Source: Bacillota bacterium (GTDB taxonomy: Bacteria > Bacillota > Clostridia > Peptostreptococcales > Anaerovoracaceae). Taken from it: a DNA stretch of 64,000 nucleotides. Under the pieces are notes generated by a model that saw only the letters and a program-made list of their open reading frames with translations, ran no database searches and was not told where the DNA came from. The stretch covers positions 1-64,000 of the forward strand of contig JANYJS010000094.1 of NCBI GenBank assembly GCA_025361765.1, written 5' to 3'. Below, piece after piece: positions 1 to 64,000 of the stretch. Numbering within the stretch: position 1 is the first letter of the stretch; each line of letters opens with the position of its first letter. Both the position numbers and the translations under genes were made by a program.

Positions 1-25
1 CAAAAGCTAATTTTTAAAAATTGAA

Positions 26-140
26 GTTTAATAAGTAGTTTAATAAGTAGTTTAATAAGTAGGTTTAATAATTAGGTTTAATAATTAGGTTTAATAATTA
101 GGTTTAATAATTAGGTTTAATAATTAAGGTTTAATAATTA
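26..140. repeat. Tandem AT-rich minisatellite (12- then 13-bp units)
   Basis: Three 12-bp units GTTTAATAAGTA lie at 26-61. They are followed by 13-bp units GGTTTAATAATTA at 62-74, 75-87, 88-100, 101-113, 114-126 and, after one extra A, 128-140. The units are adjacent with no spacers, so this is a tandem array and not a CRISPR. It lies in the gap before the first gene. No function is visible. Confidence 0.95.
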
Positions 141-235
141 AAGGCAAAAACAGCTGCAGGGGTCTCGTTTTATTTGTGCATTTAGTGTATACTAGACAAA
201 AATGCCCTATAAATGATCTTCTGGAGAATATAATC

Positions 236-1159
236 ATGAAAGTAATCTTTCGACGAATTGGCTTTTCAATCGGTGCCATAATTGTAGTCTTTGCCTTATC
301 TCTAGGCATTATGGCTTATTTAGACCAAGCCACAGCAAATCAAGCCCATATATACCCCAATTATCCAAAAGAAGAATTGAACGTGCTCCTAAGTAACGCT
401 TTCAATGAAAAAGGAGAAATCAGGCTCACGCCAGAGGACTACAAAAGCCTGCTTTATCAGACTGGCCTTGGTAAACCAGCGATTGATGATATTCTAGGCG
501 CGAATGGTGCAGTGACTCCTGAAGTTTTAGATCAATTAAAACAGTTTCAGACGGATTTTTTTGCACCGGTTAAAGTGCTCTGCTCTAAGATCGGCATAAT
601 AACTTTTGAAGAAAAAATAATCAATGATAAGCAAGAAGAAATTAACGGTTTTAATTTTGTTAAACTTAGAAAAGGCGATATATTGATCAACAAATCTAGC
701 CATTCCACTGGCTGGAGACATGGGCACAGCGCCATTGTTATTGATGCAGATAACCAAAAAACCATGGAAGCCATTTTGCTTGGCTACAACTCTACCGCGC
801 AAAACATGGAAAAGTGGAGGAGCTATCCAAGCTTCATACTGCTGAGACTTCGCGAGGATGCTGCGCAGGAAAATGGGACGAGCTCTGAGGAGGCAGCAGC
901 CAAAGCGGCCGATTTTGCAATTAAGTACCTGGATGATATTCCTTATGGTTTAATGGCTGGCTTCATCAATAAAGCGGTGGCTCCAGAAAAGCTTAAGGAG
1001 ACCCAGTGTGCGCATTTGGTGTGGTATGCTTATTTTAATGTAGGATTTGATATCGATTCTGATGGCGGATGGCTTGTGACGCCAAATGATATTGCCAATA
1101 GTAAACTTCTCGAAGTTGTTCAGATCTATGGCGTAGACCCAGCACAAATCTGGCCTTGA
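236..1159 (+). CDS. YiiX/YaeF-like permuted papain-fold cysteine amidase, membrane anchored
   Basis: This 307-residue protein begins with a basic tip and one hydrophobic segment (about residues 8-28), so it is probably secreted or membrane anchored. The second half carries a GDILI segment, then HGHSAIVID with the likely catalytic His, then QCAHLVWYAY with the likely nucleophilic Cys. That order (His before Cys) is the permuted arrangement of the YiiX/YaeF branch of the NlpC/P60 superfamily, whose members cleave amide or lipid-amide bonds; the substrate here is unknown. I chose ATG 236, which has GGAG at 223-226, over an ATG 60 bases upstream that lacks a ribosome site. The gene stands alone. 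Its last bases, including the stop, are partly duplicated just downstream (1146-1179). Confidence 0.75.
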   Translation: MKVIFRRIGFSIGAIIVVFALSLGIMAYLDQATANQAHIYPNYPKEELNVLLSNAFNEKGEIRLTPEDYKSLLYQTGLGKPAIDDILGANGAVTPEVLDQLKQFQTDFFAPVKVLCSKIGIITFEEKIINDKQEEINGFNFVKLRKGDILINKSSHSTGWRHGHSAIVIDADNQKTMEAILLGYNSTAQNMEKWRSYPSFILLRLREDAAQENGTSSEEAAAKAADFAIKYLDDIPYGLMAGFINKAVAPEKLKETQCAHLVWYAYFNVGFDIDSDGGWLVTPNDIANSKLLEVVQIYGVDPAQIWP

Positions 1160-1179
1160 GCCAAATTAAATCTGGCCTT
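1146..1179. repeat. Direct repeat spanning a gene end
   Basis: AAATCTGGCCTT occurs at 1146-1157, covering the last codons and the first base of the stop of the amidase gene. It occurs again at 1168-1179 in the gap, with a period of 22 bp. Confidence 0.8.
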
Positions 1180-1190
1180 CTTTCTAGTGT

Positions 1191-1240
1191 TAATTGAACT
1201 CCAACAAAAATCGGCTGTAATTGAACTCAACAAAAATCGG
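1191..1240. repeat. Two near-identical 23/24-bp direct repeats
   Basis: TAATTGAACTC(C)AACAAAAATCGG occurs at 1191-1214 and 1218-1240. The copies differ by one inserted C and are separated by three bases. They lie just upstream of the thrS promoter. Confidence 0.9.
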
Positions 1241-1245
1241 TTCTC

Positions 1246-1273
1246 TTGACAAAGGTTATTAGATGTCTATAAT
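1246..1273 (+). promoter_or_regulatory. Housekeeping promoter of thrS
   Basis: TTGACA at 1246-1251 and TATAAT at 1268-1273 are both perfect consensus boxes with a 16-bp spacer. Transcription should start near 1280, at the head of the T-box leader. Confidence 0.85.
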
Positions 1274-1279
1274 GAAGGT

Positions 1280-1545
1280 ATAACTAGAATAAAGAAAATG
1301 CATTGATGAGAAAAGTAAGTTTGGATTTTGTCTACAGAGAATGAATGCCTTGGTTGGGAGTATTCTGATTAAGCCAAACTGAAGACCATCTCGGAGCAGC
1401 TGCTGCACTTGGCTGATGATTTCAGTCGATAAGGCTCGCCGGTACGTATTCAAATCGTGTCGTTATAGCAATGAAGAAAAATACTGGGTGGAACCGTAAG
1501 CATAGCTTGCCCCTATTAGGAGGCCGGCTTTATTTTTTGCTCTAT
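1280..1545 (+). ncRNA. T-box leader, threonine specific
   Basis: The canonical T-box TGGGTGGAACCG lies at 1485-1496. In Stem I, helix AGTTTGG (1318-1324)/CCAAACT (1374-1380) is flanked by the loop-E pair AGTA (1314-1317) and GAA (1381-1383). The triplet one base after GAA is ACC (1385-1387), followed by a purine: a threonine specifier. The antiterminator bulge reads UGGA, which fits a U discriminator, the usual one for bacterial tRNA-Thr. A terminator stem with a T-run follows (about 1497-1538). Uncharged tRNA-Thr should stabilise the antiterminator and raise thrS expression. Confidence 0.93.
1497..1538 (+). terminator. T-box terminator hairpin
   Basis: TAAGC and CCCCT pair imperfectly with AGGAGG and GCTTTA, and TTTTTT follows at about 1533-1538. 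This is the alternative fold to the T-box antiterminator. Confidence 0.65.
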
Positions 1546-1570
1546 GAATTAAAGAATGAGAGGAAATATC

Positions 1571-3370
1571 ATGATTAACGAAAAATCAACTGAAGAATTG
1601 AACGAATTGCAGATGCTAAGGCATTCCGCATCGCATTTACTGGCTCACGCCGTTAAAAACCTTTTTCCAGCGGCTAAGCTCGGAATTGGGCCTGCAATTG
1701 AAAATGGATTTTACTACGACTTTGATTACGCGGACAGATTTTCGGAAGACGATCTGATCGCTATTGAAAAGGAAATGGAAAAGCTGAAAAGTGAGCGTTT
1801 GGATATTGAAAGAATGGAGCTTTCTAGGGGCGAAGCATTGAAACTGATGCAAGAGCGGGGAGAGACCTATAAAGTTGAACTGATTAATGATCTGCCGACG
1901 GATGCAATAATTTCATTTTATAAACAAGGAGATTTCGTTGACCTGTGTGCTGGCCCTCATCTTGACAATGTGCGTAAAATTAAAGCTTTTAAATTAATGA
2001 GCCTAACAGGTGCCTATTGGAAAGGCAGCGAAAAGAACAAAATGCTGCAAAGGATTTATGGCACTGCCTTCGCAAATGGTAACGAACTCACTGACTATAT
2101 CAAAATGCTTGAGGAAGCAAAGCTAAGGGATCATAATAAACTTGGAAGAGAGCTTGAGCTTTTCACGTCTGTTGATGTCATCGGTCAGGGGCTGCCTCTT
2201 TTAATGCCTAAAGGCGCCAAGATTGTCCAGTTACTCCAGCGTTTCGTTGAAGATGAAGAAGAAAGAAGAGGGTATCTTCTTACAAAAACGCCATTAATGG
2301 CAAAGAAGGAGCTTTACGAGATCTCGGGGCATTGGCAGCATTACAAGGAAGGCATGTTTGTCCTTGGGGATGAGGAAAAAGACGATGAAGTTCTCGCTTT
2401 AAGGCCTATGACTTGCCCTTTTCAGTATTATATTTATAAATCTAAAATACGCAGCTATAGAGATTTGCCTCTGCGTTATGGAGAAACATCTACTTTATTC
2501 AGAAATGAAGCCTCGGGTGAAATGCATGGCCTGATTCGCGTTAGACAGTTTACAATTTCTGAAGGCCATTTGATTTGTAGACCAGATCAGCTTTCTGAGG
2601 AGTTTAAAGGTGTCGTCGACTTGGTAAAGTTTATGCTTAGGACCCTTGGCATTGAAGAGGATGTCACTTACAGATTCTCGAAATGGGATCCAGATCATAG
2701 AGAAAAATATGTTGGCGGCGAAGAGTCCTGGGAAGCATCCCAGACACAGATGAGACAGATTCTGGATGAACTTGGCCTCAATTATAAGGAAGCAGAGGGC
2801 GAAGCTGCTTTCTATGGACCGAAGCTAGACGTCCAAATGCGCAATGTTTTCGGCAAAGAAGATACTATGATCACGGTTCAAATTGACCTTGCATTGGCTG
2901 AAAACTTTGATATGAGCTATGTGGATAAAGATGGTCTCAAAAAGAGACCCTATATCATTCATAGAACTTCTATCGGCTGCTATGAAAGGACTTTGGCTAT
3001 GCTTATTGAAAAATATGCGGGTGCATTTCCGCTTTGGCTATCACCGACTCAGATTAAGGTGCTTACTGTTACAGAAAAATTCAACGATTATGCCCAGAGC
3101 GTTGTCGATCAGCTTAAGGCAGCTGGCCTTCGCGTTGAACTGGATAGCCGAAACGAAAAAATCGGCTATAAAATTCGCGAAGCCAGAAATGAGCGTATGC
3201 CTTATTTGATTGTCATCGGCGAAAAAGAAGTTGAGGCAAACGTCATTTCAGTTCGTTCGAGGTACGAGGGCGAACTCGGCCAGCTGCCTGTTTCCAGCTT
3301 TATTTCAAAGCTATTGGTCGAAGTCGAAACAAGAAGCCTTAATGCCGCTTTGAAGCCCGTCCAATCATAA
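1571..3370 (+). CDS. thrS: Threonine--tRNA ligase lacking the TGS domain
   Basis: This enzyme charges tRNA-Thr. The protein has 599 residues, whereas classical bacterial ThrRS has about 640. It begins almost directly with the editing domain (HSASH at residues 18-22; the CAGPH motif further on), so the N-terminal TGS domain is absent. The class II catalytic core is complete: a TCP motif supplying the zinc Cys, motif 2 (TSTLFRNEASGEMHGL followed by RVRQF), the zinc His in ISEGH, and motif 3 with IIHRTSIGCYERTLAML. A C-terminal anticodon-binding domain follows. The start at ATG 1571 is set by AGAGG at 1558-1562; an in-frame ATG at 1556 overlaps that site. Expression is controlled by the upstream T-box. 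Confidence 0.95.
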   Translation: MINEKSTEELNELQMLRHSASHLLAHAVKNLFPAAKLGIGPAIENGFYYDFDYADRFSEDDLIAIEKEMEKLKSERLDIERMELSRGEALKLMQERGETYKVELINDLPTDAIISFYKQGDFVDLCAGPHLDNVRKIKAFKLMSLTGAYWKGSEKNKMLQRIYGTAFANGNELTDYIKMLEEAKLRDHNKLGRELELFTSVDVIGQGLPLLMPKGAKIVQLLQRFVEDEEERRGYLLTKTPLMAKKELYEISGHWQHYKEGMFVLGDEEKDDEVLALRPMTCPFQYYIYKSKIRSYRDLPLRYGETSTLFRNEASGEMHGLIRVRQFTISEGHLICRPDQLSEEFKGVVDLVKFMLRTLGIEEDVTYRFSKWDPDHREKYVGGEESWEASQTQMRQILDELGLNYKEAEGEAAFYGPKLDVQMRNVFGKEDTMITVQIDLALAENFDMSYVDKDGLKKRPYIIHRTSIGCYERTLAMLIEKYAGAFPLWLSPTQIKVLTVTEKFNDYAQSVVDQLKAAGLRVELDSRNEKIGYKIREARNERMPYLIVIGEKEVEANVISVRSRYEGELGQLPVSSFISKLLVEVETRSLNAALKPVQS

Positions 3371-3392
3371 CCGATTTAAGGGGGTTAAGACA

Positions 3393-4019
3393 ATGTTTGG
3401 AAAATCAAAGCAGGAAAATGTGTTTTACGACCTTTTTATCGAGTCAATTGGTAAGATTAATGAAGCAGCAGCTTATTTTAATGAACTGGTCAATGATTTC
3501 ACGGATGTTAAACAGAAGGTTACTCGATTAAAAGAAATGGAACTTTCCTGCGATGTTCAGACACATAAGGTTTTAGCAACCCTTAATGCGGCTTTCATCA
3601 CGCCATTTGACAGAGAAGATATTTATCAGATTGTAAAAGAGCTGGATAATATCGTAGACAAAATTGAGGAAGCAGGAAACAGGCTTGCGATTTTTCGGAT
3701 TGCAGAGATCAAACCGGAGGCCATCATGATGGCCGGAGTCATTTTATCCTGTACAAAGGAGCTGGAACTCCTCTTCAAAGGCCTTGATACCCTAGGTAAG
3801 AGTGATTTTCTCCATACAAAAGTCGTTGAGATTAATAGGCTTGAAAATGGAGGGGATGTTATACACAGAAGGGCGCTTGAACAACTCTTCGCAACAGAAA
3901 CAGACCCTGTCGAAATTATAAAATGGAAAAACATTTATGAAATATTAGAGGAAGCCATCGACGTATGTGAGGGTGTTGCAAACCTCATTGAAGGCTTGAT
4001 TTCAAAACAATCCTCCTGA
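3393..4019 (+). CDS. DUF47 / PhoU-like regulator of phosphate transport
   Basis: This is a 208-residue, mostly helical protein of the DUF47 (YkaA, TIGR00153) family, which is related to PhoU. Family members are encoded next to PiT phosphate permeases and are thought to regulate or assist them. The gene lies 34 bp upstream of such a permease, which supports the call. A strong AAGGGGG ribosome site precedes ATG 3393. It is 22 bp downstream of thrS with no visible terminator, so some read-through from the T-box transcript is likely. Confidence 0.85.
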   Translation: MFGKSKQENVFYDLFIESIGKINEAAAYFNELVNDFTDVKQKVTRLKEMELSCDVQTHKVLATLNAAFITPFDREDIYQIVKELDNIVDKIEEAGNRLAIFRIAEIKPEAIMMAGVILSCTKELELLFKGLDTLGKSDFLHTKVVEINRLENGGDVIHRRALEQLFATETDPVEIIKWKNIYEILEEAIDVCEGVANLIEGLISKQSS

Positions 4020-4053
4020 AGAACGAGGCTAAGGCCGAAAGAGGCTAAGCGGC

Positions 4054-5067
4054 ATGAACGGAATTTTCGCAGCGATCACCATCTTGGCTGGGTTTGGCTA
4101 CGCTTTCATCAATGGCTACCATGATGGTGGAAATGTTATCGCAACAATTATTGTCTCAAGGTCCATTAAAGTTAAACAGGCCTTTGTGCTTGGATGTTTG
4201 GCTGAATTTTTTGGTGCCATTTTATTAGGCACTGCGGTAGCAAGGACTATTGGAACAGGCATCGTTGATCAGTCGATCATCCTAGATGGCGGCGAGCTGG
4301 TTGGAACGCTTTTTATTGTGTGTGCCATCGTTGGTAGCATAGTGTGCAATTTAATGACTGCAATTTTTGGCCTGCCTTCTAGTTCTTCCCATGCACTCAT
4401 GGGCGGACTTCTTGGGGCAGGCATCATTGCTTTTGGCTTTAATGCCATAAACTGGACTAATTTCTTGCTTAAGATCGTCCTTGTTATGTTTACGTCTCCT
4501 ATTCTTGGACTGATTATCGGGTTTATAATGATGAGAATAGCCTTAAAGATCTTAATAAATTATACCAAAAAAATTGAAAAACATATTAAGAGAGCCCAGT
4601 TTTTAAGCATGGCAGGCTTAGCCCTCAGCCACGGAAGCAGTGACTCCCAAAAGGCTATGGGCCTCATTTCATTGGAGCTTATGGTGCTTCATGTTAACGC
4701 GGAATTTATCGTTCCTTGGTGGACCATATTCGGATGCGCAGCCATGATTGCCCTTGGCATGTCTGTTGGCGGCTGGAAAATCATGCACACAGTGGGGCGA
4801 AAACTTTATACCGTTGAGCCAGTTCACTCTTTGGCTTCGCAAATTGCTGCAGCTTCAATTATAGCAACAGCAACGATTACAGGTTTTCCAGTCAGCACGA
4901 CTCAGATTGTCACATCTTCCGTTATGGGCGTTGGAGCGGCTGAAAGCTTTAAAAAAGTTAAATGGATCGTCGTAAAAAGAATAGTAGCATCCTGGTTTAT
5001 CACAATACCTGCTGGCGCCGTTGTTTCGGGAGTTTTGACAAAAATAATGCTCATAATAACCGGATGA
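4054..5067 (+). CDS. pit: PiT-family inorganic phosphate permease
   Basis: This is a 337-residue polytopic membrane protein, shorter than the roughly 500-residue E. coli PitA, as is common in Firmicutes and archaea. Both halves of the inverted repeat are visible: NGYHDGGNVIAT near the N-terminus and GLPSSSSHALMGG, then SHGSSDSQKAMG and GFPVSTTQIVTSSVMG. These match the PiT signature (HD..N and P.S.SH motifs). Family members import metal-phosphate by proton or sodium symport. It is probably cotranscribed with the preceding DUF47 gene. The stop codon begins a roughly 35-bp sequence that is duplicated in tandem. Confidence 0.92.
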   Translation: MNGIFAAITILAGFGYAFINGYHDGGNVIATIIVSRSIKVKQAFVLGCLAEFFGAILLGTAVARTIGTGIVDQSIILDGGELVGTLFIVCAIVGSIVCNLMTAIFGLPSSSSHALMGGLLGAGIIAFGFNAINWTNFLLKIVLVMFTSPILGLIIGFIMMRIALKILINYTKKIEKHIKRAQFLSMAGLALSHGSSDSQKAMGLISLELMVLHVNAEFIVPWWTIFGCAAMIALGMSVGGWKIMHTVGRKLYTVEPVHSLASQIAAASIIATATITGFPVSTTQIVTSSVMGVGAAESFKKVKWIVVKRIVASWFITIPAGAVVSGVLTKIMLIITG

Positions 5068-5135
5068 CTATTATTTAGCAAGATACTTAGTTAGCTTTAT
5101 GACTATTATTTGGCAAAATACTTTTGTTAGCTTTA
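5065..5135. repeat. Tandem 35/36-bp duplication starting at the pit stop codon
   Basis: Copy 1 (5065-5099) starts with the TGA stop and ends in GTTAGCTTTA. Copy 2 (5100-5135) is adjacent with only a few differences and the same ending. The copies appear to be an older duplication of the sequence after the gene. Confidence 0.9.
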
Positions 5136-5156
5136 TTTTCACAAATAGATTTTAAT

Positions 5157-5187
5157 TTGAGCAATAAATGACTTTAAGGTATATAAT
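5157..5187 (+). promoter_or_regulatory. Possible promoter of the exporter operon
   Basis: A perfect TATAAT lies at 5182-5187. The nearest -35-like box is TTGAGC at 5157-5162, giving a long 19-bp spacer, so the -35 assignment is weak. Confidence 0.4.
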
Positions 5188-5210
5188 TTAATAAATGAAA
5201 TCGCTGGAAT

Positions 5211-5270
5211 GATCAGTTGTAAGTTTGGAACTGCATTATTGATCAGTTATAAATATTGAACTACAGGAAT
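5211..5270. repeat. Tandem 30-bp duplication in the exporter leader
   Basis: Two adjacent 30-bp units both begin with GATCAGTT (5211-5240 and 5241-5270). They diverge at several positions. They lie between the probable promoter and the ribosome site of the next gene. Confidence 0.85.
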
Positions 5271-5294
5271 AATGAGTTACGAGGAGGTTCGCAG

Positions 5295-6299
5295 GTGGAA
5301 GGGAAAAAAATCGGTGAATTGAAAAAAAACAAAAAAAAGATTGCTGGCGTTGTTCTAGTGATTGCCATTGGGATCATCCTATGGTCTACATTTGGACAGA
5401 ATATTTTTAAAGGAAACGCCATTACGGCTACAGGAACAATTGAAGCAACCACAGTTAAGGTTACTGCAAGAGTGCCGGGCGCCATAGAAAGCATTAATTT
5501 CAAAGAAGGCGATATCGTCAAATCAAACGATGTGATAGCGAAAATGAAAAGAGAAGACATTGCTTCCCTTGTGGCTATGAATGAAGCCGCCCTAACAAAA
5601 GCAAAATATGGCTTAGAACAAGTATCATCCAGCGCAGAGCTTCAACAAATGCAATCCGCTCAGGCTCTGGCAGGAGCAGCCAATGCAACCTATACAAAAG
5701 CAGAACAAGACTATAATAGGATAAAGGCGTTATATAATCAGGGCGCCACTTCACTCACGGAACTTGAGCGCTATCAGACTGCCTATAAAGTCAGCCAGGA
5801 TAACTATACCAGCGCACAGGCCCAGGTGAATGCACTTAAATCAAAAGGCGGAGTCAGCGCTCAGGTCGGTTCGGCCCAGGCAGACGTGGAAAGGGCCCAG
5901 GCCTCTCTTGACGGCGCAAAATCACAATTAAGTGATTTGACACTTACCGCATCCATAGACGGCGTTCTCACTTCGAGAAATTTTGAACCTGGAGAATATG
6001 TGGGGGCAGGCCTTGCAATTGCAACCATAACGGATTTGGAAAACCTTTGGATTAAAGTTTATGTAACGACTACCGAATTGCCAAGAATTAAACTAGGACA
6101 GACTGTCCATTTCACTGTCAGCGGCTATCAAGACCAATTTGAAGGAAAAATTACTTTTATCTCTGATAAGGGAGAATATACGCCTAAGACAGTTTTGACC
6201 GTAAATGAACGTGCCAATGTGGTTTTTGCTGTCAAAATCCAGACGGGAAGTAACGGCGGTGTACTTAAACCTGGGATTCCTGCTGATGTGGTATTCTAA
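5295..6299 (+). CDS. HlyD/YbhG-like membrane fusion subunit of an ABC exporter
   Basis: This 334-residue protein has an N-terminal basic stretch (KKNKKK), one transmembrane segment, a first lipoyl half (ATGTIEATTVKVTARV and the following GAIESI), a long Ala/Gln-rich coiled coil, a second lipoyl half (DGVLTSRNFEPGEYV) and a beta-barrel. This is the architecture of HlyD/YbhG adaptor proteins. Start GTG 5295 is chosen because a perfect AGGAGG (5282-5287) lies 7 bases upstream; an in-frame TTG at 5256 lies inside the tandem repeat and has no ribosome site. It is followed 14 bp later by the ATPase gene, so the three genes 5295-8911 form one transporter. Confidence 0.85.
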   Translation: MEGKKIGELKKNKKKIAGVVLVIAIGIILWSTFGQNIFKGNAITATGTIEATTVKVTARVPGAIESINFKEGDIVKSNDVIAKMKREDIASLVAMNEAALTKAKYGLEQVSSSAELQQMQSAQALAGAANATYTKAEQDYNRIKALYNQGATSLTELERYQTAYKVSQDNYTSAQAQVNALKSKGGVSAQVGSAQADVERAQASLDGAKSQLSDLTLTASIDGVLTSRNFEPGEYVGAGLAIATITDLENLWIKVYVTTTELPRIKLGQTVHFTVSGYQDQFEGKITFISDKGEYTPKTVLTVNERANVVFAVKIQTGSNGGVLKPGIPADVVF

Positions 6300-6313
6300 A
6301 TGAGGTTAAATTC

Positions 6314-7786
6314 ATGATCGCAGTAGACAATATTTCCAAAAACTTCAAAGATGTCATGGCGCTTTCTGCAGTAAGTTTTAATGTTGCAAAAGGAGAACTG
6401 TTTGGTCTAGTTGGACCGGACGGTGCTGGCAAAACTACCCTTATGAGGACAGTTAATGGTTTGATCACGCCTGATAGCGGAAAGATTACCCTTCCTAAAG
6501 GACTTTTAGAATCTGGACAACTGGGTTATATGCCCCAAAAGTTCAGTCTTTATGGGGATTTGACGATTGGTGAAAATATTCACCTCTTTGGCAGTCTTTT
6601 CGGCATAGAAAAAACCTTGATCGAAGAGAGAGCTGATCGGATTTTAGCATTAACAGGGATGAGTTCCTTCAAAGAAAGGATCTCAGATCAACTATCAGGC
6701 GGCATGAAGCAAAAGCTTGCCATAACTGTTGCTCTCATAACACAGCCTGAGCTCCTTATTTTGGACGAACCTACATATGGTATTGATCCTATTTCAAGGC
6801 ATGAAATATGGGAGCTGCTTAAGGAGCTTAACCGTGGGGGGATGACGATCCTTGTTACTACGCCATATATGAATGAGGCTGAAATGTGCCAAAGACTTGG
6901 CTATATCGAGAACGGAACTCTGGAATTTCTGGGCACGCCTGAAGCGTTTAAAAAAGATTTTCCGGATATGTTCTATAAAGCGCCGGAAAACACGAGCAAC
7001 TATCAAACCAAGAATTTGGAGAAAGAAGCTTATGCTATAACTACGACGAGGCTCAGCAAAAGTTTCGGTGATTTCGCAGCGGTTGATGCCGTGGATATTA
7101 AAGTGCCAAAAGGCAAAATTTATGGATTTCTGGGGCCAAATGGCGCTGGAAAAACCACATTGATTAAAATGCTCTGCGGTCTTCTTAAACCCAGCAGTGG
7201 CAGTGCAGAAATCCTTGGAAGCAATCTGTCTTCCGGGAGCGAACAGATTAAACAAAAGATCGGTTACATGTCACAAAAGTACAGCCTTTATGATGACTTG
7301 ACAGCCGAGGAGAATCTACAGTTTTTTTCTGGAATTTATGGCATCCCAAAAGGAGAAATTAGGGACAGAAGAGTAGCGGAAGTCCTAGAAATGGCCAATT
7401 TAGTAGGTAAGGAAAAGACTCTTGCAGAAGCTTTAAGCCCTGGATTAAAACAGAGACTCGCCCTAGGGTCTGCCATACTCTCAAAACCGGATCTTTTATT
7501 TCTGGATGAGCCTACAAGCGGCGTTAGCCCTATAACGCGCAGAGATTTCTTCACTGTCATTAATCAACTGGCAAATGAAGGGGTCACTGTGATCCTGACA
7601 ACTCATTTTATGGATGAAGCAGAACGTTGCGATGTTTTAATGTTTCTTCTTGATGGTAAACTCATCGCTGAAGATACGCCATTTGCATTAAAAAAACTTT
7701 TGCTTCAAAAGGAGCAGGCAAGCGGGAATAACATAGAAAACGTTACGTTAGACGATGTTTTTGTTTATTTGGCGAAACAACAATAA
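6314..7786 (+). CDS. YbhF-like ABC ATPase with two fused nucleotide-binding domains
   Basis: This 490-residue cytoplasmic protein contains two complete ATPase domains. Domain 1 has Walker A GPDGAGKTT (residues 34-42), signature LSGGMKQ and Walker B LLILDEPTYGIDP. Domain 2 has Walker A GPNGAGKTT, signature LSPGLKQ and Walker B LLFLDEPTSGVSP. The degenerate second signature (SPG for SGG) is like that of E. coli YbhF, so the two sites may not be equivalent. The gene sits between adaptor and permease, as in ybhGFSR. The exported substrate cannot be told from the sequence. Confidence 0.88.
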   Translation: MIAVDNISKNFKDVMALSAVSFNVAKGELFGLVGPDGAGKTTLMRTVNGLITPDSGKITLPKGLLESGQLGYMPQKFSLYGDLTIGENIHLFGSLFGIEKTLIEERADRILALTGMSSFKERISDQLSGGMKQKLAITVALITQPELLILDEPTYGIDPISRHEIWELLKELNRGGMTILVTTPYMNEAEMCQRLGYIENGTLEFLGTPEAFKKDFPDMFYKAPENTSNYQTKNLEKEAYAITTTRLSKSFGDFAAVDAVDIKVPKGKIYGFLGPNGAGKTTLIKMLCGLLKPSSGSAEILGSNLSSGSEQIKQKIGYMSQKYSLYDDLTAEENLQFFSGIYGIPKGEIRDRRVAEVLEMANLVGKEKTLAEALSPGLKQRLALGSAILSKPDLLFLDEPTSGVSPITRRDFFTVINQLANEGVTVILTTHFMDEAERCDVLMFLLDGKLIAEDTPFALKKLLLQKEQASGNNIENVTLDDVFVYLAKQQ

Positions 7787-7798
7787 AAGGGGCAATCT

Positions 7799-8911
7799 AT
7801 GGATAGAATACTTTCGATTATAAAAAAAGAATTTCTACAGATGAAAAGAGACCGGTTGACTCTGCTGATTGCTTTTATGATTCCAGTGGTTCAACTGATC
7901 ATATTTGGTTATGCCATTCAAACCGAGGTCAAAAATATATCAACAATTGTCTTTGACCAGTCCCTCACCACGGAGAGCAGGGAAATGCTCGATTCTTTTA
8001 CCGCCTCTGGTTATTTTAAAGTAAAATATACAGCGAATAGCTTTGCAGACATTAACCAGGCTATAGACAGCGGAAAAGCAAAAGTAGGCATTATATTTCC
8101 ACCGGATTATGCTAGGAGTATTTACCGGGGAGAATCTGCACAAATTCAAATTATCATAGACGCCAGCGATAACATGACTTCTGGTCAAGCAAGGGCGATT
8201 GCAAGTACCATCCCAACACTGAAGAGCCAGGCGGTCATTCTTTCCCGCATACCCGGAGAGGTGAACATGCCCTACGATGTTAGGATTCGGGCCTGGTACA
8301 ATCCAGACGGCATAACAGCCTTTTATATCGTACCTGGCATCGTGGCTGTTCTCGTTACTATGACCATGGTGCTGCTGACCTCAGTGGGAATTGTCAGAGA
8401 ACGCGAGCGGGGAACATTGGAACAACTCATGGTAACACCTCTAAAGCCTCTTGAGCTGATGATTGGTAAAATAACGCCCTATGTACTACTGGGCTATATT
8501 CAGGTGACAGTGGCACTCATAGTCGCTGTAGTGCTCTTCGGAGTCCCAATAAGAGGCAGTATTTTCGAATTGTATGTTTTGACGCTCTTCTTTATTACAG
8601 CCTCCCTTGGCCTTGGCATAACGATTTCCAATCTGGCCAAAACTCAGCTTCAGGCTATGATGATGTCATTTGTGGTTCTGCTGCCCAGCATTTTGCTTTC
8701 TGGATTTATGTTTCCTAGAGAAGCTATGCCGGACATCATTTACTGGATCGGATACATCATACCCGCCACTTACTATTTGGAAATTATTAGAGGCATTATG
8801 CTCAAGGGAATTGGCATCGCCTATCTTTGGCCTCAAGTCGGAATGCTACTGATTATTTCTGTTGTTTTTCTTGGTATCAGTGTTAAAAAATTCAAAAAAA
8901 CCATTGGTTGA
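7799..8911 (+). CDS. ABC-2 type permease of the YbhS/YbhR family
   Basis: This 370-residue protein has a cytoplasmic start, one N-terminal transmembrane helix, a large extracytoplasmic region (about residues 50-170) and five further hydrophobic helices. The REREHGTLEQ-type motif of ABC-2 permeases appears as RERERGTLEQLMVTPL, followed by GKITPYVLLG. The E. coli equivalent has two such permeases (YbhS and YbhR). Here there is only one, so it probably homodimerises. It starts 13 bp after the ATPase. The operon ends at the hairpin at 8963-8995. Confidence 0.9.
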   Translation: MDRILSIIKKEFLQMKRDRLTLLIAFMIPVVQLIIFGYAIQTEVKNISTIVFDQSLTTESREMLDSFTASGYFKVKYTANSFADINQAIDSGKAKVGIIFPPDYARSIYRGESAQIQIIIDASDNMTSGQARAIASTIPTLKSQAVILSRIPGEVNMPYDVRIRAWYNPDGITAFYIVPGIVAVLVTMTMVLLTSVGIVRERERGTLEQLMVTPLKPLELMIGKITPYVLLGYIQVTVALIVAVVLFGVPIRGSIFELYVLTLFFITASLGLGITISNLAKTQLQAMMMSFVVLLPSILLSGFMFPREAMPDIIYWIGYIIPATYYLEIIRGIMLKGIGIAYLWPQVGMLLIISVVFLGISVKKFKKTIG

Positions 8912-8962
8912 TGTGACTTTGCAATCTTAGGGAAATAAACTATTACCATAAAATTATAAAAT

Positions 8963-8995
8963 GGCCTTAGCTCAATTTATGACTGGGCTAAGGCC
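8963..8995. terminator. Hairpin between convergent exporter operon and deoD
   Basis: GGCCTTAGC and GCTAAGGCC form a perfect 9-bp stem with a 15-base loop. On the minus strand it is followed by a T-rich run (ATTTTATAATTTTA), so it works best as the deoD terminator, but it probably serves both strands. Confidence 0.75.
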
Positions 8996-9063
8996 GATAA
9001 GTCTTTTCAGTTGTTTTTCTTGAAATCTTACCCAAGCATTGGACAAAGAACAATAATTCTCTG

Positions 9064-9768
9064 CTATAAGGCCAGCTCTAAAGCAATCTGCATCATATTG
9101 GTAAATGTTTTTTCTCTCTCTTCTGAGGTCGTTATGGCATCGGTGATCAAACTATCGCTCATGGTTAAAATGGTCAGAGCCTTAGCGCCAAGTCTTGCAG
9201 CATTCATGTATAGAGCCGCTGCTTCCATTTCAACTGCCAATACGCCCATCTTGGCCCATTTCTTCCAGGATTCAGGATTGTCATCATAAAATACATCGCT
9301 GGACAGTATATTGCCTGCATGGACAGGTATGCCCAATCGATCGGCGGCTGAATGGGCTTTTAAGAGGAGACTGAAGTCGGCACAAGCCGAATAGCTTCCC
9401 GGGAGACCAAAAGTATGCGCATAATTCGAATTTGTTGAAGCTGCAACGCCTAATACGATATCCCTTAGCTTGACATGCTCCTGGAGAGATCCAGCGGAGC
9501 CAACGCGAATCAGGTTCTTAACACCATATTGGGTAATCAGCTCATGAGAGTAGATGCCAATAGAAGGCATGCCCATACCGGTACCCTGAACGGAGACTGA
9601 CGCCCCCTTGTAAGTGCCGGTATACCCAAGCATGCCGCGTACTTGATTGTAGCATTTCGGATTGTCCAGAAAGTTTTCGGCAATAAATTTAGCTCTCAGC
9701 GGATCGCCGGGGAGAAGTATGGTTTCTGCGATATCGCCCTTATTTGCGGAAATATGAGGTGTAGACAT
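9064..9768 (-). CDS. deoD: Purine-nucleoside phosphorylase, DeoD type
   Basis: This enzyme splits purine (deoxy)nucleosides with phosphate, giving the base and (deoxy)ribose-1-phosphate for purine salvage. The 234-residue length and motifs are those of the hexameric DeoD family: LPGDPLRAKFIAE, GTGMGMPSIGIYSHEL, a GSAG phosphate loop, VEMEAAALY in the nucleoside pocket and a late SDSL with the acid/base Asp. The start that gives MSTPHIS is preferred because AAGGAGTG lies just upstream; a further ATG six codons upstream overlaps that site. It is monocistronic, with its own extended -10 promoter. Confidence 0.96.
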   Translation of the reverse strand: MSTPHISANKGDIAETILLPGDPLRAKFIAENFLDNPKCYNQVRGMLGYTGTYKGASVSVQGTGMGMPSIGIYSHELITQYGVKNLIRVGSAGSLQEHVKLRDIVLGVAASTNSNYAHTFGLPGSYSACADFSLLLKAHSAADRLGIPVHAGNILSSDVFYDDNPESWKKWAKMGVLAVEMEAAALYMNAARLGAKALTILTMSDSLITDAITTSEEREKTFTNMMQIALELAL

Positions 9769-9800
9769 GAAAATCACTCCTTGCATTTAAATATAACTGT

Positions 9801-9809
9801 ATTATAACA
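9801..9809 (-). promoter_or_regulatory. Extended -10 promoter of deoD
   Basis: Read on the minus strand, the site is TGTTATAAT, a consensus TATAAT with the TGn extension. It lies about 33 bases before the start codon. The -35 region is poor, as is common for extended -10 promoters. Confidence 0.6.
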
Positions 9810-9866
9810 TATGTGGAATGCTGGTGACACCTTAAATTCCAAGGGAATTCTATATGTGAAATGGCC

Positions 9867-9895
9867 TTTACTAAAAATATTTTTTAAGGTACAAT
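9867..9895 (+). promoter_or_regulatory. Probable promoter of the acyl-CoA synthetase gene
   Basis: TTTACT at 9867-9872 and TACAAT at 9890-9895 are separated by 17 bp, with a leader of about 75 bases before the ATG. Confidence 0.55.
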
Positions 9896-9977
9896 TATTT
9901 TACATACAACGGCTTTAGGGCATGCATCAACCTAAATGATGCTGATTTGTCGCAATGAAATTTGAAGGAGATTAAAG

Positions 9978-11702
9978 ATGGACAAAGAACTCGCAAAGAA
10001 TTATCACGAAGTCCGAGAAATAGGGGACTTTAAAACGATGTTGAATTCCAGTGCGGAACTATTTGCTGATCGACCTGCTTATCTCGTAAAAAAAGAGAAA
10101 GGCGGAGTATATACCGAGATTAAATATAGCCAAGTGAAATCTGATGTGGACGCCATGGGCACTAAGCTCATGCATATGGGGCTTGCAAATGAAAAAATTG
10201 CAATAATTGGAGAAAACTGCTATGAATGGGTAATCGCTTACTTTGGTATTGCCAATGGGACTGGGATCGTTGTTCCCTTGGACAAAGAATTGACCAAAGA
10301 CGAGATTCACAATCTTCTTAAAACCGCAGAATGCAAGGCTATTTTCTATACAAATGATTATCTTGACTATATTTCGGATTTTCCTATCGACTATAAAATC
10401 AATATGGGGACTTTCGGAAAACTGGTTTCCCCTCTTGCCATAAATGAGCTTTCTTGGTCTGATTTGTTGGATGATGGAAATAGACTGCTAAAAAGCGGTG
10501 ATAGATCATTTTTAGACGCAAAGGTTGATCCTGACGAAATGCGGATCATACTTTTCACCTCCGGCACTACAGATTCTGCAAAGGGCGTCATGCTCAGCCA
10601 AAAAAATATTATGAGCGACATCATGGATACCTGCAGAATTGCCAATATAACGTCTGAGGACAGAAGTTTGTCAATCTTGCCGATTCATCATACGTTTGAG
10701 TCTTCTCTCGGCATTATTCTGATGCTTTATCGGGGGGCCTCCGTGGCCTTTTGCGAAGGTCTTAAATACATTGCGAAGAATATGGTTGAAGCTAAGATAA
10801 CCATGCTAATCGGCGTTCCGCTTATTTTTGAATCAATCTATGAAAAAATCTGGAAAAATGCCGAAAAACAAGGAAAAAGCAAACTGCTAAAAAACGCAAT
10901 AAAAATAAATAGAACACTAAAAGCGATTGGCCTTGATATGAGCAAAAAACTCTTTAAGGACATTCATGAAAAATTTGGAGGCAAGTTCAGACTAATCGTT
11001 ACTGGTGCAGCAGCGATTGATCCGAATGTATGCCGCGGTTTTGAAGATTTTGGCTTTAAAGTGGTTCAAGGTTATGGACTCACAGAATGCTCGCCACTTG
11101 TAGCTGGCTGCCCGGACTTTGCTAACACTTATAAAAAAGCTGGCTCAGTAGGGCCATCCATTTCAACTGGCGAAATAAAGATTGTGGACAAAGACGAAGA
11201 CGGCATTGGAGAAATCATCTTTAAAGGACCGAATGTGATGCTCGGTTACTATAATATGCCTGAAAAAACTGCAGAGATTCTGAAGGATGGCTGGTTTTAT
11301 ACAGGAGACCTTGGATTCCTTGACCACGAAGGCTGGCTTTACATTACCGGAAGAAAAAAGAACGTCATCGTCACTAAAACCGGAAAAAATATCTATCCTG
11401 AAGAAGTTGAGTTTTATATCAACCGAAATAAATATATTGAAGAGAGCTTGGTTCATGGTCTTGAAGAAGATGATCATGATGATGTGACCGTAGCAGCCCA
11501 AATTAGGCCAGCATACGATGTGATCTATGAAGAATTCGGTAAGGATTTTGACGATGCGTCAGTATATTCACTCATGAAAAAACTGATCGGCGATATCAAT
11601 GAAAAGCTTCCGATTTATAAGAGAATCAGGAATTTTTCTGTCAGAAAAGAAGATTTCGAGAAGACAACGACTAAAAAAATCAAGAGGCATAAAAATAAAT
11701 AA
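9978..11702 (+). CDS. AMP-forming acyl-CoA synthetase / ligase
   Basis: This 574-residue adenylate-forming enzyme is of the long-chain fatty acid--CoA ligase type (ANL superfamily). The ATP-binding loop reads FTSGTTDSAKGVMLS; the usual TGxPKG is TDSAKG here, but the Lys is kept. Further motifs are GYGLTECSPL, YTGDLGFLD, ITGRKKNVIV and a C-terminal KTTTKKIKRH with the catalytic Lys. Family members activate a carboxylic acid as acyl-AMP and pass it to CoA. The exact acid is not determinable. ATG 9978 follows GAAGGAG. An M20 amidohydrolase begins 16 bp downstream, probably in the same operon. Confidence 0.87.
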   Translation: MDKELAKNYHEVREIGDFKTMLNSSAELFADRPAYLVKKEKGGVYTEIKYSQVKSDVDAMGTKLMHMGLANEKIAIIGENCYEWVIAYFGIANGTGIVVPLDKELTKDEIHNLLKTAECKAIFYTNDYLDYISDFPIDYKINMGTFGKLVSPLAINELSWSDLLDDGNRLLKSGDRSFLDAKVDPDEMRIILFTSGTTDSAKGVMLSQKNIMSDIMDTCRIANITSEDRSLSILPIHHTFESSLGIILMLYRGASVAFCEGLKYIAKNMVEAKITMLIGVPLIFESIYEKIWKNAEKQGKSKLLKNAIKINRTLKAIGLDMSKKLFKDIHEKFGGKFRLIVTGAAAIDPNVCRGFEDFGFKVVQGYGLTECSPLVAGCPDFANTYKKAGSVGPSISTGEIKIVDKDEDGIGEIIFKGPNVMLGYYNMPEKTAEILKDGWFYTGDLGFLDHEGWLYITGRKKNVIVTKTGKNIYPEEVEFYINRNKYIEESLVHGLEEDDHDDVTVAAQIRPAYDVIYEEFGKDFDDASVYSLMKKLIGDINEKLPIYKRIRNFSVRKEDFEKTTTKKIKRHKNK

Positions 11703-11718
11703 TGCGAGGGGAAAGACC

Positions 11719-12882
11719 ATGTCTACGGAGCAATGGGTTTTAGAAAAAAGGCGTAGCTTTCATCAGAATCCCGAGTTGGGAAATCTGGAATATCAAACCA
11801 CTGAAATAATTGAAAACGAACTGAAATCCATGGGAATCGAAACGAAACGACTTTTGGAGACCGGGATTTTAGGTATTCTTCGAGGAACCAAGTTTGGTGG
11901 GCATGAAACCGGAGAAGCTTCTTTGACAAGGGTCATTGCATTAAGGGCGGATATGGATGCTTTGGAGATTAACGAGGACACGGGGCTTGCCTATTCGTCC
12001 CAAAATCCAGGATTAATGCACGCTTGTGGTCATGATGCGCATATGGCAATTCTATTGGGAGCAGCAAAAGAATTGAGCGAGAGAAAAGACACGTTTTCGG
12101 ATGTAGTAAAATTTATTTTTCAGCCCGCAGAAGAAAGCACGGGCGGCGCTGAGCGGATGATTGCTGAAGGGTGCATGAATGATCCGGAAGTCGACTATAT
12201 TTTTGGGCTTCATGTCATGCCGGATCTCATCTCTGGCGCGATCGGCATTAAATATGGCAGAATGTATGCGGCGTCAGACATGATCACTATAACAGTTCAT
12301 GGTATATCTGGTCATGGCGCATTTCCAGACAAATCTATAGATGCGGTTGTTGTCGCATCAACCATCATCACAAGCATTCAAAGCATTGTCAGCAGAAACA
12401 TTTCTGCCACGAGCCCCTGTATAATCACTTTTGGTAGCATTCATGGCGGGACTACCAATAATGTCATAGCCAATAAAGTGGAGATTAAGGGGACAATAAG
12501 GACCCTTGATCCTGAAAGCAGAGTTTTCGTTCAGAAGAGAATAAGTGAGATGGTGTCCGGTATCGCTTCGGCCATGGGTGCTACAGCGGATATTGTCTAT
12601 TTGAGAGGGTATAATGCCTTGATTAATAATCAGGAGGCAGTAGATCTGGTTTATTCTGCTGCTAGTATTGTTGTGGGCACGGATAAAATAGTCCATACGC
12701 CGGATGCCTATATGGGAGGAGAAGACTTTTCCTTCTATTTGGATCATGCTAAAGGGGCATTTTTCGGCTTGGGCTGCGGCTATCCTGACAAAAAAAACTC
12801 AGGCCTGCACTCAACGACTTTTAACCTTGATGAGCGTTGTTTGCCAATCGGCGTAAAAATGCTGTGTAGTTTGGTCAAATAA
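11719..12882 (+). CDS. M20-family amidohydrolase (N-acyl amino acid / hippurate type)
   Basis: This 387-residue zinc or manganese amidase removes acyl groups from N-acylated amino acids or related amides. The metal and catalytic residues are visible: RADMDAL, HACGHDAHMA, the PAEES catalytic pair followed by GGAERMI, the GLHVMP His and a C-terminal GGEDFSFY. The length matches the family (380-400). Start ATG 11719 has GAGGGGA at 11706-11712; an upstream in-frame ATG at 11599 lies within the preceding gene and has no ribosome site. A strong terminator follows immediately. Confidence 0.9.
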   Translation: MSTEQWVLEKRRSFHQNPELGNLEYQTTEIIENELKSMGIETKRLLETGILGILRGTKFGGHETGEASLTRVIALRADMDALEINEDTGLAYSSQNPGLMHACGHDAHMAILLGAAKELSERKDTFSDVVKFIFQPAEESTGGAERMIAEGCMNDPEVDYIFGLHVMPDLISGAIGIKYGRMYAASDMITITVHGISGHGAFPDKSIDAVVVASTIITSIQSIVSRNISATSPCIITFGSIHGGTTNNVIANKVEIKGTIRTLDPESRVFVQKRISEMVSGIASAMGATADIVYLRGYNALINNQEAVDLVYSAASIVVGTDKIVHTPDAYMGGEDFSFYLDHAKGAFFGLGCGYPDKKNSGLHSTTFNLDERCLPIGVKMLCSLVK

Positions 12883-12914
12883 AAAAAGAGAGGAGACACT
12901 TCTCTCTTTTTCTT
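12883..12914 (+). terminator. Intrinsic terminator after the amidohydrolase
   Basis: AAAAAGAGAGG pairs with CTTCTCTTTTT (11 bp, one G-U) around a 5-base loop, ending in a T-rich run. Rho-independent termination is likely. Confidence 0.9.
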
Positions 12915-12964
12915 TTATTATGTTTTGTACATTTAACTTATGCACAGAGTGGGACGGGTGAGTA

Positions 12965-13228
12965 TTAGTTCGCTTTGTTGAATCGTTTCGTCAGTCTTGA
13001 AACTTTTCTTGAAGCAGCATTCTTATGAATTGTATTCTTAGATGCAGCTTTTTTCAGTTTCTTTTCTGCTAAGATCAATTTTTCTTTTGCAACTTCAAGA
13101 TTGCCTTGAGCTAAAGCTTTTTCAAAATTTTTGACTACGGCTTTAAGATGCTCTTTAATTCTTCTGTTTGTTGCTGTTTTCTTAGCAATAACGCCGATTC
13201 TTTTCTTTGCTGATTTAATATTTGCCAT
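12965..13228 (-). CDS. rpsT: 30S ribosomal protein S20
   Basis: This 87-residue basic protein starts MANIKSAKKR, the classic S20 beginning, and is Lys/Arg/Ala-rich throughout, as expected for this 16S rRNA-binding protein of the small subunit. Length and composition match the family. I chose the ATG at 13228, with GGGTG upstream, over an in-frame ATG three codons earlier. It is divergent from lepA, the usual Firmicute neighbour; the sporulation genes gpr and spoIIP often found between them are missing. Confidence 0.97.
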   Translation of the reverse strand: MANIKSAKKRIGVIAKKTATNRRIKEHLKAVVKNFEKALAQGNLEVAKEKLILAEKKLKKAASKNTIHKNAASRKVSRLTKRFNKAN

Positions 13229-13265
13229 TATTTTCACCCCACTTTCAGAAAATGTAGCAAGTCAA

Positions 13266-13294
13266 ATTATAATGGAGAATCTGCCAAATAGCAA
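13266..13294 (-). promoter_or_regulatory. Promoter of rpsT
   Basis: On the minus strand, TTGCTA (13294-13289), a 17-bp spacer and a perfect TATAAT (13271-13266) lie about 40 bases upstream of the rpsT start. Confidence 0.75.
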
Positions 13295-13320
13295 GGGTTA
13301 AAAATAAAATTTAAAAAAAA

Positions 13321-13342
13321 TAGATTGCAGATAGATTGCAGA
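13321..13342. repeat. Short tandem repeat (11 bp x 2)
   Basis: TAGATTGCAGA occurs twice in tandem (13321-13331 and 13332-13342), followed by a degenerate third partial copy. Confidence 0.85.
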
Positions 13343-13458
13343 ATAGATTCCCACAATAAACTGAAGACGGCAATTTGAGGTCCGCCCCTTATTAAGAAAA
13401 TCAGAAAAATAAAAAAGTAAGCCCAGTCCAAAAGCTAGGTGAATGCGGTTTTGCTACC

Positions 13459-13487
13459 TTGTAAAAAACAGGCGAAAATGATATAAT
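13459..13487 (+). promoter_or_regulatory. Promoter of lepA
   Basis: TTGTAA at 13459-13464 and a perfect TATAAT at 13482-13487 have a 17-bp spacer. They lie about 45 bases upstream of the chosen start. Confidence 0.75.
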
Positions 13488-13532
13488 TGACATTCAGTAC
13501 AAATAATTTGAAGGACTATGAAAAGAGGATTT

Positions 13533-15344
13533 ATGGAATCTAATCAAAAATATATGAGAAATTTTTCGATTATCGCACATATAGATCACGGAAAATCAAC
13601 TCTTGCAGACCGAATTATAGAGACTACCGGTCTGGTTTCCCACAGGGAGATGAAGGAACAATACCTGGATAATATGGATCTCGAAAGAGAACGCGGAATC
13701 ACAATTAAATTACAGACGACGAGATTGAGCTACAAAGCGAAGGATGGTCATGACTATACCTTTAACCTCATTGATACGCCTGGTCATGTAGACTTCACCT
13801 ATGAAGTATCTAGGAGCCTAGCAGCCTGTGAAGGGGCGTTGCTTATTGTCGACGCAACTCAGGGGGTCGAAGCACAGACTTTGGCCAATGTCTACCTTGC
13901 CCTGGATGAAAATCTGGAAATCATTCCAGTGATCAATAAAATTGACTTGGGCAGTGCAAGACCAGAAGAGGTCAAGCAGGAAATTGAAGAGATTATTGGC
14001 ATTGATGCTTCAGAAGCACCACTGATATCAGCCAAAGAGGGATTGAATATTGAAGCAGTACTTGAGGCTATCGTGGAGAAGATCCCTGCGCCTAAGGGGG
14101 ATATTAACGGAAAACTTAAAGCGCTTATTTTTGATGCTTATTACGACAACTATCGAGGAGTTGTTATTTATACGCGTATTTTCAATGGACATGTTGCCAA
14201 AGGCGATATCGTTCTTATGATGAACACCAAGAAAAAATATGAAGTGACTGAGGTGGGGGTTTATTCCCCAGGCCCAATTCCTGTGGATATGCTGATGGCA
14301 GGAGATGTTGGCTATATTTGTGCCAGCATAAAACAAGTCGCTGATGCCAGAGTGGGTGACACCATCACTATGGCGGCAAATCCTACGGAGCACGCTTTGC
14401 CTGGGTATAAGAAAGTTCAGCCCATGGTCTACTGCGGCATCTACCCTTCAGAAGGTGAAAAATATGAGAACGTCAAAGATGCCCTGGAAAAACTTCAGGT
14501 CAATGATGCAGCCTTTCATTTTGAACCGGAAACTTCAACGGCCCTTGGCTTTGGCTACAGATGCGGCTTTCTTGGGCTTCTTCACATGGAGATTATTGTA
14601 GAGAGACTTGAACGAGAATTTGATTTGGGCATCATCACCACATCCCCTAGCGTAATCTATAAAGTGGTGCTTAATGATGGCAGCATACAAATGATCCAAA
14701 ACCCCAGCAATCTTCCGCCATTAACAGAAATTGATCATATTGAAGAACCGATTGTCAAAGCTAATATCATGATCCCAAACGACTATGTTGGCAGTATCAT
14801 GGAAATCTGTCAGGAGCGGCGTGGCGTCATGAAACATATGGAATATATTACGAGTACGAGAGTAGTGCTGCATTATGAAATGCCGCTGAACGAGGTCATT
14901 TATGACTTTTTTGACGCCCTTAAATCCAAGACGCGCGGGTATGGCTCTTTGGATTATGAGTTTTTACATTATGAAAAGTCGAATCTGGTCAAACTAGATA
15001 TTCTCTTAAATAGAGACCTGGTTGACGCCTTCTCAATGATCGTGCATGAGTCCAAGGCGTATTCGAGGGGACGGTTTGTTTGCGAGAAATTGAAGGATAT
15101 CATTCCGATGCATCAGTTTGAAGTCCCTATTCAGGCATCCGTCGGGGCAAAAGTCATTGCGAGAGAGACGGTCAGAGCCCTTAGAAAAGATGTTTTAGCC
15201 AAGTGTTATGGCGGAGATATCACACGTAAGAAAAAGCTTTTGGAGAAACAAAAAAAAGGCAAGAAGCGTATGAGGCAATTCGGTTCAGTTGAAGTGCCTC
15301 AGGAGGCGTTTACAGCCGTCCTCAAATATGATGACAACAAATAG
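13533..15344 (+). CDS. lepA: Elongation factor 4 (LepA), ribosomal GTPase
   Basis: This 603-residue translational GTPase acts on ribosomes in assembly and elongation. It opens with [19 protein letters not shown] (G1), then RERGITI (G2), DTPGHVDF (G3), NKIDL (G4) and a SAKEG-type G5. EF-G-like domains III and V and the LepA-specific C-terminal domain ending in [16 protein letters not shown] follow. ATG 13533 is preferred, with AGAGGA at 13523-13528; an in-frame ATG at 13518 has its purine-rich stretch too close. The last bases overlap the start of hemW. Confidence 0.97.
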
Positions 15345-16518
15345 AAAGCTTGGACTTTATATCCATATACCCTTTTGCCTATCCAAATGCCTTTACTGTG
15401 ATTTCCTGTCTTTTTCCGGGTTCTCAGATGAGGATCAGAGTCGTTACGTTCAAAGCCTGCTTATGGAGCTTGACTGGTATCGGGATGGCCGAGAAAAAGC
15501 AGGGGGAATAACGATCGATATTTTAGATTATGAAGTCGACTCCATTTTCATCGGTGGTGGTACGCCTTCTTTGATTTCAGCTGAATTGATAGAAAAGTTG
15601 CTGAATAAAATCCATGAGAATTTTTCCGTAGACCAGGATTGCGAAATTACCATTGAAGCAAACCCGAAGACAATAGATCGTCATAAACTTAAGGCCTACA
15701 GGGAAGTAGGAATTAATAGACTGAGCATAGGGGCCCAGTCTCTAAATCCAGGGTTGCTTGACTTTATAGGCAGAGTTCATACCCCGGAGGAATTCTTAAA
15801 AAACTATGAAGAGGCAAGAGCTGCTGGTTTTGAAAATATTAATGTGGATATTATGTTTGGAATTCCGGGTCAGTCTCTAGAGATCTGGTCCGATACATTC
15901 CAAAGGGTACTCGATCTTGCGCCGCAGCATATATCTTTCTATGGTCTTAAGATTGAGGAGGGAACGCCTTTTCAACTTATGAAACAGAACAATGAGCTTG
16001 TAGAACTCAGCGATGACCTGGACCGAAAGATGTATGCCTTAGCCCTGAGCAAGCTAAGAGAACCAAAATTGAATGGGCAATGTTCAAATTATGACCACTA
16101 TGAACTGTCGAATGCCGCTGAAACAAAATTTCATTGCCGCCACAATCTTAAGTACTGGTCAATGGACGAGTATCTTGGCATTGGCCTGGGCGCTCATTCC
16201 TATATTAATCAGGAAAGATTCAGCGTTACTCGGGATATAGCAAGGTATCAGAAAAATAATGCCAGTCATATAGACTGGAGACATACCAACAGCAAAGAAG
16301 ATGAAATCTCGGAGTTCATTTTTACGGGTATGCGGAAAATAGAGGGAATATCATTTCAAAACTATGAGGCAAGATTTGGAGAGCCTATTTCCCGGCGTTA
16401 TAAGAATCAGGTTTCAAAACTCCTTCGTGGCGGGTTGATCGAATTAACGGGGACCGGGATGAAGCTTACGTTATTGGGTATCGATCTATCCAATTATGTA
16501 TTATCTGAATTTGTTTAA
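15328..16518 (+). CDS. hemW: HemW-type radical SAM heme chaperone (HemN-like)
   Basis: This 396-residue protein has the radical SAM cluster motif C17-X3-C21-X2-C24 ([10 protein letters not shown]), a GGGTPSL motif and the HemN-like C-terminal region. HemW proteins were long annotated as coproporphyrinogen III oxidase but act as heme chaperones and lack the extra N-terminal residues of HemN; the short N-terminus here fits HemW. Two consecutive ATGs (15328 and 15331) lie inside the lepA end, giving a 14- to 17-bp overlap and likely translational coupling, since no good ribosome site is visible. The order lepA-hemW-hrcA is typical of Firmicutes. Confidence 0.92.
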
Positions 16519-16549
16519 TTTAGAGTCTGTCACTTTTGGAAAAAGTTGC

Positions 16550-16620
16550 GTCAAAATTTTTCGATTGGTCCAAAAGCAATGTCAAAACATTTTTAGTTGG
16601 TCCAAAAGCAATGTCAAAAC
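16550..16620. repeat. Tandem repeat of about 32 bp before the heat-shock promoter
   Basis: Unit 1 (16550-16580) and unit 2 (16581-16612) share a 24-bp identical core starting TTGGTCCAAAAGCAATG. A third partial unit covers 16613-16620. The array ends about 38 bp before the hrcA -35 box. Confidence 0.92.
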
Positions 16621-16657
16621 TTATCTTAACTTTTGAACAAATATTTATAAAAACATA

Positions 16658-16686
16658 TTGACAACTTAAGACGTGGATGTTAAATT
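16658..16686 (+). promoter_or_regulatory. Promoter of the hrcA operon
   Basis: TTGACA at 16658-16663, a 17-bp spacer and TAAATT at 16681-16686 lie immediately upstream of the CIRCE operator, so HrcA bound there would block the start of transcription. Confidence 0.7.
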
Positions 16687-16696
16687 TAGACTATAG

Positions 16697-16723
16697 TTAG
16701 CACTCAACAACATAGAGTGCTAA
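16697..16723 (+). promoter_or_regulatory. CIRCE operator (HrcA binding site)
   Basis: TTAGCACTC (16697-16705), nine bases and GAGTGCTAA (16715-16723) are the perfect CIRCE inverted repeat. HrcA is known to bind it and repress class I heat-shock genes. The first gene of the controlled operon is hrcA itself, giving autoregulation. Confidence 0.98.
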
Positions 16724-16739
16724 CAAGAGGTGAGAAAAG

Positions 16740-17786
16740 ATGGGATTATCAGAAAGAAAATTAAAAATCCTACAGGCGATCATAAGTGATTTTATTAACT
16801 CTGCAGAACCAATCGGGTCAAGAACTCTGTCTAAGAAGCTCGAGATGGGAATCAGTTCGGCCACAATCAGAAATGAAATGTCGGATCTTGAAGAAATGGG
16901 CTATCTCACCCATCCCCATACCTCAGCAGGAAGAGTGCCTTCAGATAAAGCCTATAGATTATATGTCAATTCTTTGATGGAGAAGTATGTACTGCCGGAG
17001 AATGAAAAACAAAAAATATCTCAGAAGCTTCTATCAAAATTCGATGAATTGGACAAAGTCATAGCCAATGCCGCCGGCATACTATCTGAGCTTACAAACC
17101 TGACCTCTTTTGCCATAACGCCGAGAATAAACGAGAACAGCCTGAAGTATGTCAATTTACTGCCTGTGGACGATCGTACCGTAATTCTTATGTTGGTGAC
17201 AGAAGCGGGGAAAATATCGAACACAACCCTCAATCTAAAGGCCCCTTATGCGAAAGACAAACTTGAATTCCTGTCAAAAGTGATGACTATGAATTATAAA
17301 GGGAAGAGCTTAAGTAATATTCTTACGCTAGATATCATTAAAAACTTCGAAACAGATATTGAGGCTATGGGCAAACTGGCAGAAAACATTATGCCAAACT
17401 TTCTTCACACTTTGGAAAATATGCTGAACGTTGAACTTTATATGGATGGATTGACTAATATATTTTCAATTCCTGAATACAGCGATATTGGCCGCGCAAA
17501 ATTGTTCCTTGAAATGATTAATAAGAAAAAGGAATTTACGGATATCCTCATTAATAGAGATAGTGGTGTGATTATAACGATTGGCAATGAAAATACGGAT
17601 GAAGTCATGCGTGACTGTAGCCTCATCACTGCGACATATTGTGTGGATGGCAAATGCGTGGGCAAATTGGGGGTTATTGGACCAACCAGAATGAACTACG
17701 GAGAAGTAACTTCTATTATAGAATACATGACAGACAACCTAAGCCAATCCTTTAGGTTAACGGAAGGAGAAAAAGATGAGCAATAA
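16740..17786 (+). CDS. hrcA: Heat-inducible transcription repressor HrcA
   Basis: This 348-residue repressor of class I heat-shock genes binds CIRCE and depends on chaperonin for activity in characterised species. An N-terminal winged helix includes SERKLKILQAI, GSRTLSKK and SSATIRNEMSDLEEMGYL, followed by HPHTSAGRVPSDKAYR; a GAF-like dimer domain follows. AGAGGTG lies just before ATG 16740. The operator lies 17 bp upstream of the start. The 3' end overlaps grpE by 11 bp. Confidence 0.97.
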   Translation: MGLSERKLKILQAIISDFINSAEPIGSRTLSKKLEMGISSATIRNEMSDLEEMGYLTHPHTSAGRVPSDKAYRLYVNSLMEKYVLPENEKQKISQKLLSKFDELDKVIANAAGILSELTNLTSFAITPRINENSLKYVNLLPVDDRTVILMLVTEAGKISNTTLNLKAPYAKDKLEFLSKVMTMNYKGKSLSNILTLDIIKNFETDIEAMGKLAENIMPNFLHTLENMLNVELYMDGLTNIFSIPEYSDIGRAKLFLEMINKKKEFTDILINRDSGVIITIGNENTDEVMRDCSLITATYCVDGKCVGKLGVIGPTRMNYGEVTSIIEYMTDNLSQSFRLTEGEKDEQ

Positions 17787-18348
17787 AAAAGTAGACGAGA
17801 GAGAAGAACTTAAAAAAAGGAACGCAAAAAAGGATATCGAGGAAGACGGTCAAAGGGAAGAAGCAGATTTTAAGGATTCACAAAGCCTGGAACAGAGTGC
17901 TGATAAAAAAAAACCACCCATGAGTGAACCCGAAGAAGACTTAAAGGTTCAATATTTAAGGCTGATGGCTGATTATCAGAATTTCAAAAAAAGGACTGAA
18001 AAGGAAAAGTCGGACATTTATGCCTTTGCCAACGAAAAGATTGTTCGGGAGCTTCTAGATGTCATAGATAATTTTGACAGAGCTATGGACCATACCGCAG
18101 ATAGCAGCGATAAAACCCTGGTAGATGGCATGTCTGCAATTTACAAGCAATTGAAGGGCGTTCTCGAAAAAAATGGCATTGTAGAACTTCCTGCAAATGG
18201 ACAGGAGTTTGACCCAAGCTACCATCATGCTGTATCAACTGAAAGCACAGAAGATTTTAAAAGCGGCCACGTGGTGGAAACCTTACAAAAGGGGTATACA
18301 CTCAAGGGCAAGGTCATAAGACCTGCTTTGGTCAAAGTGGCAGATTGA
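17776..18348 (+). CDS. grpE: Nucleotide exchange factor GrpE
   Basis: This 190-residue cochaperone releases ADP from DnaK. The first 55 or so residues are highly charged and low-complexity (Lys/Glu-rich), followed by the long dimerising helix (QYLRLMADYQNFKKRTEKEK) and the C-terminal beta domain with FDPSYHHAV, the conserved GrpE signature region. It starts inside the hrcA end (11-bp overlap) with GGAGAAAAAG upstream, indicating coupled translation. The last codons are part of a short direct repeat that continues into the gap before dnaK. Confidence 0.96.
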   Translation: MSNKKVDEREELKKRNAKKDIEEDGQREEADFKDSQSLEQSADKKKPPMSEPEEDLKVQYLRLMADYQNFKKRTEKEKSDIYAFANEKIVRELLDVIDNFDRAMDHTADSSDKTLVDGMSAIYKQLKGVLEKNGIVELPANGQEFDPSYHHAVSTESTEDFKSGHVVETLQKGYTLKGKVIRPALVKVAD

Positions 18349-18412
18349 AGTCAAGGCTATAAAATAAATGCGATGAGACAGATTGAAATCGAAGTAACAG
18401 ATTGAAGTTCAT
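18341..18412. repeat. Direct repeats running from the grpE stop into the gap
   Basis: CAGATTGAA(G/A)T occurs at 18341 (covering the grpE stop TGA), 18379 and 18398. The third copy is preceded by GTAA where the first has GTGG. Periods are about 38 and 19 bp. Confidence 0.8.
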
Positions 18413-18468
18413 TAAATAGTTAAATCATTAATAATATAAATAATAAACACTGTAAAGGAGATAAGAAA

Positions 18469-20331
18469 ATGGGAAAAGTTATAGGAATAGACTTAGGAAC
18501 TACAAATTCATGCGTAGCTGTTCTTGAAGGCGGCGAACCAGTTGTAATAGCAAATGCAGAAGGTAATAGAACAACGCCCTCCGTTGTTGCTTTTGCAAAG
18601 AATGGAGAAAGACTGGTTGGAGAAACAGCCAAAAGACAAGCGATTACCAATTCAGACAGAACGATTTCCTCAATAAAAAGAGAAATGGGTACCGATCACA
18701 AAAAAGTCATCGACGGTAAGGAATACACCCCTCAGGATATTTCAGCCATGATTCTTGGGAAACTGAAAGCTGATGCAGAGGCATATTTAGGAGAAAAAGT
18801 AACTGAGGCCGTTATTACGGTACCGGCTTATTTCACAGACAGCCAGAAGCAGGCCACAAAAGACGCAGGTAAAATCGCAGGTCTTGATGTCAAAAGAATC
18901 ATCAATGAACCAACGGCAGCTGCACTTGCTTATGGCCTTGACAAAGAAGAAACCCATCACAAGATCCTGGTTTATGACCTTGGCGGCGGAACTTTCGACG
19001 TATCTGTCCTTGAACTCGGGGACGGCGTTTTCGAAGTTCTTGCTACAAGCGGAAACAACAAACTTGGGGGGGACGACTTCGACGAGATTGTTATGAATTA
19101 TATGGCAGACAGCTTTGCCAAAGAATTCGGCGTAGATCTTCGAAAAGATAAAATGGCCCATCAGAGGCTAAAAGAAGCCGCTGAAAAAGCTAAAAAAGAG
19201 CTTTCTGCTTCTCAATCAACTAATGTAAACTTACCGTTCATATCCGTTAATGCTGATGGTCCCTTGCATTTAAACATGGATATCACCAGAGCGAAATTTG
19301 ACCAGCTTACAGGAAACCTTGTAACTGCAACAATAGAGCCGATGAAAAAAGCTATGGCAGATGCAGGCGTAACTAGTAGTGATCTTGCTAGAGTCATTCT
19401 AGTCGGTGGATCTACAAGAATTCCAGCAGTTCAGGATACGGTAAAGAAGGTAACTGGAAAAGAACCATTTAAGGGCGTTAATCCGGATGAATGCGTTGCA
19501 ATTGGTGCTGCCATTCAGGCTGGCGTTCTGACTGGAGAAGTTACTGATGTTCTGCTCCTTGATGTCACGCCGCTATCTCTCAGCATTGAAACCCTTGGCG
19601 GAGTTGCAACCAGACTGATTGAAAGAAACACAACAATTCCAACAAAAAAAAGCCAGATCTTCTCAACTGCTGCAGACAATCAGACTGCTGTTGATATTCA
19701 TGTCCTGCAGGGTGAAAGAGAAATGGCTTCAGGAAATATTACCTTAGGGAGATTCCAGCTTTCAGGTATTCCCCCTGCCCAAAGAGGAATTCCTCAAATA
19801 GAAGTCAGCTTTGATATTGATGCCAATGGGATTGTTAATGTCAGCGCAAAAGATATGGGCACAGGCAAAGAGCAAAGAATCACCATTACATCTTCAACGA
19901 AACTTTCGGAAGCTGAAATCAAACAGAAGATTAAAGAAGCTGAACAGTTTGCCGAAGAAGATCGAAAGAAAAAAGAAGAAGTTGAAATTAGAAATGCGGC
20001 AGAAACCTTAATTTATGAAACGGAAAAATCTCTAAAAGAGATTGACGATAGTTTGAGTCCAGAAGAAAAGACTAAAATTAACGATGCTAAAGAAGCACTC
20101 TCAAATGCGCTTAACGGAAACGATCTGGATGATATTAAAGCGAAAACCGAGACGTTGACAAGTGAATTCCATGTGATATCGTCTAAATTGTATGAAAGGG
20201 CTCAGAAGACTCAAGAAGGCTCTCCTTCGGAGCCGGAAGCACCAGCCGAGGAAGCTCAGCCAGGTCCAGGCGGTGAGAATGTGGTCGATGCGGATTATGA
20301 AGTCGTAGATGAAAAAGAAGACAAAAAATAG
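18469..20331 (+). CDS. dnaK: Chaperone protein DnaK (Hsp70)
   Basis: This 620-residue ATP-dependent chaperone starts [20 protein letters not shown], the actin-fold phosphate-1 motif. Further motifs include [11 protein letters not shown], the [12 protein letters not shown] phosphate-2 motif, [12 protein letters not shown], the linker region ([12 protein letters not shown]) and a helical lid. The acidic C-terminal tail ([16 protein letters not shown]) resembles the EEVD-like end of bacterial DnaK. A good AAAGGAG site precedes ATG 18469. It shares the HrcA-controlled operon. An imperfect hairpin between dnaK and dnaJ may reduce downstream expression. Confidence 0.99.
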
Positions 20332-20341
20332 CAAATAATTT

Positions 20342-20375
20342 AAAACCTGGGCTGCAGAAATGCAGTTCGGGTTTT
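20342..20375 (+). terminator. Hairpin between dnaK and dnaJ (attenuator-like)
   Basis: A 15-bp imperfect stem (12 Watson-Crick pairs, three G-U) has a GAAA tetraloop and ends in GGGTTTT. The T-run is short, so partial termination or mRNA stabilisation is more likely than a full stop. Confidence 0.55.
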
Positions 20376-20409
20376 AGGATTTATTGAGCATAATTGATGG
20401 GAGTTTGAA

Positions 20410-21570
20410 ATGGCACAAGAAAAAAGGGACTATTATGAGGTCCTTGGTATTAAGAAGGGTGCGACAGAAGCCGAAATAAAAAAAGCATTTCGAAAGAAGG
20501 CAATGGAGCATCATCCTGACAAAAATCAGGGCAATAAAGCTTCAGAGGATAAATTCAAAGAAGTGAATGAAGCCTATGAAGTTCTTTCGGACGCTCAAAA
20601 AAAGGATAAATATGATCGTTTTGGTCACGCAGGCGTTGACCCGAATGCAGGATTTGGTGGCTTTGGCTCTTCTGGAGGAGGCTTTAGTGGCGGATCCGGA
20701 GGTGGATTCGAAGATATCTTTGGCGATTTATTTGGTGGCATATTTGGTGGCGGAGGTCAGCCGACCAGCCGAAGAAACGGGCCCAAAAAAGGAAGAGACA
20801 TTCAGCAGAGACTGACGATCAGCTTTATGGAAGCAGCCTTTGGCGCAAAAAAGGAAATACAGGTCACAAAAAATACGGACTGCGAGCAATGTTCAGGTAC
20901 CGGAGCAGAAAAAGGCACAGCTAAAAAAGCTTGCCCGAAGTGCAACGGAAGTGGAGAAATCAGGACAGCCCAGAGGACTCCTTTTGGTCAATTTATGAAT
21001 GTACAACCTTGTGACTCTTGCCAAGGGACGGGTGAAATCAACGAGCATCCTTGTCACACTTGCCGCGGAGCAGGAAGGGTGCGTAAGACGTTTAAGATCT
21101 CAGTCGATTTTCCTGCGGGCGTTGATAATGATTCGGTCATTTCTCTCAGGGGTCAAGGCGAACCAGGTTCCTCTGGCGGACCGAATGGCGACTTGTATGT
21201 TATTCTATCAGTTTTGCCGCACAAAATGTTTAAAAGGCAAGGGGTTGATCTTATCCTTGAAATGCCTATCACTTATACTCAGGCAGCTCTTGGTGACGAT
21301 ATTACCGTACCCACTTTAAAAGAGAAGGTGCATTATAAGATTCCGGCCGGTACACAATCTGACACAGTGTTTAGACTTAAGGGCAAAGGGATTAAGAACC
21401 TGCATACGACAAAAGTTGGTGACCTTTATGTGAAAGTGATTGTAGAAATACCGACTAAGGTCACAAAAGACCAGAGGAAACTGATAGAACAGCTTGGCAC
21501 GACCTTCGACGAGGAAGGCTATCAAAAGCGAAAAGGTTTCGCTGAAAATTTGAAAAACCTATTTAAGTAA
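20410..21570 (+). CDS. dnaJ: Chaperone protein DnaJ (Hsp40)
   Basis: This 386-residue type I J protein stimulates the DnaK ATPase and delivers substrates. It has the J domain ([20 protein letters not shown] and the HHPDKNQG motif with HPD), a long Gly/Phe-rich linker (about residues 76-118), four CxxCxGxG zinc-finger repeats ([32 protein letters not shown]) and two C-terminal substrate-binding domains. All expected parts are present. It continues the heat-shock operon and is followed 17 bp later by prmA. Confidence 0.98.
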
Positions 21571-21587
21571 TCAAGGTGGAGGTGCTT

Positions 21588-22550
21588 ATGAATTATCTGG
21601 AAGTGAAAATCTTTACAACAACCTACGGAATCGAAGGGGTAAGCGATGCTCTTTCAAACCTCGGCATAGATACTTTTATTGTTGAAGACGCCCACGACTT
21701 CGAGACATTTTTAAGCACAAAAAGAGAATACGATTGGGACTATGTGGATGAAAAGCTCATTGAACTGATGGAAATCGAAACCTGCATCATTACATATCTG
21801 GATTCAACTAAAGAGGGCGAGGAAGCCTTCGATAAAATCAAAGAGAAGATGGCTCAGATCAAAAGCGATGATGCTGATGGCGTCATGGGCAGGCTTCTTG
21901 TTGAGAATATTCTTGTGTCCGATGAGGAATGGAAGGATAATTGGAAGGAACACTTCAAACCAATTAGAATTTCAGATAGGATCATAATAAAGCCGACTTG
22001 GGAGTCTTATGTTAAATTAAAGGAAACGGATATCATCATAAATATAGATCCTGGTATGGCTTTTGGAACTGGAACTCATGAAACGACAGCCATGTGTATT
22101 AAATTGCTCGAAAAAAACCTTAAACCTGGAGATGATGTACTTGACGTGGGATGCGGGTCCGGCATTTTAGCCATTTCCGCCTCTTTGCTTGAAGCCAAAA
22201 CCAGCACCGGCATCGATATTGATCCCATTTCAGTAGAAGTAGCCTTGGCGAACATCGCACTAAATGGTCTTTCGGATAAAATTTCTATTATACAGGGGGA
22301 TCTAACTAAAGGCATCGATATCAAAGCAGATATTGTTGTCGCGAACCTGGTTGCTGAGCTGGTAATAACCTTATCAGATACCATTCGGCATCACTTAAAA
22401 GGGGAAAAAATATTTATTGCCTCAGGCATCCTCATCGAAAAACAAGAAATGGTTGCGGAAGCCATGAGGGAGAATGATTTTGAGATTTTGGAAATTCTAA
22501 ACGAAGGCGATTGGGCAGCAATCTGTGCCAAACACTACGGAAATGCATAG
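21588..22550 (+). CDS. prmA: Ribosomal protein L11 methyltransferase
   Basis: This 320-residue SAM-dependent methyltransferase is predicted to methylate ribosomal protein L11. The C-terminal domain carries GMAFGTGTHETTAMC and motif I LDVGCGSGILAISA, both diagnostic of PrmA, then an NLVAELV motif in the active site. Start ATG 21588 has GGAGG 6 bases upstream; an in-frame GTG at 21576 is part of that site's surroundings. The last eight bases overlap the rsmE start. Placement after dnaJ is standard in Firmicutes. Confidence 0.95.
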   Translation: MNYLEVKIFTTTYGIEGVSDALSNLGIDTFIVEDAHDFETFLSTKREYDWDYVDEKLIELMEIETCIITYLDSTKEGEEAFDKIKEKMAQIKSDDADGVMGRLLVENILVSDEEWKDNWKEHFKPIRISDRIIIKPTWESYVKLKETDIIINIDPGMAFGTGTHETTAMCIKLLEKNLKPGDDVLDVGCGSGILAISASLLEAKTSTGIDIDPISVEVALANIALNGLSDKISIIQGDLTKGIDIKADIVVANLVAELVITLSDTIRHHLKGEKIFIASGILIEKQEMVAEAMRENDFEILEILNEGDWAAICAKHYGNA

Positions 22551-23283
22551 ATTTTTCGTTGATAAGCTTGATATTGGTGATGAAAAAATCAGCATTAAAG
22601 ATCGGGATGATATAAAACACATTACAAAAGTGTTAAGGCTAATGCCTGGTTCGATTGTTGAAATATCTGACTCAGCAAAATTCGAGTATAAAGCTGAGAT
22701 TTTAACCCTTTTGCCTGACGAGATAGATCTTCTCATTTTAGATAAGCAAGGCTTTGCCAGAGAACCAAACCTTAAAGTCGATCTTTTCCAAGGCGTTCCT
22801 AAACAAGGCAGGATGGAAGTGATTATTCAGAAATCTGTAGAACTTGGCATCAATAGTATTGTGCCCTTGTTCACCAAACGTACGGTGGTCACAGACAATG
22901 GCGACTTTGACAAAAAAATAATACGCTGGCAAAAGATTTCTGATGAAGCAGTTAAGCAATGCAAGCGTGGCCTTATTCCTAAAGTAACTGGTCCTGTGAC
23001 ATTCGGGAAGATGATGAAGCTTTTGTCTGAATACGACCTTGTCCTTTTTTTGTATGAGAATGAAGATCAGCAGACAATTAAACAGGTTCTGCGTGCTTTG
23101 ACTAAGACGCCTGAAACTGTCGCAATCATTATTGGTCCTGAGGGTGGATTTTCGGATGAAGAAGCATGCCAGCTCAAGGCTTCAGGGGCATCGGTTGCCA
23201 CTTTAGGGAAAACCATTTTGAGGACTGAAACTGCAGGTGCGGCAGCCATTGCTGTGATTATGTACGAATTTGAGCTGGATTAA
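22543..23283 (+). CDS. rsmE: 16S rRNA m3U1498 methyltransferase
   Basis: This 246-residue SPOUT-family enzyme methylates U1498 of 16S rRNA. It starts MHRFFV, the usual RsmE beginning. It has an N-terminal PUA-like domain and the knotted SAM site with IIGPEGGFSDEEA and LGKTILRTETAGAAAI. ATG 22543 overlaps the prmA end by 8 bp, suggesting translational coupling; another ATG 18 bases upstream is less likely because homologues begin at MHRF. Confidence 0.94.
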   Translation: MHRFFVDKLDIGDEKISIKDRDDIKHITKVLRLMPGSIVEISDSAKFEYKAEILTLLPDEIDLLILDKQGFAREPNLKVDLFQGVPKQGRMEVIIQKSVELGINSIVPLFTKRTVVTDNGDFDKKIIRWQKISDEAVKQCKRGLIPKVTGPVTFGKMMKLLSEYDLVLFLYENEDQQTIKQVLRALTKTPETVAIIIGPEGGFSDEEACQLKASGASVATLGKTILRTETAGAAAIAVIMYEFELD

Positions 23284-23347
23284 TACATGGAAATTTGTTC
23301 GGAATTTGCATTGCAAATTTGCTGAATAAAAAATAAAAGGAATTATA

Positions 23348-24652
23348 ATGAAAATAGCATTTCACACCCTTGGCTGCAAGGTCAATCAATATGAAACTCA
23401 GGCTATGCGAGAACTATTTGCCGCTAGAGGATATGAACTCGTTGATGAGGACGAATTTTCAGATGTTTATGTCATTAACACCTGCACTGTTACGGGGCTC
23501 TCTGATAAAAAGTCCAGGCAATATATCAGGCGTGTCAAACGTTTAAATCCAGAATCCATAACTGCTGTCATTGGTTGCTACGTGCAGGTTAGCCCACAGG
23601 AAGCCGCTAAAATTGAAGGTGTTGACATTGTTGCGGGAACTAATGAGAGAGCGAACCTGCCATTATACATCGATGAATTTCTCCTTAATCGACAAAAAAT
23701 CAGCAGGGTCAAATCCTTTGATGCTCTGACGGAGTATGAAGAGACGGGTAGCATTACCTCAATGGAGGGAAGAACCAGAGCTTTTATAAAAATTCAAGAA
23801 GGGTGCAATCAGTTTTGTGCGTATTGCATAATACCTTATGCACGGGGTCCGGTTCGTAGCAGGGCTATGGCCGATATTATATCAGAGGCTAAAAACCTAG
23901 TTTCTAAGGGCTTCAAGGAACTGGTACTTACAGGAATTAACACAGCCCTTTATGGCGCAGAAAACGGAGAATCTGACCTCGAAGAAGTCATCGCTGGTCT
24001 AAATACCATTCCTGGAGAGTTTAGGATCAGGTTGGGGTCTTTGGAACCAACTGTAATTGATGCTACTTACGCTGGACGATTATTGGCCTATGATAAACTT
24101 TGCCACCACATGCATCTTTCGGTGCAAAGTGGAAGTGACCGAATTCTCGGACTAATGAACAGAAACTATACGATGGTGGACTATCGGAAGATCCTTGAAT
24201 TATTAAAGCAAAACGATGCCGGGTATAGCATTACAACAGATATTATAGTAGGATTCCCAGGAGAAACAGAGGAGGACTTCAAAGATACGGTTAGACTAGT
24301 TGAGATGTTTAATTTTTGCAAGGTTCATGTCTTTAAGTACTCAAAACGTAGTGGCACAAAGGCAGCAGGTATGCCGGATCACGTGTCCCCGGAAACTAAA
24401 GCCACCAGAAGTGCGAAACTGATAAATGCCGCCGCTGAATCCACTCAGAGGTTTTTAGTTGCAAATATTGGGACGATCAGAGCTGCTATAATTGAAGGAT
24501 ATGATGAGAAAAACCATCTTTACCATGGGCTGACTGATAACTACATCAAAGTTTATCTTGAAAATAAATCGGATCAGTTGATCATTGGCCAAGCTTTTGA
24601 AATAAGGCTTGAAAGCGTTTTTCTAGATGGATTATGGGCTGTGTTTTTATAG
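23348..24652 (+). CDS. mtaB: tRNA (N6-threonylcarbamoyladenosine-37) methylthiotransferase
   Basis: This 434-residue MtaB-type radical SAM enzyme converts t6A37 to ms2t6A37 in ANN-decoding tRNAs. The N-terminal UPF0004 domain supplies three cluster Cys (HTLGCKVNQYE, NTCTVT, IGCYVQ). The radical SAM motif is EGCNQFCAYCIIPYARG (CX3CX2C), and a C-terminal TRAM-like region follows. The HTLGCKVNQ start is typical of MtaB, in contrast to MiaB. AAAAGGAATT lies before the ATG. A GCAAATT inverted repeat in the preceding gap (about 23302-23318) is too weak to call. Confidence 0.95.
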   Translation: MKIAFHTLGCKVNQYETQAMRELFAARGYELVDEDEFSDVYVINTCTVTGLSDKKSRQYIRRVKRLNPESITAVIGCYVQVSPQEAAKIEGVDIVAGTNERANLPLYIDEFLLNRQKISRVKSFDALTEYEETGSITSMEGRTRAFIKIQEGCNQFCAYCIIPYARGPVRSRAMADIISEAKNLVSKGFKELVLTGINTALYGAENGESDLEEVIAGLNTIPGEFRIRLGSLEPTVIDATYAGRLLAYDKLCHHMHLSVQSGSDRILGLMNRNYTMVDYRKILELLKQNDAGYSITTDIIVGFPGETEEDFKDTVRLVEMFNFCKVHVFKYSKRSGTKAAGMPDHVSPETKATRSAKLINAAAESTQRFLVANIGTIRAAIIEGYDEKNHLYHGLTDNYIKVYLENKSDQLIIGQAFEIRLESVFLDGLWAVFL

Positions 24653-24714
24653 TATGGGTCGACTTGAATTTATAAGCCGAAAAGCTTTTCCTTGTATGAA
24701 ATGGAGGATAAACC

Positions 24715-25056
24715 ATGTCAGAGTGCATTTTTTGTAAAATTGCAGCAAAAGAGATTCCAGCGCAAATTCTGTATGAGGATGATGTCATGATGGCTTTTCA
24801 TGATGTTGCGCCACAAGCACCAGTCCATATTTTAATGATTTCGAAAAAGCATATTATTTCTCTTGATGATTGCAAGAAAGAGGATGAAGAACTTTTGGGC
24901 AAAATGCTGAATAAGGTTAAAGAGATCGCCAAAAGCGCTGGCATGGAAAATGGGTACAGGCTGGTAATCAATTGTGGAGAAGATGGCATGCAAACCGTTC
25001 AGCATTTGCATTTTCATCTCCTTGGGAAAAGGAAGATGACATGGCCTCCGGGTTGA
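24715..25056 (+). CDS. hinT: HIT-family purine nucleotide hydrolase (HinT-like)
   Basis: This 113-residue protein begins ECIFCKIAAKEIPA and ends with the histidine-triad motif QHLHFHLLGK and MTWPPG, a full match to Hint phosphoramidases, which cleave AMP-linked phosphoramidates and acyl-adenylates. The zinc-type CxxC near the N-terminus (CIFC) is present. ATG 24715 follows ATGGAGGAT. It closes the heat-shock/mtaB gene run; a 22-bp tandem duplication starts 13 bp after the stop. Confidence 0.95.
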   Translation: MSECIFCKIAAKEIPAQILYEDDVMMAFHDVAPQAPVHILMISKKHIISLDDCKKEDEELLGKMLNKVKEIAKSAGMENGYRLVINCGEDGMQTVQHLHFHLLGKRKMTWPPG

Positions 25057-25069
25057 AACAGGTCGAAAA

Positions 25070-25113
25070 AAGGTCCGAAAAAGAAATATATAAGGCCCGA
25101 AAAAGAAATATAT
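25070..25113. repeat. Tandem 22-bp duplication upstream of the rpsU promoter
   Basis: AAGG(T/C)CCGAAAAAGAAATATAT occupies 25070-25091 and 25092-25113, with one base difference. The second copy ends 7 bases before the rpsU -35 box, and a partial copy (AGGTCGAAAAA) precedes the array. Confidence 0.95.
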
Positions 25114-25120
25114 ATTTTTC

Positions 25121-25149
25121 TTGATTATTTCTCAATAAAACGATATAAT
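25121..25149 (+). promoter_or_regulatory. Promoter of rpsU-yqeY
   Basis: TTGATT at 25121-25126 and a perfect TATAAT at 25144-25149 are 17 bp apart. A leader of about 70 bases follows. Confidence 0.8.
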
Positions 25150-25225
25150 GACTTTTGTTATAGACTTAAACCGTTTGGAAAAGCATCTAAGTGATTTCAG
25201 AATACGGAGGGAGGGAAAAGAATAA

Positions 25226-25405
25226 ATGGCACAGGTAGTTGTAAGAGAAAATGAGAGCCTGGAAAGTGCTCTAAAAAGGTTTAAACGTTCTTGCGCAAAG
25301 GATGGAGTAATGTCAGAACTGAGAAAAAGAGAGCATTACGAGAAACCCAGCGTAAAAAGAAAGAAAAAGTCAGAAGCCGCTAGAAAAAAGGCTAAAAAAT
25401 TCTAA
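25226..25405 (+). CDS. rpsU: 30S ribosomal protein S21
   Basis: This 59-residue very basic protein starts [20 protein letters not shown] and continues with [20 protein letters not shown], the standard S21 sequence, ending in a Lys/Arg-rich tail. S21 joins the 30S platform and is needed for initiation on natural mRNAs. GGAGGGAGGG lies before the ATG. It is followed 21 bp later by yqeY, the usual rpsU-yqeY pair. Confidence 0.97.
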
Positions 25406-25426
25406 ATCTAAAATGAGGTGTGGTTC

Positions 25427-25870
25427 ATGTCTTTAAAAGACAGGCTGGCAAATGATTTCAAAGATGCTCTTAGAAGCAGGGATGAGATTAAAAAAAATAC
25501 GGTTAATTTAGCTAGGGCGGCTATTAAACAGTATGAGGTAGACTTTAGAAAAGAGCTCGATGAGAACGGGATTGTCGACATATTGACAAAACAGGTAAAA
25601 ATGAGAAAAGATGCCCTCTCTGATTTTGAAAAAGCTGGAAGAACGGATTTGCTTGAAGACTATAACAAAGAAATTGAAATTTTGATGACTTATTTACCGG
25701 AGCAATTAACTGAAGCTGAGATTACCGAGATTGTTAAAGCCACTGCGGCTGAACTGGGTATCGAGAGCGGAAAAGCCAATATGGGTAAGCTCATAGGTGC
25801 TGTGATGCCAAAGGTTAAAGGAAAAGCAGACGGTGTAACAGTTAAAAAAATAGTAGAATCCATACTCTAA
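25427..25870 (+). CDS. yqeY: GatB/YqeY domain protein
   Basis: This 147-residue protein of the YqeY family resembles the C-terminal tRNA-binding domain of the GatB amidotransferase subunit. The free-standing form has no settled function, though a tRNA-linked role is suspected. Conserved stretches include LPEQLTEAEI and the C-terminal GKLIGAVMPKVKGKADG. ATG 25427, with GAGGTG at 25415-25420, is chosen over a GTG inside that site. An intrinsic terminator follows directly, closing the rpsU-yqeY unit. Confidence 0.93.
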   Translation: MSLKDRLANDFKDALRSRDEIKKNTVNLARAAIKQYEVDFRKELDENGIVDILTKQVKMRKDALSDFEKAGRTDLLEDYNKEIEILMTYLPEQLTEAEITEIVKATAAELGIESGKANMGKLIGAVMPKVKGKADGVTVKKIVESIL

Positions 25871-25877
25871 TAATGAG

Positions 25878-25906
25878 ATAACCCGATAGTATTCGGGTTA
25901 TTTTTA
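25878..25906 (+). terminator. Intrinsic terminator after yqeY
   Basis: ATAACCCGA (25878-25886) pairs perfectly with TCGGGTTAT (25893-25901) around a 6-base loop and is followed by TTTTTAT. Confidence 0.92.
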
Positions 25907-25918
25907 TGAGATTAGCAT

Positions 25919-25947
25919 TTTACAAAGCGGTCTTTAGACGGTATAAT
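25919..25947 (+). promoter_or_regulatory. Promoter of the phoH operon
   Basis: TTTACA at 25919-25924 and a perfect TATAAT at 25942-25947 are separated by 17 bp. It sits just after the yqeY terminator, which supports a new transcription unit. Confidence 0.85.
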
Positions 25948-26058
25948 AGCCATAACACTTTTAATAAATTGCTTCTTTAGACTCTACAGTGATCATACCG
26001 CATTAAATAAATTTGCATGCGATTTCGACTATTTGCGCATATTTCGGAGGACTTAGTT

Positions 26059-27099
26059 TTGGAAAACCTTTTTAACGAGGAACAAAAAATTAAAATAAAC
26101 AACGAACAGACCACAAATGAGCTATTTGGCAATTTGGATGTCAATTTGACCATTATTAAAGATAACTACAATGTTGAGATTCTTCTGAGAAATGATGAAA
26201 TCATCGTATTAGGTAAGGAAGCAGTCGAAGCCAATGAAGTCATTTTCGAACTGATGGAAATTCTAAAATCCGGTGAAAAACTCGATGCACAGAAGGTGAA
26301 TTACGTCATTAGCCTTAAAAAGAAAGGCATTTCATATAAGGACAGCACTCCTAATAAGGACATTATTTGTTTCACACACAAGGGAAAGCCAATCAGACCT
26401 AAAACCGTTGGTCAGTCTACCTATATACAAATAATCAAAAATCACGACATATCATTTGGCGTGGGCCCAGCGGGAACGGGTAAAACATATATAGCAGTGG
26501 CAATGGCAGTAAGCGCATTCAAAGCCAAGGAAGTCGAAAAAATCATATTAGCAAGGCCAGCCGTTGAAGCGGGTGAGAGACTGGGTTTTCTGCCAGGAGA
26601 CCTGCAGGAGAAAGTCGATCCCTATTTAAGACCCCTATATGATGCTCTTTATGATATACTTGGTCGTGACAGCACGCTGAAGCTTAAAGAAAAGGAATTG
26701 ATTGAAGTTGTTCCTTTAGCTTACATGAGAGGCAGAACACTGGACAATGCCTTTATCATACTGGACGAAGCACAAAACAGCACCCAAGAGCAAATGAAGA
26801 TGTTTCTGACCAGATTGGGCTTTGGTTCTAAAGCAGTCATAACAGGTGATATCACGCAGATCGATTTACCGAGAGGAAAGAAATCAGGGCTAAAAGAGGC
26901 TATTAAGATACTGGATGGCGTCAAAGGCATAGCGTTTTGTTTTCTCAAAGAGTCGGATGTAGTCAGACATCCGTTAGTAAGACGAATTGTCAATGCCTAT
27001 GCGCGCTATGAGCAAATGCAGGAAACGCTGCAAAAAAATGAAGCTTTAGGGCTGTCGAAGCCGGGATTGATTGATGAGATACATGAGGTGGGACAATGA
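26059..27099 (+). CDS. phoH: PhoH-like ATPase
   Basis: This 346-residue protein has an N-terminal KH-like region and a PhoH P-loop domain: [19 protein letters not shown] (Walker A), [19 protein letters not shown] and [10 protein letters not shown] (Walker B). PhoH proteins are predicted RNA-linked ATPases, often encoded next to ybeY as here. I prefer the TTG start at 26059 because GGAGG (26046-26050) lies 8 bases upstream. An in-frame ATG at 26017 would add 14 residues but has no ribosome site. The stop overlaps the ybeY start (ATGA). Confidence 0.93.
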
Positions 27100-27548
27100 A
27101 TATTATTTTCAGTGAAGAAAGACTTCCGGGAGAGAAGGTCATAGCCCATATGACAAAGGCAGCAGAACTTTGTGTACTTCAGGAGGGGATAGACCCCTCA
27201 CGGGTTGAAATCAGTGTTACTTTTGTTGGCTCTGAGGAAATAAGAGAACTCAATAAATTATTTCGAAACAAAGATAGCGTAACAGACGTTTTGTCATTCC
27301 CACAATATGAAGATATATCTCAAATTGCAGATGAAGCAATCATATGCCTTGGAGATGTGGTGATTTGTTCAGAAGTGGCCTTGATTCAAGCCGATGAATA
27401 TGGTCATTCAGCAGAACGGGAGCTGGTATACCTACTGGTACATAGTATTTTTCACCTTTTTGGGTATGATCATCTTGAAGAGGGTGAAAAACTGGATATG
27501 AGAGAACAAGAAGAATCCATTATGGCCAAAATTGATTTAGGGAGATGA
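27096..27548 (+). CDS. ybeY: Endoribonuclease YbeY (rRNA maturation factor)
   Basis: This 150-residue metalloprotein of the UPF0054 family acts in 16S rRNA 3'-end maturation and ribosome quality control. The zinc motif is intact as [11 protein letters not shown] (HxxxHxxxxxH). The SVTFVG...[18 protein letters not shown] region is also conserved. It starts within the phoH stop codon (4-bp overlap), so translation is coupled. A dgkA gene is commonly found between ybeY and cdd in Firmicutes but is absent here. Confidence 0.95.
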
Positions 27549-27557
27549 GGGTGAAAA

Positions 27558-27935
27558 ATGACGGACCTAGAATTATTTAAAGCCGCAAAAAAAGCCATGC
27601 ATTTTGCTTACGCACCATACTCAAATTTTAGAGTTGGAGCAGCCTTACTGACAAAAGATGGCAAGGTTTATACCGGTGCCAATGTTGAGAACTCTTCATT
27701 TGGTGCCACGGTATGTGCAGAAAGGACAGCTTTTGTCAAAGCAATATCAGAAGGGCATTGTGAGTTTGATACCATTGCTGTTGCCGCATCAAGTGGCGAG
27801 GCATTTCCTTGTGGGATATGCAGACAGTTCATTTTTGAATTCGGAGATCACATTAGAGTCGTGGTTGGAAGTGACGAAGAAAGCATTAAATCCTATAAAA
27901 TTGATGAGTTGTTGCCTCACGGCTTCAGACTTTAA
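27558..27935 (+). CDS. cdd: Cytidine deaminase
   Basis: This 125-residue homotetramer-type enzyme deaminates (deoxy)cytidine to (deoxy)uridine for pyrimidine salvage. The zinc and catalytic motifs are CAERTAFVKA (Cys, Glu) and PCGICRQFIFEF (two Cys), preceded by PYSNFRVGAAL. The length equals that of the B. subtilis type. It lies 9 bp after ybeY in the same operon. Confidence 0.97.
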   Translation: MTDLELFKAAKKAMHFAYAPYSNFRVGAALLTKDGKVYTGANVENSSFGATVCAERTAFVKAISEGHCEFDTIAVAASSGEAFPCGICRQFIFEFGDHIRVVVGSDEESIKSYKIDELLPHGFRL

Positions 27936-27964
27936 AGCAATATGCCTATTATAAAGGAGACTAC

Positions 27965-28843
27965 ATGAAATCAGGATTTATAGGGATTGTCGGAAGACCT
28001 AATGTTGGAAAATCAACTTTGCTGAATGCTATTCTCGGTGAGAAAATAGCAATCATTTCCGATAAGCCTCAGACAACGCGAAACAGCATCAGAGGAATTT
28101 ATACGGATCTCGAGCACCAACTGATCTTCATTGACACACCGGGCATACATAAGCCTAAAAACAAGCTCGGCAGTTATATGACTGAAATGGCAACTCGCAC
28201 ATTTAATGAAGTGGAAGTGATCGTTTTTATCGTTGATGACAGCTTGACGGCAGGACCAGGTGACAGATACATCCTCGAGATGCTCAAAGATATTAAGACA
28301 CCCAAAATATTAGCCATTAATAAAATTGACAAAATGAGCCCTGAAAAGTTTAAAAAAACTTACGAAGAGTATGATGAAACAGGAGTTTTCGTAGATATAT
28401 TTGGCATTTCAGCTTTGGAAGACAAAAACGTCAGTATTTTACTTGATAGAATTAAAAAAATGATGCCAGAAGGGCCCATGTATTTTCCAGCTGATATGAT
28501 TACAGATCACCCTGAAAGATTCATCATTACTGAGATTATTCGGGAAAAACTGCTCCATTATCTGGATGAAGAAGTCCCGCATGGCGTTGCTGTTGAGATT
28601 GAAAGCTATGTTGAAGGTTCTAAATTAACTAAAATCGGTGCCATCATTCATTGCGAGAAAAAATCTCACAAGGGTATTATAATTGGCAAAGAAGGTAAAA
28701 AACTTAAAGGCATAGGCAAAAGTTCGAGGCTTGAAATCGAAGCGTTACTTGGAACGAAGGTTTTCCTAGAGCTTTGGGTCAAAGTTAAGGAAAACTGGCG
28801 GGATAGTGATTTCGCATTAAACGGATTTGGGTATAAAAAATAG
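27965..28843 (+). CDS. era: GTPase Era
   Basis: This 292-residue GTPase binds 16S rRNA and aids 30S assembly. GTPase motifs are GRPNVGKSTLLN (G1), a Thr-rich switch (KPQTTRNSIRG), DTPGIHKP (G3) and NKIDK (G4). The C-terminal KH domain shows IIGKEGKKLKGIG. An AAGGAG site precedes the ATG. The stop abuts recO directly, as in many Firmicutes. Confidence 0.97.
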   Translation: MKSGFIGIVGRPNVGKSTLLNAILGEKIAIISDKPQTTRNSIRGIYTDLEHQLIFIDTPGIHKPKNKLGSYMTEMATRTFNEVEVIVFIVDDSLTAGPGDRYILEMLKDIKTPKILAINKIDKMSPEKFKKTYEEYDETGVFVDIFGISALEDKNVSILLDRIKKMMPEGPMYFPADMITDHPERFIITEIIREKLLHYLDEEVPHGVAVEIESYVEGSKLTKIGAIIHCEKKSHKGIIIGKEGKKLKGIGKSSRLEIEALLGTKVFLELWVKVKENWRDSDFALNGFGYKK

Positions 28844-29602
28844 ATGTATATTGATACAGAAGGCGTCATTCTTAAACAGGTTCGTACTTTAAACAACAGG
28901 CGTATGGTGCTACTGTTTTCCAAAAAATATGGCAAAATTTGTGCGGGAAGCAACTTATCCGAAAAAGGAAAGGGAAAACAGTCCCTTGCAATGAAACCAT
29001 TTACTTATGGCAGATATGAGCTTTTTAAAGGCAGAGAGATTTATAATATCAATGCCGCGGAAGTCGTCAAAAGCTTTTATAAAATTGGTGAAGATGTTGA
29101 TAAATACATGTCCTGCTCCTATATACTTGAGTTTACCGAGAAGCTGCTTCCGGAAAACCAGCCTGCACCGGCTCTATTTGATTTGCTTATTGACTTTTTA
29201 GAGGTCATAGAAAGACGTAATAAGAAGTATGCTTCACTGGTTGCTGCATATCAGTTCAAGGCATTGCAACATAGCGGCAATGCGCCTCAAATCAAAATCT
29301 GCGCCAATTGCGGTGATATGAAGGGTGGAGTTCATTTTAGCATCAAAGATGGCGGGATATTATGCGGATCCTGTTTTGAAACTAGAAATATGGCTCCAAA
29401 AGATAAGGATACATTGATTTATGATGTTGACTTTGGTATAGTAAAGGTAATCAGTTATATTTTGGACAATCCAATCACCTGCTTTGAAAAACTGGCGCTG
29501 GATGATGTCAGTCTTACAAAGATACAGCAAATCCTCAAAAGTTACATCCTCTACCATTTTGATATTGAAGCGCTTAAAAGCGAAGCGTTTCTACTAGATT
29601 AA
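28844..29602 (+). CDS. recO: DNA repair protein RecO
   Basis: This 252-residue recombination mediator loads RecA with RecR in gap repair. It has an N-terminal OB fold (TEGVILKQVRTLNNRRMVLL), a helical middle and a four-Cys zinc ribbon (ICANCGD, then ILCGSC). Its ATG follows the era stop with no gap, so the two are translationally linked. Confidence 0.93.
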   Translation: MYIDTEGVILKQVRTLNNRRMVLLFSKKYGKICAGSNLSEKGKGKQSLAMKPFTYGRYELFKGREIYNINAAEVVKSFYKIGEDVDKYMSCSYILEFTEKLLPENQPAPALFDLLIDFLEVIERRNKKYASLVAAYQFKALQHSGNAPQIKICANCGDMKGGVHFSIKDGGILCGSCFETRNMAPKDKDTLIYDVDFGIVKVISYILDNPITCFEKLALDDVSLTKIQQILKSYILYHFDIEALKSEAFLLD

Positions 29603-29650
29603 AGGTCAAAACAATAGTTAATGTTTAAATTGAAAAGGTGGTGTATTTGA

Positions 29651-30247
29651 ATGGAAATTACATTAGAAAAAATCGAATTAGTTAAGGACAGAACAGGCGT
29701 AAGCTACAAAGAGGCAAAAGAAGCGTTAGAGGCTACTTCCGGTAATGTTGTCGATGCTATTATCAGCATAGAAGATTCCATAGACATCAAGAGCAAGAGC
29801 AAAATTACTGAGCAGAGCGCACAGGTTGTCGAGAAACTGAAAGAAATTGTCAAAAAAGGCAATGTGTCTAAAATTTCAATTAAAAGAAATGGAGAAGTTA
29901 TTCTCAATTTATCGGTAAATATAGGTATTATTGGAACCGTAATAGCACCTTGGGCCGCTATCGCTGGTACCATTGCTGCTCTAGGAACCAAATGTCAGAT
30001 TGAAGTCATTAAAGAGAATGGGGATATTATTGACGTTACAGAGATGGCTTATGGCACTTTCGATGACGTTAGGGAAAAAGGTTCTGCTTTTGCTGACGAT
30101 TTAAAAAACAAAGGCGAAGAGGTTTATAACAGCGTTAAAGATAAAGCCACAGATGCCATGCATAAAGCAACCAAAAAAGAGAGTTGCAGCGAAGAGGATG
30201 AGCAGCCGGCAGAAGAACCTGTAAAGGAAAAACCCATTAAAGAATAA
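29651..30247 (+). CDS. DUF4342 protein with UBA-like N-terminus
   Basis: This 198-residue protein starts with a UBA/TS-N-like helical module (residues 2-40: ELVKDRTGVSYKEAKEALE, then GNVVDAI), as seen in EF-Ts and NAC proteins. A short beta region follows (ISIKRNGEVILNLSVN), then a hydrophobic stretch of about 25 residues, which may touch a membrane, and an acidic/basic repetitive tail. This matches DUF4342, whose function is unknown. AAAGGTGGTG precedes the ATG. Its place between recO and glyS suggests cotranscription with housekeeping genes but gives no function. Confidence 0.7.
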   Translation: MEITLEKIELVKDRTGVSYKEAKEALEATSGNVVDAIISIEDSIDIKSKSKITEQSAQVVEKLKEIVKKGNVSKISIKRNGEVILNLSVNIGIIGTVIAPWAAIAGTIAALGTKCQIEVIKENGDIIDVTEMAYGTFDDVREKGSAFADDLKNKGEEVYNSVKDKATDAMHKATKKESCSEEDEQPAEEPVKEKPIKE

Positions 30248-30274
30248 TATCAAATCGTTAAGGAGCAAAAAAGC

Positions 30275-31678
30275 ATGAGCAAAGAATTTTCTATGGACAA
30301 AATTACAGCGCTGGCAAAATCCAGAGGCTTTGTATTTTCGGGTTCAGAAATTTATGGTGGACTGGCGAATACTTGGGATTACGGACCGGTCGGGGTTGAA
30401 TTAAAAAACAACGTGAAAAAGGCATGGTGGAAAAAATTCATACAAGAGTCAAAATATAATGTTGGCCTTGATACGGCTATCTTAATGAATCCAAAAACCT
30501 GGGTAGCTTCTGGTCATGTTGGCGGATTCGCTGACCCCCTCATTGATTGCAAAGGCTGCCAATCCAGGTTTAGAGCAGACAAACTGATTGAAGATTACAT
30601 TTTGTCTAAAGAAAAGTCGGAAATCACGGTTGACGGTTGGTCAAAAGACAAACTGGAAGCTTTTATTAAGGACGAAGCCATCAAATGCCCTGAGTGCGGT
30701 AAAAGTGACTTTACGGCTATTAGGCAGTTTAATCTGATGTTCAAAACCTTTCAAGGTGTTACTGAAGATTCAAAAGCAGAAATATTTTTAAGGCCTGAAA
30801 CGGCTCAGGGCATATTTGTCAACTTCAAAAATGTGGCAAGGACTACGAGAAAAAAGATACCTTTTGGAGTTGGACAAATAGGCAAATCCTTCAGAAATGA
30901 AATAACGCCAGGTAACTTTACATTTAGAACACGAGAGTTTGAACAGATGGAGCTGGAATTTTTCTGTAAGCCCGGAACGGATCTTGAGTGGTTTAATTAC
31001 TGGAAAGAGTATTGTGCTAGCTGGCTTTCATCCCTAGGTATGGCAAAAGAAAACTTTAAACTTCGTGATCATGAAAAAGAAGAATTGTCGCATTACAGCA
31101 ACGCAACAACAGATATTGAATATCGATTTCCTTTTGGTTGGGGTGAACTTTGGGGGATTGCTGACAGAACAGATTTCGATTTAAAACAGCATATGGAGCA
31201 CTCGGGAGTGGATTTATCTTATCTAGACCCTGAGACCAACGAAAAATTCGTTCCGTATTGCATTGAACCTTCTCTTGGCGCTGATCGGGTGACGTTAGCT
31301 TTTCTCATTGAAGCCTATGATGAAGAAGTTTTAACCGATAGCACAGGAAAGGAAGATATCAGAACCGTTTTAAGATTTCACCCCGCATTAGCACCGTTTA
31401 AGGCAGCGGTTTTGCCGCTGACTAAAAAACAAAGCGCAGAAGCTGAGGCGATTCATGAAGAGCTTGCCAAATATTTTATGGTCGACTATGATGTCCCAGG
31501 CAGCATTGGCAAACGCTATAGAAGACAGGACGAAATTGGGACGCCATACTGCATAACTGTAGATTTTGATACATCAGAGGATCATAGCGTAACCATTAGG
31601 GATCGTGATACTATGACGCAAATTAGAATTCCAATCGCTGATGTCAAAAGCTATATAGAAGACAAATTATTATTTTAG
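30275..31678 (+). CDS. glyS: Glycine--tRNA ligase (single-chain dimeric type)
   Basis: This 467-residue class II enzyme charges tRNA-Gly and is the homodimeric, eukaryote/archaea-like form, not the alpha2beta2 GlyQ/GlyS form. It starts with [20 protein letters not shown]. Zinc-type Cys pairs are present (CKGC, CPECGK). Catalytic motifs include [32 protein letters not shown] (motif 2) and [10 protein letters not shown] (motif 3). The C-terminal anticodon domain is intact. No T-box is visible in the 27-bp gap upstream, so it relies on operon expression. Confidence 0.96.
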
Positions 31679-31743
31679 AAAAAAAGGGCCGTTCCAGACG
31701 AAAGACGAGAGCGGTTCTAAATTTATAAAAGGAGTGGTTATAG

Positions 31744-34368
31744 ATGGGAAAGTTTGTTTATTCGTTTAACGAAGGATCTAAAGAAATGAAAAGCCTCCTA
31801 GGGGGCAAAGGCGCAAATCTTGCTGAGATGACTAAAATTGGTCTTCCGGTACCTTTTGGATTTACTGTCACTACTGAAGCCTGCAATCGATATTACAGTG
31901 AGAATCAGGAAATCGGGCAGGATATCATAGAGGAAATGTTTGTCAAAATGAAGGAGCTTGAGGCGGTCAGCGGCAAGAAATTTGGTGATGCTGCTAATCC
32001 GCTTCTGGTCTCGGTTCGATCCGGATCTGTTTTTTCTATGCCTGGCATGATGGACACGATACTGAACCTTGGGCTAAATGATGAAACTATTGCCGGCATG
32101 ATTAAACTCACAGAAAACGATAGATTTGCCTATGATAGCTATAGAAGATTCATTCAAATGTATTCTGATGTTGTTTTAGACTTGGCAAAATCCAGATTTG
32201 AAGTGATTCTTGAGGCTAAAAAGCATGAAAAGGGCAAGCATTTTGATGTGGAACTGACTGCTCAGGACTGGATTGAAGTCATTGCTGATTATAAAGCTTT
32301 TGTCAAAAAAGAAACAGGAAAAGATTTTCCGCAGGATCCAACAATTCAATTATTGGGAGCGGTTAAAGCTGTATTCAAATCATGGAACAACGACAGAGCT
32401 ATTTTATACAGACAACTCAACAATATTGCATCCACACTTGGAACAGCGGTCAGCGTTCAAGAAATGGTCTTTGGTAACATGGGAGAGACTTCTGGAACAG
32501 GCGTTGCTTTTACAAGAAGCCCAGTAAATGGGGATGCTAAAATATTTGGAGAATTTTTAGTCAACGCCCAGGGAGAAGATGTTGTTGCTGGAATAAGAAC
32601 ACCGCAGCCCATAACAGAAATGGCAACAGCTTTCCCTGAAGTATACAAGGAATTCATGAGAATTGCAGAACTTCTTGAGAAACATTATAAAGATATGCAG
32701 GATATGGAGTTTACTGTTGAGAGAAACAAACTCTACATGCTCCAGACGAGAAACGGAAAGAGAACCGCCGATGCTGCCGTAAAAGTAGCAGTAGATATGG
32801 AAAAAGAAGGCTTGATTGATAAAAGAACTGCCATCACTAGGCTGGATCCGGCTCAAATTGATCAGCTTCTTCATCCTATGTTTGATGGCGAGAAGTTAAA
32901 GAAGGCTGAGCGTCTTGCTCAAGGGCTTCCGGCATCTCCAGGAGCCGCTACTGGGAAAATTTATTTCCATGCTGGCGAAGCAGTGGATGCGGTTGAAAAG
33001 GGAGAACATGTCATTTTGGTAAGGCAGGAAACCTCACCTGAAGATTTAGCTGGGATGGTCGTGGCAGAAGGAATACTGACTGCTAGGGGCGGGATGACGT
33101 CGCATGCTGCGGTAGTAGCTAGAGGCATGGGAAAGTGCTGCATCGCAGGTTGTTCAGAAATCAAAGTAGACGAACATAATAGAACCCTGACTGTTGCTGG
33201 CCAAGTGTTTAAAGAAGGGGACTTTATCTCGCTTGATGGCACCGCTGGGATCGTCTATAAAGGCAAAATTGATACAGTTGAACCAGAACTATCAGGAGAT
33301 TTTGGCATTATCATGAAGTGGGCTGACGAAATTAGAACCATGAAAGTCAGAACTAATGCTGATAATCCAAGAGACGCAGAAGTGGCAGTGAAGTTTGGTG
33401 CTGAGGGCATTGGCCTTTGCAGAACTGAGCATATGTTCTTTGAAGAAGATAGAATACCAGCCGTTAGAAGAATGATTGTGGCTGATACCGTTGAGGAAAG
33501 ACTTGTGGCATTAAAATATTTGCTTCCATTCCAAAAAGAAGATTTCAAAGGAATATTCGAGGTCATGGGCGATAGACCGGTCACAATCAGACTGCTTGAT
33601 CCACCTCTACATGAATTTCTTCCTCATACACCTGAAGAGATTCAGTTGCTGTCAGAGCAGATTAATATCCCTTATGATAAGCTTTTTGCAAAAGTTGAAG
33701 AGTTACACGAGTTCAACCCGATGCTGGGACATAGGGGGTGCCGTCTTGCGGTTACTTATCCTGAGATTGCCGAGATGCAGGCTGAGGCAATTATCCTTGC
33801 AGCTATTGAAGTCAAGCGAGAAACTGGCAGAGCAATCGTACCTGAAATCATGATTCCTCTTGTAGGCCTCGAAAAAGAGCTGGCGTACGTTAAAAAAGTA
33901 GTCGAAGATAAAGTGCTTGCGACCATTAAAAAAGAGGGCGTCGACGTTGATTATAAAATTGGCACGATGATTGAAGTGCCAAGAGCAGCCTTGACTGCAG
34001 ATGAAATCGCACGCGAAGCAGAATTCTTCTCATTTGGAACCAACGATTTGACTCAAATGACTTTTGGCTTCTCAAGGGATGATGCGGGGAAATTCATTAA
34101 AGCTTATAGGGATAAAAATATTTTCGAAGAAGATCCGTTCCAGACCCTTGACCAGGTCGGAGTTGGCAAGTTGGTCGAGATGGCCTGCGTTCTAGGTAGA
34201 AAAACGAGACCTGGAATCAAACTTGGCATTTGTGGAGAACATGGCGGAGATCCAAAAACCGTCGAGTACTGTTATAATATTGGGCTTGACTATGTTTCCT
34301 GCTCACCATTTAGAGTACCAATTGCAAGGCTCGCAGCGGCTCAAGCTGTTGTAAAAGCGGGTAAATAG
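31744..34368 (+). CDS. ppdK: Pyruvate, phosphate dikinase
   Basis: This 874-residue enzyme interconverts pyruvate + ATP + Pi and PEP + AMP + PPi. In fermenting Clostridia it can work in either direction, for glycolysis or gluconeogenesis. The N-terminal ATP-grasp domain opens with GGKGANLAEM. The swivelling domain has the catalytic His in GGMTSHAAVVARGMGK. The C-terminal PEP/pyruvate TIM barrel carries GLCRTEHMFF, LGHRGCRL and GICGEHGGD with the catalytic Cys region. Length matches the family. AAAGGAGTGG precedes ATG 31744. Confidence 0.98.
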   Translation: MGKFVYSFNEGSKEMKSLLGGKGANLAEMTKIGLPVPFGFTVTTEACNRYYSENQEIGQDIIEEMFVKMKELEAVSGKKFGDAANPLLVSVRSGSVFSMPGMMDTILNLGLNDETIAGMIKLTENDRFAYDSYRRFIQMYSDVVLDLAKSRFEVILEAKKHEKGKHFDVELTAQDWIEVIADYKAFVKKETGKDFPQDPTIQLLGAVKAVFKSWNNDRAILYRQLNNIASTLGTAVSVQEMVFGNMGETSGTGVAFTRSPVNGDAKIFGEFLVNAQGEDVVAGIRTPQPITEMATAFPEVYKEFMRIAELLEKHYKDMQDMEFTVERNKLYMLQTRNGKRTADAAVKVAVDMEKEGLIDKRTAITRLDPAQIDQLLHPMFDGEKLKKAERLAQGLPASPGAATGKIYFHAGEAVDAVEKGEHVILVRQETSPEDLAGMVVAEGILTARGGMTSHAAVVARGMGKCCIAGCSEIKVDEHNRTLTVAGQVFKEGDFISLDGTAGIVYKGKIDTVEPELSGDFGIIMKWADEIRTMKVRTNADNPRDAEVAVKFGAEGIGLCRTEHMFFEEDRIPAVRRMIVADTVEERLVALKYLLPFQKEDFKGIFEVMGDRPVTIRLLDPPLHEFLPHTPEEIQLLSEQINIPYDKLFAKVEELHEFNPMLGHRGCRLAVTYPEIAEMQAEAIILAAIEVKRETGRAIVPEIMIPLVGLEKELAYVKKVVEDKVLATIKKEGVDVDYKIGTMIEVPRAALTADEIAREAEFFSFGTNDLTQMTFGFSRDDAGKFIKAYRDKNIFEEDPFQTLDQVGVGKLVEMACVLGRKTRPGIKLGICGEHGGDPKTVEYCYNIGLDYVSCSPFRVPIARLAAAQAVVKAGK

Positions 34369-34426
34369 CTTGATCTTAATTGATATAATATCATCAAAGA
34401 AAGTCTAGAAATTTAATAACCTTATA

Positions 34427-34460
34427 AAGAGGCAGGTTTAGACCTGCTTCTTTGTTTCTT
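34427..34460 (+). terminator. Intrinsic terminator after ppdK
   Basis: AAGAGGCAGGT (34427-34437) pairs with ACCTGCTTCTT (34442-34452), 11 bp with one G-U, around loop TTAG. TGTTTCTT follows. Confidence 0.9.
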
Positions 34461-34527
34461 AATAATTAGAGTAGTACAAAAGCCTAATGTTGTATGATGT
34501 ATGTTGAATGAAAAAGTAACTACCATG

Positions 34528-34556
34528 TTGTAGTGTATACTGTGTTATGGTATATA
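34528..34556 (+). promoter_or_regulatory. Candidate promoter of the opp operon
   Basis: TTGTAG at 34528-34533, a 17-bp spacer and TATATA at 34551-34556 would give a long leader of about 155 bases. Confidence 0.45.
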
Positions 34557-34625
34557 AAAGCTGGACATTGGTGCATAAGTTTATTATAATTAATTTACAT
34601 TTGAACAAGGTAGCCTGTCAAACCA

Positions 34626-34648
34626 TTGAAAAATTAGGTAATTTTCAA
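34626..34648. promoter_or_regulatory. Inverted repeat in the opp leader
   Basis: TTGAAAAATT, loop AGGT and AATTTTCAA form an almost perfect palindrome in the opp leader. It may be an operator or an RNA hairpin. It does not match a CodY box well enough to name. Confidence 0.35.
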
Positions 34649-34720
34649 ACTTCTTATTATGACCTCATTATACAACACTTATAAAACTCAAATTTATGAA
34701 TCTATTAGGAGAGTATTTGT

Positions 34721-35644
34721 ATGACAAGATACATTATCAAGAGAACAATTATCGTTTTTCTTACGATCATACTGATTTCCACCATTACTTTTTTTCTCAT
34801 GAATACCGTTCCAGGGGGCCCATTTCTAAGCGAAAAATCACCTTCCAAGGCAGTACTGGCAATGCTTGAAGAAAAATATGGCCTTGATAAACCCCTTTTA
34901 GTCCAATACAAGAACTATATGGTAGCATTGGCGCACGGGGATCTTGGTGTCTCACTGAAGAAGAAAGGTCAGCCAATAGTAGCGATTATTGTTGATAAAT
35001 TCCCGGTTTCAGCCAGGCTTGGTAGCGTGGCTGTAGCTATTGCTGTCATTTTTGGCATACCGATTGGATGCATAGCTGCACTGAATCGTGGGAAGTGGCT
35101 GGACAATCTATTAATGTTCATAGCCACGGTGGGTATCGCCGTTCCGGGCTTTGTAGTGGCCACATCTCTAATGATTATTTTTGGTGTTAAACTAGGCCTT
35201 TTGCCCACATTTGGTCTTAATTCGCCTTTGCACTATATTTTGCCGGCGTTTACACTGGCTTTCTACCCCATGTCTTATATGGCAAGACTAATGAGGTCCA
35301 GCATGCTTGAAGTACTAAGCCTGGATTATATTAGAACAGCTAAAGCCAAAGGCGTTTCCCAATTTAAGATGATATTCAAGCACGCTTTACGAAATAGTCT
35401 AATACCGGTTATAACCTATTTGGGACCACTAATGGCCTATGTATTAACTGGTAGTTTTGTCGTTGAAAAAATATTCACTATTCCTGGCCTTGGCGGCGAA
35501 TTTATTAATTCAATTACAAACCGTGATTATCCAATGATTATGGGTACCACTATATTTCTCGCTACAATCCTGATATTCATGAATTTCTTTGTAGATCTTC
35601 TTTATAAGGTTGTGGATCCGAGAGTCACTTTGGATAAGGAGTAA
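34721..35644 (+). CDS. oppB: Oligopeptide ABC transporter permease OppB
   Basis: This 307-residue integral membrane subunit of a peptide importer has about six transmembrane helices: an N-terminal helix and an FLMNTVPGGP motif after it, then five more. The EAA cytoplasmic loop (DYIRTAKAKGVSQFKMIFKH with ALRNSLIP) contacts the ATPase. This matches the OppB/DppB family. TTAGGAGAG precedes the ATG. It heads the operon oppB-C-D-F-A, and its end touches oppC. Confidence 0.93.
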   Translation: MTRYIIKRTIIVFLTIILISTITFFLMNTVPGGPFLSEKSPSKAVLAMLEEKYGLDKPLLVQYKNYMVALAHGDLGVSLKKKGQPIVAIIVDKFPVSARLGSVAVAIAVIFGIPIGCIAALNRGKWLDNLLMFIATVGIAVPGFVVATSLMIIFGVKLGLLPTFGLNSPLHYILPAFTLAFYPMSYMARLMRSSMLEVLSLDYIRTAKAKGVSQFKMIFKHALRNSLIPVITYLGPLMAYVLTGSFVVEKIFTIPGLGGEFINSITNRDYPMIMGTTIFLATILIFMNFFVDLLYKVVDPRVTLDKE

Positions 35645-36714
35645 TGGAGGCTATGATGGAAGAAAAATTTATCACTAAAAATCCCCTGTCTCTTCAACTT
35701 AAGGCTGAGGATTTTTTGCCGGCCAATGAAAGTGAAAAGCAGGAAATGATTATTATGCGTGAAAGCGTAACGTATTGGAAAGATGCTTTTGGCAGATTCA
35801 GAAAAAACAAACTGGCTATGGCATCGCTAATAGTGATCATTGCAGTGTTTATCTTTGCCTTTGCACTACCCAGTATTTATCCCTACTCATATGAACAGCA
35901 GGTTAGAGGCAGCGAGAACTTGGCACCAATGGAATATTCTCAAACGGAACTAGCGCTCAAAGCCGATGGCGTTCAAGTATTCCCCCACATACTGGGCACT
36001 GATAATCTAGGAAGGGATCTTATGATTCGCGTCATGATGGGGAGCAGAATCTCTCTTCTGGTAGGCGTCATTGCAAGTGCCATCATCTTAGTTATTGGGT
36101 CTTTATATGGGGCTATTTCCGGATATTTTGGCGGAAACTTAGATATGGCAATGATGCGATTAGTAGACGTCATCTATACGGTCCCAGATATTCTCGTCAT
36201 AATACTTCTCTCGGTGGTTTTAAAGGCCCCTTTGAATGCCTTTTTCGAGCATGAATCGTTTTTGAGTGGCATGAGCTCAATTGGACCTGGTTTGATTAGC
36301 ATATTTATCACATTCAGTTTGTTATATTGGGTGGGCATGGCTAGAATAGTTAGAGGTCAGGTGCTCATCATTAAAGAGCAGGAATATATTACAGCGGCTA
36401 TCGCTCTTGGCGCTAAACATGCGAGAATTATTAGAAAGCATTTACTGCCAAATTGCATTGGCACTATTGTTGTCACAACGACTTTACTGATTCCATCGGC
36501 CATCTTTACCGAGTCTTTTCTCAGTTTTCTGGGACTTGGTGTAGCTGCGCCTATGCCGAGTTTAGGTTCACTTGCTGCCCAGGCAATTGGCGGCATAAAT
36601 TCTTATGCTTATAGACTGATAGCGCCATCAGTTGCAATCAGTATCATCATATTATCATTTAATCTATTTGGCGATGGCCTTAGAGATGCTTTAGATCCAA
36701 AGCTTAAAAGATAG
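35644..36714 (+). CDS. oppC: Oligopeptide ABC transporter permease OppC
   Basis: This 356-residue permease has a cytoplasmic N-terminus of about 65 residues, then six helices and the EAA loop (EYITAAIALGAKHARIIRKH with LLPN). GTDNLGRDLMIRVMMGSRIS is typical of OppC/DppC. Three in-frame ATGs are possible (35644, 35653 and 35656); the last has GGAGG five bases upstream, so the first three or four residues are uncertain. It pairs with OppB to form the channel. Confidence 0.93.
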   Translation: MEAMMEEKFITKNPLSLQLKAEDFLPANESEKQEMIIMRESVTYWKDAFGRFRKNKLAMASLIVIIAVFIFAFALPSIYPYSYEQQVRGSENLAPMEYSQTELALKADGVQVFPHILGTDNLGRDLMIRVMMGSRISLLVGVIASAIILVIGSLYGAISGYFGGNLDMAMMRLVDVIYTVPDILVIILLSVVLKAPLNAFFEHESFLSGMSSIGPGLISIFITFSLLYWVGMARIVRGQVLIIKEQEYITAAIALGAKHARIIRKHLLPNCIGTIVVTTTLLIPSAIFTESFLSFLGLGVAAPMPSLGSLAAQAIGGINSYAYRLIAPSVAISIIILSFNLFGDGLRDALDPKLKR

Positions 36715-36725
36715 GGGAGATAGAA

Positions 36726-37727
36726 ATGACAGATCAATTGTTACTTGACGTACAAAAATTAGGCGTATCATTTTTTATTTCCGCTGGTGAAGTAAAAGCT
36801 GTAGACGGGTTATCGTTCACTCTAAAGCATGGCGAAGTTCTGGGAATAGTCGGGGAATCAGGCAGTGGCAAAAGTGTATCTGCATATTCCATAATGGGAC
36901 TCCTTCAGGATCCAGGCAAAATAGTTGATGGGAGCATTGTGTTTAATGGCATGCATCTTGAGAATCTTGATGAAAAAAGCTACAGAAAAATTCGGGGAAA
37001 TGATATCAGTATTATCTTTCAAGACCCTATGACGTCTTTGAACCCAGTATTTACAATAGGAAACCAAATCATGGAGGTCATTTTACTTCATACAACCATG
37101 AATAAAAAGCAAGCCTTTGCTCGTGCTGCAGAATTACTTAAGCTGGTTGGCGTGAACGAACCAGAAAAGCGCTTAAGACAATACCCTCATGAATTTTCTG
37201 GAGGGATGAGACAAAGGGTTATGATTGCTATGGCATTAGCCTGCGAGCCAAAACTGCTGATTGCTGATGAACCCACGACGGCTCTTGATGTGACCATACA
37301 GGCCCAAATTTTAGAAATCATCAGTGACCTTAAGACTAAAATCAATATGAGCATCATTCTGATTACCCATGATCTTGGCGTTGTTTCAGATGTCTGCGAC
37401 CGAATTATTGTCATGTATGCTGGACAGATTGTCGAAAGCGGCAGGATAGATGATATTTTTTATAATCCCCAGCATCCTTATACGATAGGTCTTTTGAATT
37501 CATTGCCTAAGTTGAATTCTGAAAAGCATGAAAAACTGATTCCCATAGAAGGGACTCCAGTTGATTTATTGAATCCACCGCCTGGTTGCCCCTTTGCACC
37601 AAGATGCACGAAATGTATGAAAATTTGCCTCAGTACAAAACCTGCCTTCAGAGAACACGCTTCTGGGCATCTCAGCGCTTGTTGGCTTTATGACAAAGGA
37701 GAATTTGAAAATGGGGGAGGCAATTAA
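36726..37727 (+). CDS. oppD: Oligopeptide ABC transporter ATPase OppD
   Basis: This 333-residue cytoplasmic ATPase has Walker A GESGSGKSVSA, a QDPMTSLNP Q-loop, signature SGGMRQRVMIAMALA and Walker B LLIADEPTTALDVT, plus the C-terminal oligopeptide-transporter extension (PPPGCPFAPRC with clustered Cys) that is specific to OppD/DppD. A GGGGAG site precedes the ATG. It works as a heterodimer with the adjacent OppF. Confidence 0.95.
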   Translation: MTDQLLLDVQKLGVSFFISAGEVKAVDGLSFTLKHGEVLGIVGESGSGKSVSAYSIMGLLQDPGKIVDGSIVFNGMHLENLDEKSYRKIRGNDISIIFQDPMTSLNPVFTIGNQIMEVILLHTTMNKKQAFARAAELLKLVGVNEPEKRLRQYPHEFSGGMRQRVMIAMALACEPKLLIADEPTTALDVTIQAQILEIISDLKTKINMSIILITHDLGVVSDVCDRIIVMYAGQIVESGRIDDIFYNPQHPYTIGLLNSLPKLNSEKHEKLIPIEGTPVDLLNPPPGCPFAPRCTKCMKICLSTKPAFREHASGHLSACWLYDKGEFENGGGN

Positions 37728-37729
37728 TC

Positions 37730-38695
37730 ATGGGTGAAAAGTTACTGGAAATAAAAGGACTTACCAAGTATTTCCCTGTCAAAGGGTCCTATATCCATAA
37801 AAGCTTTGTTCAAGCGGTAGACGATGTCTCATTTCATATCAATCGGGGTGAAACATTAGGTCTTGTTGGTGAGAGCGGCTGCGGAAAAACAACCATTGGT
37901 CGAACGATTCTTAGGCTGCATGAGCCAACGAGTGGCAGCATTTTTTATGACGGAGTAGACATCACAAAGGTAAATATGACTCCTTATCGAAAGAAAATGC
38001 AGATAGTTTTTCAAGATCCCTATGCTTCATTGAATCCAAGAATGACAGTTGCAGATATTGTCGGAGAGGCAATTGATATTCACAAACTTGCAGCATCTTC
38101 AAAAGATCGAAAAGATATGATCGTTTCTTTACTTGAGCGGGTCGGTCTAAACAGTGAGCATGCAACCAGGTATCCTCATGAGTTTTCTGGTGGTCAAAGG
38201 CAGCGTATTGGTATTGCCAGATCTCTTGCCGTTTCTCCCGAATTTATCGTTTGTGATGAACCTATTTCTGCTCTGGATGTTTCCATCCAGGCGCAAATCA
38301 TTAATATGTTTGAAGATTTACAGGATAAGCTTGGCCTCACCTATTTATTTATTGCACATGATTTATCGGTAGTCAAGCATATCAGTGACCGAATCGGCGT
38401 TATGTATTTGGGTAAGTTAGTTGAAGTCACAGACAGCAAAGAACTCTACAAACATCCGCTTCACCCCTATACCCAGTCGCTATTGTCGGCAATACCGATT
38501 CCAGATCCCAAACTGAGCCGAGGCAGAAAGCGCATTATTCTAGAAGGAGACGTACCAAGCCCTGTTAATCCACCTTCAGGATGCCGATTTAGAACAAGGT
38601 GCCAATATGCGATGGAAGTGTGTTCGGCCGAAGTGCCAATGATGATTGAACATGAGCCAGGGCATTTTGCAGCCTGCCATTTGCTTAATAAATAG
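37730..38695 (+). CDS. oppF: Oligopeptide ABC transporter ATPase OppF
   Basis: This 321-residue ATPase partners OppD: Walker A GESGCGKTTIG, QDPYASLNPR, signature SGGQRQRIGIARSLA, Walker B VCDEPISALDVS and a C-terminal PSGCRFRTRC extension. The motifs SALDVS and YMEVCS-like Cys cluster fit OppF/DppF. It starts three bases after oppD. A gap of 118 bp with a small hairpin (38767-38783) separates it from oppA. Confidence 0.95.
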   Translation: MGEKLLEIKGLTKYFPVKGSYIHKSFVQAVDDVSFHINRGETLGLVGESGCGKTTIGRTILRLHEPTSGSIFYDGVDITKVNMTPYRKKMQIVFQDPYASLNPRMTVADIVGEAIDIHKLAASSKDRKDMIVSLLERVGLNSEHATRYPHEFSGGQRQRIGIARSLAVSPEFIVCDEPISALDVSIQAQIINMFEDLQDKLGLTYLFIAHDLSVVKHISDRIGVMYLGKLVEVTDSKELYKHPLHPYTQSLLSAIPIPDPKLSRGRKRIILEGDVPSPVNPPSGCRFRTRCQYAMEVCSAEVPMMIEHEPGHFAACHLLNK

Positions 38696-38813
38696 AGCGA
38701 TTTGGAGAAGTTTTATATTGAATAACTTAAAGTTGTATTGTATATTGTATGTGGATGATATGTCAGACTGCAGCCTTTGCAGTTTGAAATATAATGAAAT
38801 GGAGGAGTAAAAT

Positions 38814-40433
38814 ATGACCAAAAAAATACTTGTTCTGATGCTCGCCCTCATGATGGTGTTTTCACTAGGGGCATGCGGCGGTGGCGGTGGCGCAGCAGCT
38901 ACGCCAACGGTTCTTTCTGTAAATATTGGACCTGAGCCCGACAGTATTGACCCTGCAAACAACGAATCTGTTGATGGCGCTTCGCTTTTAGTTCATGGAT
39001 TCGAAGGACTAATGAAACTGGATTCTGCAGGCGTGCCTGTACCGGGTATGGCTTCGGCATACAAAGTAAGCGATGATTTACTTACTTATACCTTCACTCT
39101 TCGTGATGGTATCAAATGGAATGATGGACAGCCTATCACAGCTGGACAGTTTATCTATTCATGGCAAAGAGCCGTATCTCCAGATACCGCAGCTCCTTAT
39201 GGCTACATGTTTGATGTAGTCAAAGGTTATGAAGCGGCAGCTGGTGGAGACCTTACAGCTCTTGCTGCTAAAGCCATTGATGACAAGACTATTGAAGTAA
39301 CCCTCAATGCGCCTACACCATATTTCCTTGAGTTATGTGCATTCCCGACCTATTCTCCAGTTAGAGAAGATGTCGTTAAAGACAATCCGGCTTGGGCAAC
39401 AGATCCTGCCACATATATCTCAAACGGTCCTTATAAATTAGTTACCTGGGAGCACAATTCCTACATGCTCTACGAAAAGAACCAATATTATTATGATTTA
39501 AAATCCCTAGTTCCAGATCAGATTAAATTTGTTTTAATGGAAGATGATGTGGCCATTCTATCAGCTTTCCAGAATGGTGAGATTTCATTTGCAGACACTA
39601 TGCCAAATGATGAAATTGATGCCTACAAAAACAAACCGGAATTTAATAAAGCTGGACAGTTAGGCACTTATTTCATTTGCTTTCAGACTCAAAAAGCCCC
39701 ATTTGACAATGCTGACGTCAGAAAAGCATTATCCCTTGTTATCGATAGAAACTTCATCTGCGAACAAATAGGCAAAGCTGGGCAGATCCCTGCAGCAGCA
39801 TTTGTTCCAATTGGTCTTACGGATATTGATCCTGCTCAGCAGTTTAGGACTGTTGGTGGAGACTATTATTCTGTAGATCCCGCAGACTATGAAGCCAATG
39901 TCAAAGAAGCTCAGGCTCTTCTTGCTAAGGCAGGATATCCGGGCGGAAAAGGTTTCCCGAAATTCGAATATATACTTAATGAAAGCACAGGACATCTTCA
40001 GATTGCAGAAGCTTTACAGAGTATGTGGAAAGAAAAATTGGGCATAGAAGCTACTATCGCTCAGCAGGAGTGGAGCGTATTCCTGAATACTCGTCAGAAC
40101 GGCGAATATCAGGTTGCACGTCATGGCTGGTTAGGCGATTACAATGATCCGATTTCATTCATAGACATGTGGAGAACCGGCGGCGGAAATAATGATGCCA
40201 AATGGTCTAACCCAGAATATGACAAGTTGGTAGCCGATATTAAAGCTACGGGAGACAAAACAGTTAGATACACCAAAATGCATACAGCTGAATCCATTCT
40301 TATGGATGAAATGCCGATTGCCCCAATTTACTACTATGTTGATATTTTCCTAAAAGATCCAACCATGACCGGTTTTTACAGCTCACCACTGGGCTATAAA
40401 TACTTCATGTTTGCAGCAGTTCCTGCTAAATAG
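38814..40433 (+). CDS. oppA: Oligopeptide-binding lipoprotein OppA
   Basis: This 539-residue extracellular solute-binding protein (SBP family 5) feeds peptides to OppBCDF. A lipoprotein signal peptide (TKKILVLMLALMMVFSLGAC) ends in lipobox LGAC with the acylated Cys at residue 21, followed by a Gly-rich linker. Family signatures include GPEPDSIDPA, the FTLRDGIKWNDGQP motif and PVREDV. AAATGGAGGAG precedes the ATG. It is last in the operon, before a very strong terminator; putting the binding protein last is less common than first. Confidence 0.96.
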   Translation: MTKKILVLMLALMMVFSLGACGGGGGAAATPTVLSVNIGPEPDSIDPANNESVDGASLLVHGFEGLMKLDSAGVPVPGMASAYKVSDDLLTYTFTLRDGIKWNDGQPITAGQFIYSWQRAVSPDTAAPYGYMFDVVKGYEAAAGGDLTALAAKAIDDKTIEVTLNAPTPYFLELCAFPTYSPVREDVVKDNPAWATDPATYISNGPYKLVTWEHNSYMLYEKNQYYYDLKSLVPDQIKFVLMEDDVAILSAFQNGEISFADTMPNDEIDAYKNKPEFNKAGQLGTYFICFQTQKAPFDNADVRKALSLVIDRNFICEQIGKAGQIPAAAFVPIGLTDIDPAQQFRTVGGDYYSVDPADYEANVKEAQALLAKAGYPGGKGFPKFEYILNESTGHLQIAEALQSMWKEKLGIEATIAQQEWSVFLNTRQNGEYQVARHGWLGDYNDPISFIDMWRTGGGNNDAKWSNPEYDKLVADIKATGDKTVRYTKMHTAESILMDEMPIAPIYYYVDIFLKDPTMTGFYSSPLGYKYFMFAAVPAK

Positions 40434-40473
40434 GCGATTTAAGGTTTAGCAAAGGACAACAAACCCTGAACTA

Positions 40474-40517
40474 CAAGAGAACGTTATGAAACATCGGTTT
40501 CATAACGTTCTCTTTAC
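40474..40517 (+). terminator. Long perfect terminator hairpin after oppA
   Basis: AGAGAACGTTATGAAAC (40476-40492) pairs perfectly with GTTTCATAACGTTCTCT (40497-40513) around loop ATCG, extended by one further pair, and is followed by TTT. This 17-18 bp stem may also end the converging SIMPL transcript. Confidence 0.9.
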
Positions 40518-40631
40518 GCTTAATGATGTCAATAAATCTAAATCTTTACACTTAACTTACAGAGATCAATAACTCTAAACTTACTATCATAGCGTTCACA
40601 AATCTGACTGTACTTCCTCGATCATTGATGT

Positions 40632-41378
40632 CTAATTTCTGATCTTAAACTCGCAATGCACAACGGCAGTTATTTCCTTTTCAAGCGAGTAGGTGTCGTT
40701 CATGCCATAATCTGAAACTTCATTTGAGTATAAAGGCGTGATTTGAATAACGCCCATATCCGCATATTTTAATCCGCCAAGGCTGCTTCCGGCATTTTCT
40801 GCAATCATTTCAGCACGCTTTTTTGCGTCTTTGGTTGCCTCGGCAAGCATAGTCACTTTGAGATCGGCAATCTTTGTGTAGAGATATTGAGGTGAATTAG
40901 ATTGGAACTGGACTCCGTCATTAATCAGTTCTGTAGCATTTCTAGAAATCTCAGTAATCTTGTCTATTTCCGTTGAACTTATGGTAACAGTTTGATTGAG
41001 ATCATAATAATCGATCTGGCTCGTATACTGTCCATTAGGTAAAACGATATAATTTATCATGGTATTGATTGAAGAAAATACTATTTTATCTTGAGTTACG
41101 CCTTTTTTGATTAAATAGTCATTCACCTTCACTTTACTGGCCTCCAGCTGTTTATAAGCGTCAACCAAAGTTGCGGCCTTAGCATTAAAACTGCCAGTCC
41201 AAACGATGAGATCTGAAGTGATTTGCTGCTTCGCTGAACCCGTAACAATGATGCTGTTATTTCCACCTTTTACAGAGACGATACTGCTTCCAACTATAAG
41301 AGCGGAAACAATCACACCAATCACTATAATGGTAGCAAGAACACTGTTTGCAATAACTTTGTTTCTAAACTCATTCAT
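40632..41378 (-). CDS. SIMPL-domain (DUF541) membrane-anchored protein
   Basis: This 248-residue protein has a single N-terminal transmembrane helix (about residues 10-32), then a SIMPL/DUF541 domain (IIVTGSAKQQITSDLIVW at its start, AEATKDAKKRAEMIAE near its end). The function of the family is poorly defined; some members are linked to signalling or oxidative stress. I place the start at 41378 because AGGAGT lies seven bases upstream; an ATG two codons earlier is too close to that site. It lies downstream of ampS on the same strand with a 34-bp gap, so the two may be cotranscribed. Confidence 0.85.
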   Translation of the reverse strand: MNEFRNKVIANSVLATIIVIGVIVSALIVGSSIVSVKGGNNSIIVTGSAKQQITSDLIVWTGSFNAKAATLVDAYKQLEASKVKVNDYLIKKGVTQDKIVFSSINTMINYIVLPNGQYTSQIDYYDLNQTVTISSTEIDKITEISRNATELINDGVQFQSNSPQYLYTKIADLKVTMLAEATKDAKKRAEMIAENAGSSLGGLKYADMGVIQITPLYSNEVSDYGMNDTYSLEKEITAVVHCEFKIRN

Positions 41379-41412
41379 AATCATTACTCCTATTCTTCTG
41401 AATGTGCAGATC

Positions 41413-42522
41413 CTATTTTAAATTTTCCGGATTCAAACAATCCAGTTCAGGCAAAACAAACAGACCATCCTTTCTAATAAGGATATCATCAAACCAGATT
41501 TCTCCTCCACCGTATTCTGGACGCTGAATTAGAACTAAATCCCAGTGTACTGCGGAATGGTTACCGTTAGAAGCATCTTCATAAGAAGAGCCCGGTGTCA
41601 GATGAATACTGCCGGCTATTTTTTCGTCAAATAGGGTATCTTTCATAGGATCAAGGATATAGGGATTAACACCTATAGCAAACTCGCCAAAATATCTGGC
41701 ACCTTCATCGGTATCAAGAAGGGTATTGATTCGATCGTTGTTATTAGAAGTTGCTTTGACGATTTTACCATTTTCAATTTCGAAAACAATATTTTCGTAG
41801 GTAAAGCCTTCTTCAACGGAAGGGGTATTATAGGATATGATACCGTTCATGGACTCTCTGACAGGGGCTGTATAAACCTCGCCGTCTGGAATATTGCACT
41901 CTCCATCACATTTGATGACGCCGATATCTTTGATCGAGAAGCTCAAATCTGTCCCGGGTGCAGTAATACGGACTTTATCCGTTCTCTCCATTAGAGCCTT
42001 TAAAGGATCCATAGCTTTTGACATTCTACCATAATCCAGGTTACAGACATCATAATAAAAATCTTCGAAATGCTCAAGGCTAGTATTGGCCAGCTGAGCC
42101 ATGGAATCATTTGGGTATCTTAGTATGACCCATTTTGTCTTGTCAACCCGATATTGAAGTACAGGACGAAGGGTTTTGCTATAAAGCGTCATATTGGCAG
42201 GAGAAACATCAGCTTGTTCTGAAATATTGTCAGCTGCACGAACTGCAATAAAAGCATCCATACCTTTCATTTGCATGAGTTCAAAATCTCTTTGGAATTC
42301 CAACTGGGACTCTTCGCAATGAAGAATCAGTTCGCGTGTCAATGAGCTATCTTTAATTTCAAGATAAGGGAAGGCACCAGTGGCATAAATTTCCTTAATG
42401 ATTTCTTTGATCAAAGGTTTTGCGGAAGCTCCGTTCATAGAGACCAGCACTTTCTCGCCCTTTTGTATTCTGCAGGAATAGTGCACGAGACCATCTGCTA
42501 ATTTTTTAATTCTTGGATCCAT
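41413..42522 (-). CDS. M29-family aminopeptidase
   Basis: This 369-residue metallopeptidase is of the thermophilic aminopeptidase (AmpS/AmpT) family, which removes N-terminal residues from peptides. Metal-site features are visible in the C-terminal half: GEFAIGVNP, GSSYEDASNGNHSAVHWDLV (the H, Y-region and HWD ligands) and GEIWFDDILIRKDG. Start 42522 is chosen with GAGGT six bases upstream; an ATG two codons earlier abuts that site. It would hydrolyse peptides imported by the nearby Opp system, an inference from proximity and function. Confidence 0.92.
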   Translation of the reverse strand: MDPRIKKLADGLVHYSCRIQKGEKVLVSMNGASAKPLIKEIIKEIYATGAFPYLEIKDSSLTRELILHCEESQLEFQRDFELMQMKGMDAFIAVRAADNISEQADVSPANMTLYSKTLRPVLQYRVDKTKWVILRYPNDSMAQLANTSLEHFEDFYYDVCNLDYGRMSKAMDPLKALMERTDKVRITAPGTDLSFSIKDIGVIKCDGECNIPDGEVYTAPVRESMNGIISYNTPSVEEGFTYENIVFEIENGKIVKATSNNNDRINTLLDTDEGARYFGEFAIGVNPYILDPMKDTLFDEKIAGSIHLTPGSSYEDASNGNHSAVHWDLVLIQRPEYGGGEIWFDDILIRKDGLFVLPELDCLNPENLK

Positions 42523-42571
42523 TATCATACCTCATTTCTTTTTGTGGATTGAAACAATATTGCTATATTGC

Positions 42572-42601
42572 AGTATATCAAGAATATAGCCTAAGTGTAA
42601 A
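42572..42601 (-). promoter_or_regulatory. Probable promoter of the aminopeptidase gene
   Basis: On the minus strand, TTTACA (42601-42596), an 18-bp spacer and TATACT (42577-42572) lie about 50 bases upstream of the start. Confidence 0.6.
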
Positions 42602-42680
42602 TAGATGTATGCATATTGCATAAAGATTACTTTAGGATTGCAATACATATGTGACACAGGCCCCAAAAGGAAAGCATAAT

Positions 42681-42695
42681 TACTCAAATTGAGTA
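42681..42695. promoter_or_regulatory. Perfect palindrome upstream of the lipid kinase promoter
   Basis: TACTCAAATTGAGTA is a 15-base palindrome centred on one A, seven bases upstream of the candidate -35 box at 42703. Its size and place suit a dimeric repressor or activator site. The protein that binds it is unknown. Confidence 0.5.
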
Positions 42696-42702
42696 AAGTT
42701 TA

Positions 42703-42731
42703 TTTACCTAAGATTTAATCTGTGTTAATAT
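42703..42731 (+). promoter_or_regulatory. Probable promoter of the lipid kinase gene
   Basis: TTTACC at 42703-42708 and TAATAT at 42726-42731 are separated by 17 bp, about 30 bases before the ATG. Confidence 0.55.
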
Positions 42732-42760
42732 GATGAGGTATCTTATCTTAGGGAGAAAAA

Positions 42761-43696
42761 ATGAAGCATGTTTTTGTCATTAATCCAGTAGCGGGAAAAT
42801 CTCTAGCTGAGAAAGAGCTCGTACCTAAAATCAATAAAATTCAGGAAACGCTTGATGTGGAAATTGAAACTTATATCACAAAGGGCTTTTTGGATGCGGA
42901 AAAATTTGTCAGGTTAAGATCACAGACAGGGGAGGCCATACGTTTTTATGCCTGTGGTGGGGATGGGACGTTAAATGAGGTCATAAATGGGGCTTATGGC
43001 TATGATAACGCCGAAGTTGGCGTTATCCCAATAGGAACTGGTAATGATTTTATCAAAACATTTACAAATCAGGGTTATTTCAGTGATTTGGAAAGACAGA
43101 TCAAAGCTGAATCTATGGTCGTGGATTTGATGGATTATAATGGCCGTCTTTGCGCTAATGTCTGCAATATCGGATTTGATAGCGAGGTGGCAGACAAAAT
43201 TGCAACATTGAAGACCTATCCACTGATTGGCGGGCATATGGCTTACGGGATTGGCATTTTACAACAATTCTTTAATAAAATGGGAGAAATCTTCCGTATC
43301 GAGTTAGAAGATGGCGAGGTAATTGAGAAGACCATGCTCCTTGTCGCTATTGGTAATGGATCTTTTTATGGAGGAGGATTCATGGCGCTTCCCCTTGCAT
43401 CTAGAGTTTCAGAAATGCTGGATATATGCATAGTCAACAAAATAAGCAGACTTCAGTTTATCAGCCTGATTAAGGATTATAAAAAGGGAAAGCATACCGA
43501 AAATCCGAAATTCAAGGACTGTGTCATCTATAGAAAAAGCAGGTTTGCCCATATCTATGGCACTAAAGAATTCAAGCTATGTGTGGATGGAGAAATAACC
43601 CTTACTCGCGATGTAAAGCTTCAGGTAGTGCCAAAGGCGTTGAAATTTGCAGTGCCTCTGGGTTGTAAAATCATAGAGTCTACTATATTGTCATAA
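42761..43696 (+). CDS. Diacylglycerol/lipid kinase family protein (DgkB/YegS-like)
   Basis: This 311-residue kinase has a DAGK catalytic fold: FVINPVAGKS near the start, CGGDGTLNEVING (nucleotide loop) and IPIGTGNDFIK. Family members phosphorylate diacylglycerol (DgkB), sphingoid bases or related lipids; the substrate here is not settled. The length fits DgkB/YegS, not the small membrane DgkA. AGGGAG precedes the ATG. tRNA-Ser follows 11 bp later, probably on the same transcript. Confidence 0.87.
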   Translation: MKHVFVINPVAGKSLAEKELVPKINKIQETLDVEIETYITKGFLDAEKFVRLRSQTGEAIRFYACGGDGTLNEVINGAYGYDNAEVGVIPIGTGNDFIKTFTNQGYFSDLERQIKAESMVVDLMDYNGRLCANVCNIGFDSEVADKIATLKTYPLIGGHMAYGIGILQQFFNKMGEIFRIELEDGEVIEKTMLLVAIGNGSFYGGGFMALPLASRVSEMLDICIVNKISRLQFISLIKDYKKGKHTENPKFKDCVIYRKSRFAHIYGTKEFKLCVDGEITLTRDVKLQVVPKALKFAVPLGCKIIESTILS

Positions 43697-43707
43697 AATA
43701 TCAATTT

Positions 43708-43796
43708 GGAGGGTTGTCCGAGAGGTCAATGGTGTAGCACTCGAAATGCTATGTTCTCAAAAGGAACCCAGGGTTCGAATCCCTGACCCTCCGCCA
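43708..43796 (+). tRNA. tRNA-Ser(CGA)
   Basis: This 89-base class II tRNA has acceptor stem GGAGGGT/ACCCTCC, discriminator G and encoded CCA at 43794-43796. The anticodon stem TAGCA/TGCTA holds loop CTCGAAA with anticodon CGA at 43742-43744 (reads UCG). The variable arm is long, as expected for tRNA-Ser, and the T loop is TTCGAAT. The discriminator G is the usual serine identity base. Confidence 0.97.
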
Positions 43797-43809
43797 AATG
43801 CTTACTAAA

Positions 43810-43912
43810 CCCCATAGGACTTTGTTGCTTCGGATGTCAATTGTGCGTTGTGAATGTCTATATACACGCCTCTCAATGCCACCCTAGCGCCGCGTCTTAT
43901 GGGGCATTTTTA
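43810..43912. ncRNA. Long-range structured element or terminator after tRNA-Ser
   Basis: CCCCATAGGAC (43810-43820) can pair with GTCTTATGGGG (43894-43904), 10 of 11 plus one G-U or mismatch, enclosing about 73 bases. The 3' arm is followed by CATTTTTATTT, so this could terminate the tRNA transcript. The large enclosed loop is unusual for a terminator and could hold a small RNA. The element meets the 3' end of azlD at 43910. Confidence 0.4.
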
Positions 43913-44254
43913 TTTCACGATAAAGATGACCTGCACGAGGAGCATATAGCAAACGGTGCCAACGAGAATACTGATCAAATTATTGCGCTTCCATACATGC
44001 AGCAGAACTACGAAAAAAATGGAAATCAATGCAGGTAGTCCAAAAGGATATTTGAAAGGTGTCTCAAAGCGTATACTATAAATGAGGAGCATAGCCATTA
44101 TGGCAGGTGGTAGAATATTGCCTATATAAAGAACGTATTTGGAGGGCTGCTTATCCCCTGAGAAAAAAAGGAAGGGTAGAGTCCGAGTGAAAATTGTTAC
44201 TAATGATACAACCGTTATGATTAGTAGTAAATTTGCTATAGTTGTTGTTTGCAT
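43910..44254 (-). CDS. azlD: Branched-chain amino acid exporter subunit AzlD
   Basis: This 114-residue protein has three or four hydrophobic helices and matches AzlD (YgaH) by size, by the TRTLPFLFF motif and by its neighbour azlC. With AzlC it forms an exporter of branched-chain amino acids. It overlaps the azlC end by 19 bp on the same strand, so translation is coupled. Confidence 0.92.
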   Translation of the reverse strand: MQTTTIANLLLIITVVSLVTIFTRTLPFLFFSGDKQPSKYVLYIGNILPPAIMAMLLIYSIRFETPFKYPFGLPALISIFFVVLLHVWKRNNLISILVGTVCYMLLVQVIFIVK

Positions 44255-44934
44255 TGCCTTATTTCCTCAGCTTCAAGCGTTGCTATTTTTGTTTCCAGAA
44301 TTGGCTTTAACGCAGTTAAAATTAGAATTATGGCAAACATCGCAGGAACGAGCATATTTGTAGCACCAAAAATACTGAGTGAGAACACTGCGCAGATTAG
44401 TCCGATTAGCGCCGGAATGCGCGTAGGAAAAGACAACCACTGCTCTGTGCAGATGACCGCGAATAGGGCAGTCATTGTAAATTCTATGCCTGTCGTATCA
44501 AGACTGAGCATTGATCCAAACAAGGCGCCTATTAGTGTACCTGAAATCCAATAGATTTGATTCAAAAGAGCGATGCAAAAGAAAAAAGTACCAGCGTCTA
44601 CTCCGGCTGGAACTTTAGTGGAGCATAATAAGGCATAAGTCTCGTCGGTCAATGCAAATATCATATAAGGTTTCTTAGAGCCCATATTTTTGAACCGGTT
44701 AATAAAGGTCAAGCCATAAAACATATGACGCATATTGACAATGAATGTGACCAAAGCAATTTCCAAAAGGCCATTGGCGCCAGATAAAAAATTGATCATG
44801 ACAAACTGCATTGAACCTGCATAGACAGTTAAACTAATTAAACCAGCCCACAAAAAATTCAACCCGGTATTTTGCACGAGCAATCCGAAGGCCATGCCTA
44901 CCACTATATAGCCAATCATAATGGGCACTGTCAC
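44236..44934 (-). CDS. azlC: Branched-chain amino acid exporter subunit AzlC
   Basis: This 232-residue polytopic membrane protein of the AzlC/YgaZ family has GYIVVGMAFGLLVQ, SLTVYAGSMQF, the VNMRHMFYGL motif and FALTDETYAL, all diagnostic. The first canonical start is a GTG at 44934 without a ribosome site. Conserved-looking sequence (KNALKLAFPVTVPIM) continues upstream in frame to an ATT at 44964 preceded by AGAGG, with a stop three codons above that site, so the true start may be AUU. It lies downstream of the flavoprotein gene and upstream of azlD. Confidence 0.9.
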   Translation of the reverse strand: MTVPIMIGYIVVGMAFGLLVQNTGLNFLWAGLISLTVYAGSMQFVMINFLSGANGLLEIALVTFIVNMRHMFYGLTFINRFKNMGSKKPYMIFALTDETYALLCSTKVPAGVDAGTFFFCIALLNQIYWISGTLIGALFGSMLSLDTTGIEFTMTALFAVICTEQWLSFPTRIPALIGLICAVFSLSIFGATNMLVPAMFAIILILTALKPILETKIATLEAEEIRQCKQQL

Positions 44935-44983
44935 TGGAAAAGCTAATTTAAGAGCGTTTTTAATGAGCTTAATCCTCTACTTT

Positions 44984-46243
44984 CTATTTTGTTGCACATA
45001 TATAAGCCGAAGAAAAAGCAAATTGAAGATTATAACCACCGGTATCGCCGTCAATATTGAGAACCTCTCCGGCGAAGAACAGACCAGGATATTTTTCAGA
45101 CTCTAATGTCTTAGGATTGATACCACTAAGAGATACACCACCGGCGGTGACCATAGCAAGATTATAGCCACCCAAACCGCTAATCCTATAGGAATCAGCA
45201 GTAAGCAGATTGATAATCGCCTTAAGATGGCGGTCTGAAACTTGAGAGATTTTTTGGGTGGAATCGACTTTGGCTCTTTGGCAAATGATCTCAAGAAATC
45301 TTTTGGGAAGGCCCAAGTATTCATATAAAAAAGTCAGCAATTGCTGTTGATTGCCTGGCATGCGATTTTTAAAACCGGTCAATATGGTTTTGGCATCCTT
45401 GCTTGTATAATAGTTGATTTGCAGTTGATTGCCTACAGCTGCATATCTAGAAATATTAATGATCGCTGGCCCAGAAAAATTCCTGTGAGTAAGCAAAATA
45501 TCACCTTGAATTTCTGCGGTGATGATCTTTTCAAATTTACGTTCTGTTCCGGCTATCTTTTCTAAAGAATAGATAGAAATTTTAGCGTCTGGAAAGGATA
45601 TGCCCGCTAAAGTTTCATAGGGATAATTATGAACATGAATAGGAACGAGGGCGGGTTTTGGTGGTATGATTTCAATATTAAGATTTTTAAGCACATTAAA
45701 AATACTGCCATCAGAACCAGTGGCTGGGTAGGAGCATCCTCCGCAGGCTATAATCAGCTTGCGGGTTTTATAAGTTCCGTTAGGACAAGTGACAGTGTAA
45801 GTTTTATAAGCCCTGGAATTCTCATCATCATTATAACTGATGACATCTACAGGGGAATTGTAGACAAACTGAAAACCGTTGTCATGACACTTGTGTGCAA
45901 GAGCATTGACAACATCCTTCGACTTAAGCGAAGCTGGAAAAACTTTGCCATCTTCACGTTCGATCAGCTTGACGCCAAGCTGTTCGAAATAATCCTGCAA
46001 AGACTTATTATTGAATTTATATAACACATAGCGAATTTTCCTGCCATTTTCGCCGTAATGCGAAATAAACTCTTTGATGCTGCCGCCATAAGTCAAATTA
46101 CATTGACCAGCGCCAGAAAGCAGAAGCTTATTGCCCAGAGTTTTGGTTTTTTCTAAAATTAATCCTTTAACCGCAGAGGAGTAACTTGCACCCGCGAATA
46201 ATCCTGCTGCTCCTGCTCCGACGATGATTACATCATAAATCAT
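44984..46243 (-). CDS. BaiN/HI0933-like FAD-dependent oxidoreductase
   Basis: This 419-residue flavoprotein has an N-terminal Rossmann motif (DVIIVGAGAAGLFAG), the LLLSGAGQCNLT sequence typical of the HI0933/BaiN (RdsA) family, a GGCSYPATGSDG motif and a C-terminal GLFFAGEVLNIDGDTGGYNLQFAF second FAD-binding segment, here cited in parts GLFFAGEVLNIDGDTGG and YNLQFAF. Family members include the bile-acid reductase BaiN, but most have no assigned substrate and a bile-acid role should not be assumed. Its stop lies 20 bases before the AGAGG-ATT azlC start region, suggesting one transcript. Confidence 0.88.
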   Translation of the reverse strand: MIYDVIIVGAGAAGLFAGASYSSAVKGLILEKTKTLGNKLLLSGAGQCNLTYGGSIKEFISHYGENGRKIRYVLYKFNNKSLQDYFEQLGVKLIEREDGKVFPASLKSKDVVNALAHKCHDNGFQFVYNSPVDVISYNDDENSRAYKTYTVTCPNGTYKTRKLIIACGGCSYPATGSDGSIFNVLKNLNIEIIPPKPALVPIHVHNYPYETLAGISFPDAKISIYSLEKIAGTERKFEKIITAEIQGDILLTHRNFSGPAIINISRYAAVGNQLQINYYTSKDAKTILTGFKNRMPGNQQQLLTFLYEYLGLPKRFLEIICQRAKVDSTQKISQVSDRHLKAIINLLTADSYRISGLGGYNLAMVTAGGVSLSGINPKTLESEKYPGLFFAGEVLNIDGDTGGYNLQFAFSSAYICATK

Positions 46244-46492
46244 AGTGATCCTTACTTTTATATCTCATTTTCTATATGCGATGGCCAATAAAACACAAAC
46301 GAACTTTTTTAATTTATGTCTTATTATATCATAGATTTCAACGTATAGTTAGAATATTTGCATCATTAAATGTTATATTATCAAGAATTTATTACTATAG
46401 ATGAACAGACTTCTGAAATAAAGTATAGACAGTTTAAGATAAATAGATGACAATGAAATCAGAAGAAGAATAATAATTGGGAGGTTAGTACC

Positions 46493-47533
46493 ATGACGGA
46501 AAACACTAATTCTGAATTTGAACTGCAGAACAAAGATATGCCCCAACAAAAAAAGACATTAGGCATAAAGTCAAAAAAAAATATTATGGTTTGGGTGGCT
46601 ATCATTATAATCATCATAGTAGCAGCCTTATTTATTAAATGGACATCAAATTATTTTGGCAATTGGTTTTACGGCAACGATCAATATGTCAGTACTAGTC
46701 CGAACATAGCCGTGCTCTATGTCGAAGGCACCATAATGAGTACCAGCGTTGACAGTTTTCAAATGCCAGTCGGCTACCAACATCAGTGGACGCTGAATCA
46801 AATCGATGATTTGATAAATGACTCCTATAATAAGGCAATAATGCTTGTGATCAACTCTCCTGGCGGAGGCGTTTATGAAAGTGATGAACTTTATCTTAAA
46901 CTGAAAGAGTATCGGGATCAAACGGGAAGACCCATCTATGCGACTATGGGTTCCATGGCGGCGTCGGGCGGCTACTATATTGCGACCGCTTCAGATAAAA
47001 TCTATGCCAATAGGAATACTTGGACGGGCTCTATTGGTGTAACCATTGGCACTTTCTATGATATCTCGGAGTTCCTTGCCAAAAATGGCGTTAAAACAAA
47101 GACGATAACCTCCGGTAACAATAAGGCTATGGGCAGCATGACTGACCCCATGACCGCGGAGCAGCTTGCAATATTTCAATCTTTAGTCAACGAAGCTTAT
47201 GAACAATTCACGGGAATAGTGGCAAAGGAAAGAAAGATGGATCTGTCGGTGGTTAAAAAATTAGCTGATGGTAGAATTTATACAGCCAAGCAGGCTCTTT
47301 CTAATGGTCTTGTGGACGCTATAGGGACAAGGCAGGAAGCCATGTCGGATTTGATCGCAACCTATAAGTTGTCGGATTGTGAAATCGTAGATTTGATTTA
47401 TACAGACAATTCGTTTTTGGGCAAATTGTTATCATCCAAGCTGCCAAGCTTGCCTATGAGTGATACTTCTGCCATTCTTCAAATGGTAAATAGCAGCAGA
47501 CACACACCGATCTCCTATACCTTCGAGTGGTAG
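46493..47533 (+). CDS. sppA: Signal peptide peptidase SppA (S49 family)
   Basis: This 346-residue membrane protease degrades leftover signal peptides. It has a cytoplasmic start, one transmembrane helix (about residues 31-50), then the S49 domain: INSPGGGVYESDELY, MGSMAASGGYYIATASDKI with the nucleophilic Ser, and the TWTGSIGVTIG segment. A Lys for the Ser/Lys dyad lies downstream (SGNNKAMGSMT region). The single-repeat length fits the Firmicute type. TGGGAGG precedes the ATG. The upstream gap is about 250 bp without a clear promoter. Confidence 0.93.
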   Translation: MTENTNSEFELQNKDMPQQKKTLGIKSKKNIMVWVAIIIIIIVAALFIKWTSNYFGNWFYGNDQYVSTSPNIAVLYVEGTIMSTSVDSFQMPVGYQHQWTLNQIDDLINDSYNKAIMLVINSPGGGVYESDELYLKLKEYRDQTGRPIYATMGSMAASGGYYIATASDKIYANRNTWTGSIGVTIGTFYDISEFLAKNGVKTKTITSGNNKAMGSMTDPMTAEQLAIFQSLVNEAYEQFTGIVAKERKMDLSVVKKLADGRIYTAKQALSNGLVDAIGTRQEAMSDLIATYKLSDCEIVDLIYTDNSFLGKLLSSKLPSLPMSDTSAILQMVNSSRHTPISYTFEW

Positions 47534-47622
47534 TTGGATTCCTGAAACGTTTTAGAATAATGGCAATAGCACTAGCATAGGTGTATTGACCTTTTCATTT
47601 AGGTTTTCGGTTTAAGTTTTTT

Positions 47623-47673
47623 CGAAGGGCCAACAATTGTCAAGCTGATCAGCTTGACATTGTTGGCCCTTCG
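47623..47673. repeat. 51-bp near-perfect palindrome between sppA and ylxM
   Basis: CGAAGGGCCAACAA, TTGTCAAGCTGA and their complements form a stem of 25 pairs with one bulged base and almost no loop, centred on GATC. There is no T-run on either strand, so it is not a standard intrinsic terminator. It may still stop transcription from sppA or act as a protein site. Confidence 0.85.
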
Positions 47674-47714
47674 TGCTATTGTAAAAAAAGGATGGTTTCA
47701 GAGAAGGGGTATGA

Positions 47715-48071
47715 ATGTTTGAAAAAATAATCGCAATGAGTTTGCTTTATGATTTTTATGGACAATTATTGACGATCAAACAGCAGGAAATACTCGAAAT
47801 GTATTACAATGACAACTATACATTGGCAGAGATTGCCAAAGAACTTGGCGTTAGCAGGCAAGCCGTTTATGATTCAATTAAGAAAGCTGAAAAAATCTTG
47901 TTCGACTACGAAGATAAGCTCGGATTGACGACTAAATTTCAGGAGACAAATGAAGCTATTGGCAAAATTAACAAATTTATTGAACAAGCATTGTCTGAAC
48001 CAGCTACGGATACCAGCCTTCGCAAAGAGTTGATGGAAATTAAAGCTATTATTGATAAACTAAATGACTAA
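47715..48071 (+). CDS. ylxM: YlxM-like HTH protein of the SRP operon
   Basis: This 118-residue protein has a sigma-70 region 4-like helix-turn-helix ([20 protein letters not shown]) and matches YlxM/p13, which is encoded directly before ffh in Firmicutes and affects SRP function. A GAAGGGG site precedes the ATG. ffh follows 21 bp later. Confidence 0.92.
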
Positions 48072-48092
48072 ATATGAAATGGAGACAGCATT

Positions 48093-49427
48093 ATGGCATT
48101 TGAGGGTCTTTCAGAAAAGCTTCAAAATGTATTTAAAAAACTTAAAGGTAAAGGCATCTTAACTGAAACGGATATCAACGAGGCTATGCGTGAGGTTAAA
48201 CTTGCTTTACTTGAGGCTGATGTCAATTTTAAAGTGGTAAAAGAATTTGTTGAAAAAGTTAAGGAAAAGTCGCTGGGACAAGACGTTCTATCGAGCCTGA
48301 CTCCGGGACAACAGGTCATAAAAATCGTCAATGAAGAACTCATAACGCTAATGGGCGGGACGAATAGCAAGCTGACTTTTTCGCCAAGAGGATTTACCGT
48401 AATCCTAATGGTTGGTCTTCAGGGCACGGGTAAAACAACCACCTGTGGAAAACTGGCGGTTTATCTAAAGAAGAATGGCAAAAAACCTATGATGGCCGCT
48501 TGCGACGTTTATAGGCCAGCTGCCATCGACCAGCTTGAAATAATCGGCAGCAAGATTGGCGTTCCTGTATTCACTCTGAGGGAGTCAAACCAGCCCGAAT
48601 TCATTGCAGAACAGGCGGTCAAAGAGGCTGAGTTAAAAGGATATGATGTTCTGATTATTGACACATCAGGAAGGCTTCACATTGATGATGAATTGATGGA
48701 TGAGCTGGTCAGAATCAAGACAAGAACAAAGCCCCATGAAATATTGCTGGTTGTCGATGCTATGACAGGACAAGATGCAGTTAATGCTGCAGAAGGCTTC
48801 AATGCTAAGCTTGGCATCGATGGCATTATTATGACAAAACTAGATGGAGACTCAAGAGGCGGCGCAGCTTTGTCGGTTAAAGCTGTGACAGGAAAACCCA
48901 TAAAATTCGTGGGTGTCGGAGAAAAATCCGACGCATTAGAACAATTTCACCCAGAAAGAATGGCTTCTAGAATTCTTGGTATGGGCGATATGATGAGCTT
49001 AATCGAAAAAGCGCAGGATCATTTTGACGAGAAAAATGCTGCTGAACTTGAAAGAAAAATGAAGAAAAATGAGTTTACGCTTCAGGACTTTCTCGATCAA
49101 ATCGGTCAGATCAAAAAAATGGGTGGTCTTACGAAAATGATGGATATGTTGCCAGGCATGAACAATAAAGCACTCCAGGAAGCTAATGTTGATGAGAAGG
49201 AATTTATCCATATGGAGGCGATTATTCAGTCGATGAGTAAACAGGAGCGTAAAGACCCTTCGTTGCTTAACGGAAGCAGAAGAAAAAGGATAGCAGCAGG
49301 AGCTGGCGTCCCTGTCAGCAAGGTCAACGGACTGATCAAAAAATATGAAGATGCTAAGAAAATGATGAAACAGTTTGTTAATGGACCAAAGCATAAGAGA
49401 AACAGTATGTTTCGCGGCTTTCAATAA
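48093..49427 (+). CDS. ffh: Signal recognition particle protein Ffh
   Basis: This 444-residue SRP GTPase targets nascent membrane proteins to the translocase. N and G domains show LVGLQGTGKTTTCGKLA-type G1 (GLQGTGKTTTCGK), DVYRPAAIDQL, DTSGRLHID (G3) and TKLDGDSRGG (G4). The Met-rich M domain follows, with GGLTKMMDMLPGM and the RNA-binding SRRKRIAAGAG motif. The protein is complete. It is followed by rpsP after a 101-bp leader. Confidence 0.98.
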   Translation: MAFEGLSEKLQNVFKKLKGKGILTETDINEAMREVKLALLEADVNFKVVKEFVEKVKEKSLGQDVLSSLTPGQQVIKIVNEELITLMGGTNSKLTFSPRGFTVILMVGLQGTGKTTTCGKLAVYLKKNGKKPMMAACDVYRPAAIDQLEIIGSKIGVPVFTLRESNQPEFIAEQAVKEAELKGYDVLIIDTSGRLHIDDELMDELVRIKTRTKPHEILLVVDAMTGQDAVNAAEGFNAKLGIDGIIMTKLDGDSRGGAALSVKAVTGKPIKFVGVGEKSDALEQFHPERMASRILGMGDMMSLIEKAQDHFDEKNAAELERKMKKNEFTLQDFLDQIGQIKKMGGLTKMMDMLPGMNNKALQEANVDEKEFIHMEAIIQSMSKQERKDPSLLNGSRRKRIAAGAGVPVSKVNGLIKKYEDAKKMMKQFVNGPKHKRNSMFRGFQ

Positions 49428-49445
49428 AATAATAGTTGATTAAAT

Positions 49446-49498
49446 TCAGCATGCTGAGTTTAACATAGATAGGTGGGAGCGGCATTGCCCTTGCACCT
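49446..49498 (+). promoter_or_regulatory. Possible structured leader of rpsP
   Basis: TCAGCATGCTGA (49446-49457) is a perfect 12-base palindrome. AGGTG (49471-49475) can pair with CACCT (49494-49498) around an inner GGC-ATT-GCC hairpin. Together they may form a leader controlling rpsP within the ffh operon, but no known ribosomal-protein leader is recognised. Confidence 0.3.
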
Positions 49499-49528
49499 TA
49501 AACAAAGATTAATTAGGAGGTGAAAAAA

Positions 49529-49771
49529 ATGGCAGTAAAAATCAGATTAAAAAGAATGGGCGCTAACAAGAAACCTTTTTATAGAGTTATTGTAGCTGAT
49601 TCCCGTTCGCCAAGAGATGGAAAGTTTATTGAAGAAATCGGTTATTATAATCCCCTGACAAATCCAGCGGATGTTAAGATTGATGGAGATAAGGCAAAAC
49701 AGTGGATATCTAACGGAGCACAGCCTACTGAAACAGTTAAAAGTCTGTTGAAGAAAGCAGGAATTATCTAA
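49529..49771 (+). CDS. rpsP: 30S ribosomal protein S16
   Basis: This 80-residue protein starts [19 protein letters not shown] and continues [20 protein letters not shown], the typical S16 sequence. It is required for 30S assembly. A perfect AGGAGG (49515-49520) lies eight bases before ATG 49529; an in-frame GTG at 49520 is part of that site. The rpsP-khpA-rimM-trmD order follows. Confidence 0.98.
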
Positions 49772-49789
49772 TTAAGGAGCGATGATCCT

Positions 49790-50020
49790 ATGAAAGAATT
49801 AGTAGAAGCAATTGCAAAAGCACTTGTTGATTTTCCTGACGAAGTTGTTGTCACTGAAGTTATTAGTGAACAAACTATAATCCTTGAGCTTAAAGTCTCT
49901 CCCGACGATATGGGAAAAGTAATCGGCAAGCAAGGCAGGATAGCAAAGGCGCTAAGAACAGTTGTCAAGGCAGCGGCCACTAAAGATAACAAAAGAGTCC
50001 TAGTCGAGATTATTCAATAG
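49790..50020 (+). CDS. khpA: KH-domain RNA-binding protein KhpA
   Basis: This 76-residue single KH-domain protein has the [15 protein letters not shown] motif (GxxG loop), homologous to YlqC/KhpA, which with KhpB binds RNA and affects cell division in some Firmicutes. AAGGAG precedes the ATG. It is followed by an unusual hairpin before rimM; ylqD, often next in Bacillus, is absent. Confidence 0.93.
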
Positions 50021-50030
50021 AACACAGATG

Positions 50031-50080
50031 TAGGGACGTTCAATTTAATGATGAAAATGATTAAATTGAAGGTCCCTATT
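50031..50080 (+). terminator. Long hairpin between khpA and rimM
   Basis: TAGGGAC pairs with GTCCCTA and TTCAATTTAAT with ATTAAATTGAA, separated by a single G-G mismatch: 18 bp in all with a 10-base loop, followed by TTTACC. It may attenuate the ffh-rpsP-khpA transcript or protect its 3' end. Confidence 0.65.
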
Positions 50081-50099
50081 TACCAAAAGGAATAAAGTT

Positions 50100-50594
50100 A
50101 TGGAACAGCTTAAACTTGGACAGATTGTGAGTGTGGTTGGGTTAAAGGGCGAACTTAAAGTTTACCCCTTCACAGATTACCGAGAAAGATTCGAAGAACT
50201 AAAAGAACTTAACATCGCTGAGAAGGTTTTTAGAATTGAGAAGGTGCGTTATGGCAATAATAATGTGGTCATTCTTAAGATCGAAGGTATTAATGACCGA
50301 ACCTCAGCTGAAAAGTTAAGAGGAAGCTTCCTCATGATTGACAAAAATAATGCGCGAAAGCTTCCTGAAGATGCCTACTTCATAGGGGACTTAATCGGGC
50401 TTAGAGTAATTAAGAGTGATGGGACAATAGTTGGAAGGCTAACCGATGTGATACAAAACAAAGCCCAGGATCTTTACGAAATCGAAACTGAAGATAAAAT
50501 CAAGTTTTTAATACCGGCGGTAGAAGAGTTTGTTTTAAATATTGACGTTGAAAATGGCATTATGAAGGTCCATTTGATTGAAGGTTTGATATAA
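50100..50594 (+). CDS. rimM: Ribosome maturation factor RimM
   Basis: This 164-residue 16S processing factor has an N-terminal beta-barrel (GQIVSVVGLKGELKVYPFTD) and a C-terminal PRC barrel (EDAYFIGDLIGLRV, FLIPAVEEFV). It helps mature the 30S head with S19. AAAGGAATAAAGTT precedes the ATG. trmD starts one base after its stop. Confidence 0.95.
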   Translation: MEQLKLGQIVSVVGLKGELKVYPFTDYRERFEELKELNIAEKVFRIEKVRYGNNNVVILKIEGINDRTSAEKLRGSFLMIDKNNARKLPEDAYFIGDLIGLRVIKSDGTIVGRLTDVIQNKAQDLYEIETEDKIKFLIPAVEEFVLNIDVENGIMKVHLIEGLI

Positions 50595-50595
50595 A

Positions 50596-51351
50596 ATGAT
50601 GCATATAAAGGTGTTAACCCTTTTTCCAGAAATGCTGGCACCGGTAGTATCAGAAAGCATAATTGGAAGAGCTCAGCAAAACGGACTTCTAAGCATAGAT
50701 CTGATTAACATCAGGGATTTTACTGTTGACAAGCATAATAAGGCTGACGACTACCCCTTTGGGGGAGGTGCTGGCATGATTATGTCGGCAGATCCGATCT
50801 TTCGGACCTTAAACAGCCTATCTGTGAAAGATCAGAAAATTATCTACATGTCTCCAAGAGGCAAAGTCTTAAACCAAGAGATGATTGAGAACCTTTCGTC
50901 AGAGCGAGAAATAACCATTCTTTGTGGGCACTACGAAGGCATTGATCAACGCGTGCTGGATTATTGGCAAATCGAAGAAGTGTCTATAGGGGATTACATA
51001 TTAACTGGAGGCGAAATTCCGGCGCTGGTTGTCATTGACTCTGTGGCGCGTATGCTTCCTGAGGTACTTGGCAGCAGTGACGCCCATAATGAAGAATCCA
51101 TATATTCCGGTCTCCTGGAATATCCTCAATATACTAAACCCAGAGAATACATGAATATGGTTGTCCCTGAGGTGCTGATTTCAGGCAATCATAAGTTAAT
51201 ACACTTATGGCAGTTTGAAGAATCTCTAAGAATTACTAAAAAAAGAAGACTTGATTTATTTCATCAATTTTGTCAAAATCCAGGGGTTTTAACGAAAGAA
51301 GAGCGAAAAATACTGGAGAAATTAAAAGATGAATTACAAAATGAAGACTAG
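50596..51351 (+). CDS. trmD: tRNA (guanine-N1-)-methyltransferase TrmD
   Basis: This 251-residue SPOUT enzyme forms m1G37 in tRNAs and so prevents frameshifting. Knot motifs are complete: PFGGGAGMIMSADPIF, LCGHYEGIDQRVLDYW and SIGDYILTGGEIPALV. Two adjacent ATGs (50596 and 50599) are possible. Its 3' end overlaps the next gene by 23 bp. rplS, the usual next gene, is not in this window. Confidence 0.97.
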   Translation: MMHIKVLTLFPEMLAPVVSESIIGRAQQNGLLSIDLINIRDFTVDKHNKADDYPFGGGAGMIMSADPIFRTLNSLSVKDQKIIYMSPRGKVLNQEMIENLSSEREITILCGHYEGIDQRVLDYWQIEEVSIGDYILTGGEIPALVVIDSVARMLPEVLGSSDAHNEESIYSGLLEYPQYTKPREYMNMVVPEVLISGNHKLIHLWQFEESLRITKKRRLDLFHQFCQNPGVLTKEERKILEKLKDELQNED

Positions 51352-52276
51352 AAAACTAAAGAAGTATTCAAATAAAGCTATGATTCTGATATACGGAACT
51401 TTAGTAATGATGCTTTTTATATGGATCTATATATTGCCGAATGTTTCGGAGGCTTTCAAGAAAACCGATATTATAGATTATGGTGGAATCCAGGTTAAGG
51501 ATGAAATCACCTGCTATTTTGTCAGAAGTGAAATCGTATATTATGCAAATAATTCTGGGCAAATCCAATATTTTGCTACTGAAGGCGACCAACTTAGAAA
51601 AGCAAGTAAAGTATTAGATATTTCTTCTGAAGCATCATCATATCTTGTAGATCAAAGAGGCATGCTCAGTTATTATATAGACGGGCAGGAATCCTATTTT
51701 AAACCTGAAACTATGAGGGATCTTAAAAAAGATGCTGTTAACAATCTCAAAATTGAGGTTAAAAATACCATCAGGGATAATGCAGTGATCGGTGAACCAA
51801 TTTACAAAATCGTTAATAGTGATAGCTGGTATGCTATAACCTGGATTAAGAAAGAGTCGATTATTAAATATCAGAAGGGGAAAGCCATAACCTTAAAGCT
51901 TAATAAAGGATCTATTATTGGATCAATAGAAGATATTATAAAAAGTGATGGCGATTTTATGGTGATTTTAAAATTCAACCACTATAACTCCGAGATGGCA
52001 CAAATCAGAAAAATCAAAACAGAAATTATTACTGCAGATTATAAGGGCCTAATTATTTCAAACAAAAGCATTAGAACTATTGGAGATAAAACTGGTGTTT
52101 ATATCAAAGATGTGAGTGGCAACTTTGTATTCAAACCTATTAGGATCATTACCTCTGATGGGGTCTACTCATTGGTCGAAAGTGCCTTCTATTATGAGAC
52201 TTCCGGAGACATAAGCCAAAGAGTTGAGACTGTGGATATTTACGATGAAGTATTGAAAAATGGAAAGCCAAATTAG
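51329..52276 (+). CDS. HlyD-like membrane-anchored protein of unknown function
   Basis: This 315-residue protein starts with a basic tip (TRKLKKYSNK), one transmembrane helix (about residues 17-37), then an extracytoplasmic beta-rich region, broadly like an adaptor (HlyD) half without the coiled coil. Clostridia often carry such a gene just before yggS-sepF, annotated as an HlyD-domain protein, but no function is known. It overlaps trmD by 23 bp and ends 25 bp before yggS, so it may be tied to the division cluster. Confidence 0.6.
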   Translation: MNYKMKTRKLKKYSNKAMILIYGTLVMMLFIWIYILPNVSEAFKKTDIIDYGGIQVKDEITCYFVRSEIVYYANNSGQIQYFATEGDQLRKASKVLDISSEASSYLVDQRGMLSYYIDGQESYFKPETMRDLKKDAVNNLKIEVKNTIRDNAVIGEPIYKIVNSDSWYAITWIKKESIIKYQKGKAITLKLNKGSIIGSIEDIIKSDGDFMVILKFNHYNSEMAQIRKIKTEIITADYKGLIISNKSIRTIGDKTGVYIKDVSGNFVFKPIRIITSDGVYSLVESAFYYETSGDISQRVETVDIYDEVLKNGKPN

Positions 52277-52301
52277 GCACATATTGTGCAGGAGGAGAAC
52301 C

Positions 52302-53000
52302 ATGAATCATATTGAAGAAAACATAGCTTTATTGAAGCAAAGAATAAAAAATGTATCCATGCAGCATCGCCCTAATGGTAGCGATGTTCTATTGGTCGCC
52401 GTAACAAAGACAAGGTCTTCGGAGGAAATAAATTTAGCAATTGATGCTGGCATAACGGATATCGGAGAAAACAAGGTCCAGGAAATAATAGACAAATACG
52501 ACCGGGTCAAGTCCGTTCGCTGGCATATGATTGGACATCTTCAGACAAATAAGGTAAAATACATCATAGACAAAGTGAATATGATTCATTCAGTAGATAC
52601 CTTTAAACTGGCAGAAGAGATCGACAAGAGGGCTGAGCAGGCAGGTCTTATAATGGACATCTTGGTTCAGATCAACGCCGCGAATGAGGAAAGCAAATTT
52701 GGCATTTCAGAAAAAGAATCAGAGAATTTGATCGCTGAAATACTCAAAAACTGTCCTCATATTAGAATCAAAGGGCTTATGTCTATTGCGCCATTTGAGA
52801 ATGATCCCGAGGAGGTTCGACCATACTTTAAGCAGGTCCACACTCTATTTGATCGATTCTCAAAGATAGCAGATGAAAAGCTGGATTTCAAATTCTTGTC
52901 AATGGGTATGTCCAATGATTATGAAGTTGCAATTGCCGAAGGTTCTAATCTGGTTAGGATTGGCACGGCGATCTTTGGTGACAGGCATTATCCACAATAG
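52302..53000 (+). CDS. yggS: YggS-family PLP homeostasis protein
   Basis: This 232-residue fold-type III PLP-binding protein (YlmE/PLPBP) maintains vitamin B6 and amino acid balance. The PLP Lys lies in VAVTKTRSSEEINLA; GENKVQEI, WHMIGHLQTNKVKYI and a GMSNDYEVAI phosphate site are also seen. Start ATG 52302 has AGGAGGAG just upstream; an in-frame ATG at 52260 lies within the preceding gene. It is followed by sepF, as in most Gram-positives. Confidence 0.96.
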   Translation: MNHIEENIALLKQRIKNVSMQHRPNGSDVLLVAVTKTRSSEEINLAIDAGITDIGENKVQEIIDKYDRVKSVRWHMIGHLQTNKVKYIIDKVNMIHSVDTFKLAEEIDKRAEQAGLIMDILVQINAANEESKFGISEKESENLIAEILKNCPHIRIKGLMSIAPFENDPEEVRPYFKQVHTLFDRFSKIADEKLDFKFLSMGMSNDYEVAIAEGSNLVRIGTAIFGDRHYPQ

Positions 53001-53034
53001 CAAATCTTTTACAGTTCAACAGGAGGAAATCAAG

Positions 53035-53508
53035 ATGGCAGATGGTTTATTTAACAAACTAAAAGTATTAATAGGCGTTGAAGAGTTAGAGGATGAAGAA
53101 TTAGAGCTTTCAGAGAGAGAAGCGTCTAAAAGCGAACTCAATAAACCCATAGAACCAAAAAATTCTTTTCTACAGACAAAACCGGACAACCGATTAGCTG
53201 CAGTGCAGAATGGGAAAAATCAGTTTAAGCTGGTTGTCATTGAACCAAGAGGGTTTGACGAATGCCCAAAACTTGTAGACAATCTGAAGAATAAAAGGCC
53301 TGTGATTGTGAATCTTGAAAAAATAGAACAGGACACAGCTAGAAAAATATTTGATTTTCTAAGTGGCGCTACTTATGCTCTTGATGGAAACGTTCAAAGA
53401 GTAGCCAATAATATCTTCATATTTGCCCCTGAGAATGTAGACGTTACAGCTAATATCGACAATAAAAACATGGATTTTGGTGATGATAACAAAAGTCCAT
53501 GGCGTTAA
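53035..53508 (+). CDS. sepF: Cell division protein SepF
   Basis: This 157-residue FtsZ-anchoring protein has an N-terminal amphipathic segment (MADGLFNKLKVLIGVEE), an acidic linker and a C-terminal SepF domain (VVIEPRGFDEC, RPVIVNLEKIE, FLSGATYALDG). It links FtsZ to the membrane. AACAGGAGGAAAT precedes ATG 53035; upstream in-frame starts lie inside yggS. It overlaps or abuts yggT. Confidence 0.96.
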   Translation: MADGLFNKLKVLIGVEELEDEELELSEREASKSELNKPIEPKNSFLQTKPDNRLAAVQNGKNQFKLVVIEPRGFDECPKLVDNLKNKRPVIVNLEKIEQDTARKIFDFLSGATYALDGNVQRVANNIFIFAPENVDVTANIDNKNMDFGDDNKSPWR

Positions 53509-53522
53509 TCGGAGGATCAGTC

Positions 53523-53801
53523 GTGTTATACATACTTATAAATGCGGTCAATATTTTTTTTCAGTTGCTTATATATATCATTTTCGCGCGCATCATTATG
53601 AGCTGGTTTATTAGAAACCCCTATGCCAATAAAATTTCAATAGTTCTCATTCAATTAACCGAACCAATATTAGCGCCATTTAGAAAACTTATGGGCCGAT
53701 TCGGAGCCAATTATGGAATAGATTTTTCCCCTATTCTGGCCTTGATCGCCCTACAGATATTGAACCAAATTATTGTCACAGTTCTTCAGCTGATTTTTTA
53801 G
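53523..53801 (+). CDS. yggT: YggT-family membrane protein
   Basis: This 92-residue protein has two hydrophobic helical hairpins and the YggT motif RIIMSWFIRNPYANK, followed by EPILAPFRKLMG. The YlmG homologue has been linked to division and osmotic stress, but its function is open. GTG 53523 has GGAGG seven bases upstream and is preferred; an in-frame ATG at 53499 would overlap sepF. The S4-domain gene ylmH, often found next, is missing and divIVA follows directly. Confidence 0.9.
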   Translation: MLYILINAVNIFFQLLIYIIFARIIMSWFIRNPYANKISIVLIQLTEPILAPFRKLMGRFGANYGIDFSPILALIALQILNQIIVTVLQLIF

Positions 53802-53814
53802 AGAGGAAATAAGC

Positions 53815-54414
53815 ATGATTACACCATTAGATATTCAAAATAAAGAATTTCCACGAGGGGTAAGAGGCTACAAGGAAGATGAAGTTGATGGATTCCTCGA
53901 CTTATTGACGCTGGATTTTGAGAAAATCGTTAAAGAAAATTTTACACTGAAAGAGCAAATCAAAACGTTGAATGTTGAGCTGGAACGGTATCGGACCTCT
54001 GAAGCAACGGTCTATGACACCCTCGAAGTGGCCAAATCTCTTATGAATGATATTTCTGCAAGCGCTGAGAAACGGGCATCTATGGTTATGAAAAATGCTG
54101 AACTGGACGCCCAGCTTATAGTGCGTGAGGCGAAGGAATCCGTAGAGAAACTTGATGAAGAATACTCCGCAGCCAAAATCAGATTAAATATTTTCAAGAC
54201 CAGATTTAAGACTTTATTGGAATCGGAACTGGAAAAATTTGATACTTTAAGCGCGGAAATATTCTCCGATAAAGATTTCGAAGAGTTGCGCAGTATCACG
54301 GATTTCAAACCAAAAGACTTAATCAGTGCTTCAAAGACTGGGTTTCCGGCTAAAGCTACAAGAACAACCATTGTTATGAATACATTAAAGACGGGAGACG
54401 GATCGGAACAATGA
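53815..54414 (+). CDS. divIVA: DivIVA-domain cell division / polarity protein
   Basis: This 199-residue coiled-coil protein has a classic DivIVA N-terminus (TPLDIQNKEFPRGVRGYKED, with DEVDGFLD) that binds curved membranes, then long helices that oligomerise. It marks poles and septa. AGAGGAAAT precedes the ATG. It is followed 15 bp later by lspA. Confidence 0.94.
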   Translation: MITPLDIQNKEFPRGVRGYKEDEVDGFLDLLTLDFEKIVKENFTLKEQIKTLNVELERYRTSEATVYDTLEVAKSLMNDISASAEKRASMVMKNAELDAQLIVREAKESVEKLDEEYSAAKIRLNIFKTRFKTLLESELEKFDTLSAEIFSDKDFEELRSITDFKPKDLISASKTGFPAKATRTTIVMNTLKTGDGSEQ

Positions 54415-54429
54415 TCCGTATTAAATGCT

Positions 54430-54906
54430 ATGTATTTCTTTCTTATTGCCTTTATTATCATACTGGATCAAGGTGCTAAGCAACTCGCTTTATCATACCT
54501 TGTTCTTAACCAATCGATTCCATTAATCAAGGGGATGCTCAATTTATCCTTAACTTATAATTATGGAGCGGCATTTAGTATTCTCCAGAACAAACAAACT
54601 TTTCTGATTACAATCACGATAATGGTATCTGGGACTATTCTTTTTTTATTGATTAAAAACATCAGAGATGGACATTGGTCGCTGATGCTGAGTTTGGCTA
54701 TGGTTTTCGCGGGGGGCATCGGGAATCTTATTGATCGGATTAGAATTGGCTATGTCATAGATTACATGGAAATTAAATTCATACAATTTCCAGTATTTAA
54801 TGTGGCTGATATGGCTGTGGTTTCGGGATCCTTTCTTCTTGTCATTTATATCTTGTTCGTTGAAGGAAGAATCCAAAAAAATAAGGCGGGAAATCATGAC
54901 CGCTAA
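54430..54906 (+). CDS. lspA: Lipoprotein signal peptidase II
   Basis: This 158-residue membrane aspartyl protease (about four transmembrane helices) cuts the signal peptide of lipoproteins such as OppA. Conserved sites include LDQGAKQLA, TYNYGAAFSI, GGIGNLIDRIRIGYVIDYME and FNVADMAVVSG; the two catalytic Asp lie in the last two motifs. The 3' end overlaps rluD by 11 bp. Confidence 0.96.
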   Translation: MYFFLIAFIIILDQGAKQLALSYLVLNQSIPLIKGMLNLSLTYNYGAAFSILQNKQTFLITITIMVSGTILFLLIKNIRDGHWSLMLSLAMVFAGGIGNLIDRIRIGYVIDYMEIKFIQFPVFNVADMAVVSGSFLLVIYILFVEGRIQKNKAGNHDR

Positions 54907-55822
54907 TCCATACACTGTTGTCGTTGAAAAGCCTCATGAAGGCCTTCGCATTGATGGCGTTCTAGCAGAGTTGCTATCGGATTTGTCTAGAAGCCATTTG
55001 CAGAAGCTTCTTAGCGGAGGACACGTCAGGGTTAACGGTACCATAGAAACTTCAAAAAAATACAAAGTCAAAGTCGAAGATGAAATTATCATTAATTTGC
55101 CTGAACCCGAGCTTTTGGATGTACTTCCTGAAAACATAAGCCTTGATATCGTGTATGAAGATAGCGACATTTTAGTCGTGAATAAACCCAAAGGCTTAGT
55201 GGTTCACCCGGCAGCCGGAAACCATACAGGTACTCTTGTCAATGCCATTTTATATCATTGCAAGGATCTTTCCGGAATTAATGGCATGATCAGACCAGGC
55301 ATCGTTCATAGAATAGATAAAGACACCAGTGGGCTACTAATGATCGCAAAAAACGACTTTACTCATGCTTCACTTGCAGCGCAGCTTAAAGCACATAGCA
55401 TAACAAGAATTTACCATGCTATAGCATACAACAATTTCAAAGAGGACACAGGAACTATAGATGCACCGATTGGAAGAGATCCCAACAACAGGCTAAGAAT
55501 GATGGTTTTAAAACAAAACTCAAGACAAGCTATTACACATTATAGCGTCCTTGAACGTTTTGGTGGGTTTACTTATATAGAAGTCAGACTTGAAACTGGG
55601 AGAACTCACCAAATTAGGGTGCATATGGCTTACGTCAATCATCCGTTACTCGGCGATCAGGTTTATGGGCCGAGAAAAAAATTTTTAGGGATCGAGAGCC
55701 AGATGCTTCATGCAAAAGTCTTAGGATTTATTCATCCAAGAACGGGAACCTATATGGAATTTGACAGTGAGTTGCCAGAAGAGTTCGATAAGATTATTAA
55801 ATGGGGTCGTGAGAAGCAATAA
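54896..55822 (+). CDS. rluD: Ribosomal large subunit pseudouridine synthase, RluD family
   Basis: This 308-residue enzyme has an N-terminal S4 domain (LRIDGVLAELLSDLSRSHLQ) and a pseudouridine synthase domain with the catalytic Asp in VHRIDKDTSGLLMIAK, plus GRTHQIRVHMAY. RluD-type enzymes modify helix 69 of 23S rRNA; exact sites of this homologue are inferred. It starts inside the lspA end. The lspA-rluD pair is typical of Firmicutes; pyrR, often next, is replaced by a flavin-reductase gene. Confidence 0.93.
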   Translation: MTANPYTVVVEKPHEGLRIDGVLAELLSDLSRSHLQKLLSGGHVRVNGTIETSKKYKVKVEDEIIINLPEPELLDVLPENISLDIVYEDSDILVVNKPKGLVVHPAAGNHTGTLVNAILYHCKDLSGINGMIRPGIVHRIDKDTSGLLMIAKNDFTHASLAAQLKAHSITRIYHAIAYNNFKEDTGTIDAPIGRDPNNRLRMMVLKQNSRQAITHYSVLERFGGFTYIEVRLETGRTHQIRVHMAYVNHPLLGDQVYGPRKKFLGIESQMLHAKVLGFIHPRTGTYMEFDSELPEEFDKIIKWGREKQ

Positions 55823-55831
55823 GGAGGAGAA

Positions 55832-56428
55832 ATGAGCAAAGTAACTTTTAAGCCTGGCACCATGGTTTATCCTGTGCCTGCCGTCATGGTATCTTGTGGA
55901 TCCACTGAAGAGACTCAAAACATCATCACAATTGCATGGACGGGAATCGTCAATTCTGAGCCTCCTATGACCTACATTTCTGTTAGAAAATCAAGGCATT
56001 CCCATGGCATTATTTTGCGGGAGAGAGAGTTTGTTATTAATTTAGGTACAGAAAAGCTTGCTAAACAATTGGATTTTTGTGGCGTGAGATCCGGTTTAGA
56101 TATCAAAAAATTTGAGACTCAAAAATTAACGCCAATTCCTACAATCCACTTAAAATGTCCTATGATTGAGGAATCACCCGTCAATATTGAATGCAGAGTC
56201 ACTCATGTGCTGGAATTCCCATCCCATGACATGTTTATAGCAGAAATTTTAGCCGTCCATGCAAACGAAGATCTCATGAATAAAACTGGAAAGCTTGAGC
56301 TTGAAAATGCGAAATTGCTTTGCTATAGCCATGGGGATTACTACGGTTTATCAAAATCAATTGGCAAATTTGGCTATTCCGTCATGAAGGCCAAAACAAA
56401 AAAGAGACGAAGCAAGTTCATAAAATAA
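55832..56428 (+). CDS. Flavin reductase-like FMN-binding protein
   Basis: This 198-residue protein of the flavin reductase/FMN-binding split-barrel family has PVPAVMVSCGS near its start, ITIAWTGIVNSEPPM and REFVINLGTEKLAKQLDFCG. Such proteins in anaerobes often bind FMN and serve in small redox reactions; the partner is not known. AAGGAGG lies before the ATG, nine bases after rluD. A bidirectional terminator follows. Confidence 0.85.
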   Translation: MSKVTFKPGTMVYPVPAVMVSCGSTEETQNIITIAWTGIVNSEPPMTYISVRKSRHSHGIILREREFVINLGTEKLAKQLDFCGVRSGLDIKKFETQKLTPIPTIHLKCPMIEESPVNIECRVTHVLEFPSHDMFIAEILAVHANEDLMNKTGKLELENAKLLCYSHGDYYGLSKSIGKFGYSVMKAKTKKRRSKFIK

Positions 56429-56432
56429 TTAT

Positions 56433-56490
56433 GTCAAAAGGCAAGACTGATTCATAAAAACATCAGACTTGCCTTTTGACAATTTTCTTT
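56433..56490. terminator. Bidirectional terminator after the flavin reductase
   Basis: GTCAAAAGGCAAG-A-CTGAT (56433-56451) pairs with the matching 3' arm (56462-56480) in 18 of 19 positions around a 10-base loop, and AATTTTCTTTT follows. It can end both the plus-strand gene and the small minus-strand gene. Confidence 0.88.
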
Positions 56491-56537
56491 TAAATGAGAT
56501 GCACAAAAAAATAACTTATAATTGAAATAAACGTTTT

Positions 56538-56687
56538 CTAGTAACTCTTGATGTACTTCACGCAATCTTCACAAATTTGCTTTCCTTTGAAATGAAGATT
56601 GTTTTCTGGGTTTCCACATAGTTCACAGACAATTTGACCTTTTCCCTCAGGATCGAAATAGTGCAAAGAATTAATTGTTTTTTTCAT
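56538..56687 (-). CDS. Small zinc-ribbon protein, unknown function
   Basis: This is an overlooked 49-residue gene. The protein carries Cys at 21, 24, 39 and 42 (CELC and CEDC, a CX2C-X14-CX2C pattern), which should bind one zinc ion. It starts MKKTINSLHYFDPEGKG and ends CVKYIKSY. AAGGATT lies seven bases before the ATG, a promoter (56791-56763 on the minus strand) precedes it, and a terminator follows. No family is recognised; it could be a small regulator or a ribosome- or complex-linked zinc protein. Confidence 0.75.
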   Translation of the reverse strand: MKKTINSLHYFDPEGKGQIVCELCGNPENNLHFKGKQICEDCVKYIKSY

Positions 56688-56762
56688 AATAAATCCTTTT
56701 CTTAATAATCAAATGATTTGAGCATCTCATCCGCAAAGCTTTGAATTATTAGTTCCAAATTC

Positions 56763-56791
56763 ATCATATCATAAAGATATACAATATACAA
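56763..56791 (-). promoter_or_regulatory. Promoter of the small zinc-ribbon gene
   Basis: On the minus strand, TTGTAT (56791-56786), a 17-bp spacer and TATGAT (56768-56763) lie about 75 bases upstream of the ATG. The -35 box lies inside the inverted repeat 56784-56804. Confidence 0.6.
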
Positions 56792-56804
56792 CAATTTTGT
56801 ATAT
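56784..56804. promoter_or_regulatory. Operator-like inverted repeat over the -35 box
   Basis: ATATACAA and TTGTATAT form a perfect 8-bp inverted repeat with spacer CAATT. It covers the -35 box of the small gene on the minus strand, a typical place for a repressor. Confidence 0.55.
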
Positions 56805-56955
56805 AAATGTAATATAATTCCATATATTATATTTTATTTTAACAGTAATACTATTTTAATACAATTAAAACTTGATTTTAGTGTTAAAACAGCCTGAAGA
56901 ATGTTAAAATATGAGTCGAAAAGGTATGCGATTAATTCTGGAAGGAGTGGGTGAC

Positions 56956-57783
56956 ATGTATGAGGAATTCATAATAAATTCAAATGGCATGAATCTACAG
57001 GGGTATCATTGGAGATCTGAAAACCCTAAAGCTGTAATTTGTCTCTTGCATGGTATTGGCGAATACGCCGGAAGATACGATAAGATAGGAGAATTTTTTA
57101 AAGAGTCTCATTTTTCTTTGATAGCGATAGATCTTAGAGGACATGGAAAATCTGAAGGCAAGCGAGGGCATGCTGCACCACGAAAAAATATCCTTGAAGA
57201 TATCGATGTTATGTTAGAGTTTGCTGGTCGGACCACCCCAAATGTGCCCATCTATCTTTACGGGCATAGTATGGGAGGAAATATCGGATTAGATTATAGA
57301 AGTAATGGGTCAAAACGTGAGATGCTGTATGGCTACATTATCACGTCACCCTGGCTAAAGTTATATAAAAAAATACCTGAACCTATGGTTATTCTAGCCC
57401 GCATTCTTTCTAAAATTAAGCCGGATTATCTTATGAATACAGGCCTTTCGCCTAAAGATCTCGCCCATGTGCAAAGTGAAGTCGTTGCCTATACCAACGA
57501 TCCGATGGTTCATAAAAAAATATCCGTACTAACGGCAATTGATGGGCTTGATGCCGCTACGAGAATACAATCAAAATCTTCAAATTGTTATAGACCTCTA
57601 CTATTAATGCACGGTACCGAGGATAAAATTTGTGCTATTGAAGGTAGTAGAATTGTTAAAAGCCTAGAGAAAGAGCATTGCACTTACATTGAATGGCCAG
57701 GATATTACCATGAAATTCACAATGAAAAAGATGGTGGAAAGGTACTGATCGCTATTAGAAATTGGATATATGAAAAGATTTAA
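56956..57783 (+). CDS. Alpha/beta hydrolase, monoacylglycerol lipase-like
   Basis: This 275-residue serine hydrolase of the Hydrolase_4 type has LLHGIGEYAGRYDKIGEFF (oxyanion region), IDLRGHGKSEG, nucleophile YGHSMGGNIG, the Asp in MHGTEDKIC and the His in YYHEIHNE: a full Ser-Asp-His triad. Lysophospholipase or monoacylglycerol lipase activity is likely but not provable. I chose ATG 56956 with AAGGAG at 56942-56947; an upstream ATG at 56911 lacks a ribosome site. The NAGPA-SLH gene follows 11 bp downstream, probably in one operon. Confidence 0.87.
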   Translation: MYEEFIINSNGMNLQGYHWRSENPKAVICLLHGIGEYAGRYDKIGEFFKESHFSLIAIDLRGHGKSEGKRGHAAPRKNILEDIDVMLEFAGRTTPNVPIYLYGHSMGGNIGLDYRSNGSKREMLYGYIITSPWLKLYKKIPEPMVILARILSKIKPDYLMNTGLSPKDLAHVQSEVVAYTNDPMVHKKISVLTAIDGLDAATRIQSKSSNCYRPLLLMHGTEDKICAIEGSRIVKSLEKEHCTYIEWPGYYHEIHNEKDGGKVLIAIRNWIYEKI

Positions 57784-57794
57784 GGGGAGAAAAA

Positions 57795-60059
57795 ATGAAA
57801 CAACTTGACAGAAACAAAAGGATTGTAGCAGTAATTGCCTTAGTGATGTTATTAACGACTTTATCTACGGGATATACGTATTACCAGGGATTAGGCGAAG
57901 CAGTTTTTCAGGCAGAAACCTATGTAACCCATAACATATTTTATCAAGAGCAAATTTCAGTCAATAACAGGCAGACTGTTGAGCACTCCTACGTTACGGA
58001 GCAACTAACTATTGAAGAAGGCATAATGCCATACGTTTTTGTAGGGGATGTTACGGGCAGGTGCAATCTGACCTATATGAAGGGACTGCTTAAAGAAGAG
58101 GGCTATACCGTTGTCGCAGGAATAAATGGAGATTTTTATGATACAGTAACTGGTGTGCCCCTAGGTATGACCATTCATGAAGGTAAAATTAAAAACTCAG
58201 GACAGAATTACAGCAACGCAATCGGATTTAAAAACGATGGAGCAGCTTTTGTAGCACCATTGAGATTTGACTTCAATTATACAGTAAACGGAAGCACGTC
58301 CTATGCGTTTAATCATATTAACAAGCCAAAAGGATCCTCAAATGGCATTTACTTTTATAACAGTCAATATGCCTCATCAACGCGTACGCAGGAAGACTCT
58401 ACAGAAGTGGTATTAACGGCAATAAACGGAACAGAACTTTCAATTGGAGGTACAATTGAGGCACAAGTTTCGGCAGTCATTCCAAACACAAAGAACACAC
58501 CGATTGGCGAAAATCAAATTGTGCTTTCAGCACCAAATAGCGGTGAGAATGCAGCGGTTTTGGCGGCTCTTGCCCCTTCGGATTCGGTCTCGTTTACAGT
58601 GACGGATCAGACGGGTGTCTGGGGAGACGCTAAAGAAGCCATCGGAGCGTATCAGGTCATTGCTCAAGACGGATTTGTAACTACTACGGATCAAATATCA
58701 CAGCCACGCACCTGCCTTGGCATCAAAGCTGATGGCAGCATCATATTCTTCGCAGTGGACGGCAGAAGTCCTGGCTATTCAATGGGGATGACGCTGACAG
58801 AAGTTGCAAGCTACCTGGTTGAAAAAGGATGCGTTTCGGCAATTAACCTTGATGGCGGCGGTTCGACGACCATGATGATCAGGATGCCGGGGGACAGTGA
58901 GGCGAGCATTGTCAATAAGCCATCTGACGGAAAAGAACGTTCAGTTTCTAACGGATTGTTATTTGTTTCCAAGGATGCAACGCCTGATGTCGCGAGCAAT
59001 CTCCACATTTATCCACTCGCTACGTTTATGCTTCCAGGATCACAAATCAAAATGAGCGTGAAAGCTACGGATCATTTTTACTGGCCAGCACAACTAGATG
59101 AAGAAATAACTTATGATGCTGATAGTAACCTAGGCAGCATAAATAGTGAAGGCATGTTTACAGCAGGTGAAAGTACTGGAGAGGGACTGGTTTCTGCAAC
59201 CGCAGACTTAATGAAATCGACGGCCAGAATTCTTATTACACAAGATATATCAATCAATCCTGACAAAAGCGAAATAATCATAGAGCCAAATAAATCAATT
59301 GATGTTAATGTCAAGGCCTCATACAGATACGTTCCGGTAGTATGCAGAGATGACCAATTCACATGGACCTGCGATAGCAGAATTGGAACTATTGATCAAA
59401 ATGGTGTTTTTGTAGCAGCGAGTCGCGGCGGAGTGTCCGGTAAAATATATATTTCATACAATGACAAAGAAACGACCATTCCTGTTCGCATAGGACCTTC
59501 TAAAGTTTCTTTTACGGATACAAACGGGCATTGGGCACAGAATTTTATAGAAATACTGGCAGCAAAAGGCATAGTGCAGGGCATGGGTGAGAATATATTC
59601 AGTCCCGACACCCAACTGACAAAAGCTCAGTTCTTAACAATGCTATCCAAGTCGATTATTGATCTTGACGTGTCACTATCACCGCCAGCAAGCTTCAGCG
59701 ATCTCAATCCTTTAGACTGGTATATGCCTTATGTGAATTGGGGCTATGCCAATAAAATAATCAGCGGAAATCCTGACGGAACATTTTCACCAAATACACC
59801 TATAACTAGGGAGCAAATGGCAGTCATACTCAATAATTTTGCTGCTTCTACTGGTACGGTGTTTAAACCGCTTGATGAAAATATTATTTTCACCGACGGA
59901 GATATGGTGAGCCCTTGGGCGCAGAAGTCAGTTAATGAAATTGCCAGTGCAGGCATCATGAATGGAAGGCCGGAAGGAAATTACGACCCCCTTGGCCAGG
60001 CAACTAGGGCAGAAGCCTCAAGAGTCATTTACAGCGTTGTTACAATTATGGAAAATTAA
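57795..60059 (+). CDS. Surface phosphodiester glycosidase with three SLH domains
   Basis: This 754-residue protein has an N-terminal signal or anchor (IVAVIALVMLLTTLSTGY), then a phosphodiester glycosidase (NAGPA) domain with GINGDFYDTVTGVPLGM and the INLDGGGSTTMMIR motif, two Ig-like beta regions and three SLH repeats near the C-terminus (DTNGHWAQNFIE, DLNPLDWYMPYVN and DGDMVSPWAQKSVNEI). SLH domains bind pyruvylated wall polymers, so the enzyme should be displayed on the cell surface and may cleave phosphodiester-linked sugars in wall or capsule polymers; the substrate is unknown. The last four bases overlap the converging rqcH gene. Confidence 0.88.
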   Translation: MKQLDRNKRIVAVIALVMLLTTLSTGYTYYQGLGEAVFQAETYVTHNIFYQEQISVNNRQTVEHSYVTEQLTIEEGIMPYVFVGDVTGRCNLTYMKGLLKEEGYTVVAGINGDFYDTVTGVPLGMTIHEGKIKNSGQNYSNAIGFKNDGAAFVAPLRFDFNYTVNGSTSYAFNHINKPKGSSNGIYFYNSQYASSTRTQEDSTEVVLTAINGTELSIGGTIEAQVSAVIPNTKNTPIGENQIVLSAPNSGENAAVLAALAPSDSVSFTVTDQTGVWGDAKEAIGAYQVIAQDGFVTTTDQISQPRTCLGIKADGSIIFFAVDGRSPGYSMGMTLTEVASYLVEKGCVSAINLDGGGSTTMMIRMPGDSEASIVNKPSDGKERSVSNGLLFVSKDATPDVASNLHIYPLATFMLPGSQIKMSVKATDHFYWPAQLDEEITYDADSNLGSINSEGMFTAGESTGEGLVSATADLMKSTARILITQDISINPDKSEIIIEPNKSIDVNVKASYRYVPVVCRDDQFTWTCDSRIGTIDQNGVFVAASRGGVSGKIYISYNDKETTIPVRIGPSKVSFTDTNGHWAQNFIEILAAKGIVQGMGENIFSPDTQLTKAQFLTMLSKSIIDLDVSLSPPASFSDLNPLDWYMPYVNWGYANKIISGNPDGTFSPNTPITREQMAVILNNFAASTGTVFKPLDENIIFTDGDMVSPWAQKSVNEIASAGIMNGRPEGNYDPLGQATRAEASRVIYSVVTIMEN

Positions 60060-61786
60060 GAAACAACGTATGGATTCACATAAATAGTTTTATTATTTAC
60101 AAATATGACCATGCCGGGCTTAGCCCCGGCTGGTTTTTTTACATGCCTGACCTGCGTATAATCCACGGGTACATTTTCTGAAAGCCTGGCTTTGCTGAAA
60201 TACGCTGCTAATGAAGCGGCCATTATAATGGTGGATTCAGGAACCTCTCTTCCTTCAGTGAAAATAATGACGTGAGAGCCGGGAATGTCTTTTGTATGAA
60301 GCCAAATATCTTTATTGGACGCTGTCTTAAAGGTTAACACATCATTTTCCTTATTGTTTCTTCCAACCAAGATGCGAAAATCATCGGGGGAAGTGTATGC
60401 GTAAGGAGCCAACTTAACTTTAGACACTTTGTAAGCGTTTTTTTTCTTTTTCATGTAGCCACCATCAACGACTTCCTGGCGGATTTCCTCTATATCTTCA
60501 TAATTTGAGGCGTTCTCAATATGCGTTAGAACAGATTCAAGATAGATAATATCCTTGCTGGCCTCTTCAAGTTGAATGGTTTTCTCCTGAATGGCTATCT
60601 TAGACTTGGCATATTTCTTAAAGTAGCGCTGAGCATTCTGTGAAGCTGAAAGGCGAGAATCTAGAATAATAGTGACAGGTTCATTGTTATAATAATTGAC
60701 GACAAGAACCTCCGTTGCTTTTGACGGTATGACATACATATTTGCAGTCAGAAGTTCACCAAAAAGTTTGAAAATTTCTGATCCCTCAGCCTGAAGCAGA
60801 TCTTGTGAGAGTTTTTGCTTCTTGAGATAGAGCTTTTCTAGGCTTGAGCTTATGGCTTTAAACAGATCCATGGACTTTTGTTTCATTTTATTTGAGGAGT
60901 CCTTGTGATCGTAAAAATATTCGGCGGCTTCTTGAATATCATTGAAAGGAACTTCCTTATATAAATATGAGGCTTCATAGAGATTAAAACAATAAAAGTC
61001 AATAGGAGCCCCGCTTTCATTAAGATAAACCCGAGGAGAGAAATCTCCAACTAGGAGTTTTTGTACGTAGCTGTTTAACAAAGAGTAAAGCTGACTAATC
61101 GAAGAAGCTTTGACACACATTTCCCTTGCAACAACTGGGCTAATTCCTTGAATTGAGGCAACTAGGGTTTTGGCCGCCGCATCTTGGTTAAAAAAGGCAT
61201 CATATTTATCACTTGTGCTGGATGAAGAACCAAATAATGAATTGAACATATGCTCAGTCAAATCAAAATAGGATATTTTCCCCTGAACCGGTGGGTAAAC
61301 ATATTGCAAACCTGGAAGTGTTTGACGGTAACGATTCACATCACTATGAATCCTTTTTATGCTATCAATAATTTTATTTGAAGAATCATCTATAAGGATA
61401 ATGTTGCTGTGCTTTCCCATGATTTCAATAATCAGCTTTTTATTTATAGGAAAACCCATCTCGTTGAAGCTTTCAATAGTAATTTCGACGATGCGCTCTG
61501 AATCCTTTTGGCAGATCGATTGGATTTTGCCATTTTGAATATGCTTTCTCAGAAGCATACAAAAGGCCATGGGATTTTGCGGATTTGATTTGCTCGATGT
61601 TATTAAATGAAGCCTCGCATGGCTGCTGCTTGAAGAGATGAGAAGTTTATGATTAAACTTGCCATTATGCACCAAAAAAATCAGTTCATCGGCTTCAGGC
61701 TGATAAATTTTTTCAATCTTACCACCTGTTAATTTATGACTTAACCCATATGTTGTGCTTGAAGTTACTATTCCATCAAAAGGCAT
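60056..61786 (-). CDS. rqcH: Rqc2-family ribosome quality-control factor RqcH (NFACT)
   Basis: This 576-residue NFACT protein binds stalled 50S subunits and adds C-terminal tails in characterised species; older names are FbpA and YloA. The N-terminal NFACT-N, HhH, coiled coil and NFACT-R (DFRILVGRNNKENDVLTFK, DIWLHTKDIPGSHVIIF) domains are all present. Residues 97-98 are Glu-Arg, where B. subtilis RqcH has the Asp-Arg pair needed for activity. Start ATG 61786 has GGAGG upstream; a further ATG five codons earlier overlaps it. It converges with the NAGPA gene with a 4-bp overlap of stops and no terminator. Confidence 0.92.
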   Translation of the reverse strand: MPFDGIVTSSTTYGLSHKLTGGKIEKIYQPEADELIFLVHNGKFNHKLLISSSSSHARLHLITSSKSNPQNPMAFCMLLRKHIQNGKIQSICQKDSERIVEITIESFNEMGFPINKKLIIEIMGKHSNIILIDDSSNKIIDSIKRIHSDVNRYRQTLPGLQYVYPPVQGKISYFDLTEHMFNSLFGSSSSTSDKYDAFFNQDAAAKTLVASIQGISPVVAREMCVKASSISQLYSLLNSYVQKLLVGDFSPRVYLNESGAPIDFYCFNLYEASYLYKEVPFNDIQEAAEYFYDHKDSSNKMKQKSMDLFKAISSSLEKLYLKKQKLSQDLLQAEGSEIFKLFGELLTANMYVIPSKATEVLVVNYYNNEPVTIILDSRLSASQNAQRYFKKYAKSKIAIQEKTIQLEEASKDIIYLESVLTHIENASNYEDIEEIRQEVVDGGYMKKKKNAYKVSKVKLAPYAYTSPDDFRILVGRNNKENDVLTFKTASNKDIWLHTKDIPGSHVIIFTEGREVPESTIIMAASLAAYFSKARLSENVPVDYTQVRHVKKPAGAKPGMVIFVNNKTIYVNPYVVS

Positions 61787-61847
61787 TGCAGTTTCCTCCA
61801 TAAATATATATAATTATGAATCATATCATATGCGGAGGTAAAAGTAT

Positions 61848-62702
61848 TTGGAATTTTGGAAAATGCATGGAGCGGGAAATGACTTTATCATCACCGATAA
61901 CAGGGACGGACAGATTTCAAAGGTGCCAGATCGGCTTTCAGAAGTGGCGCGTGAAGTCTGCCAACGGCATTTTGGCGTAGGAGCGGATGGTTTTATGTGC
62001 GTTGAAAATTCTTCTGTTGCTGATATTAAAATGTTGTACTATAACGCTGATGGTAGTTTGGCAACCATGTGCGGCAACGGACTTCGATGCTTTGCCAAAT
62101 ATGTCTACGATCAAGCAATAGTTAAGGCTATGTCCTTTGCTGTAGAGACTGGTGATGGCATCAAACAGATCGAAATAATAAATACGGATGCCAGCAGTTC
62201 CCTGATTCGCATAGATATGGGGATTTGGGATGGTATAATAGAAACATCTGTGGTTACTGCTCTTGACAGGCAATTTGAAACGACGTTTTTATATTTGGGG
62301 GTTCCCCATGTTGTGATATTTTTAGATCGAAAATCAACTGACGCATTTGAGATTAATCAAGATTTCATAAGAAAATATGGCCCGATTATCGAAAAAGATC
62401 CTCAATTTCCTCAAGGTGCGAATGTCAATTTCGTTGAGGTCATAGATAAGAGTCATGAACGATCAAGCACATGGGAAAGAGGTGCCGGAAGCACTTTAGC
62501 TTGTGGCACTGGAGCTTGCGCATCAGCAATAGCCTCTAAAATCATCTTGAGTCTATCTCCTGACATTGAAGTCATCATGCCGGGGGGCAGGCTGAACGTA
62601 TCAATTGGAGAAAACAACAGAATTTTCCTGGAAGGTCCAGCTCAAACAATATGTAGGGGACAAATCGTTAATACAACCAGTGATCCTGGTATAGGAGAAT
62701 AA
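61848..62702 (+). CDS. dapF: Diaminopimelate epimerase
   Basis: This 284-residue epimerase makes meso-DAP for lysine and peptidoglycan. The two catalytic Cys sit in MCGNGLRC and ACGTGACASA; GAGNDFI near the start is also typical. The start is a TTG at 61848 with GCGGAGG eight bases upstream. yicC follows after one base, so the two are coupled. Confidence 0.95.
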   Translation: MEFWKMHGAGNDFIITDNRDGQISKVPDRLSEVAREVCQRHFGVGADGFMCVENSSVADIKMLYYNADGSLATMCGNGLRCFAKYVYDQAIVKAMSFAVETGDGIKQIEIINTDASSSLIRIDMGIWDGIIETSVVTALDRQFETTFLYLGVPHVVIFLDRKSTDAFEINQDFIRKYGPIIEKDPQFPQGANVNFVEVIDKSHERSSTWERGAGSTLACGTGACASAIASKIILSLSPDIEVIMPGGRLNVSIGENNRIFLEGPAQTICRGQIVNTTSDPGIGE

Positions 62703-62703
62703 A

Positions 62704-63588
62704 ATGATTAAAAGCATGACAGGATTTGGCAGGAGTGAATTCAGCGATGGCAAACGCAATATTATTGTTGAAATTAAGTCGGTAAATCATCGGTATAGTG
62801 ACATTACAGTAAAGATGCCTAGAAGGTATTCCTTTGCAGAGGACAGAATAAAAAACATTGTTAAAGACATTGCTAAGAGAGGAAAAATCGAAATTTCAAT
62901 TATTGTGGAGAATTTGACGGAAGATGATACGACTATTAAACTAAACACAATGGTTGCCAGGCAGTATTATGATAATCTTAAGCAATTGCAGTCCGCCTTT
63001 AACCTAAGCGGGGAGATTTCACTTCAATTCTTATCGACTATGCCGGATGTTCTAAAAGCAGTCTCTGATGTAGAAGATGAGGAAAAAATTTATTTGGCTT
63101 TTGAAACGCCGGTACGTGATGCGGCAAACAAACTTAATAGCATGCGTGCGGTTGAAGGTGAAGCTTTGTCCCGGGATATTATTTCCAGGGGTGATATGAT
63201 TAGAGCCCTTGTTGCCAAGGTGAATGAAAGATCTCCTCTGGTTACAGCCGCTTATACAGAAAAACTGAGAGACCGCATAAAAGATGTTTTAGGAAGCAGC
63301 ATTGAGGTGCCGACAGACAGAATTCTTGTGGAAGCCGCTTTATTTGCAGATAAATGCAGTGTTACAGAAGAAATTGTAAGATTGGACAGCCATATCATTC
63401 AACTTGAGAGCATAATCACAAAAAGCAATCAACCTGATGGGAAAAAACTGGATTTTCTTGTCCAGGAAATGAATAGGGAAGCCAACACCATTGGATCAAA
63501 GGCGAACGATATAGAAATTACGAATATTGTGATTGACATTAAAAGTGAAATAGAAAAAATCAGAGAGCAGGTTCAGAATATTGAATAA
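62704..63588 (+). CDS. yicC: YicC-family endoribonuclease-like protein
   Basis: This 294-residue protein has the YicC N-terminal domain (MIKSMTGFGRSE, VEIKSVNHRYSDI) and the DUF1732 C-terminal domain ending in KSEIEKIREQVQNIE. E. coli YicC is an RNase adaptor or endoribonuclease. In Firmicutes it is normally followed by remA (DUF370) and gmk; here gmk follows without remA. AGGAG precedes ATG 62704. Confidence 0.95.
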   Translation: MIKSMTGFGRSEFSDGKRNIIVEIKSVNHRYSDITVKMPRRYSFAEDRIKNIVKDIAKRGKIEISIIVENLTEDDTTIKLNTMVARQYYDNLKQLQSAFNLSGEISLQFLSTMPDVLKAVSDVEDEEKIYLAFETPVRDAANKLNSMRAVEGEALSRDIISRGDMIRALVAKVNERSPLVTAAYTEKLRDRIKDVLGSSIEVPTDRILVEAALFADKCSVTEEIVRLDSHIIQLESIITKSNQPDGKKLDFLVQEMNREANTIGSKANDIEITNIVIDIKSEIEKIREQVQNIE

Positions 63589-63617
63589 TGGAATATAGTC
63601 AGAATAGTGCAATCTAC

Positions 63618-63697
63618 AGAATAGGTACTAATTGAATACACAAGAGAATAGGTGCTAATTGAATACACAACAGAATAGGTGCTAATTGAATATTTAT
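63618..63697. repeat. Tandem 27-bp repeats between yicC and gmk
   Basis: Three adjacent units begin AGAATAGGT(A/G)CTAATTG at 63618, 63645 and 63672. Units 1 and 2 differ at two bases; unit 3 matches until its last third, where it diverges. Confidence 0.95.
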
Positions 63698-63761
63698 ATT
63701 GAATTTTTGATCTTTTTGCTATATCCTTAAGTACTAGATTGTAAAAGTGAAAGGAAATTGA

Positions 63762-64000
63762 ATGGGAAAAGGATTGTTATTTGTTGTATCTGGGCCATCA
63801 GGCACTGGAAAGGGAACAATTTGCAAAGCCCTTGTAGAGAAAGCTGCCATCGCGCTCTCGGTTTCTATGACCACGCGAAAAGCCAGATCTAACGAGGTTA
63901 ATGGTAAAAATTATTATTTTGTGTCTAATGCTGAATTTCAGGACTGTGTTCAAGATTCTGGTTTTTTAGAATTCGCTGAGGTCTATGGCAATTATTATGG
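63762..64000 (+). CDS. gmk: Guanylate kinase, N-terminal part (cut by the window edge)
   Basis: The first 79 codons are present: GKGLLFVVSGPSGTGKGTIC (P-loop), SVSMTTRKARSNEVNGKNYY and FLEFAEVYGNYYG, the GMP-binding part. The enzyme phosphorylates GMP to GDP. AAAGGAAATTG lies before ATG 63762. The rest of the gene lies beyond the window. Confidence 0.96.
   Translation, partial: MGKGLLFVVSGPSGTGKGTICKALVEKAAIALSVSMTTRKARSNEVNGKNYYFVSNAEFQDCVQDSGFLEFAEVYGNYY

Follow-up and report, generated by a model that had tools for sequence, protein, structure and literature searches.

AbrB is a growth-phase (transition-state) regulator. In Bacillus subtilis its C-terminal domain functions in assembly, and activity requires Cys54; clostridial AbrB differs in this domain but keeps the Cys54 equivalent (PMC9598496). 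AbbA is described as an AbrB antirepressor in Bacillus (PMC3667857). SinI is a short protein that carries its repressor's heterodimer-forming surface and disarms SinR (PMC3163267). A third small protein, CsfB, is a treble-clef homodimer with Cys residues at positions 11, 14, 30 and 33; its second pair of Cys falls within the first helix turn, and dimerisation occurs through the hairpin and helix (PMC5890618). The locus studied here, in a Bacillota bacterium of the family Anaerovoracaceae, encodes a small protein that is, judged from its sequence, a stand-alone homologue of the finger at the C-terminus of clostridial AbrB, that is, of the presumed assembly domain of AbrB.

A sequence-only reading of the window (the whole 64,000-nucleotide stretch that was analysed) had proposed an unannotated gene for a 49-residue zinc-ribbon protein with its own promoter, operator and terminator. 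We found strong support for a real, conserved small zinc-finger protein encoded on the minus strand. The Cys at residues 21, 24, 39 and 42 form the proposed CX2C-X14-CX2C pattern within a 49-codon frame that begins with ATG, and the proposed ribosome-binding site, which is purine-rich, lies ahead of the start codon (Table 1). The gene itself was borne out by a 61%-identical protein at the same locus in a related genome, by invariant Cys and by low dN/dS; homologues with conserved Cys, whose absence would have counted against the gene, do exist. The kinship with AbrB, the conserved site and the spread through the host family go beyond the earlier reading. The small gene lies on the strand opposite both neighbours: a flavin-reductase-like gene, with its end at 56428, and a lipase-like one that starts at about 56911 or a little downstream; the neighbour names, here and in the relatives, were read from the sequence.

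Table 1. Features of the small gene and of its proposed signals in the window
Feature	Position	Strand	Remarks
Small zinc-finger protein gene (predicted treble clef)	56538..56687	(-)	49 aa, ATG start, TAG stop
Finger module, codons Cys21 to Lys47: CX2C-X14-CX2C and C-terminal helix, by sequence homologous to the AbrB C-terminal finger	56547..56627	(-)	bounds read from sequence
Ribosome-binding site AAAAGGA, 5' of ATG	56694..56702	(-)	sequence
Claimed promoter TTGTAT-17-TATGAT	56763..56791	(-)	8/12 matches, weak
Claimed operator, perfect 8-5-8 inverted repeat ATATACAA-AATTG-TTGTATAT	56784..56804	(.)	not above chance, not conserved in G035
Hairpin, probably a terminator common to the small gene and the convergent flavin-reductase-like gene	about 56432..56481	(.)	dG -29.0 kcal/mol on the minus strand

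The proposed regulatory signals were less secure. Because the small gene converges on one neighbour and diverges from the other, its promoter is likely to lie somewhere within 56688-56911. The 17-bp-spaced promoter suggested earlier did not rise above chance: its hexamers give 8 of 12 matches, and it was not picked in a promoter scan that found 6 sites, compared with 4.7 +- 2.1 in shuffles. The operator exists as a perfect repeat, but 23% of dinucleotide-shuffled versions of this stretch (79% A+T) had an arm of at least 8, the longest found here, and no perfect 6-base repeat was found upstream of the G035 orthologue. Nested short repeats in the upstream stretch exceeded the shuffles (11 vs 3.0, P 0.002). 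As for the terminator, a strong hairpin (14+5 bp) is indeed present; it lies beyond the interval 56538-56804 first assigned to the gene and its signals, carries no clean U-tract on the strand of the small gene, and is shared with the convergent gene.

Homologues of 34-66 aa were found across the host family, and many of them, at ~35-37 residues, consist of the finger alone. The genome G035 encodes a protein with 61% identity over all 49 residues at the same locus as the window gene. In an alignment of 36 stand-alone members, the four Cys, Phe33 and Glu40 were invariant, and the consensus of the stand-alone finger reads CSLCGNxYHNxxFKGGYVCEDCLxYIK. The dN/dS of close pairs was about 0.03-0.2 (median 0.18, 62 usable pairs); the gene is under purifying selection.

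The chromosomal site is also conserved. A sequence-pattern scan of named genomes returned 46 loci, of which 41 were counted after removal of a false cyanobacterial match (L084) and four AbrB genes (L062, L068, L071 and L080); the 41 include L057 and L059, which look like one contig region from two bins. At 38 of these 41 non-AbrB loci, the gene occupied the same site opposite lspA-rluD, 37 having rluD, and one more (L052) lspA, where expected on the opposite strand, and the expected rluD/lspA neighbour was missing at L072, L077 and L081. At these three loci, in Family XIII genomes, the small protein lies away from the usual rluD site. Two records with the small protein (L072 and L077) come from Nm470_bin80, suggesting a paralogue or a repeated contig end. 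Named hosts include Emergencia and Aminicella, both of the Anaerovoracaceae. Among the genomes searched, the stand-alone form was nearly confined to the host family; the border is not absolute, as a similar stand-alone ORF occurs in another family of the same order (L025). Phages and plasmids, searched for a mobile origin, gave no match to the small protein. As far as these searches show, the stand-alone proteins make up a conserved and undescribed small-protein family; in open-licence papers we found no description of it or of the clostridial AbrB finger.

The first search for relatives returned the stand-alone proteins mixed with AbrB proteins of roughly 80 residues. When 18 stand-alone sequences were compared with 11 AbrB sequences by hhalign, 34 columns aligned with 41% identity (probability 96.8, E 2.8e-10). 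The clostridial-type C-terminal Cys4 finger is therefore present on this alignment, and the N-terminal SpoVT-AbrB DNA-binding domain is absent from the 49 residues, for which Pfam, read up to E 10, gave no match of AbrB type. A class-wide search found matches in 87 of 243 genomes. The best E-values outside the family, about 1e-8, belonged to AbrB, and all 40 non-family matches read, taken from among the higher-ranking ones, were AbrB C-terminal fingers (34 by motif, 6 by eye). Outside the family, the closest relatives are thus the Cys4 fingers at the C-terminus of clostridial AbrB, and the host genome itself encodes an AbrB with such a finger. Both kinds of protein have the CX2C-X14-CX2C spacing, an FKGK..C(E/D)DC core and a predicted hairpin plus helix; unlike clostridial AbrB, the small protein lacks the SpoVT-AbrB DNA-binding domain and has its own gene and locus. 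In clostridial AbrB the finger takes the place of the assembly (tetramerisation) domain of Bacillus AbrB, and in our alignment Cys54 would line up with the first Cys of the finger. Within Clostridia, some AbrB fingers read CIFCDNAK where others have CIFCGNAK, and some proteins combine two AbrB-type domains with a single finger (set L177, L178, L180; L185, L196, L199).

The AlphaFold2 model of the small protein had block-mean pLDDT values of 81-86 over residues 21-49, with a pTM of 0.44 and a poor N-terminus. Strands were predicted at 30-33 and 36-39, forming a hairpin, followed by a helix at 40-48, and prediction for the AbrB tail, made from only four sequences, gave the same order (61-64, 67-70 and 71-81). 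The second CX2C stands where the helix begins, which predicts a treble clef instead of a classical zinc ribbon; the earlier assignment to a small zinc-finger gene was right. The protein probably binds zinc. The treble clef is a common fold found in many families. Structure matches were weak (best Z 3.9) and mixed: uS14 and the ClpX zinc domain matched to much the same degree, and Csm1 was also among them, so no function can be chosen from the fold alone.

Database searches placed the protein in none of the curated families tested. No Pfam or NCBIfam model matched the window protein at its cut-off. A scan of 18 stand-alone members gave weak matches to scattered zinc families, the best being C1_2 (E 6.7e-05, cut-offs not given). 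Solved structures were matched by sequence only weakly (uS14, rubredoxin, ClpX, Gin), and the AbrB structure entries matched the N-domain only, with SpoVT reaching residue 63. Membership in the ClpX zinc-binding domain family (PF06689) was rejected at 13.4 bits against a cut-off of 27. The N-terminal zinc domain of ClpX resembles the small protein in having a treble clef plus a C-terminal helix (2ds5_A, Z 3.5, rmsd 1.8, 34 aligned), but the small protein is not fused to an AAA+ ATPase. Membership in Gin/CsfB (PF10764) was also rejected, with no match for the window protein and matches for 2 of the 18 members (best E 0.031). A treble clef with one CX2C and a second CX2C at the helix start, as in Gin/CsfB, is present in the AlphaFold model, a feature common to many families. 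A PF10764 search of the host genome gave no match and its 14 controls were equally silent, so it was uninformative; Gin was not listed by VIA-align, an absence that proves nothing.

The distribution of the gene was examined in 150 family genomes that were at least 90% complete. The stand-alone profile matched 108 of them, some through AbrB itself; after AbrB self-matches were removed, the gene was counted as present (E at most 1e-6) in 96. It occurred in 93 of the 120 genomes with a finger-bearing AbrB vs 3 of the 30 without (Fisher 9e-12). Seven weaker matches read as genuine stand-alone ORFs (G029, G052, G057, G100, G005, G162 and G117; G188 was left out as ClpX, by eye from its sequence) brought the total to 103 genomes, or 100/120 vs 3/30. 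The exceptions were G023 (92% complete), which has the small gene and no detected AbrB, and G123 and G141, in which AbrB matches were N-terminal only. Many AbrB-positive lineages have no small gene, and the neighbours of the small gene are not AbrB. In those AbrB-less genomes where the fetched stretch contained the site, the site was otherwise intact and the gene was missing.

The gene was found in 49 of 53 genomes with a strong Spo0A match and in 47 of 97 without. Among the latter the link with AbrB persisted (46/69 vs 1/28), which makes a sporulation gene a weak explanation. YlmH, taken as a control, showed no link to the small gene (p 0.43). In the host genome, the Spo0A C-domain matches (G000:C85:516-824 and C109:1507-1809; 1e-29 and 1e-35) were weaker than those of the 53 relatives, which fell below 1e-40. 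On the RqcH trees, AbrB changed only about 4 times (55-genus tree, built from the first-listed genome per genus). Pagel's test on these 55 genomes gave LR 8.3 and p 0.08, and an independent-pairs test on the same tree had no power and cannot decide. A 30-genome tree was chosen so as to include discordant genomes. The quick tree had partial support and long branches for G023, G020 and G010, and the G010 row looks over-long at its start. Co-occurrence of the small gene and AbrB mostly reflects shared ancestry; because AbrB changes are few and Pagel's p is 0.08, the link after phylogenetic correction is suggestive rather than shown.

These data bear on several other roles for the protein. It might act as a CsfB/Gin-like treble clef, a homodimer that blocks a sigma factor, or a different transcription factor, and not AbrB. 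CsfB/Gin (anti-sigma G/E) and the small protein are both small treble clefs with four Cys, CsfB is such a homodimer and CsfB/Gin binds regulators; the Gin structure 5n7y matched the stand-alone profile weakly (E 0.21), in addition to the two Pfam Gin matches among the members. However, the small protein is AbrB-like in sequence, the window protein has no Gin match and matches the AbrB finger far better. Many genomes that lack a strong Spo0A match carry the gene, which is therefore not bound to sporulation sigma factors, and we consider this role improbable. We also give little credence to a nucleic-acid or ribosome-associated finger tied to the neighbouring rqcH (ribosome quality control). The small gene shares its strand with rqcH and follows directly downstream of it at L034, L037, L022, L078 and L012, and by coordinates in G005, G029 and G057; the modelled fold resembles zinc-type uS14, and some relatives have basic RGR-type N-terminal stretches. 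Yet in the window two opposite-strand genes part it from rqcH (RqcH, 60056-61801), and the sequence is closer to AbrB than to uS14. All 63 genomes searched had RqcH, whether or not they carried the small gene, and this distribution gives no support to a partnership with RqcH. Replacement of YlmH/RqcP by the small protein was rejected as well: YlmH occurs in 114 of 150 genomes, independently of the small gene. In the host genome RqcH is present but YlmH/RqcP (PF17774) gave no match, and 36 of the 150 family genomes are likewise without a match.

A stand-alone DNA- or promoter-binding regulator, descended from the AbrB finger with AbrB contact lost, would account for the homology, for the persistence of the gene in G023 and for the RGRKKKY-like basic N-termini of some members. 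We think this unlikely, as the AbrB DNA-binding domain is missing and many members, at about 35 residues, have little room outside the finger. Basic stretches before the finger, such as RGRKKKY and RRGRRKAY, were seen at L012, L264 (G016), L249 (G029) and L261 (G021); they might touch DNA, and we take them to be reminiscent of AT-hooks. It is hardly credible that the frame is a chance or decaying ORF with no product, given the invariant Cys, the purifying selection, the conserved site and the ribosome sites.

The homology to the AbrB finger, the dimerisation of CsfB and the precedent of SinI together suggest finger-to-finger pairing of the small protein with AbrB. Such pairing would alter AbrB assembly, changing its multimeric state, and the altered assembly would relieve or retune AbrB control, by analogy with SinI and SinR. 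We regard this mechanism as quite possible, if still somewhat short of probable. Beyond the homology, we infer all of its steps, namely zinc binding, dimerisation, AbrB as the partner and the direction of the effect. SinI is a helical hairpin, whereas the small protein is a zinc finger whose gene is not adjacent to that of its presumed target; its antagonism is a proposal. Like SinI (PMC3163267), the small protein is short and would have a multimerisation surface in common with a repressor. Homology to the corresponding domain of the target was found here in the AbrB finger, and by extension from B. subtilis (PMC9598496) this finger would multimerise AbrB in clostridia. The small protein would resemble AbbA in acting on AbrB. 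AbbA itself is unrelated and binds to the N-domain of AbrB. A wider reading, which we find doubtful, is that a dedicated antagonist of AbrB arose in the Anaerovoracaceae from the assembly finger of AbrB itself. This microprotein, of roughly 35-60 residues and fixed in chromosomal position, would poison or reshape the multimers of AbrB, as the zinc-dependent equivalent of SinI and AbbA in hosts many of which have no strong Spo0A match.

Whatever the mechanism, the locus defines a conserved small-protein family that is easily missed by short-gene annotation. If pairing with AbrB is true, the microprotein would be made from the very assembly domain of a bacterial regulator, as is known for SinI/SinR, and the finger that replaces the Bacillus AbrB tail would be an interaction module. 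AbrB control would then become testable in little-studied gut clostridia.
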